A DNA stretch of 43,639 nucleotides from Phycisphaerae bacterium (GCA_018055905.1 JAGPGT010000006.1:1-43639); one strand, 5' to 3'. Shown: positions 1 through 43,639, numbered from the stretch's first letter. Numbers and translations: made by a program. The notes: generated from the sequence alone by a model not told the origin.

Positions 1-326
1 GGAACGCCCGTCAACTCCGGACAGTTCCTCAGGGCGTCGAGTGCGGCGGCAACGTGCGTCACCCGCTGCTTGAAATGTTCTGTCCACGGACCGGTGGATT
101 CCCCTACCCCACTCTCGTCGAACCGCAGTGTTGCCACGCCGCGCTGGGCCAACGCCTCGGCGATCGCCCAGCAGGGCTCGTCGAGCACGCCGTCGATGAC
201 GGGCGAGGAATCGGGGCAACTGGCGGCCACGGACTTGGCCCCGTTCCGCACGGAGGCCGCCTCCGCCCGGACCACAGGAAACAGCATCGGCAGGAGGACT
301 GTCAGCACTTCGATGGAGCGTTTCAT
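1..326 (-). CDS. Secreted alpha/beta-hydrolase-like protein, 5' part only
   Basis: The gene starts at ATG 326 and runs off the left edge, leaving about 108 residues. A signal-peptide-like N-terminus (MKRSIEVLTVLLPMLFPVVRA) is followed near residue 43 by PVIDGVLDEPCW, which resembles the opening of CBM9-like domains. Without any frame break it passes into AEALAQRGVATLRFDESGVG, typical of the strand-turn region of serine alpha/beta hydrolases of the dienelactone hydrolase/YqkD type. The segment that normally precedes this, with the oxyanion HG motif, is missing, so the N-terminus looks joined from two sources. The catalytic serine would lie beyond the window. Hydrolase identity is moderately sure; the cause of the junction (natural deletion, fusion or assembly error) cannot be told from here. 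Confidence 0.6.
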   Translation of the reverse strand, partial: MKRSIEVLTVLLPMLFPVVRAEAASVRNGAKSVAASCPDSSPVIDGVLDEPCWAIAEALAQRGVATLRFDESGVGESTGPWTEHFKQRVTHVAAALDALRNCPELTGV

Positions 327-1023
327 GCAGTCTTCATTTCCTGCCGAAGAGTTCGTTGCACTACAGGACGACACCCATGACTCTGGGGCCGACACTATAC
401 CCGAGGTGCGCACTTCCAACAACCCGGCTCCCGGAAAAATCCTCTGGGGCGCGTGAAACGACGCGTTCGTTTTCGCCGCCACGTTTCGACCGCCAGAACC
501 GCCGGCCCGGAACGCCCGCCTGAGAGGCCAAGCTCCAGGCCGCCCGAGCGGCCCGACGAACCGCCGCCGCAACCGAGACCCACGCAGTGGATGCGTGACA
601 TCGCAATAGGAAAGGACCCATGGAATCCGCGACAGCCAGAACTCTTCGAACCCGCCGGCGGCAGGCCCTCGCAAGGCGGAGGCCACGCCGCCGTTGCGTG
701 GCGGCCGACTTGCCGGGCCGGGGGATGCGAACCCCTCTTCGACTGCCCCGAGCCTCCCTCGAAAGCACAAGGGGAGGCTCGGGGCGAACGCCCGAACAAG
801 ACCGACCGACCGCCGGGATAAGCCGTCCGCGAACCGGCGAGAGCCGAAATCACTCTCAACGCCAAAGGATGACGGACTTGACAAACCCCGCCAACGAGTC
901 GATGATACTCTCGTCAGCCCACCAATCGAGTCACTGGGCCGACCAGAGAACCTGTCCAATTCCCGCTGAACCAACACACCCTGTCTTCTCGGCGGTCTCT
1001 GTGGCTCGGTGGTGAATTGGGGG
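327..1023. other. GC-rich noncoding stretch with hairpins
   Basis: No reading frame here has coding character; the open frames on both strands are Arg/Gly/Pro-rich and lack ribosome binding sites. Two hairpins stand out. Positions 670-679 pair with 688-698 with one bulged base (CGCAAGGCGG arm). Positions 745-758 (GCCCCGAGCCTCCC) pair perfectly with 772-785 over 14 bp around a 13-nt loop. No U-run follows the second stem, so it is not a standard intrinsic terminator on either strand. It may be a structured RNA, a REP-like palindrome or a relic. The right-hand part is the leader of the downstream transporter gene. Confidence 0.45.
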
Positions 1024-1024
1024 C

Positions 1025-1052
1025 TTTTCTTTCGCTGGGGCGGGTGTATACT
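1025..1052 (+). promoter_or_regulatory. Possible promoter of cstA
   Basis: A good -10 hexamer, TATACT, lies at 1047-1052, about 46 nt before the cstA start. The best-spaced -35 candidate, TTTTCT at 1025-1030, is a poor match, so only the -10 supports this call. Confidence 0.35.
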
Positions 1053-1097
1053 GATCTGGGACAACCTACATGTCTTCGTTTTCAGGAGTGCTGGAAG

Positions 1098-3083
1098 ATG
1101 ACGATTCTGCTGATCTTGCTGGCCGGCGGCGTCATGTTGTTCCTGGGCGGGATTTTGTATGCCCCCTGGATCGCCAGGATGATGGGGGAGCAGAGGGACC
1201 GGACCACGCCGGCGGTGGCGATCAACGACGGACGAGACTACGTGCCCACCAAAACCGCGGTGGTCTTTGCGCATCACTTCGCCTCCATCGCAGGGGCCGG
1301 ACCGATCATCGGACCCGTACTGGCGATCCTCTACGGCTGGGGGCCCGCGCTGTTGTGGATTCTCCTGGGCGGGGTCTTCCTGGGGGGGGTACACGACTTT
1401 GTCTCGACCTACGTGACCATGCGCGAGGGCGGCAAGAACCTCACCGTGGTCGCGCGTCGCTACATCGGCCCCGGCGCCTTCGTGATGATGCTGGTGGTGT
1501 TGGTGGCGATCCTAGTCTTGGTGTGTGCGGCGTTCCTGGATCTGTCAGCCACCGCGCTGACGTCTACCGTCGCGCTGTCGGATCTGAACATGGAGTCCGG
1601 GCAGACGCTGTTTCGCGAACGGACCAAGCTCAACCCCCGGACGGGCCAGGAGGAACCGTTTGCCCTGATCGGCGGCATCGCATCGATGTCCGTGATTGTA
1701 ATCACGGCTTTCTCGCCCCTGATGGGTTTCCTGTACCTGAAAAAGAAGTGTCCCGTGTGGATCTGCTCCATTCTGGCGATGGCGATCTGCGCGATCTCGA
1801 TTCTGATCGGGCTGAAGTGGCCGGTCTCGGTCGCCCCGGGGACGTGGAAACTGATGATCAGCGGTTACGTCCTGGTGGCGGCGGGGGTGCCGGTCTGGTT
1901 CTTCCTGCAGAGCCGGGATTTCATCAACGTGCACATCCTGTACGCCGGCGTGGCGTTCTTGATCGTGGCGCTGGTGGCGGCGGGACTTCGTGGCACAGGG
2001 GGAACCGACGCAGGAACGATCCCCATGAACAACTGGGCCGAGGGGACCAGGACGCTCGGTCCGATCTGGCCTCTGATGTTCGTCACAATTGCCTGCGGAG
2101 CGGTCAGCGGGTTCCACAGCCTCTGCGCCGGCGGCACGACCTGCAAGCAGCTTTCCAATGAGCGGGCGGCCCGGCGGGTCGGGTATTGGGCGATGCTGCT
2201 AGAGAGCTTCCTGGCGGTGTGCGTGGTGTGTTGTCTGATCGCGGGACTCCCGCTGGCAACCTACAAAAGTTACTGTTACCCCGCGGGCGGAGGCGGCAAC
2301 GCGGTACTGACGTTCGCGATGGCGGTCGGACACATGGTGCACCAAGGCCTGGGCCTGCCGGTGGCGGGTGGGGCACTGGGCGCGATGCTGCTGCTGGAGG
2401 GATTTCTGGTCACAACGTTGGACACCGCGGTTCGCCTGACGCGATACATGATCGAAGAAGGATGGACCATGCTCTTCGGGCGGTACGACGTATTTGCATC
2501 GACACAGAATGCGAGAATCGTCCCGGCGGCAGGAGAAAGGGTTGACGTGCCGCGGGTCGAACCGGTCGGGGCCGGCGGGCTGGCGGTCGGTGCATCCCCT
2601 GAAAGGCTCGCGATATCTGCCTACGAAGGGGTTCCCACCCGCGGGGTCCAGCGGGCGGTGTTGCAGATGCTCCAGCAATACTGGGTGAACTCGGGCATCG
2701 CGGTCGCGTTGATGCTGCTGTTGGGATTGGGCAACGGCTACGCGGTGGTCTGGAGCATCTTCGGATCCGCCAATCAGCTCCTGGCGGCACTGGCGTTGTG
2801 GGTGGGCATGATCTGGCTGATGAGCCAAGGACGTCGGTACTGGTTCGCCTTGGTGCCGGCGGTCTTCATGTTCGCGACGTCCATGACCATGCTCGTGCGG
2901 CTGCTGATGAAGTATCTCGACGGCTGGAAGGCGGGCAAAAGCGGAATGCCGGCGCTTCTGATCGCGGACGTGGTCGTACTGACGATGACGGCGGGAGTTC
3001 TGGCGTTGACGGTGCGCAACTGGCTGGCGAAGAAGGAGTCGCTCTTGTCCCTCGGCGGAGCCGGAAAACAGGCGCAGACATAA
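1098..3083 (+). CDS. cstA: CstA-family carbon starvation/pyruvate transporter
   Basis: This 661-residue polytopic inner-membrane protein belongs to the CstA family, whose studied members import peptides or pyruvate. Hydrophobic helices fill the whole length: a CstA N-terminal domain covers roughly residues 1-400 and the C-terminal CstA region the rest. Conserved family stretches include YVPTKTAVVFAHHFASIAGA near residue 50, GVHDFVSTYVTMREGGKN near 100 and SGFHSLCAGGTTCKQL near 337. In the last, Cys stands where many homologues have Ser. The frame is open from 1017, but ATG 1098 is chosen because AGGAG (1084-1088) lies 9 nt upstream and the first helix starts directly. It stands alone, convergent with the ybbR-cdaA operon, with only 27 nt between stop codons. 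Confidence 0.93.
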   Translation: MTILLILLAGGVMLFLGGILYAPWIARMMGEQRDRTTPAVAINDGRDYVPTKTAVVFAHHFASIAGAGPIIGPVLAILYGWGPALLWILLGGVFLGGVHDFVSTYVTMREGGKNLTVVARRYIGPGAFVMMLVVLVAILVLVCAAFLDLSATALTSTVALSDLNMESGQTLFRERTKLNPRTGQEEPFALIGGIASMSVIVITAFSPLMGFLYLKKKCPVWICSILAMAICAISILIGLKWPVSVAPGTWKLMISGYVLVAAGVPVWFFLQSRDFINVHILYAGVAFLIVALVAAGLRGTGGTDAGTIPMNNWAEGTRTLGPIWPLMFVTIACGAVSGFHSLCAGGTTCKQLSNERAARRVGYWAMLLESFLAVCVVCCLIAGLPLATYKSYCYPAGGGGNAVLTFAMAVGHMVHQGLGLPVAGGALGAMLLLEGFLVTTLDTAVRLTRYMIEEGWTMLFGRYDVFASTQNARIVPAAGERVDVPRVEPVGAGGLAVGASPERLAISAYEGVPTRGVQRAVLQMLQQYWVNSGIAVALMLLLGLGNGYAVVWSIFGSANQLLAALALWVGMIWLMSQGRRYWFALVPAVFMFATSMTMLVRLLMKYLDGWKAGKSGMPALLIADVVVLTMTAGVLALTVRNWLAKKESLLSLGGAGKQAQT

Positions 3084-3110
3084 AAGAGACTCCAGTCGGC
3101 AGAAGGGGTC

Positions 3111-4193
3111 TTATTGAAGCTCGTCGCGGCCGAGATCACGGAACAGGTCCAGCTCCGGCGTCGGCGAGAATGTGATCGGTTCGAGCGTGTACTTGACTTT
3201 GGGAGGCGCCTGGTTGGGAACGATCTCGCCTCTTCGGACGTATTCGTATGGAAACGCAAAGACGAATTCTCCCTCGGCGGGCCATTGGGTCCGGTGGGCA
3301 TCTTCGTCCTTGATGTACAGGACGATCTGCATGGGGGCCTTTTCATAGGCATTGAAGGCCTCTTCGGTAGCCCGGACCTTGATGGCCAGAAGTCTGGTCT
3401 TGTCGGTGTCCTTGTCCAGAACAACGCGGTAAACGCCCTGGAGGTTTTCGCTCAGACACAAACCGTAGGAGGCGGAGACAAGACGCTCCGTCAAAACGTT
3501 TTGCATCGGGGCCAAGGTGACTTTCACCTTGGTAGGGATCTCCCGACGCTGGTCGATGGAAGAGGCCAATTCGATGTAGGGGAACTTTTCGACGGGCCCG
3601 ATCTTGGCGACGTTTTGTTCCTCAGGGGTCAGGAGGATCTTGGCACGGGGACTTTGGCCTTTGGGGACGTAGGCGGTGACCGAAGAGGGATTGAAGGTGG
3701 CGACCAGGCCCTGTTCGATTCCGACACATTCGAGGGTGACGTCCTGCTCGACGAGCTTCTGGGTCTGGACGGTGAACCACTGCGGTTGACAGCTCTCGAC
3801 GGTCAGCCCGAGATTGCGGAAGACATCGCTCTTTCGCAGGAAGTCCAGGACGTTGACCCTGTGCGCCTGAGGCGAGGTCAATCCTTCCTGCTCGGGCACT
3901 AGGAACAGGTTCAAGTCGAGGGCGCCCCGGTTCTTGCGGCCCTTCACCTCCGAAATACGGGCGGCCGGCCCCTTGAGAACCACCGAATCCAACGCCGCAG
4001 TCGTCTGCAGGTTCGGATCCGCTCCCTCGACGACGAAGTTGACCCAAAGCGACGGGTCGGCGGACTTGGCCACCTTGATCCGAACGTCAGACAACAGAAA
4101 CCGATCATCCTGTGACAAATCGGACCACACCCAGATCAGCGCCGTTAGGAAGACGACGATCGCTATTTTGCCGGGTTTGAGTCTCTTGAACAT
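3111..4193 (-). CDS. cdaR: YbbR-like domain protein, CdaA regulator (CdaR)
   Basis: The 360-residue product has one N-terminal membrane helix (about residues 8-24, IAIVVFLTALIWVWSDL) followed by an extracytoplasmic region of beta-rich YbbR-type repeats. Family knowledge: YbbR/CdaR proteins bind the membrane diadenylate cyclase CdaA and tune its activity. The context supports this role, since the gene lies directly after cdaA with an 11-nt gap. ATG 4193 is used because the protein then begins with the anchor; further upstream the frame overlaps cdaA. AGGG upstream can act as a weak ribosome binding site. The number of YbbR repeats cannot be settled by eye. Confidence 0.85.
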   Translation of the reverse strand: MFKRLKPGKIAIVVFLTALIWVWSDLSQDDRFLLSDVRIKVAKSADPSLWVNFVVEGADPNLQTTAALDSVVLKGPAARISEVKGRKNRGALDLNLFLVPEQEGLTSPQAHRVNVLDFLRKSDVFRNLGLTVESCQPQWFTVQTQKLVEQDVTLECVGIEQGLVATFNPSSVTAYVPKGQSPRAKILLTPEEQNVAKIGPVEKFPYIELASSIDQRREIPTKVKVTLAPMQNVLTERLVSASYGLCLSENLQGVYRVVLDKDTDKTRLLAIKVRATEEAFNAYEKAPMQIVLYIKDEDAHRTQWPAEGEFVFAFPYEYVRRGEIVPNQAPPKVKYTLEPITFSPTPELDLFRDLGRDELQ

Positions 4194-4204
4194 TGATCCC
4201 TGCT

Positions 4205-5041
4205 TTATTCCACGTTGTGACGTTTGAGCAATCGTCCCATCAGGGGCACATGCCCTTCGACCACATCGCCCACGAGATGAGAACGCACCTGGGATTCCGT
4301 GACGTTGCGGATCAGCTTGCCGTCGCGGGCGATGGAGATTGCCCCTGTCTCCTCGCTGACGACCAGACACATCGCATCGGACCCGGCGGTAATGCCCACC
4401 GCCGCCCGGTGTCGCGAGCCCAATTCGACGCCTGCAACGCTGCCGGCCTCGGCCAGTGGCAACTGAACGCTGGCCGCCACAATCCGATCACCTCGCACCA
4501 CCACCGCCATGTCGTGCAACGGTGTGCCGGGATAGAAAATCGTTTTCAGCAAGTCAGAGGTGACCCGAGCGTCCAGGCGGACGCCGGTCTCGATGAACTC
4601 CCCCAGGGCAACCTGCCTCTCGATCACGATGATCGCTCCAATCCGGGCGGCGGACAGATCGGTCACCGTCGTAACAAGCTCTTCCACGGTCCGCGAGAGT
4701 TGGTGCGAGGCGCCTGCCCAGATTCTGGGTTGACCGATCTGGATCAGCACGCGTCGAATCTCCGGCTGGAAACCCGCCACCGCAACAATCATGATCCCGA
4801 TCAGGAACCCCCGGTAAAGGTATTGGAGCCGGTCAAAGGGCAAGTGCGCGACGATGAGGTTCAGGACCAGAACGCCGGAGACGAGGATGAAAATGACACC
4901 GCGAAAAAGCCTCTCCCCGCGGGTCCCTTCGAGGAAATCGACCACCCACCAGATCACCAGACCGATTAGAAGCAACTCTACCAGGACGACCCACCATTCG
5001 TAATGCGAGATCCGGTTCAGATAGTCCAGCAGAGTATACAC
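4205..5041 (-). CDS. cdaA: Diadenylate cyclase CdaA (c-di-AMP synthase)
   Basis: The 278-residue product makes c-di-AMP from two ATP. Three N-terminal membrane helices (about residues 16-95) precede a DAC domain (about 110-275). The second nucleotide motif is intact (GSRHRAAVGI, R210-H211-R212), followed by LVVSEETGAIS. The first motif, normally Asp-Gly-Ala, reads LHDMAVVV here: D177 and A179 are kept but the Gly is Met178. Length matches CdaA of Firmicutes (about 273). Translation probably starts at GTG 5041; the purine-rich GGAAGGGG upstream fits and places the first helix at the N-terminus. It forms an operon with the small lipoprotein gene upstream (47-nt gap) and ybbR downstream. Confidence 0.92.
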   Translation of the reverse strand: MYTLLDYLNRISHYEWWVVLVELLLIGLVIWWVVDFLEGTRGERLFRGVIFILVSGVLVLNLIVAHLPFDRLQYLYRGFLIGIMIVAVAGFQPEIRRVLIQIGQPRIWAGASHQLSRTVEELVTTVTDLSAARIGAIIVIERQVALGEFIETGVRLDARVTSDLLKTIFYPGTPLHDMAVVVRGDRIVAASVQLPLAEAGSVAGVELGSRHRAAVGITAGSDAMCLVVSEETGAISIARDGKLIRNVTESQVRSHLVGDVVEGHVPLMGRLLKRHNVE

Positions 5042-5088
5042 CGATTCAAACCCCTTCCATGGGTCTGGAGGTCAGGTTGTCACGATGG

Positions 5089-5349
5089 CTACGGAATTCT
5101 CTTGTCGGTCAGCCGGCTGGGCCGGTCGAGTAACAGGGCCTTGTCCATGTCGGAACGCATCATCGAAGCATTCAGACGCTGGATGCGGTCGTGCCGTCGA
5201 CTGACCTCGGCGCGGGTTTCGCCTGGTTGCCCGCTTCCGCAGCCCGCCAGCCACGTCACCAGCGTGCACATAAACACGAGTGCGAAAAAGCGCAAACCCA
5301 GACTCCTGCAACACTTTTTCCTATTTTCTACAGTCGTCACGCTTTTCAT
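5089..5349 (-). CDS. Small lipoprotein heading the cdaA operon
   Basis: This 86-residue protein has a positively charged N-terminus, a hydrophobic stretch (FFALVFMCTLVTWLAGC) and a lipobox ending at C37, so it should be a lipid-anchored exported protein. The mature part is about 50 residues, charged and probably helical (HDRIQRLNASMMRSDMDKAL). ATG 5349 is preceded by AAGGGGAA, a good ribosome binding site. It is the first gene behind the consensus promoter at 5466-5494 and sits 47 nt before cdaA. I do not recognise a named family. Its place suggests an envelope role near CdaA/YbbR, which is inference only. Confidence 0.8.
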   Translation of the reverse strand: MKSVTTVENRKKCCRSLGLRFFALVFMCTLVTWLAGCGSGQPGETRAEVSRRHDRIQRLNASMMRSDMDKALLLDRPSRLTDKRIP

Positions 5350-5465
5350 CGTTCCCCTTTACGAAAATCCATGATAGCTGCGCCGTTTCGCAACAACCCG
5401 CGCATGGTCTAACCCTTGCAGCCATTCTTAGGGGGTGGTGCAAAGCCCGCCCCAACATAGAGTTA

Positions 5466-5494
5466 ATTATAACGGACCCAGTCGCCACTGTCAA
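5466..5494 (-). promoter_or_regulatory. Consensus sigma-70-type promoter of the cdaA operon
   Basis: Read on the minus strand, TTGACA (5494-5489) and TATAAT (5471-5466) are separated by exactly 17 nt: both hexamers are perfect matches. Transcription would start near 5459, about 110 nt before the lipoprotein ATG at 5349. This is the best promoter in the window and implies strong basal expression of the lipoprotein-cdaA-ybbR operon. Confidence 0.85.
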
Positions 5495-5540
5495 GAGCCC
5501 ATGCCCCTTGGAGAATGCGATAATTTGCCCGAAATTGCAT

Positions 5541-5568
5541 TCCGCACCATCCGATCCGAAGGTACAAT
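5541..5568 (+). promoter_or_regulatory. Possible promoter of the URO-D family gene
   Basis: TACAAT at 5563-5568 is a good -10 hexamer, 83 nt before the start at 5652. The -35 side (TCCGCA at 5541-5546, 16-nt spacer) matches poorly, so the call is weak. Confidence 0.3.
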
Positions 5569-5651
5569 CCGCTCTGCAAGGCGTCGGCCCCCCCAGGGCT
5601 GGCGCCCGCCGACAAAACTTGCGATAGGTTTCGACATTTCAGGAGCAGGTC

Positions 5652-6944
5652 ATGAAAACCCCATCCCACAAGAAACCACTCACCGGCCGACAGCGAGTGT
5701 TCTGTGCCCTGAACCATCAACCCCCGGACCGCGTACCCGTCGATCTCGGTGGAACCCCCTGCTCTGGCGCACAGGTCAGCGTAGTCGCCAAATTACGCCG
5801 AACGCTTGGCCTTGACAAGCCGGGCGACCGTGTCCGAGTAACCGAGCCATACCAAATGCTCGGGGAAATCGCCGCCGACCTCCGCCAAGTCCTGGGCATC
5901 GATGTTGTCCATCTGCCCAATCCCAAGAATATGTTCGGCTACGCAAACGACGGATGGAAACCCTGGACCACATTTGACGGAACGGAAGTCCTTGTTCCAG
6001 GCGACTTTAACACTGATCCTGAGCCCGATGGATCGATCCTGATGTACCCCGAGGGAGATCGCTCGGCCAAGCCCTCCGCCCGCATGCCCAAAGGCGGTTA
6101 CTACTTCGATTCGATCATCCGCCAGAAACCTATCGACGACGCGAAACTCAACCCTGAAGACAACTTGGAGGAATTCCAACCGATCGACGAGAACGCCCTG
6201 CGCCACTACGAGCGACTGGCCGACGACCTCTATACCAATACCGACCTAGCCATCGCCGCCGGTTTCCCCGGGACCGCTTTCGGCGACATCGCCTTGGTCC
6301 CCGGCCCCTGGATGAAAGACCCCAAGGGCATCCGCGACGTCGAGGAATGGTACATCAGCACGATCACCCGTCGAGAGTATATCCGCGAGGTCTTCGCCCG
6401 CCAGGCCGAGATCGCCATCGAAAATCTCGCCCGCATCCATCAGGCCGTGGGCGACAAGGTCGCCGTGGTCTTCATGGACGGCACTGACCTCGCCTCGCAG
6501 AACAGCCTATTCTGCTCGCCCGACACCTACCGCGACCTCTACCTTCCGCATGCCAAAAAGGTCAACGACTGGGTGCACGCCCACACGAAGTGGAAGACGC
6601 TCAAGCACTGTTGCGGCGGATGTGAACCCCTCATCGACGGTTTCATCGACGCCGGCTACGACGTACTGAATCCGGTCCAACTCTCGGCCAAAGGCATGGA
6701 CCCCACAAACCTCGTCGACAAGTACGGCGACCGGATTGTGTTCTGGGGGGGCGGCGTCGACACCCAGCAAACCCTTCCCTTCGGCACACCCGAGCAAGTG
6801 AAGGCCCAGGTCGTCGAGCGGATCAAGATCCTCGGCGCCAAGAACGGATACATATTTAACACGATCCATAATATCCAGTGTAATACGCCGACGGAAAACC
6901 TGATCGCAATGTTCCAGGCACTCGGGAGAAACATATCAGCGTAG
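5652..6944 (+). CDS. Uroporphyrinogen decarboxylase (URO-D) family protein
   Basis: The 430-residue product has the URO-D/methyltransferase TIM-barrel fold signature: TGRQRVFCALNHQPPDRVPV at the start, DLRQVLGIDVVHLP, a central metal-type cluster KHCCGGCEP near residue 318, and GGGVDTQQTLPFGTPEQV near 373. Catabolic URO-D paralogues of this kind, including corrinoid-methyl to thiol methyltransferases and many uncharacterised proteins next to sugar genes, are common in Planctomycetes. True haem-pathway HemE is shorter (about 350 residues), so this is probably not hemE. AGGAG at 5641-5645 lies 6 nt before ATG 5652. The gene stands alone, convergent with cheB (50 nt between stops), so its substrate is unknown. 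Confidence 0.85.
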   Translation: MKTPSHKKPLTGRQRVFCALNHQPPDRVPVDLGGTPCSGAQVSVVAKLRRTLGLDKPGDRVRVTEPYQMLGEIAADLRQVLGIDVVHLPNPKNMFGYANDGWKPWTTFDGTEVLVPGDFNTDPEPDGSILMYPEGDRSAKPSARMPKGGYYFDSIIRQKPIDDAKLNPEDNLEEFQPIDENALRHYERLADDLYTNTDLAIAAGFPGTAFGDIALVPGPWMKDPKGIRDVEEWYISTITRREYIREVFARQAEIAIENLARIHQAVGDKVAVVFMDGTDLASQNSLFCSPDTYRDLYLPHAKKVNDWVHAHTKWKTLKHCCGGCEPLIDGFIDAGYDVLNPVQLSAKGMDPTNLVDKYGDRIVFWGGGVDTQQTLPFGTPEQVKAQVVERIKILGAKNGYIFNTIHNIQCNTPTENLIAMFQALGRNISA

Positions 6945-6994
6945 ACGCAGAGAGGCGATCGGAGAGAGCCCGAAGGAATGTCCCCCGTTCCTCG

Positions 6995-8050
<1,056 letters not shown>

Positions 8051-8100
8051 CTATCAGGTCTCAGATTTCGGGCTTCTCATCCGACGCGAGTTGACGCCCC

Positions 8101-8589
8101 CTATCGCAGAGTTTTCTCCAGGCCGCTGGAGCGGACGGTGACTGTCCCATCCCCCATGTCGAGGTACAGGTTCCGGGCAGAGTTGCCGCCGACGTCCTCG
8201 GCGTTGATGATCAAACCGTGACTCCAGAGGATCTTGCGGATCGCCAGATAGTTACATTTGCCGATGTCGAAGCCCTGAGGACCGGTGGCCATTGAGGCCC
8301 CGCCCGCCAAACGGACTTGCAGGCGTCTACTGTTGGCCCCCATGGACAGCAGTTTATCGACCAGCAGCTTCATTCCCGTGTCGGCAAACATAAAAGGTTT
8401 GGATTGTGCCCGCGCCGGATCCATTGTGGAACTGGGCAACTGGTAGTGAAGCATCCCCCCGATGCGGGTACCTGGATCATAGAGGCAGACCCCGATGCAC
8501 GATCCCAGCGAGTAGGTCACGAGAACCTCGCTGGGATTGTCGGAGACCTTGGCGTCCGAAATATCAATTACGATTCGAGTCTTGACCAT
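8101..8589 (-). CDS. cheD: Chemoreceptor glutamine deamidase CheD
   Basis: The 162-residue product matches CheD in length and motifs: the catalytic Cys in SLGSCIGVCL (C31), the His in GGMLHYQLP (H48), and the conserved LAGGASM and NVGGN-like (VGGNSARN) stretches. CheD deamidates receptor glutamines and, in Bacillus and Thermotoga, binds CheC and raises its phosphatase activity. The CheX/CheC-like proteins of this cluster are therefore possible partners. The start at 8589 lies 9 nt after the cheR stop. Confidence 0.95.
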   Translation of the reverse strand: MVKTRIVIDISDAKVSDNPSEVLVTYSLGSCIGVCLYDPGTRIGGMLHYQLPSSTMDPARAQSKPFMFADTGMKLLVDKLLSMGANSRRLQVRLAGGASMATGPQGFDIGKCNYLAIRKILWSHGLIINAEDVGGNSARNLYLDMGDGTVTVRSSGLEKTLR

Positions 8590-8598
8590 GATCGCCCT

Positions 8599-9447
8599 CT
8601 ATGGTTTGGTGTAAATCGTCGGTTGAACGTATCGGAATTTATGGTCGATTCCCGTCAACGACTCGGAATGTCCCGTGAACAAGACTCCCCCGGAACCGAG
8701 AAGATCGTAGTACCGATTGATCAAACGTCCCTGGGTCGGCTTATCGAAATAGATCATGACGTTGCGACAGAAGATAAAATCCAGCGGTCCCTTGATCGGC
8801 CACTCTTGCATCAGATTCAGGTATCGGAAGATCACCACATTGCGCAGGGCGTCACCGACCTCGTACAGATCCCGGCCTCGTTCTCGAACGTGGTTGAGGT
8901 ACTTGCTCCGAAGCGGCAGCGGAATCGGGTCGATGCGATCCTTATCGTAGAGCCCTCGCTGGGCCTGTTCGAGAACCCGGGTCGAAACATCCGTGGCCAG
9001 GAGCTTGACATCCCACCGGCCCTTGCCCGGGAGGGCCTCCAGAAGCGTGATCGCAATCGAATACGGCTCCTCGCCCGTGGAACAACCTGCGCTCCAGCCA
9101 CGGATCCGCAACTGCCGACGGCTCTGTTTGGCGGCCAGAATGCGAGGCAACAATTGCGACCGCATATATTCAAAGTGCTGCTCTTTGCGGAAAAATTTCG
9201 TCAGGTTCGTACTGAGCGAATCCACAAGGATCGAGAATTCCCGACCGGTCGGATCCTCCATGACATGACGGATATAATCGGAAAAATTGGCGAACCGACC
9301 TTCGCGGAGACGCTTGGCCAAGCGGGCGCGAACCAGTTCTTTCTTTCCGTCGTGAAGATTGATTCCACAGTGCTCGTACACCAGATCGCTGATGAGACGA
9401 AATTCCTGCTCTCCCAGCGCAATGTCCTGCATCGTCAATGTCGTCAT
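8599..9447 (-). CDS. cheR: Chemotaxis protein methyltransferase CheR
   Basis: This 282-residue S-adenosylmethionine-dependent enzyme methylates receptor glutamates. It has an N-terminal all-alpha CheR domain with the DSLSTNLTKFFR motif and a Rossmann-type methyltransferase domain with WSAGCSTGEEPYS and the late FIFCRNVMIYF motif. ATG 9447 is chosen because GGAG lies 9 nt upstream. An upstream in-frame GTG at 9468 overlaps the cheA stop by GTGA but has no visible ribosome binding site, so an 289-residue form by translational coupling remains possible. It lies between cheA and cheD. Confidence 0.94.
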   Translation of the reverse strand: MTTLTMQDIALGEQEFRLISDLVYEHCGINLHDGKKELVRARLAKRLREGRFANFSDYIRHVMEDPTGREFSILVDSLSTNLTKFFRKEQHFEYMRSQLLPRILAAKQSRRQLRIRGWSAGCSTGEEPYSIAITLLEALPGKGRWDVKLLATDVSTRVLEQAQRGLYDKDRIDPIPLPLRSKYLNHVRERGRDLYEVGDALRNVVIFRYLNLMQEWPIKGPLDFIFCRNVMIYFDKPTQGRLINRYYDLLGSGGVLFTGHSESLTGIDHKFRYVQPTIYTKP

Positions 9448-9464
9448 GCGATCGTCTCCGAATG

Positions 9465-11570
9465 TCACTGTTCTTGGGCCAGTTCCACAAGGCCAGGAAT
9501 ATCCAGAATTAAGGTGACTCGTCCATCCCCCATGATCGCGCCGCCGGAGACGCCTCGGACGCGTCCGAGCGCCTCGCCCAGACTCTTGATTACAACCTGC
9601 TGCTGCGCCAGCAGATCATCGACCATCAGGCAGCACTTGCGACCATCCTCTTCGACGACCACGATCAAAGCTTCGGTGGGTTCCTCCGTCGAAGGAACGA
9701 CTCCGAGCAGACGGTAGAGGCGAACCAACGGGATCAGCTCGCCGCGTTCCAGGACCATTTCGCCGCGGCCCTGGACCGTGGAGATCTGCTCGCGAGTCGG
9801 CCGCAGGCTCCGTACGATCGCGTTGATCGGAATGATGTAGCGGGCGTGCCCGATGCGAACCACCTGCCCGTCGATGACCGCCAGCGTCAGCGGAAGACGG
9901 ATCGTGAACGTGGTCCCTTGGCCTTTGATCGAACTGATGTCGACGCGGCCACGCAGGGCTTCGATATTCTTTTTCACCACGTCCATCCCGACGCCCCGAC
10001 CGGAGATGCTTGTGATTTTTTCCGCGGTCGAGAGCCCCGGATGGAAGATCAGTTTGAAGGCCTCTTCGTCCGAGAGTTCCTGGCCGGGCTCGACAAGCCC
10101 CTGGTCCACCGCTTTCTTGACGATTTTCTCCTTGTCGAGCCCTTTGCCGTCGTCTTGCAGTTCGATGACGATATTCCCCGCTTGGTGGAAGGCCCGTAGT
10201 TCCACGCGTCCGGTGGGGTTCTTCCCCGCCTTGATCCGGTCCTCGGGGCGTTCTACTCCGTGATCGAGCGCGTTTCGAACCATATGCACCAGCGGATCGG
10301 CAATCTTGTCCACAACTGTGCGGTCCAGTTCGGTCTCCTCGCCACTGGTGACGAAATCGACCTGCTTTTGCGCTTTGCGCGTCAGATCACGAGCCAGTCG
10401 AGACATCTTCTGAAAAACGCCCTGGACCGGCACCATCCGCATGGCCATCGAGAGTTCCTGCAGCTCACGAACGATCTTGCCTTGGTGGCTGACCTTGCGG
10501 GCCAGCTCGTGCTCGAACGACTCGGAACTGTTGACCTGCTCAGCGACCATCAATTGCGCGATGACCAGTTCGCCCGCCAGATTGATCAGGCTGTCCAGGC
10601 GGGTAATGCTCACCTTAACCTTGTCTTCGGCCGCCAGCGATCCTGCAGCCCCGGGGGTCTTGGCCTTGCGGGTGTCCGAAGCATCCTCGAGGATCGAATC
10701 GAGTTTCTTGTCCGTCTCCTCAGCCCTGGCCCCCGGTTGGGCCCCGGCAGCCGATTGCGACGTCGTTGTCGCAACGGCCTTGCCCTCGGCCGCCGCCTTG
10801 AGCTTTTCCAATAGGCCGGGCAACGGTGCGAATTCCCCGACTGGCGACCCGGATTCCAGCGCGTTCTTAAGTCCGCCAATCATCCTCTTGAGCGCATCGA
10901 TGGATTCGAAGGCCACGTCGCTGTTGGCCCCGGCCATGACCAGTTGGTTCTTACGGGCTAGGTCCAACAGGTTCTCCGCTGAATGGGCCAGCGACTGGAT
11001 GTCCGAGAGATTCAGAAAACCCGCCATTCCTTTGATCGTGTGGAAGGCGCGGAAGATTTTGTTGACCAGTTCACCGTCGCCAGGATGGTTTTCCAGCTCC
11101 AGCAAGGCGGACTCCGCGGTTTCAATATGTTCGCCCGCCTCCGCGATGAAATCCAGAACCAGCGGCGCATCTTCTTGCGAGATCGTCATCGCCTTTGGAA
11201 CGGCCGTTACCGACTCCTGTGAGGGGACCGCAACCGCGCTGCAAGCAGGCGACGGAGCCTGAGGCTCCGAGAGCCGACCGATCAACTGCTGGATCGCACA
11301 GATCGCCTGCGACACGACCTCCATCGCCTTGCCGGTGTCTTCGACCTGTTGCTGCATCACCTGCTGAAGCGTCTGGACCGTCTGGCCGGTCGCGTTTTGA
11401 AGCTGCGTCCGCAGGTCTGCAGGACACGGATCAAGTCCTGCGACGACCTTGCCGATCTGCTCCAGAACGTCCTGAAGCTGCTTCACATCGGACGAATCGG
11501 CCGGATTGAGCATCGTGAAGCAACATGCGGCCTGTTCGACAAGTTGATTCAATCTCGTGTCGTTTTCCAT
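9465..11570 (-). CDS. cheA: Chemotaxis histidine kinase CheA with N-terminal helical extension
   Basis: The 701-residue kinase has an HPt domain at about 140-245 with phospho-acceptor H177 (FRAFHTIKG), a linker, a dimerisation region (about 315-405), a HATPase domain (N-box N433 in MVRNALDHGVE, then DDGKGLD and GRGVGMDVV) and a C-terminal CheW-like domain (about 560-695). Unusually, about 135 mostly helical residues (rich in Leu, Gln, Val) come before the HPt domain. There is no clear CheY-binding P2 domain, only a linker rich in Ala/Gly at about 255-315. ATG 11570 has GGAAGG with a 7-nt spacer; ATG 11585 would add five residues but has no well-spaced site. It phosphorylates CheY and CheB. 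Confidence 0.95.
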   Translation of the reverse strand: MENDTRLNQLVEQAACCFTMLNPADSSDVKQLQDVLEQIGKVVAGLDPCPADLRTQLQNATGQTVQTLQQVMQQQVEDTGKAMEVVSQAICAIQQLIGRLSEPQAPSPACSAVAVPSQESVTAVPKAMTISQEDAPLVLDFIAEAGEHIETAESALLELENHPGDGELVNKIFRAFHTIKGMAGFLNLSDIQSLAHSAENLLDLARKNQLVMAGANSDVAFESIDALKRMIGGLKNALESGSPVGEFAPLPGLLEKLKAAAEGKAVATTTSQSAAGAQPGARAEETDKKLDSILEDASDTRKAKTPGAAGSLAAEDKVKVSITRLDSLINLAGELVIAQLMVAEQVNSSESFEHELARKVSHQGKIVRELQELSMAMRMVPVQGVFQKMSRLARDLTRKAQKQVDFVTSGEETELDRTVVDKIADPLVHMVRNALDHGVERPEDRIKAGKNPTGRVELRAFHQAGNIVIELQDDGKGLDKEKIVKKAVDQGLVEPGQELSDEEAFKLIFHPGLSTAEKITSISGRGVGMDVVKKNIEALRGRVDISSIKGQGTTFTIRLPLTLAVIDGQVVRIGHARYIIPINAIVRSLRPTREQISTVQGRGEMVLERGELIPLVRLYRLLGVVPSTEEPTEALIVVVEEDGRKCCLMVDDLLAQQQVVIKSLGEALGRVRGVSGGAIMGDGRVTLILDIPGLVELAQEQ

Positions 11571-11622
11571 ACCGTTGCCTTCCATCCCATCCCCATCAAA
11601 TGCCTGGCCAAAAGAGTCGCGG

Positions 11623-13056
11623 TCACAACATCAGGGCAGGTGCCTGCGGAGGCCGGCCCTGCCAGGACATGTTTTTGTCGGATTCTAAAATCCGCAGGAG
11701 GATGTCGAAGACGGTGACAACCCCCTGTACGGCTCCCTTCGCATCCACCACAGGCAGGCATCGCCCGCCGCAGCGTCGCATACACTCGATCATTCCGGCC
11801 ACGGTCGCATCCGGACGAACCGTTCGGACCGGGCGACTCATGACCCATTTGATCTTGACGCTCAGCGTTGCGTCGTCCTGCGGGCGACGCCATTTGGCGA
11901 ACATTGGACGAAGATATAGACTTACAGCCCCCAAAATGTTTGAATTTGAAACCAGTCCCTCCAGAAGACCGTTGACGCCGATCAGCACATAACCGACGTT
12001 GTGCTGCTGCATCTTGGCGATGACGTCCTGGACCGTCTCCTCCGGACCGGCCCAGACGACGTCTTTTTCCATGATCTCGTAAGCCTGCAGAGACATAAAT
12101 TCCGCGAGGCCGGATTGAGGCCCGGACCGGATATAGGCTTCGTCGAGAAACGAGAAACTGCCGGGGCGAGACGCACTGCCGGCCTCTGCGGAAGCCAGTT
12201 CCGAAGGGAGCCTGTCCACGTCGAGGGGTGGACTTCCGCGTCCGGGCGGAATCACACCATCGACCTGGGTCGACTTCGGAGAAGGCGAGACAACAGGACT
12301 CACAGGTTCAGTTGCAGGAGGTGCCTCGGTGGGCGGGCTCGCCGGGGGTTCAGGGGATGGCGGCTGTGCCACGGAAGTCGGGCTTTGCACCCCTGTGGCG
12401 GCCGGTTCGGACGCCTTGGCGTTCTGGGGCTCCTCCGCCGCAACAGGTTTCGTCGGCGTAGGCGACTGTCCGAAGCCCATCAACACCTCTCGGGGAAACA
12501 CTGCCGCACAGGTGAAGGACGGATACGGGTCGACCGTCATCTCATACAGAAGGACATCGACCTCGCTGTCGGCCCGCAATTCGACCTGCTCGGGCTTGTC
12601 CCACGGCTTGCCGATGAAGGTGCTGGCTTTGACGAAGTGCTCATGGCCGGGGCACTCCTCGCGAAAGATACGGTCCCAGGACCCCACCAGCAGGTTACCG
12701 ACCTCGCGCGCGGCATCCTGCAGGTTCATGGCCTCTTCCAACGACCCCCGCTTGGCCTCTTCGACGATCCGGGTCTCGGGCAACATGACAATCACACCCG
12801 ACAAAATGAACAGTCCCCCTTGATCGAACACCAGGTGGAAAGTCCCGCTCAGAGCACCATCGGCCTTACACAAGTGCGCTACGGCGAGTTTCTTGAAGTG
12901 ATCTCGAAGACTCCGCGCCGGTGCCGTAAGGGTCTGCCGACGCTCGCAACGCATCTCAACGCCGAACATGCCGCCGATGTCTTCACAGAACGCCGCGAAG
13001 GCATTATCGGAAAGATCGATCAGATGAGCCAGAATGTCGGTTCCTGCCGCTGCCAT
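11623..13056 (-). CDS. CheX/CheC-like domain joined to a CBS pair
   Basis: The 477-residue protein has three parts. Residues 1-195 resemble a CheX/CheC phosphatase domain, with DAAREVGNLLVGSW carrying the E-x-x-N pattern (E118, N121). Residues 196-300 form a low-complexity linker rich in Pro, Ala, Ser and Thr. Residues 320-462 hold two CBS motifs (IMEKDVVWAGPEETVQDVIA and VMSRPVRTVRPDATVAGMIE), each ending in a typical GLVSNSNIL- or GVVTVFDIL-like segment. CBS pairs bind adenine nucleotides in many proteins, so the inferred role is nucleotide-tuned dephosphorylation of CheY. It lies 9 nt after cheX and 52 nt before cheA. AAGGA precedes ATG 13056. The phosphatase assignment is weaker than the CBS assignment. 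Confidence 0.8.
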   Translation of the reverse strand: MAAAGTDILAHLIDLSDNAFAAFCEDIGGMFGVEMRCERRQTLTAPARSLRDHFKKLAVAHLCKADGALSGTFHLVFDQGGLFILSGVIVMLPETRIVEEAKRGSLEEAMNLQDAAREVGNLLVGSWDRIFREECPGHEHFVKASTFIGKPWDKPEQVELRADSEVDVLLYEMTVDPYPSFTCAAVFPREVLMGFGQSPTPTKPVAAEEPQNAKASEPAATGVQSPTSVAQPPSPEPPASPPTEAPPATEPVSPVVSPSPKSTQVDGVIPPGRGSPPLDVDRLPSELASAEAGSASRPGSFSFLDEAYIRSGPQSGLAEFMSLQAYEIMEKDVVWAGPEETVQDVIAKMQQHNVGYVLIGVNGLLEGLVSNSNILGAVSLYLRPMFAKWRRPQDDATLSVKIKWVMSRPVRTVRPDATVAGMIECMRRCGGRCLPVVDAKGAVQGVVTVFDILLRILESDKNMSWQGRPPQAPALML

Positions 13057-13065
13057 CGAAAATCC

Positions 13066-13557
13066 TTATCGGACGTCGTTCGGGCGACCTTCGCGATACT
13101 GCAAGGAGAATTCCCCGAGGTATTGTTCCTCGATGTTGACGCGAATCTTGACTTGGACGGCGCCTTCCCCCAGGCTGTTGCGCAATTCGCGCCCCTGCAC
13201 GACCGACGGAATCGACACTTCAATCGAACCGACTTCGTTCTGAATGCGCGCCTTTACGGCCCCCATCACCATGTTGGCAATCTCGCCCATGGCGTCGCTA
13301 ACGTCGTTCTCGGTCAGTTCTTCCGTCGACGTCATCCCCAGCATGTTCGCCGCAATGGTGCGGGCGCAGACTTCGTCACAGCAGACCCCCAAGCATCCCT
13401 CCAAATGTCCCTTGAACGTGATCGATCCCAGAAGGGTGGGTTCCCCCAGATTGGTCGAATCGTCGTCCTGGCTCTCTAGAGCCATGAATACCATCGTCTC
13501 GAACACTTCTTTGGCGCTGTCGAGCAACACCTCTTTCAGCGACACAGTCGTAAGCAT
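13066..13557 (-). CDS. cheX: CheX-type chemotaxis phosphatase
   Basis: The 163-residue protein fits the CheX/CheC family in length and motif: VSDAMGEIANMVMGAVKARI carries the E92-x-x-N95 pair that acts on CheY-P in studied CheX proteins. The earlier AKEVFETMVFM segment fits the first helix. It should hydrolyse CheY-P and end the signal. It starts at ATG 13557 behind GGAG. It lies 218 nt after cheY and 9 nt before the CheX/CBS hybrid gene, so the cluster encodes two related phosphatase-type proteins and no CheZ. Confidence 0.9.
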   Translation of the reverse strand: MLTTVSLKEVLLDSAKEVFETMVFMALESQDDDSTNLGEPTLLGSITFKGHLEGCLGVCCDEVCARTIAANMLGMTSTEELTENDVSDAMGEIANMVMGAVKARIQNEVGSIEVSIPSVVQGRELRNSLGEGAVQVKIRVNIEEQYLGEFSLQYREGRPNDVR

Positions 13558-13775
13558 GTTCTTTTCTCCACAGTAGCTCGCAACTCGGATGGGAAAAAAG
13601 GCGACCCAGACCTACGTTGGAACGGAAGGATCTGTTCCTCGATTCTTCCATCCCGAAACCTCGGAGGCGTTTCGAGAGACCGGGCTTCTCCATTCTTCCC
13701 ACAAATCGAAAGGAGAGATTTACTGCAAGAGCATAGGCCCGCTCTGCCTTTCTCCCATCCCGCCACAAGCGGCTC

Positions 13776-14150
13776 CTAGTTCAGTAAAGGCGCCAGTTTT
13801 TCCTGGAACTTCTCCGGCGTAAACGGTTTGGTGATATAGCCGTTCGCCCCGTCGGCCATCACCTGTTTGATCAGGTCTTCGGAACTTTCCGTCGAGACCA
13901 TGATGATCTTGGTGGCGGCGCAGGTCGGCAACTGCCGTGCCTGCTTAACCATCTCCGTGCCGTTCATCTCCGGCATGTTGATGTCGCAGAGCACCACGTC
14001 GATCGGCCCGGCCTTGAGTTTCTCCAGGGCCTCGACGCCGCTACCGGCTTCCTCGGTTCGATCAAACTCCAGACCCGACATCCGCACAGTCCGCATAATG
14101 ATCTTGCGCATCGTGGCCGAGTCGTCCACAATCATCAGTGACTTTCCCAT
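13776..14150 (-). CDS. cheY: Chemotaxis response regulator CheY
   Basis: This is a 124-residue single receiver domain with the full CheY set of residues: D9-D10, phospho-acceptor D56 (LCDINMPEMNG), T87 (IMVSTESS) and K108 (YITKPF). The ribosome binding site AAGGAG lies just before ATG 14150. It leads the che cluster and is separated from cheX by 218 nt that include a small hairpin at 13654-13674 (CGAAAC/GTTTCG), so partial termination or an internal promoter is possible. The cluster has no flagellar gene, so its output could be flagellar, pilus-based or another process. Confidence 0.95.
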   Translation of the reverse strand: MGKSLMIVDDSATMRKIIMRTVRMSGLEFDRTEEAGSGVEALEKLKAGPIDVVLCDINMPEMNGTEMVKQARQLPTCAATKIIMVSTESSEDLIKQVMADGANGYITKPFTPEKFQEKLAPLLN

Positions 14151-14611
14151 ACCAGCTCCTTATTTGGAGAATCAACCCCCGTTCGCCGCCCCGCGACAAC
14201 AGACACCCCTTGCCGTCGCCGTGCGAACGCATGTCAATCCCTCCATCGACCTGAAAACAGGCCGCCTCAAGTCGGTTCTTGCGAGTTTCCGCATCTTTTT
14301 ATCGTGTTCGGACGCGATCGGACCGAACGAAACATCGAAGTCAGAGGCCGTCCCATAAAGCCCCTCTCCAACGCACTGCGACTCCTGTAAAAATTCAGCC
14401 GCATGCGAGATTTCATCTTGTATTCTTGGCAATTCAGGCCGGGGCGAAGATTGGAAGGGTATTATCCGGAACCACTCGGAACACACCGGCGACAGTCAGG
14501 CCGTTGGTGGAAACCAGATCACCGTGGCGGTCCACGCGTGTGTTGCTTCTGACGGAATTGGACATTCCGGGATTGTGAATGAGAGAGCAGGCAGTTTGAC
14601 TGTCACTCACA
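14151..14611. other. Leader and spacer between cheY and the Gfo/Idh/MocA gene
   Basis: I see no convincing gene here. Short open frames on both strands lack ribosome binding sites and family resemblance. The part next to 14150 must hold the cheY promoter. A TTGACA hexamer occurs on the minus strand near 14230-14240, but no matching -10 follows at the right spacing, so I do not call it. Confidence 0.4.
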
Positions 14612-14690
14612 CAAAAATCGGTCTGTCGCCTGGAACGGATGAAGTCGGTTCGCAGTGACGGGGTAACCCGTTTCGGAGCACGGACAGACC
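14612..14690 (-). terminator. Probable terminator of the glycan operon
   Basis: Directly after the stop codon at 14691, GGTCTGTC (14690-14683 on the minus strand) pairs perfectly with GACAGACC (14627-14620). The long loop holds a smaller stem (ACGGG/CCCGT). A T5 run follows on the minus strand (14617-14613). The large loop is unusual, so the fold is less certain than the U-run. Confidence 0.5.
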
Positions 14691-16073
14691 TTACACCCGC
14701 CACGGGCTTCGCATGGGGCGATCCAAGAGAGCCGTGGCCTCAGCGTCGTTGGCGAATTCCTCTTTCGTTGGGTCCCACTTCAATGGGCGGCGGACCTTGA
14801 TCGCGATTTGTTCCAGCCAGCACAGCGTGTCGGATCGAACGGCGATATCGATCGGAGCGGCCGGCCGGGTTCGCCCTTTGACGGCGTCGATAAAGTTCAC
14901 GTGATGGTTGTCACTCTTGAAAAGCTGGATGTCGTTGGGGCCAAACTTCACTTTCAGCAGCGACTTGGGATTGGCGTCGATTCGTTCACGATCGACATGG
15001 ATCCAGCCTTCGCTGCCGAGGAACAGGACACCATGACCGTAGCCGGCGACCTGCTGCGGATGATTCTTGGCGGTTGCGTCGTCCATGTGGAAGAGCGTCA
15101 CGCCGTTGGCGTAGCGGTTCTGGACCTGCCAGCTTGTGGCGCAGTCGGTGAGCATGTCTTGCGGGAAAATGCCTGTGCCTTCGATCTCGCTGGGACCGGA
15201 CAGGTCGGTCCCGTTACCCCACTGGGCGATGTCAAGATGGTGCACGCCCCAGTTGCCGATCATGCCGATGCAGTAGTCCGAGATGCAGTACCAGATGCTC
15301 CAGCCGCCCCAGCCGCCGGGAGTCCGCGGTGTGTCCGTGTACGGCCGGCACCGCTCGTAGCAGTACGTCGCCATCGGAGCGGGTCCCAGCCACATCTCGT
15401 AATCCAGTTCCGGCGGAACCGGTTCCGTCGGCTGCTTCGGACAGGTCCAACTGCCAGGCACGCCCACGAGGATGGTCTTCAGTTGGCCGATTTTGCCGTT
15501 GCGGACCAGCTCGCACGCCTGGCGGAAGAAGCCGCCGGACCGCTGCTGGGTGCCGAACTGAAAGACCACGCCGCTATCGTGTACCGCTTTCTGGACGGCC
15601 TTGGCGGCACGGAAGCTCCAGCCGATCGGCTTCTCGCAATACATGTGTTTCTTCTGTCGGGCGGCTTCGATTGCAATCAGCGGGTGCCAGTGGTCGGGCG
15701 TGGTGATTTGCACGGCGTCGACGTCCTTGCGGCCGACGACCTCGCGGAAATCCCCGGATGCGACGCAATCCGAGTTGTCGTACCACTTGTCCACGATCTG
15801 CTTGCCCTTCTGGAGCTGGGTCTGGTGAACGTCACAGACCGCGGCCACGCGCACCTCGGGGTTCCCCAAAAAGGCCCGCATGTTGCCGGTGCCCTGAATG
15901 CCCAGTCCGATGCAGGCCAGGGCCAACCGATTGCTCGGAGCCTGCGCCCCAAGAACCGAGGACGGCACCACCGACGGAAAGGACAGACCGACGGCTGCTG
16001 CTCCTGCCGATTGAAGAAACCCGCGACGACTCCATCTGCCTGTTTGAATCGCTCGATCCGGACTCATGGTCAT
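14691..16073 (-). CDS. TAT-exported Gfo/Idh/MocA family oxidoreductase
   Basis: The 460-residue product starts with a twin-arginine signal (SRRGFLQSAGAAAVGLSFP, R16-R17). It has an NAD(P)-binding Rossmann domain (CIGLGIQGTGN) and the family's catalytic-lysine motif YCEKPIG, with TTPDHWH before it. The C-terminal domain has GNWGVHHLDIAQW and the rest of the planctomycete secreted Gfo/Idh/MocA pattern. These enzymes oxidise or epimerise sugars and polyols with tightly held NAD(P). The ATG at 16073 overlaps the stop of the GH10 gene (ATGA), showing translational coupling. Some members oxidise C3 of glycosides, which fits the DUF1080 domain two genes upstream; the exact substrate is unknown. Confidence 0.9.
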   Translation of the reverse strand: MTMSPDRAIQTGRWSRRGFLQSAGAAAVGLSFPSVVPSSVLGAQAPSNRLALACIGLGIQGTGNMRAFLGNPEVRVAAVCDVHQTQLQKGKQIVDKWYDNSDCVASGDFREVVGRKDVDAVQITTPDHWHPLIAIEAARQKKHMYCEKPIGWSFRAAKAVQKAVHDSGVVFQFGTQQRSGGFFRQACELVRNGKIGQLKTILVGVPGSWTCPKQPTEPVPPELDYEMWLGPAPMATYCYERCRPYTDTPRTPGGWGGWSIWYCISDYCIGMIGNWGVHHLDIAQWGNGTDLSGPSEIEGTGIFPQDMLTDCATSWQVQNRYANGVTLFHMDDATAKNHPQQVAGYGHGVLFLGSEGWIHVDRERIDANPKSLLKVKFGPNDIQLFKSDNHHVNFIDAVKGRTRPAAPIDIAVRSDTLCWLEQIAIKVRRPLKWDPTKEEFANDAEATALLDRPMRSPWRV

Positions 16074-17332
16074 TGCCCTTTCTGTATTCGCAGCGTCACA
16101 ACTTGGGGCCCCTGGCCCAGGGACAGGGTGAACGTGCTGGGAGAAACGGACGCATCCGAGTCCTTGAGCGTCACGGCGTAGTCGCCATGGAAACCTTGAA
16201 ACGCCAGGACGCCCGTGGCGTCCGTATCACCGGAGGCGATTGTAGACCATTCGGCCATGAGGGCCTCGAAACGTTTTCCCGCTTCGTTCAAGGTCCAATC
16301 GCGTTTGGCCAGGCCGCAGTTGGGACCTCGCCAAGAGGCGCCCGCCCAGAAGACCCACATCATGATCCCTTCGACGGCCGGATGGCTGTAGGCGGTACGG
16401 TAGACCAACTCCAGCTTGTCGGCATTGGACTTCTCGTCCGCATCGGCCACATCGAATTCGCTGATCCAGATCGGCAGGCCGAGGGCGGCCACCTTGTCCA
16501 GACGCTGCTTGATCACTTCCGGATGGGCGAGGATGTCCTCGGACCAGATGTGGCCCTGGATGCCGATGCCATCGATCGGGGCCCCCTGCTCTCGCAACTT
16601 GCGGATGTGGGCGACGTACTCGTCGGTCTGTACCTCCTTGAAGTCCTTGTCCACCGAGAGGATATTGAATTCGTTCGTGAAGAGCTTGGCGTCCGGGTCG
16701 AGCTCGCGGGCCCGCTTGTACATCCACACGTGGATGTCTTCGCCGAGCCGATCCTTGAAGAACGAGCCGTGCAGCATCTCGTTGTTCACGTCCCAATGCA
16801 GGAAGGTCCCACGGAAATGCTTGACCGCGCTGTCCATGCGGTACTCGACCGCGGCCTTCAACTGCTCGACGTCGAGCTGCAAGACCCACTTGGGCTGCCA
16901 CTTCTCAGGTTCCCAGAAGATGCAGTGGCCCCGAAGCGAAATGCCGTTCTCCCGGCACCACTGCGCCATCGCGTCGGCGGTGGTGTAGTCCTCCTGTGCG
17001 GGCCCTCTGCCGTTTCGGTACCACTTGGATTCGTTCTCGAAGACCGCCCAGTTGAAGTGCGACTTGAAGAAATCGCGGTATTGGGCGTTCCTCAGCAGGG
17101 CGCCGCTCATGGCCGACCCGAAGGGAAAGGCCTTGCGGGTCTGGCGGACCTCGATGGCGACGCCGGTCACGGGTTTGCCCTGTTCATCCACCACGCGAAT
17201 CTGCACTGGCCTTTGACGAATCTCTCTGATCCGAGCCTCGGCCTCCGCTCGCCAGGACGCATTCTGTGCCCAGGAATTAGACATACAAAGACAGATCAGA
17301 AGGACTCCCGAAACCCAGCGGAACTTACACAT
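16070..17332 (-). CDS. Secreted GH10 endo-1,4-beta-xylanase
   Basis: The 420-residue product has a signal peptide (about 1-22, ending SWA), a short beta-sandwich-like segment (VQIRVVDEQGKPVTGVAIEV) and a GH10 barrel (about 85-375). The acid/base is E185 in HWDVNNEMLHG and the nucleophile is E292 in PIWISEFDV, both within the expected GH10 contexts. A further short region of about 40 residues ends the protein. ATG 17332 is chosen because GGGAG lies 9 nt upstream and the signal peptide then starts at residue 1; other in-frame ATGs upstream add a poor N-terminus. It lies 38 nt after the DUF6807-DUF1080 gene and overlaps the Gfo/Idh/MocA gene. Substrate should be xylan or a related beta-1,4-glycan. 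Confidence 0.93.
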   Translation of the reverse strand: MCKFRWVSGVLLICLCMSNSWAQNASWRAEAEARIREIRQRPVQIRVVDEQGKPVTGVAIEVRQTRKAFPFGSAMSGALLRNAQYRDFFKSHFNWAVFENESKWYRNGRGPAQEDYTTADAMAQWCRENGISLRGHCIFWEPEKWQPKWVLQLDVEQLKAAVEYRMDSAVKHFRGTFLHWDVNNEMLHGSFFKDRLGEDIHVWMYKRARELDPDAKLFTNEFNILSVDKDFKEVQTDEYVAHIRKLREQGAPIDGIGIQGHIWSEDILAHPEVIKQRLDKVAALGLPIWISEFDVADADEKSNADKLELVYRTAYSHPAVEGIMMWVFWAGASWRGPNCGLAKRDWTLNEAGKRFEALMAEWSTIASGDTDATGVLAFQGFHGDYAVTLKDSDASVSPSTFTLSLGQGPQVVTLRIQKGQ

Positions 17333-17370
17333 GGCAACGTCTCCCATCATCAATGGTCAATCACCCCTCA

Positions 17371-19239
17371 TCAATCCAACGGCACGATCCAGAGGTTGCG
17401 GAAGCTCACGGCGTTGTCGTGGTCCTGGAGCAGGATCGGACGGGGCTGGGGCCCTTCCGGCTGGCCGGCGCCGGTCTTGTTCGGGATCTCGACGTCATTG
17501 TGAACCAGCACGCCGTTATGGAATACCGTGATTCGGGCATTCTGCACCTTGACGGGCTTGCCGTCCTTCTCGCCATAACGGGCGGCGCGGAACAGGATGT
17601 CATAGCTCTGCCATTCGCCCGGTTTGGCGCAGACGTTTTGATCCGGGGCCTTGAACGTATAGATGCTGGCGCACTCGTTGTTCTTGGGCTCCAGACCGAA
17701 GGAATCGAGAATCTGGATCTCATATCGCTGCTGGATATAGATGCCGCTGTTGCCGCGGCCCTGGCCTTTGATGTTTTCGGGAAGTACAGGCGTTTTGAAC
17801 TCGGCATGGAGCATGAAGTCCTTGAAGTCCCGCTGGGTCATAATACTGCCGGACTTGGGCACGATCTGCATTTCGCCGTCGGCAATCTTCCAGCCGATCT
17901 GGCCGCCGCCCTGTCTTTGCCACTGCGAGAAGTCCGTCCCGTCGAAGAGCGTAATCGCGTTGGCAGGCTTTTTGAATTGAACCTTCACCTGCGGCGGCTC
18001 GGCGTAGTCCCGCCAGATCCGCTCGATCTGCTCGACGTCGGGTTTGCCCTCATGGACGTACCAGCGATAACGGAAGACGTGGTCCTCGCCCGGCTTCATT
18101 TCCCATTCGCCCGCCACCGATGGGCAGAAGTTGAAGAAGATGTGGTTGGTGGGTTCGGGCCACAGACGCATCGGCTCGGGGTGCCGGAAGTTTTTGGGAT
18201 TGCTGAAGAAGGTCACGCCTTCCCACTGGCCGTCGATCTGGCCATAACTATCGCACCAACGGGCCCGCGTTCCGTTGCCGTCCTTGCGAGTCTTGCCCTC
18301 GCTGGTCAGGTAGTCGGCCTCGGGACCTTTCCACTGGCGAGTCGCGCGGAAGCCAAGGCCGCCATAGCGGTACTCCTCCTGGATCAGCGGAAGCTCCGCC
18401 ACGCATCGCTGCGTCGATTGGAAGTCCACCAGCCAGTAGCCCGTCTCGGGCCCGCCCACGTTGTACACGCGGACATCCCAGACTTCCTTGAGGATCGTCT
18501 GCTCGCCCTTGGATGTCCTGAGGGCCACGTGGTCCTGCTCAGCCTGGAATCCGCCGAAAACCGGACCGGTGGTTTTGCCCAGGAACTTCGAAAATCGAAC
18601 GGTTCCGGTCCCGTCGCCGACATTCCAGAAATCGACCATCCTGCCCTCGTACTTCGTGTGCGTCCAGGGCATCCAGATCCCCATGTGATGCAGATGATCC
18701 GGCGGATTGATGTCGGTCAGCACGTTACCCTTGGGCGACCACAGGGGATGGATGAACGCGCTGTGATCGTACAGAGGCAGCTTGGCGTCCGGGATTCTGG
18801 CGACCCCCTTGGGGGCAGGCCACATCGCGTGATGGTATTGCAGTACCTGGGCGTCGCCCACGCTGACCACCAGGAACTTGTCGTCCTGGGTGGCCTTGAC
18901 CACGCGTTCGGCCCTGGCCTCGCCGGCGACCAGCTCATAGGTCCGCGTCTGCCCGGAGGGCAACGTCCCTGTGATGATCCAGTGCAGCTTGGGCGTCCAG
19001 CCCTGCTCGATCTGGGCGGGGATCGTCACTCGGTCGGCCCCCCGGACCTCCTGCAACGACAAAGGCAGCCCTTGCACCGCCTGGGGCACCGTCGCCAGCG
19101 AGATGGAGACGGGCGTGTCCGTGCGGGTATGAGGCCCCGCCTCGACAGTAATCGTCGCCAGAGGCTCAGCCCCAAACGCCGTGACGGCAAGAATCGCCGA
19201 CAGAAAGCCGACAGTGAGTGCTGACAAGCGTGACTGCAT
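17371..19239 (-). CDS. DUF6807 (PmoA-like) - DUF1080 fusion, secreted
   Basis: The 622-residue product has a signal peptide (about 1-23), a DUF6807/PmoA-like region (about 60-395; PDHLHHMGIWMPWTHTKYEG and WCDSYGQIDGQWEGV are typical) and a C-terminal DUF1080 domain (about 427-622; LFDGTDFSQWQ, GNSGIYIQQRYEIQILDSFG). DUF1080 proteins are LamG-like folds, and some hydrolyse 3-keto-glycosides. The pairing with a Gfo/Idh/MocA oxidoreductase and a GH10 xylanase in one operon suggests oxidative cleavage of glycosides; this is inference. The GGAG-type site before ATG 19239 (AAAGGAGC) is good. It is the first gene behind the promoter at 19332-19360. Confidence 0.88.
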   Translation of the reverse strand: MQSRLSALTVGFLSAILAVTAFGAEPLATITVEAGPHTRTDTPVSISLATVPQAVQGLPLSLQEVRGADRVTIPAQIEQGWTPKLHWIITGTLPSGQTRTYELVAGEARAERVVKATQDDKFLVVSVGDAQVLQYHHAMWPAPKGVARIPDAKLPLYDHSAFIHPLWSPKGNVLTDINPPDHLHHMGIWMPWTHTKYEGRMVDFWNVGDGTGTVRFSKFLGKTTGPVFGGFQAEQDHVALRTSKGEQTILKEVWDVRVYNVGGPETGYWLVDFQSTQRCVAELPLIQEEYRYGGLGFRATRQWKGPEADYLTSEGKTRKDGNGTRARWCDSYGQIDGQWEGVTFFSNPKNFRHPEPMRLWPEPTNHIFFNFCPSVAGEWEMKPGEDHVFRYRWYVHEGKPDVEQIERIWRDYAEPPQVKVQFKKPANAITLFDGTDFSQWQRQGGGQIGWKIADGEMQIVPKSGSIMTQRDFKDFMLHAEFKTPVLPENIKGQGRGNSGIYIQQRYEIQILDSFGLEPKNNECASIYTFKAPDQNVCAKPGEWQSYDILFRAARYGEKDGKPVKVQNARITVFHNGVLVHNDVEIPNKTGAGQPEGPQPRPILLQDHDNAVSFRNLWIVPLD

Positions 19240-19331
19240 CGCGATGCTCCTTTCTGAACCACAATCCGGGTCCCGACACGCCGTGCCGGGGCCCCACCCT
19301 TACGCACCGATCCCCCGCTACTGAAAGACGG

Positions 19332-19360
19332 ATTCTACCCGCGAATTATTGCCCCCGCAA
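19332..19360 (-). promoter_or_regulatory. Promoter of the glycan operon
   Basis: On the minus strand TTGCGG (19360-19355) and TAGAAT (19337-19332) are 17 nt apart. The -10 matches at five of six bases, the -35 at three. The start would be near 19325, about 85 nt before ATG 19239 and just downstream of the rtcB stop. Confidence 0.5.
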
Positions 19361-19371
19361 GAAAAGCACGC

Positions 19372-20802
19372 TCAGCCTTTCACGCAGGCCAGTGGCTCCA
19401 GGCGGGCGACCTTGCGGGCCAGGCCGGCTCTTTCCGTGGATTCCACGACGACGCTGACGTCCTTGTATGCACCTGGGGCTTCCTCCGCGATGCCTCGCAT
19501 GGACGAGCCTCGGATGACGATGCCTTTCTGTGCAAGGTGCATGACCACGTCCTTGCCGTGCCAGCGTTTGGTGGCGGCGCTTCGGCTCATGGCCCGCCCG
19601 GCCCCGTGACAACACGAGCCGAAAGCCAGGTTCATGCCTTCTCTCGTGCCTGTCAGGATGTAAGAGGCGGTGCCCATCGTGCCGCCGATCAGGACGGGCT
19701 GGCCAACCGGTTGCAGGTCCTCCGGCAGCGACGGATGCCCCGGTCCGAAGGCTCGCGTTGCGCCTTTGCGATGGACGTAGAGCTTCTTTCGCTTGCCGTC
19801 GATCTCGTGCTCCTCCACCTTGCAGGTATTGTGCGAGACGTCGTAGAGCAGCGTCACCTCCGCGCGGGGAAAGAGCTGGGCGAAGGCCTCGCGCGTCAGG
19901 TGCGTGAGGACCTGCCGATTGGCCAGGGCGCAGTTGATCGCCGCGCACATCGCGCCGTAGTACTGCCTCCCGACATCGGACTTGATCGGGGCGCAGGCCA
20001 ACTCCCGATCGGCCAGTTCCAAACCGTTCTCCTTGGCGGCCTTGATCATCTTGGGCGCGAAGTCCGTCGCGATCTGGTGGCCAAGGCCCCGCGAGCCGCA
20101 GTGGATCATCACCACGATGTCGTTGAGGGCCAGACCGAAGGCCTTGCCGATGCTCTCATCGTAGACCGCCGTGACGCGCTGCACCTCGAGGTAGTGGTTG
20201 CCCGAGCCGAGCGTGCCGACCTCTTTCTCCTGTCGCTGCTTGGCGTGGTCGGAGACGTATCGCGGCTCAGCGCCGGGCATTCGACCGTTCTCCTCGATGT
20301 ACTTGAGGTCGGTGCGGGTGCCATAGCCCTGCTCGACCGCCCAGAGGGCGCCGCCGGTGAGCATCTCGTCCATTTCGAGCGGGGAGAGTCTCAGCTTGCC
20401 TTCGCTGCCAATGCCGGCGGGCACGCGCCGGGCCAGGATGTCGGCCAGTTCCTTTTCTTTGCCCTGGACCTGGTCGTACGTCAGGCCTGTGCGAAGGGCC
20501 CGCACGCCGCAGGAGATGTCGAAGCCGACGCCGCCGGCCGAAATGATCCCGCCTGCGTCGGGATCGAAAGCCGCGACGCCGCCGATGGGGAAACCGTAAC
20601 CCCAGTGCGCGTCCGCCATGGCGTACGAGGCCTTCACGATTCCCGGCAGCGTCGCAACGTTGGCTGCCTGCTGATAGACTTGCTCATCCATCTGGCGGAT
20701 CAGCTCCTCATCTGCGAAGACGACCACGGGCACGTTCATCCTGTCGAACGGCTCGATCCGCCATTGGGCATCGGCTTGCTTCTGCGGTTTCAGAGAAGAC
20801 AT
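19372..20802 (-). CDS. rtcB: RNA-splicing ligase RtcB
   Basis: This 476-residue GTP- and Mn-dependent ligase joins 3'-phosphate (or 2',3'-cyclic phosphate) to 5'-OH RNA ends. Conserved features are GGVGFDISCGVR with metal ligands D95 and C98, LGSGNHYLEVQ, VMIHCGSRGLGHQI, and the guanylated histidine H399 in SCCHGAGRAMSR. ATG 20802 is chosen because AGGAG lies 9 nt upstream; an earlier ATG at 20826 lacks such a site. It follows the archease gene, its known activator, in the same operon with a 61-nt gap that holds a 9-nt tandem repeat. The likely roles are RNA repair or tRNA/rRNA healing; no tRNA or rRNA gene is nearby. Confidence 0.95.
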   Translation of the reverse strand: MSSLKPQKQADAQWRIEPFDRMNVPVVVFADEELIRQMDEQVYQQAANVATLPGIVKASYAMADAHWGYGFPIGGVAAFDPDAGGIISAGGVGFDISCGVRALRTGLTYDQVQGKEKELADILARRVPAGIGSEGKLRLSPLEMDEMLTGGALWAVEQGYGTRTDLKYIEENGRMPGAEPRYVSDHAKQRQEKEVGTLGSGNHYLEVQRVTAVYDESIGKAFGLALNDIVVMIHCGSRGLGHQIATDFAPKMIKAAKENGLELADRELACAPIKSDVGRQYYGAMCAAINCALANRQVLTHLTREAFAQLFPRAEVTLLYDVSHNTCKVEEHEIDGKRKKLYVHRKGATRAFGPGHPSLPEDLQPVGQPVLIGGTMGTASYILTGTREGMNLAFGSCCHGAGRAMSRSAATKRWHGKDVVMHLAQKGIVIRGSSMRGIAEEAPGAYKDVSVVVESTERAGLARKVARLEPLACVKG

Positions 20803-20828
20803 CAACTGGACTCCTGAAGAGAACAATG

Positions 20829-20855
20829 GGACCCATAGGACTCATGGGACCTATG
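20829..20855 (-). repeat. Three 9-nt tandem units between archease and rtcB
   Basis: On the minus strand the units CATAGGTCC, CATGAGTCC and TATGGGTCC follow each other without gaps (consensus YATRRGTCC). They lie 26 nt upstream of the rtcB start, between the two cistrons. A fourth unit begins but breaks off after CAT. Confidence 0.65.
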
Positions 20856-20863
20856 CGACAGAT

Positions 20864-21277
20864 CTACACATCGACAATGCACTGGGCCAGCCAGTTGCCC
20901 GCGTCGTCTCTGGCGACCTTCAACCCGGCGTAGGTGGCGGCCTTGACCTCGACCGCGGGTTCGTGTCGGTCGAGATCGATCCGCTCACCCCAGGCGAGGG
21001 CCCGCAGACCGCCTGCGATCGGCTCGATCTCGAAACGACAGAACAGCATCCCTCGCGTGTCCATCTCGTACAACAAGGAACTGAGCCAGTTCATGAAGAG
21101 CAACTCGTCGTCGTCCTCGCGACAGACGATCTCAACGGACTCGCGGGGCTCGACTTTCGCAGGATCGGTGATGACCGCGGTCAATGCGATCGCAGCCTGC
21201 GCAAAAGCCGCCTCCTTCGTCGGCCCTACGCCGCGAATCCCGATGTCCGCCGGGTGCGGGAATAGTTCCCAATGCAT
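20864..21277 (-). CDS. Archease, activator of RtcB
   Basis: The 137-residue protein matches archease: FPHPADIGIRGVGPTKEAAF at the start, FMNWLSSLLYEMD in the middle, and an acidic metal-binding end (WLAQCIVDV). Archease speeds guanylation and turnover of RtcB and widens its nucleotide use. The gene lies directly upstream of rtcB on the same strand, which fits. ATG 21277 (MHWELFPHPADIG) gives the usual archease N-terminus. A GTG at 21286 has a better-placed GGAG site, so three more residues are possible. Confidence 0.92.
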   Translation of the reverse strand: MHWELFPHPADIGIRGVGPTKEAAFAQAAIALTAVITDPAKVEPRESVEIVCREDDDELLFMNWLSSLLYEMDTRGMLFCRFEIEPIAGGLRALAWGERIDLDRHEPAVEVKAATYAGLKVARDDAGNWLAQCIVDV

Positions 21278-21416
21278 CGTGGCCACGTGAACGATTCTCC
21301 AGATCAATCAAACACCACACATAGTACCGGCGCAGGTGTGTAAAGGGAACCAGCATTCTCCGCCATTCTACGGGGTGGAACAGGAGGTTCGACCGGTGCG
21401 GGATGAAATCGACCCG

Positions 21417-23747
21417 CTACTTGGCCGGCAGTTCGATTGACCAGCCTGTCTCGTTGCGGCTGGGCGACAAATCCCTGGCCTTGACGCGGAACCGATGCCG
21501 TTGTCCGGTCCGACCGACCTTGACGCTGTAGTCGCGTGACTTCTGCCACCCGCTGCTGAACCCGGATTCCGTTGTGCATTGGAAGAAATACTCGACGTCT
21601 CCGCTGTCGTCGCTCGCCTCGGCGGCGGTCATCTGAGCGTAATAGTCGAAGGTACCGGTCCCGATGCGGACTTCCTTGGGCTCGCTCGCCCATGTCATCG
21701 GGTCGGGCGTTGGGGGCAACAGGTCCACCGCCACCGGCACGGACCACTCCGTCATGTTGCGGTTGCGGGACTTGTCCCTGGCGCGAACGCGGAACGTATA
21801 GTATCCCTTGGCAAGGCCGACCGCGTCGTAGGCGACGGAATCCTGCCAGTCGCTGCTGTAGGCCGGATGCGAGGTACATTCGAACAGGTACTCGACGCCG
21901 CTGTCGTCGCTCGCGGTCGTCGCGACCATCCGGATCGTGCCGGCGGCGATTCTGTGAGGCTCGGTCTGCCAGGTCATGGGACTCGGTGTCGGGGCCGTGC
22001 GATCCTCCAGGGGCGTGATCGCGCTGAACCGGTCCGACCATTCGGTCTCCAACTGGTTGCCCTGGTTGCGAGCCTTGACCCGATACCAGTATTGCTTGTG
22101 GGGTGTCAGGTTGATATCCTCCCAGCGAGGTTCTTCGTTGGGCCCGAAGGACAGCCATCCGCTGTTGACCGTGGGCATGAGGAAATCTTCGAAGTAGTAC
22201 TCGACGCCGGACCCGTCGGTCGAGGTGGCCACCGTGGCAATCATGGCGATCGAATAGGGACTCGTCGCATACGGCGGCGTCGCGAAGCTCATCGGACTGG
22301 GAATCGGCGATGTCTGACTCGCCGGACCGGACCGCCAGTCCATGGCCAGGATCGCAAAGTCGATGAAGTTCACGTCGCCCGTGCGGTCCAGGTCCGCGGC
22401 CACTGGGTTTCGCAGTGTCAGCCAGTCCTGCGAGAACCGCAGCAAATCCCGATCCGCGACCTTCTCGTCGTGATCTAGATCCGCAGGGCGTCCCAGATCG
22501 GACAGGGACATACTCGCCTCGGACGTCCCTCCATAGGCGCCGAGATTGATCCGCTTTCCGTGGGGCCAAAGTTCGTTCGTCCAGTTCGAGTTGGGTCTGC
22601 CTGCGTCGATGCAATAGCTCGTCTCGGTGTCACAGATCCACCGTCGACTACCGGCATCCCATCGGCCCGCCTGCGACCGCAGATGGTAGTCTCCGAGACA
22701 CCACAGATCGTCGGCAGTGCTCGCTGTGCCCCGATCGTCCCAGAACCCGTTGGAGACGAATCGCGGATCTGCGACGATCTCGCCCAGTCCGGAAAGGGCG
22801 CCGCCTCCGAGGTGGCCGCCGGCGTTGAGCCAGTAGGCGTTGTAGGTGTTCATCGCTTCGCCGTGCAGACCGCCTGCGACGGGCGCTTCGTTGAAGGCGA
22901 GAATGTTGTCGTATACCAGAGCCTGGCACTGGCTGATGCCGCCGCCGGCTTCGCCTGCGCGATTACCGACGATCGTGTTGCTGAAGATCGCTTTCGTGCA
23001 GCTATGAAGGCCGCCGCCCTGGCGAAGGGCCCGATTGCCTGCAATGAGGTTGTGATGAATGTCCCCGGCGCACTGGTAGAGCCCGCCGCCGTGCGAGGCG
23101 GAGTCGTTGCCGGTGATCGTATTGCCGGCGATCTCGCCTTCGCAGGAGTACAGACCGCCCGCGTCCCGGTTGTCGGCGATCACGTTGTCCAGGATCGAGC
23201 CGTTGCAGTAGGCCAGTCCGGCGCGGTTGGCGGAGAGGATGTTGCCCTGGATCAGACCGCTGCAGGAGTGGATGCCTTCGAGAGTATTGTCGCGGATCTC
23301 GTTGCCTCGGATCGTGGGCCTGGCGCCGTTGTGCCCTTTGATCCCGACCCCGTTGCAGTTGCGGATGACGTTGCCTTGGATTGTGGGCGAGCTGGCAACG
23401 CAGAGAATGCCTGCGCCGGTGACGGTGAAGCCCGTCAGCACGGACTGCTCGCCCTCGGAGAAGTCGAACACCACGCCCGCAACAGCGGTCGCGGAAATCA
23501 CCGTCGCCGCCACCACCGCGGGATCGGAGGGGTCTTCGCTTTGGACGGTGATCTGCCGGCCGTTGAAGGCCACCCGCTCACGATATGTCCCCGGCTTGAC
23601 GACAACGGTGTCGCCGTGCCAGGAAGCATCGATCGCCGCCTGGATCGTGCGGTAGTCGGCCGGACCGTCATCGTCGACCACAAAGACCTTGGCCGGGCAG
23701 GGAAGGGTCAGAGCAATCGCCAGCAAGACAACAATCCGCTTATCCAT
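21417..23747 (-). CDS. Secreted beta-helix protein with dockerin-like and Fn3-like modules
   Basis: The 776-residue protein has a signal peptide (about 1-19), DDDGPADYRTIQAAIDAS typical of right-handed beta-helix proteins, then helix coils (about 45-345) with repeated GN-x-I/GGGL patterns. In successive coils a Cys recurs at 162, 181, 202, 226, 250 and 274. A dockerin-like pair of calcium loops follows (about 422-472; ADLDHDEKVADRDLL and ADLDRTGDVNFIDFA). Three related Fn3-like modules (about 484-776) repeat PSPMTW-type openings and RVKARD/RVRARD strands. The family often binds or cuts polysaccharides, but no catalytic residues are identified. ATG 23747 follows GAGG. A strong promoter lies just upstream. 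Confidence 0.88.
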   Translation of the reverse strand: MDKRIVVLLAIALTLPCPAKVFVVDDDGPADYRTIQAAIDASWHGDTVVVKPGTYRERVAFNGRQITVQSEDPSDPAVVAATVISATAVAGVVFDFSEGEQSVLTGFTVTGAGILCVASSPTIQGNVIRNCNGVGIKGHNGARPTIRGNEIRDNTLEGIHSCSGLIQGNILSANRAGLAYCNGSILDNVIADNRDAGGLYSCEGEIAGNTITGNDSASHGGGLYQCAGDIHHNLIAGNRALRQGGGLHSCTKAIFSNTIVGNRAGEAGGGISQCQALVYDNILAFNEAPVAGGLHGEAMNTYNAYWLNAGGHLGGGALSGLGEIVADPRFVSNGFWDDRGTASTADDLWCLGDYHLRSQAGRWDAGSRRWICDTETSYCIDAGRPNSNWTNELWPHGKRINLGAYGGTSEASMSLSDLGRPADLDHDEKVADRDLLRFSQDWLTLRNPVAADLDRTGDVNFIDFAILAMDWRSGPASQTSPIPSPMSFATPPYATSPYSIAMIATVATSTDGSGVEYYFEDFLMPTVNSGWLSFGPNEEPRWEDINLTPHKQYWYRVKARNQGNQLETEWSDRFSAITPLEDRTAPTPSPMTWQTEPHRIAAGTIRMVATTASDDSGVEYLFECTSHPAYSSDWQDSVAYDAVGLAKGYYTFRVRARDKSRNRNMTEWSVPVAVDLLPPTPDPMTWASEPKEVRIGTGTFDYYAQMTAAEASDDSGDVEYFFQCTTESGFSSGWQKSRDYSVKVGRTGQRHRFRVKARDLSPSRNETGWSIELPAK

Positions 23748-23789
23748 ACAAACCCTCGTCCATCAACCCCTAATTACACCCAGCCTTTC

Positions 23790-23818
23790 ATTATACCCGT
23801 TCGGCCCTGCCGACTCAA
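23790..23818 (-). promoter_or_regulatory. Promoter of the beta-helix/dockerin gene
   Basis: On the minus strand TTGAGT (23818-23813) and a perfect TATAAT (23795-23790) are separated by 17 nt. The start would be near 23783, about 36 nt before ATG 23747. Confidence 0.75.
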
Positions 23819-23926
23819 CCCAAATCGAATCTGGCGACCCTACGAAACGTGGCTTTATAGGACGCATCCGATAAAAGCTGGTTCTATCCCGCGTGACGGG
23901 CGTTGTGATGTTCAGGAAGGAACGCA

Positions 23927-23948
23927 GAAAAATCGTTCATGGAACGAT
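23927..23948 (-). terminator. Intrinsic terminator of the antiporter gene
   Basis: On the minus strand ATCGTTC (23948-23942), a 3-nt loop and GAACGAT (23938-23932) form a 7-bp perfect stem, followed by a T-run (23932-23928). It lies about 68 nt after the antiporter stop at 24016. Confidence 0.65.
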
Positions 23949-24015
23949 GTCTCAGGAGTAGCAGCCTCGTGTGGTCGCGGCCCGGCCCTTTCGCCCGGCG
24001 TCTGTGTCGCACCAA

Positions 24016-25485
24016 TCACGGCGCCGGTTGCCGAACCGTCAACAGCCTCCTGGCGGACTCCAGCGCTTCCCGCTCTCCCAGCATGAGCACGACATCCCCC
24101 GGCTGGAACTCCGTCCCTCCGTTGGGCACGAGATACTCGCCATGCCTTTGGATCATGGCGACCAGCAGGCCCGACGGCAGTTTGAGTTGAAGAATGGTCT
24201 TGCCCGCCGCCACGGAATCCGGCGCGACGATCGCCTCCACCATGGACGTGCGAAGGCTCTGCTCCGTCCGGTCGAACTCCAGAGGCATGCGAGTTCGCGG
24301 ACCCAGGGGACGGTCCAGCTTCAGCCAGCGAGCCACGCGAGTCAGGGACCTGCCCTGCAGGAGCACGGATGCGATGACCACGAAGAAAACGAGATTGAAG
24401 ATCGTCTCGGCCTGCGCAACGCCGGCGGTCATCGGAAACGTCGCCAGCACGATCGGCACCGCCCCTCGCAATCCCGCCCACGAGATCAGCAGCTTCTCAC
24501 GCATACCCAATCCGCTGCCGATCAGAGAGGCCAGAACAGCCAGCGGCCGAGCCCCGACCATCAGGAACCCAGCCAACAAGAGCCCCGATCCGACCACCGG
24601 CGTCAGGTGCGACGGGTAGACCTGCAAGCCCAGCATCAAGAACATCCCGATCTGCATCAGCCAAGACAATCCATCATGAAACCGCTCCAGGCTTCGCTTG
24701 TGGATGAAATCCGAGTTGCCCAGAACCACCCCGGCCAGATAAACCGCCAGGAATCCGTTGCCGCCCAGCGTCTCAGCGGCTCCGAACACCAGCAGCACCG
24801 AAGCCATGGTCAGCACGGGATAGAGCCCCTCATACTCCAAGCGGATGCGGTTGACCGTGTGGATGATGCCCTTGCCCAGCAGCAGGCCTGCCAAGCCGCC
24901 GACGAGCATCTGCTTGACCAACGCGGGAAAAGCGGACCACCACGGCGTCGAGGGGTCGCTCAACAAGCTCAACATCGTGACAGTGAGGAAGACCGCCATG
25001 GGGTCGTTGCTGGCCGATTCCAGCTCCAAGAGCGGCTTCAGCTCCCCTTTCAGACTGACGCTACGCGACCGCAATACCGCGAAGATGGCCGCCGCATCGG
25101 TCGAGGACATGACCGAACCGAGCAGCAATCCCTCCAGCCAGGTGAAACCCAGGACCACAACGGCGAACGCCCCTACGAAAACCGCGGTCAGAAAGACCCC
25201 CACGGTGGCGAGGATCATCCCGCTGCCAAACACCGGACGAACGCTCTTCCATTCCGTGTCCAGGCCGCCGGCGAAGAGAATGTAGGCCAATGCGAAGGTG
25301 CCCAGCAGACGGACCAGATTCGGATCGTCGAAATGGATCCCGCCGACGCCTTCGGACCCCGCGAGCATGCCGACGAACAGGAACATCAGCAAAGCCGGGA
25401 CGCCTAAACGCTCGGAGGCCTTGCTCGCCAGAATGCTGGCCAGCAACAGCAGAGATACCCACAGAATCACATAATGCGTCGGCAT
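24016..25485 (-). CDS. K+/H+ (or Na+/H+) antiporter of the CPA1/NhaP2-CvrA type
   Basis: The 489-residue protein has about 12-13 membrane helices (residues about 5-395) with LFVGMLAGSEGVGGI, SSTDAAAIFAVLRSR and the ion-site ELESASNDPMAVFL, all typical of CvrA/NhaP2. A cytoplasmic RCK_C (TrkA-C) domain follows (about 410-485). RCK_C domains of some potassium exporters bind c-di-AMP; this genome encodes CdaA about 19 kb away. ATG 25485 is preferred; a GTG at 25500 adds five residues. It has its own promoter (25565-25593) and a terminator at 23927-23948, so it is probably monocistronic. The transported cation is inferred from family only. Confidence 0.9.
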   Translation of the reverse strand: MPTHYVILWVSLLLLASILASKASERLGVPALLMFLFVGMLAGSEGVGGIHFDDPNLVRLLGTFALAYILFAGGLDTEWKSVRPVFGSGMILATVGVFLTAVFVGAFAVVVLGFTWLEGLLLGSVMSSTDAAAIFAVLRSRSVSLKGELKPLLELESASNDPMAVFLTVTMLSLLSDPSTPWWSAFPALVKQMLVGGLAGLLLGKGIIHTVNRIRLEYEGLYPVLTMASVLLVFGAAETLGGNGFLAVYLAGVVLGNSDFIHKRSLERFHDGLSWLMQIGMFLMLGLQVYPSHLTPVVGSGLLLAGFLMVGARPLAVLASLIGSGLGMREKLLISWAGLRGAVPIVLATFPMTAGVAQAETIFNLVFFVVIASVLLQGRSLTRVARWLKLDRPLGPRTRMPLEFDRTEQSLRTSMVEAIVAPDSVAAGKTILQLKLPSGLLVAMIQRHGEYLVPNGGTEFQPGDVVLMLGEREALESARRLLTVRQPAP

Positions 25486-25564
25486 CGCGTTGACCGCCAC
25501 CCCAAACCACCGCTATCGTTCTTCCGCGAGACATTGCCACTCGGACCTGGTCCCGCGAGCCCTG

Positions 25565-25593
25565 AGTGTAGCACGCAATTCCCAAGAAGCCAA
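25565..25593 (-). promoter_or_regulatory. Promoter of the antiporter gene
   Basis: On the minus strand TTGGCT (25593-25588) and TACACT (25570-25565) are separated by 17 nt; each matches four of six consensus bases. It lies just downstream of the SYLF terminator, about 73 nt before ATG 25485. Confidence 0.5.
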
Positions 25594-25611
25594 TCGAAAG
25601 ATCAATCACGA

Positions 25612-25650
25612 AGAAAGGCCGCAAGGGCGGTCTTCTGCACTTGCGGCCTT
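25612..25650 (-). terminator. Intrinsic terminator of the SYLF lipoprotein gene
   Basis: AAGGCCGCAAG (minus strand 25650-25640) pairs over 11 bp with CTTGCGGCCTT (25625-25615) around a 14-nt loop, followed by TTTCTT on the minus strand. It lies 24 nt after the SYLF stop at 25675. Confidence 0.75.
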
Positions 25651-25674
25651 GATGCATCTTGTGACGTCTGCACG

Positions 25675-26250
25675 TCAATTGAGCTCTTTGTCTTTCCAGT
25701 ACTTCGTCCCGGCGATCGTCGCCTGGAGGGCCAAGCCGGCCTCGGTCATCGAGAATACCTCGATCCCCGAGCGGATGTCCCCTTCGACGCTGGCTTCCGC
25801 GCCTTTGTCTCCCGTCTTGGCGGCCGCGTCGGCGTGGGCGCCCGCGTCCCAGCCCTTCTCGACGAACTTGTCCATCGTCGCCTTATCCTTGAAGACCATC
25901 ACGACGCGATAGTCCTTGGCGCCCAGGCCCAGGCCGACGCCGCCGAGGGCCATCTTCATGTAGGTCCGCTGCTTGGTCACGTTGTCCACGACGACACCGT
26001 AACCACCACCGGCACTGGCGAAAATTAGATTCACGTTCGCGTTGCTGAACACGCCGTAACCCGGAGCATTTTCGACTTTGGCCTTCGCGTCCGGCGCTTC
26101 CTTGTAGAGCCGTTGCAGCGTCTCGGCCTCCATGTTCGCCACTGCCTGGCGTCTTTCCTCGATGGTCATGCCCTTCTTGCCCGCACTACAACCCGGCAAA
26201 AGCATTGCCGCCACCACCACGACACACATCCCTTTCAGTGTCTTTCTCAT
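25675..26250 (-). CDS. SYLF (Ysc84-type) domain lipoprotein
   Basis: The 191-residue lipoprotein has a signal with lipobox LLPGC (C21), then a short helical segment and a SYLF domain (about 60-190; NAPGYGVFSNANVNLIFASA, GGGYGVVVDN, KMALGGVGLGLGAKDYRVV). SYLF domains bind lipids in eukaryotes; bacterial members are secreted or periplasmic and largely uncharacterised. ATG 26250 follows AAAGGAG at a 6-nt spacing and gives a clean signal peptide. It lies 78 nt after aqpZ, so cotranscription with the aquaporin is likely. The strong terminator follows. Confidence 0.87.
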   Translation of the reverse strand: MRKTLKGMCVVVVAAMLLPGCSAGKKGMTIEERRQAVANMEAETLQRLYKEAPDAKAKVENAPGYGVFSNANVNLIFASAGGGYGVVVDNVTKQRTYMKMALGGVGLGLGAKDYRVVMVFKDKATMDKFVEKGWDAGAHADAAAKTGDKGAEASVEGDIRSGIEVFSMTEAGLALQATIAGTKYWKDKELN

Positions 26251-26328
26251 GTACTTCTCCTTTGTTCTACCATCCATGATGTATATGACGCAGCCGACAG
26301 GTGTACCGACATGCGTCCGAAACAAGAG

Positions 26329-27045
26329 CTAGGCCTTCGAGCCCGACGAGGCCGGCTCCCCGGCGATGATCGGGTAGACAATCCCGGCCAAGAAACCGCC
26401 AACCAGCGGAGCGACCCAGAACAACCACAATTGCGAGAGAGCCCAGCCGCCCACGAACAAGGCCGGTCCCGTGCTGCGGGCCGGATTCACCGACGTGTTC
26501 GTCACCGGGATGCTGATCAGGTGGATCAACGTCAGCGCCAGACCGATCGCGATCGGCGCAAAACCCGCCGGGGCCCGCGAATCCGTCGCGCCCAGGATGA
26601 TCATCAGGAACATGAACGTCAGGACCGCCTCAGCCACCAGGGCGGCCACCATCGTGTATCCGCCAGGCGAATGCTCCGCGTATCCGTTGGAGGCAAATCC
26701 GCCGGCGAGGCTGAACCCTTCTTTGCCGCTGGCGATCACGTAGAGCACGGCCGCCGCGATCACGGCCCCGATGACCTGTGCAATCACGTAGGGAACCACC
26801 TCGCTCCACGGAAAACGCCTGCCGGAGGCCAGTCCGACCGTCACCGCGGGATTGAGGTGACATCCGGAGACGTGGCCGATCGCGTAGGCCATCGTCAGCA
26901 CGGTCAACCCGAACGCCAGGGACACTCCGAGCAGACCGATGCCGACGTCGGGAAACGCCGCAGCCAATACCGCGCTGCCGCAGCCGCCGAACACAAGCCA
27001 GAACGTGCCGACCGTCTCCGCCAACAACCGCTTGTTCAGAGCCAT
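26329..27045 (-). CDS. aqpZ: Aquaporin Z-type water channel
   Basis: This 238-residue channel has six membrane helices and both NPA loops: [12 protein letters not shown] and [16 protein letters not shown]. The Arg after the second NPA and the ISIPV segment before it are typical of water-selective AqpZ. ATG 27045 is chosen because AAGGA lies 8 nt upstream. The promoter at 27115-27143 lies about 60 nt before it. The gene precedes the SYLF lipoprotein (78 nt) and a cation antiporter, suggesting an osmotic or turgor role. Confidence 0.95.
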
Positions 27046-27114
27046 ACACATTCCTTTCAAAACGAATCATTCCGTTGATTCAACTGGCCGCAACAATCCG
27101 AACACGGCATCTAG

Positions 27115-27143
27115 ATTGTATGACGGTTCATGCAGAATGCCAG
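27115..27143 (-). promoter_or_regulatory. Promoter of aqpZ
   Basis: On the minus strand CTGGCA (27143-27138) and TACAAT (27120-27115) are separated by 17 nt (four and five of six consensus bases). The start would lie near 27107. Confidence 0.55.
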
Positions 27144-27179
27144 ACTTTCTTGAGGATGGATGGCGGGACTGACGCCGAG

Positions 27180-29396
27180 TCAGGGGTTCTGACAGACCGT
27201 TCCCCTCAGGCAGAGATTGCCGTCGGCGTCGATGCGGGCCACGGTGACACCGAGCGAGTCCGTGAGAGAGAAACCGCCCCGACCCGCAGCGCAGTGGGAT
27301 CGCTCCATGAGCAGGCCCTTGATGCTCATGTTGCCCGACAGATCGATGTACGCGACCACGGTTTGATCGGGGCCGCGGACCACGAAAGCACCCGGCGGCG
27401 GCGTACACTCGACTTCAGTGGTCAATCGGCCCTGCAGAATGAGGTTGCCGGCCTCGTCGAACTCCGCGACGACGCCGCCCAGCGAGCCCGTCACCGAGAA
27501 CAGCGGCGCCTCCGACACGACCGAAATCAGCCCTCCCCGACTTGTCAGCAGCGAATACGACTGGTTGTAGTAGGGTACCGTCGCGCCCCAGACGGTGACC
27601 TGCCAGGTCCCCGCCGGCGGGTTCTCGACACAAACCTGTTCGACGTTGTTTGTGCGGTCGGCCTGCGTCCGAACCGCAGGCTGCTGGGGCAGGTATGGGT
27701 CCAGTGTCCAGGGATAGTACCGTTTGCCGCCGGGACCGATCACCACGAGGTCCAGGTCGTTCACCAAAGCGCGGGCCGCCATCGGCTGCGCGGGGTAGTC
27801 GTCCCAGACCAGCGTGATCCGCAATTCCGTCTCGCCGGAGCCGATCTCCAACGTGTGGACGTCCCGCTCGCCCTGCACGAAAATCGAATCCTCTTTGATG
27901 ATGTCGTCAATTGTATCGATACGGATCAGATCGATGGCCTTTTGGGCATTGATCTGACCATAGCCATAGGCATAATCCGGACCGGGCGTACCCAGATCCG
28001 TCGCGGTGTGGATCAGCAGGCCCTTGATCGTCGAAGGAAGTGGATCCGTCTTGTGGATCGCACGCCAGTCGTCCAGGATCAACGCCATCGTCGCGGTGAC
28101 CGAAGGCGTGGCTAGTGACGTGCCGCATGCGCCGCCGTAGCGGTCGCCCGGCAGCGTGGACCAGATGCTCCCGCCATTGCGGGCCTCGCAGCCCGGCGAA
28201 ACGACGTCCGGCTTGATCCGGCCGTCCGCGGTCGGGCCCTTGTTGCTCCAGGCCCACAGCGAGTTGTCGTCGGAGTTCGTCGCGCCGACGGTCACGATGT
28301 TCTTCGCCGCCCCGGTGCACAGGATCGTGCCCCACTTGCCCTCGTTGCCCGCGGCCCAGACGATCGGGAGCTTCTTGCCCAGCGAACCGCGAACGATGCC
28401 GTCCATCGCGGCCGCGTAGTCCTTGTAAACGTGCCACTCGACCTTGCCCCAGGAGTTGTTGGCGATGTCGATCCCGTAGACGTCGATGGCCTGCTTGTAC
28501 TGCTGTTTCAACTCGGCGACCGTCTCCCACGTGTGGAACCAGACGATCGACGCGCCGGGCGCCACGCCCCGATACCGACGATCCTTCAGCAGCGAGCCGT
28601 CGCCGATCATCACGCCCGCCACCTGCGTGGCGTGGTCGCCGATGGGCCATTCATCACCCACGGTCACAACGCGGCCGACCAGATCGACGTGCGAGGCGTC
28701 GGGACGCATCGACTCCCACTGGCCGATCACGACGCCGGAGCCGGTCAGATCGTACGGCGCCGCCTGGACCGCGTCGCCCTGGATCGCGGCGCGGACGCCA
28801 TCGTTCAAATCCACCGATGCGTGATAGCGGTCGATCCACTTGATCCCGTCCCAGGCGGCCAGAGCCTCCAGGGCTCCGGCGGGTAAACGAAGATCCAGAT
28901 TGTTGCCGTCGGGGTCGTGGGCCAGGACGGCGCCGCCCAGGGCTTCGATCTTAGCCTGACCGGCCGAAAGGGAAACGTCCTCGAAGAGAGTCACCGCAAG
29001 TCGGACGTCGCCGGCTGCGTTCGGAGAGCAAGGATCGATGATCCCTTGCTGAACGCAAGATGCGAACTTGTCCTGAGGTCGGATCGCGTGCACCGACCGC
29101 ACGCCGGGAAGCTGCGAAATCCGAGTCGTCGCATCGGCGGGAATGCTGGCCAGCCATGTGTGCTCGGGCAGATAGGACAGCAGTCTCAGACCCGTCGGGA
29201 TCATCGCGGCTCGCCACTCGACGGTCGGAGTGCCCTCCAGTTGAATCCGCACATGCACCCGGTCGGAGGCAGCCTGCGATGAGTCGCAGAACGAGGACGC
29301 AGAACGCCGCGATGTGACGAACGCTTCGTCGCGAGCGGTCGCCGCACCGCCCGCCAGGACGGCCAGCACCAAGGCAAGAGCCCCCACGTTGTTCAT
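27180..29396 (-). CDS. Secreted S8 subtilase with altered catalytic Asp and a C-terminal 38-residue repeat
   Basis: The 738-residue product has a signal peptide (about 1-21), a propeptide-like region, an S8 domain (about 200-490) and a beta-sandwich-like segment (about 505-620). The Ser (S427 in CGTSLATPS), His (H255 in GDHATQVAG) and oxyanion Asn (N351 in AAGNEG) are clear. The Asp position in VIGQWESMRPDASHVDL holds E228, where the related WD-x-G subtilases have Asp. The last 107 residues hold three repeats of exactly 38 residues (F633, F671, F709), each with an ID-x-x-GN-type turn (VAYIDLSGN, VARIDADGN). ATG 29396 follows GGGAG and gives the signal peptide; the longer upstream frame is not coding-like. 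It has its own promoter. Confidence 0.88.
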   Translation of the reverse strand: MNNVGALALVLAVLAGGAATARDEAFVTSRRSASSFCDSSQAASDRVHVRIQLEGTPTVEWRAAMIPTGLRLLSYLPEHTWLASIPADATTRISQLPGVRSVHAIRPQDKFASCVQQGIIDPCSPNAAGDVRLAVTLFEDVSLSAGQAKIEALGGAVLAHDPDGNNLDLRLPAGALEALAAWDGIKWIDRYHASVDLNDGVRAAIQGDAVQAAPYDLTGSGVVIGQWESMRPDASHVDLVGRVVTVGDEWPIGDHATQVAGVMIGDGSLLKDRRYRGVAPGASIVWFHTWETVAELKQQYKQAIDVYGIDIANNSWGKVEWHVYKDYAAAMDGIVRGSLGKKLPIVWAAGNEGKWGTILCTGAAKNIVTVGATNSDDNSLWAWSNKGPTADGRIKPDVVSPGCEARNGGSIWSTLPGDRYGGACGTSLATPSVTATMALILDDWRAIHKTDPLPSTIKGLLIHTATDLGTPGPDYAYGYGQINAQKAIDLIRIDTIDDIIKEDSIFVQGERDVHTLEIGSGETELRITLVWDDYPAQPMAARALVNDLDLVVIGPGGKRYYPWTLDPYLPQQPAVRTQADRTNNVEQVCVENPPAGTWQVTVWGATVPYYNQSYSLLTSRGGLISVVSEAPLFSVTGSLGGVVAEFDEAGNLILQGRLTTEVECTPPPGAFVVRGPDQTVVAYIDLSGNMSIKGLLMERSHCAAGRGGFSLTDSLGVTVARIDADGNLCLRGTVCQNP

Positions 29397-29501
29397 CACC
29401 ACCCTACTCCCGTCTGGCCTCACATGGACTTCGATTGGCGGGCCCTCCTGGCCGCTGACCAAAGACACAATATAAGACCTTCCTGGCCCTGCACAGGGAT
29501 A

Positions 29502-29530
29502 AGTATACCATTTTCGCCCCGGTATTTCCA
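29502..29530 (-). promoter_or_regulatory. Promoter of the subtilase gene
   Basis: On the minus strand TGGAAA (29530-29525) and TATACT (29507-29502) are separated by 17 nt (four and five of six consensus bases). The start would be near 29495, about 100 nt before ATG 29396. Confidence 0.5.
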
Positions 29531-29741
29531 GCCGGGTGATTGCCGGCAGCCGACACAACCGATTGTTCTTTCCACAACATCGTGTTCCGCAAAAAGACCT
29601 CGGTCCTCCGACGCTCTGCGCCGTCTTGGGTTGCAGCAAGCGTCGTCCTTGGACCTCAAGCGGATCTGGATTTCGGTCGATGAATCCTTTGCCGACTGCG
29701 AAGGGGAGAATCGCCGTCCGGTCTCTGGGAGGAGGTGTTGG

Positions 29742-29969
29742 ATGAGTGCACATTCGATCCGGAACAAAGTCCGCGTCTGCAGACGGTGCGACTACCTCTG
29801 CGTCAAGTGCCCCCACGCTCTACCGTGTGAGATGCTCGGTCAGCGGGTGCGGCCCACCGAATGCTTCATGTGCTGGCACAACGAAGGAACCGCCTTACCG
29901 AGAGACTGCCGGGTGCGGAACCGCACGGCGGCCACCCCATCCCGACGTTCTCACGTGAACCGCTTCTGA
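29742..29969 (+). CDS. Cys-rich 75-residue protein, unknown
   Basis: AGGAGG at 29730-29735 lies 6 nt before ATG 29742, a near-perfect ribosome binding site, which is why I accept this short frame. The product has eight cysteines: C13, C16, C20, C23, C29, C41, C44 and C56, with VCRRCDYLCVKCPHALPCEM and ECFMCWH. The C-x2-C pairs suggest a zinc- or iron-binding small protein. No signal peptide or membrane helix is seen. The C-terminal 20 residues are basic. It is followed 49 nt later by another small gene on the same strand. I do not recognise its family. Confidence 0.65.
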   Translation: MSAHSIRNKVRVCRRCDYLCVKCPHALPCEMLGQRVRPTECFMCWHNEGTALPRDCRVRNRTAATPSRRSHVNRF

Positions 29970-30018
29970 TGCGAACACTTCGCCGGCCGGGCCAGTATCG
30001 AACGACAAAACCAAGGAA

Positions 30019-30213
30019 ATGAATGTTGGAGGTACGACCCTCAATACATTGGATCTGGAGCGTGCCCTCATCGAGCATCGATACTTCGAGGTCTTCTCCA
30101 ACGGCGATCCGCAGATCCACCGGACCCTGCAACTGCTGCAACAGAACACGCAGACCCACCTGCGGAAAGTCCAGGACCTCTGGGAAGCCTGCAAGCAACC
30201 GGCAACCCGATGA
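30019..30213 (+). CDS. Small helical protein, unknown (64 residues)
   Basis: The 64-residue product is hydrophilic and probably helical, with an amphipathic stretch TLQLLQQNTQTHLRKVQDLW. AAGGA (30013-30017) is very close to ATG 30019, so the start is uncertain. Composition is coding-like (balanced Leu, Glu, Gln, few Arg/Gly/Pro runs), unlike the opposite frames. It follows the Cys-rich gene by 49 nt and is convergent with the serine hydrolase gene (27 nt between stops). I do not recognise a family. Confidence 0.5.
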   Translation: MNVGGTTLNTLDLERALIEHRYFEVFSNGDPQIHRTLQLLQQNTQTHLRKVQDLWEACKQPATR

Positions 30214-30240
30214 CTCGCAGGCCTCCTGTGACGTGGAACT

Positions 30241-31524
30241 TCATTCAACAATCGCTTGGTGAGCGAGGGCTTCGAACTGGTCGTTGAGCGTGGCCTTGCC
30301 GCTGGGGCTGATCTGGGCCATGCACACGCCGATCATCTTCTCCGAAGGGTCGATGAAGAACGTCGTGTACCAATATCCGCCCCAGCGGTAGGCGCCGACG
30401 CTGGTCAGCTCGCTCTCGCGGAGATTGCGTGTGACACCGAACCCCAGACCGAAACCCATGTCGCGATTCAGGTCGCCGATCTGGTCCGTGCTCATCATCT
30501 CGACGGTCTTCGGGCTCAGCAGGCGGACGCCGTCCAGTTCGCCCTTGTTGAGCATCATCTGGATGAATCGGGCGTAGTCGGGGACCGTCGAGCAGAGCCC
30601 GCCGCCGCCGGAGCGGTAATTGTGCGTGCCCGCGTAAGGATAGTCTACCGAGGCCTTCATGTTCCCCTCGCCGAGAACACCGTCGGGCAGACGCTGGAGA
30701 CCGCCGTCGGCGCCGGGGCTGTAGACCGCAGCCAGACGCGACACCTTGCTCTCGGGCAGGCGAAAACCCGTGTCGTTCATTTTCAGCGGCGCGAAGATCC
30801 GCTTCTGCAGAAACTCGTCGAACGGCATACCGGAGGCGACCTCGACCACCCGACCCAGCACGTCGGTTGAGAGGCTGTACGTGAACGCCTCGCCCGGCTG
30901 ATGCACCAGCGGAATGCGGGCGAGCTTCTTCATGTCCTCCGCGAGCGAGTCCTCGTCCTGGATCAGACCATGCGTGATCCCCGCCTCGGCGTAGAGCTTG
31001 CCGACCCGGTCGTCCCATTGGTAGGTCAGGCCGGAGGTATGCGTCAGGAGGTGGCGGATCGTGATCGGGCGCCTGGCGGCGACAACGCCGTCCTGGGCCG
31101 ACGGATCGCCCGGCGCGAGCACCTTGACGTCCGCGAATTCGGGAATGAACTTCGAGACCGGGTCGCTGAGCCGGAATTTGCCCTCTTCATAAAGCATCAT
31201 CACCGCGACGCTCGTGATCGCCTTGGACATCGACGCGATGCGAAAGATCGTCGTAGGAGTCATCGGGATCTGCTTCTCGCGGTCCTGCATGCCGACACAC
31301 TGGAAGTAAGCGACCTTACCCTCGCGGGCGACCATCGCGACCGCCCCTGCCAGCAGGCCCTCATCGACGTGCCTTTGCATCACCGCGGTGATCCGGTCCA
31401 GGCGGTCCTGCGACAGCCCGACCGACTTGGGCGACGCCTTGGGCAACCCCTGCCCCAGCGACAAAGACGACAAAGCGACCAGAACCGCCAAGGCACACAG
31501 AAACCCATGTTTCGATCTTGCCAT
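30241..31524 (-). CDS. Secreted serine hydrolase of the beta-lactamase/S12 class
   Basis: The 427-residue product has a signal peptide (about 1-24) and a penicillin-binding-protein-like hydrolase fold. The active site S-x-x-K is S98-M-S-K101 in FRIASMSKA. The second motif is FTYSLSTDVLG (Y216). THTSGLTYQW and GAYRWGGYWYTTFFIDP are typical of this family (EstB, LACTB-like, D-aminopeptidase). Activity could be esterase, D-peptidase or amidase; the family is broad and the substrate cannot be read from sequence. GGAGG lies 9 nt before ATG 31524. It is divergent from the gene at 31969, with a repeat-bounded stretch between them. Confidence 0.9.
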   Translation of the reverse strand: MARSKHGFLCALAVLVALSSLSLGQGLPKASPKSVGLSQDRLDRITAVMQRHVDEGLLAGAVAMVAREGKVAYFQCVGMQDREKQIPMTPTTIFRIASMSKAITSVAVMMLYEEGKFRLSDPVSKFIPEFADVKVLAPGDPSAQDGVVAARRPITIRHLLTHTSGLTYQWDDRVGKLYAEAGITHGLIQDEDSLAEDMKKLARIPLVHQPGEAFTYSLSTDVLGRVVEVASGMPFDEFLQKRIFAPLKMNDTGFRLPESKVSRLAAVYSPGADGGLQRLPDGVLGEGNMKASVDYPYAGTHNYRSGGGGLCSTVPDYARFIQMMLNKGELDGVRLLSPKTVEMMSTDQIGDLNRDMGFGLGFGVTRNLRESELTSVGAYRWGGYWYTTFFIDPSEKMIGVCMAQISPSGKATLNDQFEALAHQAIVE

Positions 31525-31590
31525 GATCTCAGACCTCCAAGACAACAAGCCCATCTCCACGAATCCTATGCCGCAGACAACACCACTGTC

Positions 31591-31917
31591 GGGGACTCTA
31601 TCCCCGGACCCCTGGCATTTTGCGCTTTGGGCCGATGGCATGCCAAGAGATCCCCATGCCCCAATCCCATTCGCGTCGTCACTCAGGCGACCGCAACAGA
31701 CTCAAACTACCCGCAAGACCCCTCGACATCAAGTGTCTTCACCAAACCGACAGGGTATGGGTGTGCCCAGATCCTCCGGCGACCCAACAAACGACGCCCG
31801 CTCGCCTGCGGAATCCCCCTGCGATGGAACTGAAACCACAAGACAACATCGGCTCGTTCTGTTATCATGTTGCTGGCCCAAGGCAGAAAATGCCAAGGGT
31901 TTGGGGACCGCGTCCCC
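31591..31917. repeat. Putative MITE-like element with 43-nt inverted ends
   Basis: The left arm (31591-31633) and the reverse complement of the right arm (31875-31917) agree at about 34 of 43 positions, sharing GGGGAC, TCCCC, TTGGCATTTT-like and GGGCC blocks. The interior (about 240 nt) has no convincing gene. It lies in the intergenic region upstream of the TIM-barrel gene. No target duplication is obvious at the ends. Confidence 0.55.
31840..31868 (+). promoter_or_regulatory. Possible promoter of the TIM-barrel gene
   Basis: AAGACA (31840-31845) and TATCAT (31863-31868) are 17 nt apart (four and five of six consensus bases). The start would fall near 31875, exactly at the first base of the right inverted arm, so the arm would form the 5' leader. 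Confidence 0.45.
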
Positions 31918-31968
31918 AAGAGCCCGAATGGGCGGAAATCGGATCCCTGTATTCACGGGAGGCAAATC

Positions 31969-32817
31969 ATGTCGAACGCAACCATGCCCACAGGCAAGAT
32001 CGATAATCTCACGATCAGCCGGCTCATCCTCGGCGGCAACCAGTTCAGCGGCTGGTCGCACAGCCGGGACCTCAAGTACCTGCGGGACCTGTTCAAGGCC
32101 TACGCCACGCCGGAGAACGTCATGCGGACGCTCGAACTGGCGGAAGAAAGCGGCGTCAACGCCATCCTCTCGGGCGAAGCGGACTACCTCACGCGATACT
32201 GGAAGGAACGCGGCGGCAAGATCCAGTGGATCGCTCAGATCCATCCCAACACCAAGGACGTCACGAGCAACGCCAAGCGGGCGATCGACCTGGGCGCGGC
32301 GGCCGCGTACGTTCAAGGCGGCGTGGGCGACAGCTTCGTCAAAGGCGGCCGGGTCGATCTGCTGGCCCAGGCGTTGGACTTCATCAAGAGCAACGGCATC
32401 CCCGCCGGCATCGGTGGTCACTCGATCCAGGTGCCGATCGCGGTGGAGAAGGCCGGCATCAAGCCCGATTTCTACATGAAAACCCTGCACCACGGGAACT
32501 ACTGGTCCGCGACCCCGCCCGAGAAGCGGGTCGAGTTCAATGTCGACAGCAACAGCAGCGACGACCACGACAACATCTGGGAAATCGCCCCCGAAAAAAC
32601 GATCGAGTTCATGAAAGGCGTGACGACTCCCTGGATCGCGTTCAAAGTCCTCGCCGCCGGCGCCATTCACCCCAGCAGCGGCTTCCAATACGCCTTCGAA
32701 AACGGCGCGGACTTCATTTGCGTAGGCATGTTCGATTTCCAGATCCGCGAAAACGCGATCATCGCCAGAAACGCAGTCGCCGCGTGCCAGAACCGCCCGC
32801 GCCCCTGGCGTGCGTGA
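31969..32817 (+). CDS. Aldo/keto reductase-like TIM-barrel protein
   Basis: The 282-residue product starts like aldo/keto reductases (LTISRLILGGNQFSGWSHS), with ELAEESGVNAILSGEADYL next, and reads as a cytoplasmic TIM barrel with no signal peptide. Later stretches include AQIHPNTKDV, AAAYVQGGVGDSFVKGGRVD, GIPAGIGGHSI, KTLHHGNYWSATP, TPWIAFKVLAAGAIHPSSGF and GADFICVGMFDFQI. The usual AKR catalytic Tyr/Lys pair is not evident, so activity may differ. GGGAGG lies about 6 nt before ATG 31969. Related proteins occur widely in Planctomycetes with no assigned function, as far as I recall. The stretch downstream (to 33684) has no gene. Confidence 0.75.
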   Translation: MSNATMPTGKIDNLTISRLILGGNQFSGWSHSRDLKYLRDLFKAYATPENVMRTLELAEESGVNAILSGEADYLTRYWKERGGKIQWIAQIHPNTKDVTSNAKRAIDLGAAAAYVQGGVGDSFVKGGRVDLLAQALDFIKSNGIPAGIGGHSIQVPIAVEKAGIKPDFYMKTLHHGNYWSATPPEKRVEFNVDSNSSDDHDNIWEIAPEKTIEFMKGVTTPWIAFKVLAAGAIHPSSGFQYAFENGADFICVGMFDFQIRENAIIARNAVAACQNRPRPWRA

Positions 32818-33439
32818 GAAGCGGTGACTCGGGACTCATGGCCTGTGACTTGGGATCGGGTAGCACGTGTAAGATGTGCCGTGCACATCACTGGTACGCC
32901 CCCCCACGCTGGCTGACGGCGACCCACCCGTCAAATCACGGGATCGGAGGAATCCACCCACGTTACGTTCAATCCTGAGCCGCAATAAGGGAGATGTTCC
33001 GGGAATCCCCCCCCAACACGCCGGAAAAAGTGCCGGACACCGTCCCGTTCACGCACATCATCCTTCATCAATCGACAATTCCAAGAAACATTCTGCCCGG
33101 AATTCGTCGAATTGTCAAGGACAAGCAACCGGCCGGGAGGGGTCGTACGAAAGACCGCCTCCGGCCGCAGGGGCGGCAGTCAAAGACCGCGTCATGTCAC
33201 CCTCGCTACGGCCTATTTCAATGCTTGACCCCGCTCTTCGGTATCTCCTCCGCCGTGCCTGTGTGTGAAATGTGTAGGTCTGACACTACTCTTCCGGCGG
33301 ACTTCGTGCGCCTGGTACGGAGTCCCTTCAGCCGACAGGAATGTAGCCCAGCCGCCCCCGGCTGGGAGCGCTGGGATCACCCCCGAGGGCGGGGGTGCCA
33401 CACACGGTTCGATTGCCGATCTTGCTTGTCAAAGCTCAT
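32818..33439. other. Noncoding stretch with short palindromes
   Basis: No gene is supported here. A degenerate copy of the TGTGCCGTGCACA palindrome lies at 32870-32890. Two hairpins follow: CCCAGCCG (33347-33354) pairs with CGGCTGGG (33359-33366), and CACCCCC (33378-33384) pairs with GGGGGTG (33391-33397). The AGGA-like and ATG signals present do not lead into coding-like frames. Confidence 0.45.
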
Positions 33440-33582
33440 TAGGGTGTGCCATGCACACCTTTCCGCCGAAATCCGGATCCGTCCGCTGCTTCCTTTGGGC
33501 GGACGGCCCTTGCCAACACGCGAATGACCCGTTGACGGTATGACTTCAGACGCCAGAAAGACGGTGTGCACGGCACACCCTA
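33440..33582. repeat. Element bounded by inverted 20-nt palindromes
   Basis: TAGGGTGTGCC(A/G)TGCACACC-type sequence occurs at 33440-33459 and, reverse-complemented, at 33563-33582, with one base difference over the 19-nt core. The arms are themselves near-palindromic. The interior holds a smaller hairpin (CCGTCCGC at 33479-33486 with GCGGACGG at 33499-33506). A degenerate third copy lies at 32870-32890. This fits a REP-like or miniature mobile element. It has no gene. Confidence 0.6.
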
Positions 33583-33609
33583 CCGCTATCGGCTTCTCGT
33601 ATGATCGAT

Positions 33610-33645
33610 GAGCGTCACGCCTGAGCGGACCCAGACGTGACGCTC
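33610..33645. repeat. Ten-bp hairpin after the large subtilase gene
   Basis: GAGCGTCACG (33610-33619) pairs perfectly with CGTGACGCTC (33636-33645) around a 16-nt loop. It lies 40 nt after the stop at 33685 on the minus strand. No U-run follows, so it may stabilise mRNA ends or slow polymerase rather than act as a standard terminator. Confidence 0.5.
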
Positions 33646-33684
33646 GCGATGCGAAGCCAATCGTCAATAGTAAATAGTAGATCG

Positions 33685-36600
33685 TCAATCCGCCGCCTCG
33701 GCGGTGACTTGCACGTCGTCGAGGTTCCAGCCGGGGGCGGTCACCCAATCGTCCGTCGGGCCCATGCCCCAGCGGAAGTAGACCGTCGATTTGCCGTCGG
33801 CGATGCCCGCCGGGACCGCGTACTCCACGTATTGCCAACTCGCGTCCGAGACGTGCGACAGGCCGGTTGTCCAGAGGTCCGTCCACGTCGCGCCGTCGCC
33901 CGACACCTGGACACAAGCGAAATCGTACGGCGCCTCGACGTTGAGCCACCGCCAGAAGCTCAGGCGGATATTCTTGTAGCCTGTACAGTCGATGGGACCG
34001 GTCGTCGCGTACCGCGTCTCGCCCAGGTTGTCGGCGTAGTCGCCCTCGAGGGCGTAGCCGACGACGTTGGCGCCGGTCCGGCCGGAGACGGGGTCCTTGT
34101 CCCAGGAGCCACCGCCTTGCGGCTTGCCCCAGGCCCAGCCTTCATCGAGCGTCCAGCCCGGATCGCTGTCCATGTTCGCATGGTAGATCGCGTTGGAGAC
34201 CACGGTCACCGACGCGCTGCGGGTGGATTGCCGGACGCCGTCGGTCACCAGGAACGAGAGCGTATACGTCTCGAACGCCTGATCGGCCGCGGGCTTCCAG
34301 TGCAGGGTGAGCGTCTCGGGATCGTACCAGGCGCCCTTGGGCAGGTTGCCCACAGACCACCGCAGGGGCAGATCCCCTGGGTTCGAGGCGGTCAGTTGAA
34401 GATCGAGCCGCTCGCCCGGCCGGATCTCGGACGGGGCCGTGATGAAGTCCAAGCGAGGCGCCGGCGCGGTCCATCCGGAGTTCTGCACGTCGTGGCGCGA
34501 CATGCCCCAGTCGATCAGTCCCGCGTCATACGGGACCGGAAGGTCCAGCACGTGGAAACGGTAATCGTCGCCGGCGACGATGATCTCCAGATCGCCGTCG
34601 AGGTCCAGGTCGCTGAGGGTTGGAGTGACTTCATAATCCGCAGACAGATTCATCATCGGAAATCCCGGCGTGATCGAGCCATCGGCCTCCCAGGCCATCA
34701 GGGGCTCGCCGCCGGAACCGACGATCAATTCCTTCTCGCCGTCGCCGTCGATGTCGGCCACCAGCGGCGTGCACCGGCTCGGGTCGCCCATGATCGTCTT
34801 GGGGTACCCTTTCGCGGTCTGCAGTTTGCCTTTGTGGTCGAACGCGTACACGCGAGTGAACAGGAAACCGTCGCCTTCGACGTACGTGGCGACGTACACC
34901 TCGCTCAGGCCGTCGCCGTCGATGTCGCCGATGCACAGGCCGCCGCCGGTGTCAAGCGGATCGTCGGCCCGCGTCTTCCAGACGGTGCTGCCGTCGGCGC
35001 GAACCGCGGTCACTTCGGTTTCCGTGCAGAAGATCATCTCGGTCTTGCCGTCGCCGTCGAGATCGGCGAAGGCGGTCCCCTTGGGACTGCCCCCGCGCCA
35101 GCGCGCGACCTGCTGACCGTTGTGGTCCAGAATGAACGTGTACAGTCGGTTCAGGCCCGGCCCCAGGCCACACAGGGCGATCTCCACGTCGCCATCGCGG
35201 TCGAGGTCGGCCACGCTGATCGGCCCGGCGGCGGTGTAGCGTCGGCGCCACAGGTCGCTGCCGTCGTGCTGCAGGGCGATCAGGCCGTCGGTGCTGCCCG
35301 ACTCCAGATCCAGCGCGACGAGGATTTCGCTGTCGCCGTCGCCGTCGAGATCGGCCAGCACCGGCCCGGCGGCGATGTACCCGTACCAGCCGCCGACCGC
35401 GGCAGGCCAGTTGCCGTCCACGGGCTGACCGCTGTCGACGTGGAAGGCGTAGACTTCGCCGTCCACTTCCGATGCAGCGACCACTTCGTAGTCGCCGTCG
35501 CCGTCGATGTCGCCCACCGCCAGAGACGAAGGCCAGCCGTAATAGCCGACCAGCACCGGCCAGTTCGGCAGCGAATTGCCGTCGGCGTCCCAGAGGTGCA
35601 CCATGCCGCCGGCCCAGTAGGAGTCGAGGTCCACCGCTCCCTGGAGGATCTCGTTGCGACCGTCGCCGTCGACGTCCATGCACAAGGGGCTGCCCATGAA
35701 GTAATAGTAGGAGTACTCTTCGGAATCCGGGTCCTCCGGGAACGGCCAGGGGGCCTGTTCCTTCGCGTCGGTGACGCCGAAAATCCGACGGTCCGTATGA
35801 ACCCGGTCGCCCCGGTTCACACGAATGCGGAGTTCATACGTCCCGGCGCCCGGATTCGGGACAGTCACGCAGAGGATCCCGTTCGGATCGGTCGGCGCAG
35901 CGCCTTCGCCGACGAGCGTCCACTGCTCGCTCCCATACGCGCGGCAATCGAGCTGATATGAATCGCCGTGGACGAATAGGCACAGAGACAACTCGTTCCC
36001 GTCGGCCGGGAAGACCTGGTTGGGCATTGGGGCGAAGATCTCGCTGAGAGGATAGGCTTCGTCCGCCCCTTTCAGGGCCTTGTAGGCGTTGACCCGCCCG
36101 GTTCCGATGTAACCGAGATCGGAATCCAGGTCGCCGTAGTAGATCGGGTCTGTCGTGTTTTCCAGGATGGCCCGGACCTGCACGTGGGTCAGTTCGGGTC
36201 GATGCGCGAGCAGCAGTGCCCCGACGGCCGCCACATAGGGCGAGGAGAACGACGTCCCGGCCGTCGAGATGTACTGACCGTTGACGTCCGTCGTCACGAT
36301 GTCGGTCCCAGGCGCCGCGATGTCCACCCAGGACCCGAAGGTACTGTGTCCGGTCTTGGTGTCCTCGCCGTTGGTGGAGGCGACCGCCAGGACGTTGGGA
36401 TAGGCCGCGGGGTAGTGCGGCCGGCTGGAATCCGAGTTGCCCGCGCTGGCGACCAGGAGCACGCCTTTCTCATAGACGTTGTCGATGGCTGCTTTGACGA
36501 CCGGATCGCCCTCGGGCCCGAAGACGTCGCCACCGAAACTCATGTTGACGACGCGGGCGCCGTTGGCCGCGGCGTAGTCCAACGCGTCGGCGATCTCATT

Positions 36601-37497
36601 CGATTTATACTGTACTTCGAGCACCATGATACTGCACTGCCAGTTCACCCCGCAGACGCCCTTGCCGTTGTTGCCGACGGCCCCGATCACGCCGGCGACC
36701 TCGGTCTCGTGCTCATGCACCGGCGTCATGTCGTGGCTGCCGGCGGCGAAATCCCATCCGTGGAGATCGTCCACGTATCCGTTGCCGTCGTCGTCGATCT
36801 TGTTGCCGGCGATCTCACCGGGGTTGATCCAGATGTTGTCTTTGAGGTCGGGATGGTTCACGTCGACGCCGGTCCCGAGAACGGCCACCACGATGTCCTG
36901 GCTCCCGGTCGAGATGTCCCAGGCGTCTTCCATCTGGATCAGTTGATGGGCGTATTGATCGGGAAACTCCGGATCGTTGGGCGTCTTACACGGACGATAA
37001 AGATAATTGGGTTGGGCAACCTCCACCGCGGGATCGCGCTGGAGTTCGGCGCATACCGTCGGCACGTCGCGGTCGGTCTTGAGCACGTAGAATCCCAGCA
37101 ACGCCTCGGAGCGGGCGAACGTTTCGTCGGCCGACGCGATGCCCAAGGGGCCTTGCGAGCCCTTCTGCCTCGCCTGCTCGTGAACGCGTTTGAACACAGG
37201 TCCCTGGCTCTGCACGCCGTACGTCGAGTGCAGTCGCGAGAGATTCGCCCGGTCGCGTTGGAGAATCGCATCTTCCGACAAGGCGCCAATTGCACCGCCC
37301 TGCGAGCCTCTGAGCTTGACGATCACCTCACCGACGACGAAATGGGGGCGCGATACGAATGGCCCAGCCACTTTGTCCGGCGCATCCGTCTGCGAATCGC
37401 CAATCGCTTCCGCACCGACCGCAGCGTTGGCCAACGCCACCACGCCCACCAGGACTCGTACCCTCATACTCCACGCGCTTGCGCTGAAGATGCCCAT
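33685..37497 (-). CDS. Very large secreted S8 subtilase with FG-GAP propeller, catalytic Asp lost
   Basis: The 1270-residue product has a signal peptide (about 1-28), a propeptide, an S8 domain (about 190-480), a beta-sandwich region, about eight FG-GAP/VCBS-type repeats each with a D-x-D-x-D-G loop (such as VGDIDGDGDYEVV and VADIDGDGEKELIV), an Ig-like module and a C-terminal domain resembling MAM/lectin-like modules. The Ser (S416 in AGTSFSSP) and His (H263 in HETEVAGV) remain. The usual Asp-Thr-Gly reads VAVLGTGVD, so G208 (codon GGG) replaces Asp. ATG 37497 (GGGAG, 7-nt spacer) is preferred; ATG 37518 and GTG 37542 are alternatives. A promoter lies upstream. Confidence 0.88.
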   Translation of the reverse strand: MGIFSASAWSMRVRVLVGVVALANAAVGAEAIGDSQTDAPDKVAGPFVSRPHFVVGEVIVKLRGSQGGAIGALSEDAILQRDRANLSRLHSTYGVQSQGPVFKRVHEQARQKGSQGPLGIASADETFARSEALLGFYVLKTDRDVPTVCAELQRDPAVEVAQPNYLYRPCKTPNDPEFPDQYAHQLIQMEDAWDISTGSQDIVVAVLGTGVDVNHPDLKDNIWINPGEIAGNKIDDDGNGYVDDLHGWDFAAGSHDMTPVHEHETEVAGVIGAVGNNGKGVCGVNWQCSIMVLEVQYKSNEIADALDYAAANGARVVNMSFGGDVFGPEGDPVVKAAIDNVYEKGVLLVASAGNSDSSRPHYPAAYPNVLAVASTNGEDTKTGHSTFGSWVDIAAPGTDIVTTDVNGQYISTAGTSFSSPYVAAVGALLLAHRPELTHVQVRAILENTTDPIYYGDLDSDLGYIGTGRVNAYKALKGADEAYPLSEIFAPMPNQVFPADGNELSLCLFVHGDSYQLDCRAYGSEQWTLVGEGAAPTDPNGILCVTVPNPGAGTYELRIRVNRGDRVHTDRRIFGVTDAKEQAPWPFPEDPDSEEYSYYYFMGSPLCMDVDGDGRNEILQGAVDLDSYWAGGMVHLWDADGNSLPNWPVLVGYYGWPSSLAVGDIDGDGDYEVVAASEVDGEVYAFHVDSGQPVDGNWPAAVGGWYGYIAAGPVLADLDGDGDSEILVALDLESGSTDGLIALQHDGSDLWRRRYTAAGPISVADLDRDGDVEIALCGLGPGLNRLYTFILDHNGQQVARWRGGSPKGTAFADLDGDGKTEMIFCTETEVTAVRADGSTVWKTRADDPLDTGGGLCIGDIDGDGLSEVYVATYVEGDGFLFTRVYAFDHKGKLQTAKGYPKTIMGDPSRCTPLVADIDGDGEKELIVGSGGEPLMAWEADGSITPGFPMMNLSADYEVTPTLSDLDLDGDLEIIVAGDDYRFHVLDLPVPYDAGLIDWGMSRHDVQNSGWTAPAPRLDFITAPSEIRPGERLDLQLTASNPGDLPLRWSVGNLPKGAWYDPETLTLHWKPAADQAFETYTLSFLVTDGVRQSTRSASVTVVSNAIYHANMDSDPGWTLDEGWAWGKPQGGGSWDKDPVSGRTGANVVGYALEGDYADNLGETRYATTGPIDCTGYKNIRLSFWRWLNVEAPYDFACVQVSGDGATWTDLWTTGLSHVSDASWQYVEYAVPAGIADGKSTVYFRWGMGPTDDWVTAPGWNLDDVQVTAEAAD

Positions 37498-37569
37498 GCT
37501 GTTTCTCCCAAGCTCCATTATGTCGCCTCGCCTCAGAGCCACGACTCCGCGTCCACGAGGTTTAGTTCT

Positions 37570-37597
37570 ATTGTACTCCCGGGCTTCACAGAATCAA
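37570..37597 (-). promoter_or_regulatory. Promoter of the large subtilase gene
   Basis: On the minus strand TTGATT (37597-37592) and TACAAT (37575-37570) are separated by 16 nt (four and five of six consensus bases). The start would be near 37563, about 65 nt before ATG 37497. Confidence 0.6.
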
Positions 37598-37650
37598 AAC
37601 ACATCCGCTTCCAAAGAGCAGCGAGTCCTGCACCCCCGGATGCAAACCCA

Positions 37651-37827
37651 AGGTTTTGACGCGAGGATGTCATCGATGTAGATCCGCCCGCTGCCGCCTT
37701 GCGCGGGATTCTTGCGGTCGCCCACGCCGAGGCAGAGCGTTCTGATTCGGGACAGGTTCACGCCGATAAAGCGGATCAGCGGGATCTTCCACTCGGTCCA
37801 GGCGATGGCGTTGACCGCTGCGGGATC
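37651..37827 (-). pseudogene. Remnant of a planctomycete secreted-protein C-terminal domain
   Basis: On the minus strand a frame reads about 59 residues that look like a real domain end: AWTEWKIPLIRFIGVNLSRI, then GVGDRKNPAQGGSGRIYIDDI. This pattern recurs near the C-terminus of secreted planctomycete proteins with LamG-like or carbohydrate-binding ends. No start codon with a ribosome binding site leads into it, and the flanks lack such resemblance. It is best read as a gene fragment. The stretch 37827-38008 beside it shows no gene. Confidence 0.6.
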
Positions 37828-38008
37828 GGGAATCCCCCACGATCTTCCCTGTCGCGTTTCACGAGGACCGATACCTATTCCTACGGGTTTTGCGGATCCC
37901 AAGTCAAGGACTTGAGGTCATAGTTCTTGAACCGCCGGAACTCCGCGGGTAGCATGGGCCGGTCGTGATGTCGTAAACTCGGTCATCGGCCTTTGTGGAG
38001 GACACAAG

Positions 38009-38827
38009 ATGAAGTGCATCGCCGGTTTGGGGGTGGTTTGTATGCTGGTTCTGGGGGCGTCGGGGTGTGCTCGGAGCGTCGAGATCATCGCCCATCGCGG
38101 GGCGTCGGACCTGGCGCCCGAGAACACGCTGGCCTCGGTCAAGCTCGGCTGGGAGAAGCAGGCTGACGTCGAAGTGGATGTGTATCTGACCAGCGACCAG
38201 CGGATCGTCTGCATCCACGACAAAACGACCAAGCGAACCACCGGCGTGGACCTCAAGGTCAGCGAGACCGACTCGGCCCAGTTGCGCCGGCTCGACGCCG
38301 GGAGCTTCAAGGACCCGAAATTCGCAGGCGAACAAATCCCCTTCTTGGAAGACGTGATTGCGACGATCCCGCCGAAACGCAAGCTCTACGTCGAGATCAA
38401 GTGCGGCCCGGAGATCCTGCCCCTGCTCCAGCAGGTTATCGACGCCAGCGGCAAGAAAGAGCACATCGTCATCATCGGCTTCGACCTCGAGACCGTCACC
38501 GCGGCCAAGAAGCTGATGGGTCTACCGACGTATTGGCTTAAAGGCACCGAGAAGGTCAAGGACACCGAGCAGTGGATTCCGCACGACGCCTCGCTTGCCC
38601 AAACGACAAGAGACCGCGGTCTCGACGGACTGGACGTGCACTATGCCGGCGTAAACGAAGAGTTCGTCCGCGGCGTGCGGGCCCACGGACAGAAGCTCTA
38701 CGTCTGGACCGTGAACGACCCCGACGAAGCCGCCCGACTGGTCGCCCTCGGTGTGGACGGCATCACAACCGACCGACCCGACTGGCTGCGGGAGCAATTG
38801 CGCAACCGCTCCCGACCGGGAAAATGA
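38009..38827 (+). CDS. Glycerophosphodiester phosphodiesterase lipoprotein
   Basis: The 272-residue product has a lipobox signal (LVLGASGC, C20) and a GDPD TIM barrel. The catalytic and metal residues appear in IIAHRGASDLAPENT, DVEVDVYLTSDQRIV and IHDKTTKRTTG, with YVEIK later and VWTVNDPDEAARLVALGVD near the end. GDPDs split glycerophosphodiesters into glycerol 3-phosphate and an alcohol; lipid-anchored members act in the periplasm. GGAGG lies 7 nt before ATG 38009. It is convergent with the bacteriohemerythrin gene, only 9 nt between stops. Confidence 0.93.
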   Translation: MKCIAGLGVVCMLVLGASGCARSVEIIAHRGASDLAPENTLASVKLGWEKQADVEVDVYLTSDQRIVCIHDKTTKRTTGVDLKVSETDSAQLRRLDAGSFKDPKFAGEQIPFLEDVIATIPPKRKLYVEIKCGPEILPLLQQVIDASGKKEHIVIIGFDLETVTAAKKLMGLPTYWLKGTEKVKDTEQWIPHDASLAQTTRDRGLDGLDVHYAGVNEEFVRGVRAHGQKLYVWTVNDPDEAARLVALGVDGITTDRPDWLREQLRNRSRPGK

Positions 38828-38836
38828 CCGGCCGGA

Positions 38837-39241
38837 TCAACAGGCAACGCCGCAGAGATGGCGGCCGTATCGCTTGTCCTCCTGCTGAATATGATGGACA
38901 AGCCAGTCCCGCAGGAAGTTGCCGACGCCGACGGAGGTGACCATCTTGCCGGCTTGGATCTTTTCCTGCATTTCGACGACCTTGGCAGTGAAGTGCTCGT
39001 GCAGTTGCTTGTGCGCAGCCAAAGCAGGGTACTGACGCGAGGCCAACAGACGCTCCTCGGATGCAAAGTGCACTTTCGTGTAGGTCACCAATTCGTTGAC
39101 GATCGTCTTGAGGACCACAGCCCCCTCGCCTTTGGCCATCGCTTCGTGCAGACGATTGATCATCTCGACCAGCCTCTTGTGTTGGGTGTCCATTTCCAGC
39201 ACACCGACCGATAACTGTTCATTCCACTCGACCAACGCCAT
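38837..39241 (-). CDS. Bacteriohemerythrin
   Basis: The 134-residue protein is a single hemerythrin domain with the diiron ligand pattern: DTQHKRL, HFASEERLL, HKQLHEHF and DWLVHHIQQEDKRYG. Single-domain bacteriohemerythrins bind O2 reversibly and serve in O2 storage, delivery or sensing. MALVEWNEQLSVGV is the standard N-terminus of the family. GGAGGAG precedes ATG 39241. It stands alone between a GDPD gene and the sigma-factor fusion; its 5' region carries the hairpin at 39407-39468. Confidence 0.95.
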   Translation of the reverse strand: MALVEWNEQLSVGVLEMDTQHKRLVEMINRLHEAMAKGEGAVVLKTIVNELVTYTKVHFASEERLLASRQYPALAAHKQLHEHFTAKVVEMQEKIQAGKMVTSVGVGNFLRDWLVHHIQQEDKRYGRHLCGVAC

Positions 39242-39406
39242 GGTTCGTACTCCTCCAGGGGATGTGGAGAAAATCCGGCCCCCAATCCCGTCCCTATGGT
39301 TCGTTCGCGTGTCACAGCGCCACGCGTCTTACGGATATCGACCTGCTCCCGTCCGGCCTTGAGCGGGAAAAGGGGCTGTTTTCGTCTTCCGGGGCGATTT
39401 GCGCGC

Positions 39407-39468
39407 AGGCGGGAACCCTGGAACCATGGGTTGGGGAGGGTGTTCCGTTGGGGATGGGTTCCCCGCCT
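39407..39468. other. Long imperfect hairpin between the sigma gene and the hemerythrin gene
   Basis: AGGCGGGAACCC (39407-39418) pairs with GGGTTCCCCGCCT (39456-39468) over 12 bp with one bulged C; an inner GGAAC/GTTCC pairing can nest inside. It lies about 165 nt upstream of the hemerythrin start and about 65 nt after the sigma-fusion stop on the minus strand. It could be a terminator-like fold or a leader RNA. No U-run and no known riboswitch pattern is seen. A second small stem (GCGTCT/AGACGC) lies at 39492-39508. Confidence 0.45.
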
Positions 39469-39534
39469 TCATAAGTGACCGTATGATCCCGGCGTCTTCG
39501 AGAGACGCAGGAATCGAACACGATCACCAGTGAA

Positions 39535-42500
39535 TCAGTTGCGGTCAAGGCAGATCACGAGGTTTTGCGGCCGGCCGACATAGGGATCGAACGGCCTGAC
39601 GTTCACCTTTTTCGAGATGCCCTGGCGCCCCCCGGCTTGCACGTTCAGAACGTGCGAACCCGGCACCGTGAGAAAACCCCGACCGATAGTATCTATATAC
39701 ACAGGCTCGACTGCGCCGAAGGGGCCATCGAGCCGGATTTGCGCGTCGTCACGAACCCAGCCGCGTTCATCGACCACCTGCACGAGCAGAAAGCCCGTCT
39801 GTCCGGCCGACGCATTGGACAAGTCCAGATCGAACGGCGTGTCCCCTTCCTCGTGCAACTGCACCTCCGCAATCGGGGGCACATCATAGAACGCGCACGA
39901 GATCTCTCCGATGAAATACCGACCCGCCGGCAACCGTTGGACGCGATAGCTGCCGTCCGAGGCGGGCTGCACCACCGCAAGGACATCCTTCTGCCGGCGC
40001 CACAGAACGAGCGTGCGGGCACCGACGCCGCGAACGAAGCCGGCGACACCCGCCTTCCAGACCGGCAGATCGACCGTCAGTTCCCATCGGGCCCTGCCGG
40101 CGTCCAGCGTCACGGTCTTCTGCCAGAGCGTCTGGTCCCGGCGTCTGACGTTCAGCACGTAATCGCCGGGCTCGACGCCCTTGACCACGTAGGGCTCGCC
40201 CGCCGCCGACGGAGCCTCGGCGATCCCCGTCGGCGTGGACCCAAGCCTCTGCCCTTTCGTCAGAAAGACGCTGTCGATCCCCCAGCCGTCGGCGGCGTCT
40301 GCGCCGTTCAACGTCACGTACAGATTCGACGCGTTGGGAGGCAGAACGCCCACATCCGTGTCGGCGTCTGCCACGGTCACCGTCCCAACGACAAGCCACG
40401 AGTTGCGTTCGGCGGACTGCCGGCGGTAAATGCTGTACACGCCGGGCAGGGCGCCGCCGAAAGTGAATCCCCCCTGTGCATCGGTTGTCGCATAGCAGGT
40501 GAACGCGCCCGAATGCGGCGAGCGGGCCGGCCCGATCAGCAGCCGGGCCCCGGCCAGCGGGACGCCGTCGATGACCACCCGACCTCGAACCACAGGAACG
40601 CCGCCCAGATCCACACGAACGACCTGCCCATCGCGCGGCGCCGCCATCCGGCACACGACGCCCTGTCCCTGCCACTTGTTGATCCTCTGGACGTAACACA
40701 ACTCCGCAGGAAGATGTTCGATGCGATAGAAACCGTCGGCGTCCGTGACGGCCTGGCCCAAACGACCGGCCGCCTCGTCGCCCAATCCCAGGTAGTCCAC
40801 AGCGTCCTGGACATAGATCACCTGTCCGGCCTCGGGCCTGCCCTGGAGGTCATAGACGGTTCCCTCGATCGTGCCGCCTGCGGCGAGGACCACCTCGACG
40901 TTCGCGCCGGCTCGGCCCGCCACGACGGGAATTCCCTCGACGATGCGAGGCGCATAATCGGGATGGACCACTCGGATCGTCTCGGTTCCTGCGGGCATGT
41001 GGGCGAATGTGAAGGCGCCATTCACAGTCTCGACTGCCCCGCTCTGGTCCATGAACACGTCCTCGATCTCCGTCATGTTCCCGCCGGCCACGGACAGCGG
41101 AACGACAGTTGCGCCGTTGATGGGCTCGCCCTTTTGGTTCACTACCCGACCCGAGATCGAGCCCCCGGTCGAGAGAGCCACGACGACGTTCCTGAGCGCA
41201 TCGGTGCTGATCGGCTCGCTCCACGCCGTGGCGTATCCCTGGGCAGTCACCTGCACCTGGTAGACCCCTGGGCCTACGAGGTCGGCGATGAAGTCCCCCC
41301 GTTCGTTCTCGAAATCCACCCACCGATTCGGCTGAACATACAGCGGGCCGCGCAGAGAGCGAAGCTTCTTGACGCGAATTCGAAAGTGCTTGATGGGTTG
41401 GCCGTTCTGGGCGTCCACGACGTTGCCCGCCAGTTCCAGCCGGGTGATGTAGTTCAGATCGACCCGCAGATCGGAGCACGGCGCCACCACATTGTCGATC
41501 GTCGTCTCCTCGATGTTCTCGCCGGAGAAGGTCAAGCTGTAGACGCCCGGCTCCAATCGCTCGATCGCGAAGGCGTCTTCCAGTCGTCCGTCGGGCTTGC
41601 GTGTGACATCCAGGAAAATGTAGGCGCCGCTCGGGGACATCATCGTGATCCGCACGGAATCAGGCATCTTCTCGCCGTGAAAGACCAGAAACCCGCGAAT
41701 CGAAGCCAGCGACTGTGGCGACTTGCCGGGCAGCCGCACAACGAGCGGCTCGTCACCGGGCCAGGGGAGCTGGGCCCGCATGACCTTCTGGCTCATGAAT
41801 CCTGTGTCGCTCGTGGGCGTCCGCACCGAGAGGTCGTACCAATCTTCGACGATGTGGTTGAACGTGAGTGTCCCGTCGTCCGAGGTTCTGTACCCCGGCA
41901 ATCCGTAAGTGCAATGCCACCAGGTGGGCGCGATCTCAATCTCGGTGTTGGCCGCAGGCGCGCCGTCGGAGTATTCCACGCGAGCCTGCACCGGTGCGCC
42001 TCGCTCCAGCACGATCCGGACCTGGCGAACGATGTTGGGGTCCGTCAGTCGAACGGTCGTCCGCGCCGGCGCATAGTCGCACTCGCTGCGGGTGTACAGC
42101 CGTCCCTCGCGTTCCTCGACACCCACCGGGATGGTCCGCCACGCGGTGATCAGATAGTCCGTATCGGCCGGCGGGAACCCGCCCAGCAGGAGATAGCCGT
42201 TGGGGTCTGTGGTGCGGGTGTACACCGACCGATTCACCTCTCTCATCCGGTCGTCGGCCAGCAGCGTCCCCACCACCGTGGCGCCGGGGATCCCCGCGCC
42301 GTCGGCATCGACCACCCACACATCGACCATGCAGGCCTTGTGTAAGCGGAAGTGCCTGACGATCTGCGCATCAGGGCTCAGGTTCACGCTCAAGGCGCCG
42401 TCGTCCTGCGAGCCCCCCAGATACGCCTCGCAGGAGACGGCAATGTTGTAGACACCTGCTTCTTCGATCCGGTCGAGGGCATAGAAGCCGTTGGCGTCGG

Positions 42501-43608
42501 TGATCGTCGTGTAGACGTTTCGCAGGGAGACGGTCAGACGCGCCCCCTGCACCGGTTCGCCGGTCTCGATGTCGGTGACCCGACCGCTGAGCACGCCGCG
42601 GGGTTCAAACTCACTCCCGTCGGTCGCAATCGCGATTCGCGATCGGCGGTCTCTGACGACGGTCGTCGTCCGAACGGACGCGGCGGCGCCGGAAGTCTCT
42701 GAATCGCCGGCAAGTTTGCCCGCCGGCGTCGTGTCAGGTTCCGTCGCCACGACAGACAGAGCAGCGTCCGACGGCGCCTCTCCGACAGACTCGACCACCA
42801 CGGACCGGCCGGCCGGTTCTTTCGTGTCGTTCATCTGCTTGTAGGCGACGATTCCCCCCGCCAGGATCACAGCCCCGACCGCCACCGCGGTTACCTTGGC
42901 CGTCAGGCCGGAGAGGACCGATGCGGCGCCGTACGACCCACCCACCGCTGCAGCAGCGGTCCCGGTGCCCTTCAGGCCCAGCGAGACAATCGAAGCGATG
43001 ACGGCCGCAGTGAAGGCCTTTCCCGGTCGGGTCCCGGCGATGGTGTTCTCGATCATGTCGGCCATCTGCTCCCGCAGCAGGCTGCGTCCACGGTAGATCC
43101 TCTGTCGGGCGGCCTCCTCGGTCAAACCCAACTGGGCAGCCACTTCCCGCGTCGACTTGCCCTCGCGGTAGAAAAGGACCAGGGGCTCTCGGACCCCTTC
43201 CGGCATCTGAGCGAGCGCTTGCCTGATCAGCGCCTGCTGTTCCTCGAACATCACCACCTCCTCGGGTCCGGACTCGCGAGAGATCGTCTCGCTCGCGGCC
43301 TCCAGCGAGGCTGCCCGGCCCACCACGTCCCGTCCCTGGCTGCGAAACCAGTTCTGCACTGTGTTCCGGGCGATGCTGCACAGCCAGGCCCGGAACTTGC
43401 CCAGATCCTGAAGTTGACCGAGGCCCTTCCAGGCCCGGACGAAGGCGTCCTGCGCCAGCTCCTCGCTCCGCCCGGAATCCCCAGTAGCCGCATAGGTGAT
43501 CGCACAAACGAGCGACTGATACCGTCCCACGACGACGCCAAACGCCTGGGCGTTGCCCTCGCGGCTGGCTTTTAGCAGGTCGATATCACTTTTCCACCGG
43601 TCAAACAT
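39535..43608 (-). CDS. ECF sigma factor fused to membrane segment and carboxypeptidase-regulatory-like modules
   Basis: The 1357-residue protein begins with an ECF sigma factor: region 2 (about 22-90; GRYQSLVCAITYAATGDSG, ELAQDAFVRAWK, RAWLCSIARNTVQNWFR) and region 4 (about 125-180; MPEGVREPLVLFYREGKST, then an HTH, EVAAQLGLTEEAARQRIYRG). A hydrophobic stretch at about 198-257, with one clear helix (AVAVGAVILAGGIVAYK), follows. The remaining 1100 residues hold about eight to ten beta-sandwich modules of the carboxypeptidase-regulatory type (such as LSGRVTDIETGEPVQGARL and GSISGRVVNQKGEPINGA). If the helix spans the membrane, the modules lie outside and the sigma part inside. ATG 43608 follows AGGA at 8 nt; the frame remains open to the window edge, so a longer start cannot be excluded. 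Confidence 0.9.
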   Translation of the reverse strand: MFDRWKSDIDLLKASREGNAQAFGVVVGRYQSLVCAITYAATGDSGRSEELAQDAFVRAWKGLGQLQDLGKFRAWLCSIARNTVQNWFRSQGRDVVGRAASLEAASETISRESGPEEVVMFEEQQALIRQALAQMPEGVREPLVLFYREGKSTREVAAQLGLTEEAARQRIYRGRSLLREQMADMIENTIAGTRPGKAFTAAVIASIVSLGLKGTGTAAAAVGGSYGAASVLSGLTAKVTAVAVGAVILAGGIVAYKQMNDTKEPAGRSVVVESVGEAPSDAALSVVATEPDTTPAGKLAGDSETSGAAASVRTTTVVRDRRSRIAIATDGSEFEPRGVLSGRVTDIETGEPVQGARLTVSLRNVYTTITDANGFYALDRIEEAGVYNIAVSCEAYLGGSQDDGALSVNLSPDAQIVRHFRLHKACMVDVWVVDADGAGIPGATVVGTLLADDRMREVNRSVYTRTTDPNGYLLLGGFPPADTDYLITAWRTIPVGVEEREGRLYTRSECDYAPARTTVRLTDPNIVRQVRIVLERGAPVQARVEYSDGAPAANTEIEIAPTWWHCTYGLPGYRTSDDGTLTFNHIVEDWYDLSVRTPTSDTGFMSQKVMRAQLPWPGDEPLVVRLPGKSPQSLASIRGFLVFHGEKMPDSVRITMMSPSGAYIFLDVTRKPDGRLEDAFAIERLEPGVYSLTFSGENIEETTIDNVVAPCSDLRVDLNYITRLELAGNVVDAQNGQPIKHFRIRVKKLRSLRGPLYVQPNRWVDFENERGDFIADLVGPGVYQVQVTAQGYATAWSEPISTDALRNVVVALSTGGSISGRVVNQKGEPINGATVVPLSVAGGNMTEIEDVFMDQSGAVETVNGAFTFAHMPAGTETIRVVHPDYAPRIVEGIPVVAGRAGANVEVVLAAGGTIEGTVYDLQGRPEAGQVIYVQDAVDYLGLGDEAAGRLGQAVTDADGFYRIEHLPAELCYVQRINKWQGQGVVCRMAAPRDGQVVRVDLGGVPVVRGRVVIDGVPLAGARLLIGPARSPHSGAFTCYATTDAQGGFTFGGALPGVYSIYRRQSAERNSWLVVGTVTVADADTDVGVLPPNASNLYVTLNGADAADGWGIDSVFLTKGQRLGSTPTGIAEAPSAAGEPYVVKGVEPGDYVLNVRRRDQTLWQKTVTLDAGRARWELTVDLPVWKAGVAGFVRGVGARTLVLWRRQKDVLAVVQPASDGSYRVQRLPAGRYFIGEISCAFYDVPPIAEVQLHEEGDTPFDLDLSNASAGQTGFLLVQVVDERGWVRDDAQIRLDGPFGAVEPVYIDTIGRGFLTVPGSHVLNVQAGGRQGISKKVNVRPFDPYVGRPQNLVICLDRN

Positions 43609-43639
43609 CGTGCGAGTCCTGTCAAGGAAGGCTCCCAAT

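Follow-up and report, generated by a model that had tools for sequence, protein, structure and literature searches.

The gene at the right end of the 43,639-nucleotide stretch of Phycisphaerae bacterium DNA analysed here (the window; GCA_018055905.1, JAGPGT010000006.1) encodes an ECF sigma factor joined in one chain to a predicted membrane helix and a large module array. We consider it somewhat better than an even bet that this is a one-protein device, in which a cytoplasmic ECF sigma part is connected by one transmembrane (TM) helix to an outer sensor array, is released by proteolysis and activates its own gene. The architecture, the single-span topology, a regulatory link between array and sigma factor and a conserved promoter element each have support from the sequences.

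The open frame runs on the minus strand from an ATG at 43608 to a stop at 39535 and encodes 1357 residues with no internal stop. Orthologues of equal length were found at 75, 71, 50 and 46% identity, and remoter ones at about 30%. Against the two nearest orthologues, dN/dS was 0.08 for the sigma part, 0.17 for the linker and TM helix and 0.23–0.26 for the modules, and the disordered residues 266–335 evolve fast (0.56–0.59). Since full-length orthologues and low dN/dS exclude chance, the frame is, judged from its sequence, a real single gene. An assembly or frameshift artefact is ruled out by the orthologues, by purifying selection and by a related fusion of 1352 residues (L065) on a 6.5-Mb single-contig chromosome (CP070782.1). 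The preliminary description had placed sigma part and modules together in one open frame, and this single frame is kept across orthologues with no frameshift separating the two. In one relative (L072:3953-7844), the sigma part and the start of the array share a frame and the remaining array lies in an overlapping second frame, a frameshift that is either genuine or derived from sequencing. The window is an entire contig (C38) of a genome in 352 contigs that is 86% complete, and because the contig stops 31 bases before the ATG, the promoter and the upstream neighbour were read from orthologues.

Table 1. Features of the sigma factor gene and its 5' flank in the window.
Feature	Residues	Position	Strand	Basis or remark
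Whole gene: ECF sigma factor, TM helix, module array	1–1357 + stop	39535..43608	-	Orthologues; purifying selection
Residual upstream bases (31)		43609..43639	-	TGTCAC-N14-GGTTTCT expected about 75 bases upstream, past the contig end
Sigma region 2	27–93	43330..43530	-	PF04542 Sigma70_r2, E 7e-15
Sigma region 4	127–177	43078..43230	-	PF08281 Sigma70_r4_2, E 4e-12
PGKAFT juxtamembrane helix, conserved	197–215	42964..43020	-	Judged cytoplasmic, not membrane-spanning
Predicted single TM helix	~237–257	42838..42900	-	Hydropathy; AlphaFold2 helix 241–261; hydrophobicity and charge statistics
Disordered, fast-evolving juxtamembrane linker	262–335	42604..42825	-	Low pLDDT; dN/dS 0.56–0.59
Putative extracytoplasmic beta-sandwich array, CarboxypepD_reg-like	336–1357	39538..42603	-	Pfam; AlphaFold2 all-beta; homologous arrays in separate membrane proteins

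With PF04542 and PF08281 both over their cut-offs, the protein is assigned to the ECF (group 4) sigma factors. TIGR02937 scores 92 bits (cut-off 43), and TIGR02989, the Rhodopirellula/Verrucomicrobium ECF subfamily, scores 82.9 bits, under its curated cut-off of 124.55. AlphaFold2 models the sigma part confidently, with helices at 164–193, 197–215 and 241–261 and disorder from about residue 266, and by Foldseek the sigma part groups with solved ECF factors. The model is closer by rmsd to ECF structures bound to an anti-sigma factor than to those bound to polymerase, to which we give no weight because models of free sigma factors tend towards compactness. Sigma regions 2 and 4, a hydrophobic stretch and the modules, all named in the preliminary description, were thus recovered; the array is shorter than described there, about 1020 residues rather than 1100.

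The most hydrophobic 19-mer of the protein lies at residues 237–255 (Kyte-Doolittle mean 2.04), and a membrane helix, earlier proposed near 238–257, is indeed predicted at 237–257 from hydropathy, the AlphaFold2 model and charge statistics. It is preceded by another hydrophobic segment with the pattern PGKAFTxAVxA, in which P195 and F199 are invariant across 54 relatives and which is conserved across all types of C-terminal part, polytopic members included; in many of the latter, a proline occurs about 12 residues into this first segment. Among 27 single-span members, the mean insertion score (lower is better) was 0.66 for the second segment and 3.35 for the first, on an approximate scale with a simplified weighting made for this analysis. 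In the same members, the loop between the segments carries 2.3 Lys + Arg versus 0.3 Asp + Glu, and Lys238 is nearly invariant in relatives. Because of the insertion scores, the positive loop and the near-invariant lysine, we favour a single span with the sigma part inside and the array outside. We read the first segment more probably as a helix on the cytoplasmic side, perhaps with a coupling function.

Pfam CarboxypepD_reg matches the array in six stretches (E 1e-55), and AlphaFold2 predicts beta strands throughout with moderate confidence, residues 266–331 being disordered. Foldseek returned multi-domain beta-sandwich proteins (pilins, SdrD, alpha-2-macroglobulins), which indicate the fold class only, because TM-scores were very low; the nearest solved protein by sequence is NOMO2 of the BOS complex. 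A profile of the array found matches in 39 of the 161 genomes of the window's order, and we inspected 20 array loci closely. Five are fused to a TM-type sigma factor (L175, L180, L185, L188, L189), 12 are split, and three (L171, L172, L176) are masked or cut such that their layout is unreadable. At the split loci a separate sigma gene, only partly matched in L182, directly precedes or overlaps the gene of the array protein, which consists of a short N-terminus, one TM helix, a HEAT-like helical stretch and then the array. Three split proteins have a zinc-finger HxxxCxxC N-terminus (L173, together with L049 and L050, which came from an initial search for relatives and lie outside the 20 loci), matching zf-HC2 with E values of 0.004 to 0.0006, under the curated cut-off. 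The remaining split N-termini gave no convincing Pfam match; six of them beside sigma genes (L178, L181, L183, L184, L187, L190) are short, fall into at least two sequence types and may be undescribed anti-sigma domains.

The genome of L048 also encodes array forms bearing signal peptides; a frame there taken for a sigma gene (L048:11762-12301) is actually a cobalamin adenosyltransferase. Taken together, the fused and split loci and the signal-peptide forms mark the array as an outer part found with sigma factors in two layouts. A tree of the arrays needs several changes between fused and split forms, and a single origin of the fused forms was not rejected (AU p 0.0996). The outer part had been proposed to sense cell-surface or glycan signals; its sensory role gains support from arrays in single-span proteins beside sigma genes, and glycan signals found none.

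We then consider whether a separate inhibitor accompanies the gene. Within 5 kb of 11 fused genes (the window's, which contributes only 31 bases upstream, and ten others), no frame encoding a membrane protein carries a zinc-finger anti-sigma motif; the motif occurred only in frames lacking a TM helix, and both split controls were positive. This bears out the earlier remark that no anti-sigma gene is visible beside the window gene. The gene itself does not conceal such a zinc finger either, as far as Pfam shows, with no match in residues 183–266 or over the whole protein. The upstream neighbours in three annotated relatives are a restriction-modification pair, an acetyltransferase and an S9 peptidase, and these differences speak against a conserved operon partner. 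Downstream of the sigma gene, the window encodes a bacteriohemerythrin-like protein (38837-39241, minus strand), followed at some distance by a large subtilase-like protein (33685-37542, minus strand). Subtilases of the S8 type recur in two other genomes, close to the sigma gene in G004 and as its immediate downstream neighbour in G005.

In a tree of 50 sigma domains, those followed by a TM helix, which we call TM-sigma factors, form one clade whatever their C-terminal part (SH-aLRT 96, quick search), and the sigma factors of split systems fall outside it at several places. The window protein belongs here by its sigma domain, within the clade of support 96, and by its conserved linker and TM helix. 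The family is a grouping defined in this work, and the architecture may have been described earlier. The family has members in three phyla, Planctomycetota, Verrucomicrobiota and Hydrogenedentota. It is represented in 9 of 392 genomes drawn evenly from the window's phylum (E below 1e-45) and in 46 of 161 genomes of its order; as all occurrence rates come from related sequences, significance figures are indicative. The C-terminal part is a polytopic membrane domain in 52 of 85 frames, and other types are module arrays, leucine-rich repeats, an M16 peptidase and AhpC/TSA ends. Among individual members, L094:229-2850 joins a TM-sigma factor and a membrane part to the M16 domain, a possible protease on the sigma factor's own chain; L098 (6619-9576 and 2767-6375), a Hydrogenedentota contig, has adjacent TM-sigma genes, the former with a leucine-rich-repeat outer part; and the module arrays of L075:6956-10900 and L080:5228-9061 end in an AhpC/TSA (thioredoxin-like) domain.

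The element TGTCAC-N14-GGTTTCT lies upstream of the window's orthologues, 75–78 bases before the ATG where measured, and an element of the TGTCAC type is present in both the 75% and the 71% orthologue. Of 84 TM-sigma genes, 58 carry TGTCAC 25–110 bases upstream, where mononucleotide shuffling predicts 1.7; its position is -54 to -58 in most Verrucomicrobiota and, for the greater part, -68 to -78 in Planctomycetota. In a hold-out set of genes unused in motif discovery it was found in 8 of 11 (0.18 expected), and among controls in none of 11 split sigma genes and 2 of 19 plain ECF genes. The -10-like heptamer varies with the class of extension in Planctomycetota, with an identity of 0.64 within and 0.46 between classes (permutation test 0/2000, uncorrected for relatedness). 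At L076:2983-8437 a TM-sigma gene for a module-array form stands in tandem with one for a polytopic form, and the two have TGTCAC elements of their own with differing -10-like parts. A record titled Proteobacteria (L121, RFSE01000189.1) holds a TM-sigma gene that, with its promoter spacing (-57), looks Verrucomicrobial; the record may be mislabelled.

The exact motif of the window's clade has a single site in each of seven genomes, in every case 20–52 bases before a called TM-sigma start. It is absent from the assembly of the window's genome, as expected with the contig ending 31 bases 5' of the ATG. Allowing up to one mismatch, eight genomes gave 33 matches versus 22 for a reversed control pattern, or 26 versus 22 without the seven own-promoter sites, and most of the others lie inside long frames; a wider regulon was rejected on these counts. 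The motif search of the eight genomes thus detected no targets beyond the sigma gene itself, and so gives no explanation of what the switch puts out. The simplest reading of the element is that the sigma factor reads it itself, which would amount to self-activation, although another sigma factor could do so.

In light of these data, we propose that the sigma part would be inactive while tethered to the membrane, possibly aided by the PGKAFT helix. On sensing a signal, the array would make the disordered segment next to the membrane accessible to a site-1 protease. A second cut within the membrane, by a site-2 (M50/RseP-like) protease, would then free the sigma part to bind RNA polymerase and transcribe from TGTCAC-N14-GGTTTCT, its own promoter first. 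The inactive tethered state, the proteolysis, the direct reading of the protein's own promoter and the kind of signal are inferred here. M50 proteases are found in the window's genome, which says little because they are near-universal.

The closest precedent is IutY of Pseudomonas putida (ECF243), in which a sigma factor, one TM helix and a periplasmic domain form one chain, activated through proteolysis by Prc and RseP (PMC5411451). The window protein resembles it in joining a sigma factor, a predicted single TM helix and a putative outer regulatory domain without a zinc-finger domain, but it has a long CarboxypepD_reg-like array, belongs to another sigma clade and is not an ECF243 member; no FecR family matched it in Pfam at E up to 1. 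ECF48, ECF52 (SCO4117) and ECF53 of Actinobacteria, fusions of sigma factor, zinc finger and TM helix, are expected to be activated by proteolysis, and ECF52 has an outer carbohydrate-binding domain (PMC8999054). They share the C-terminal TM extension, but theirs includes a zinc finger, likely an anti-sigma domain, and reaches about 400 residues, whereas that of the window protein lacks a zinc finger and spans about 1170. ECF57 and other planctomycete ECFs also have large C-terminal extensions (WD40), for which protein interaction has been proposed (PMC8999054); the window protein is likewise a planctomycete ECF with a large C-terminal part, but lacks WD40 repeats and has its two parts divided by a membrane span. 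The canonical pair of an ECF and a ZAS-type TM anti-sigma factor is instead resembled by the split homologues L049, L050 and L173, where a sigma gene accompanies a membrane protein with a weak zf-HC2 N-terminus, one TM helix and a homologous array; the window protein lacks an anti-sigma domain and unites sigma and outer part in a single chain.

Of the ways in which such a protein could work, proteolytic release appears the most likely and action in place the next. CadC and ToxR are regulators that act without release from the membrane, and the tethered sigma part might similarly load RNA polymerase at membrane-near promoters, with the array gating it through oligomerisation or changes in the juxtamembrane helix. 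An apparent strict target set as tiny as one exact site per genome suits a tethered regulator, as does a juxtamembrane helix conserved across all C-terminal types, but the disordered, fast-evolving stretch outside the membrane and the IutY precedent fit proteolysis better. To our knowledge no sigma factor acts in place, and we regard this reading as rather doubtful.

We find it unlikely that both hydrophobic segments cross the membrane as a hairpin, which would keep the array inside the cell, as an extension that serves regulation or scaffolding there. Segment 198–216 is hydrophobic (Kyte-Doolittle 1.42) and modelled as a helix, and the later loops of polytopic relatives are hard to reconcile with one span; however, the insertion scores and the charge of the loop disfavour two spans, as do the proline in many polytopic members and the outer or secreted location of homologous arrays. 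Less probable still is an ordinary ECF factor whose conventional anti-sigma factor is encoded at another locus and whose tail is a chance-fused surface protein without a control role. The genome is fragmented and incomplete and orphan regulators are possible, but this explanation sits poorly with the negative zinc-finger scan around the 11 fused genes, the unrelated upstream neighbours in relatives, the split homologues whose array belongs to the sigma factor's own membrane partner, and the conservation of the fusion under purifying selection.

Beyond this gene, we suggest tentatively, at rather less than even confidence, that the TM-sigma factors are a widespread class of membrane-tethered ECF factors in Planctomycetota and Verrucomicrobiota that operate free of an anti-sigma factor, with sensing outside, a dedicated promoter of their own and an exchangeable outer or membrane module. 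ECF signalling typically relies on a sigma factor and a separate anti-sigma factor. Homologous outer sensors occur in both fused and split layouts inside one bacterial order, and therefore the contribution of the anti-sigma domain, and how a sigma factor is controlled without one, become directly testable, with the conserved promoter element as a ready reporter. The TM-sigma family thereby offers units of sensor and sigma factor from a single gene.
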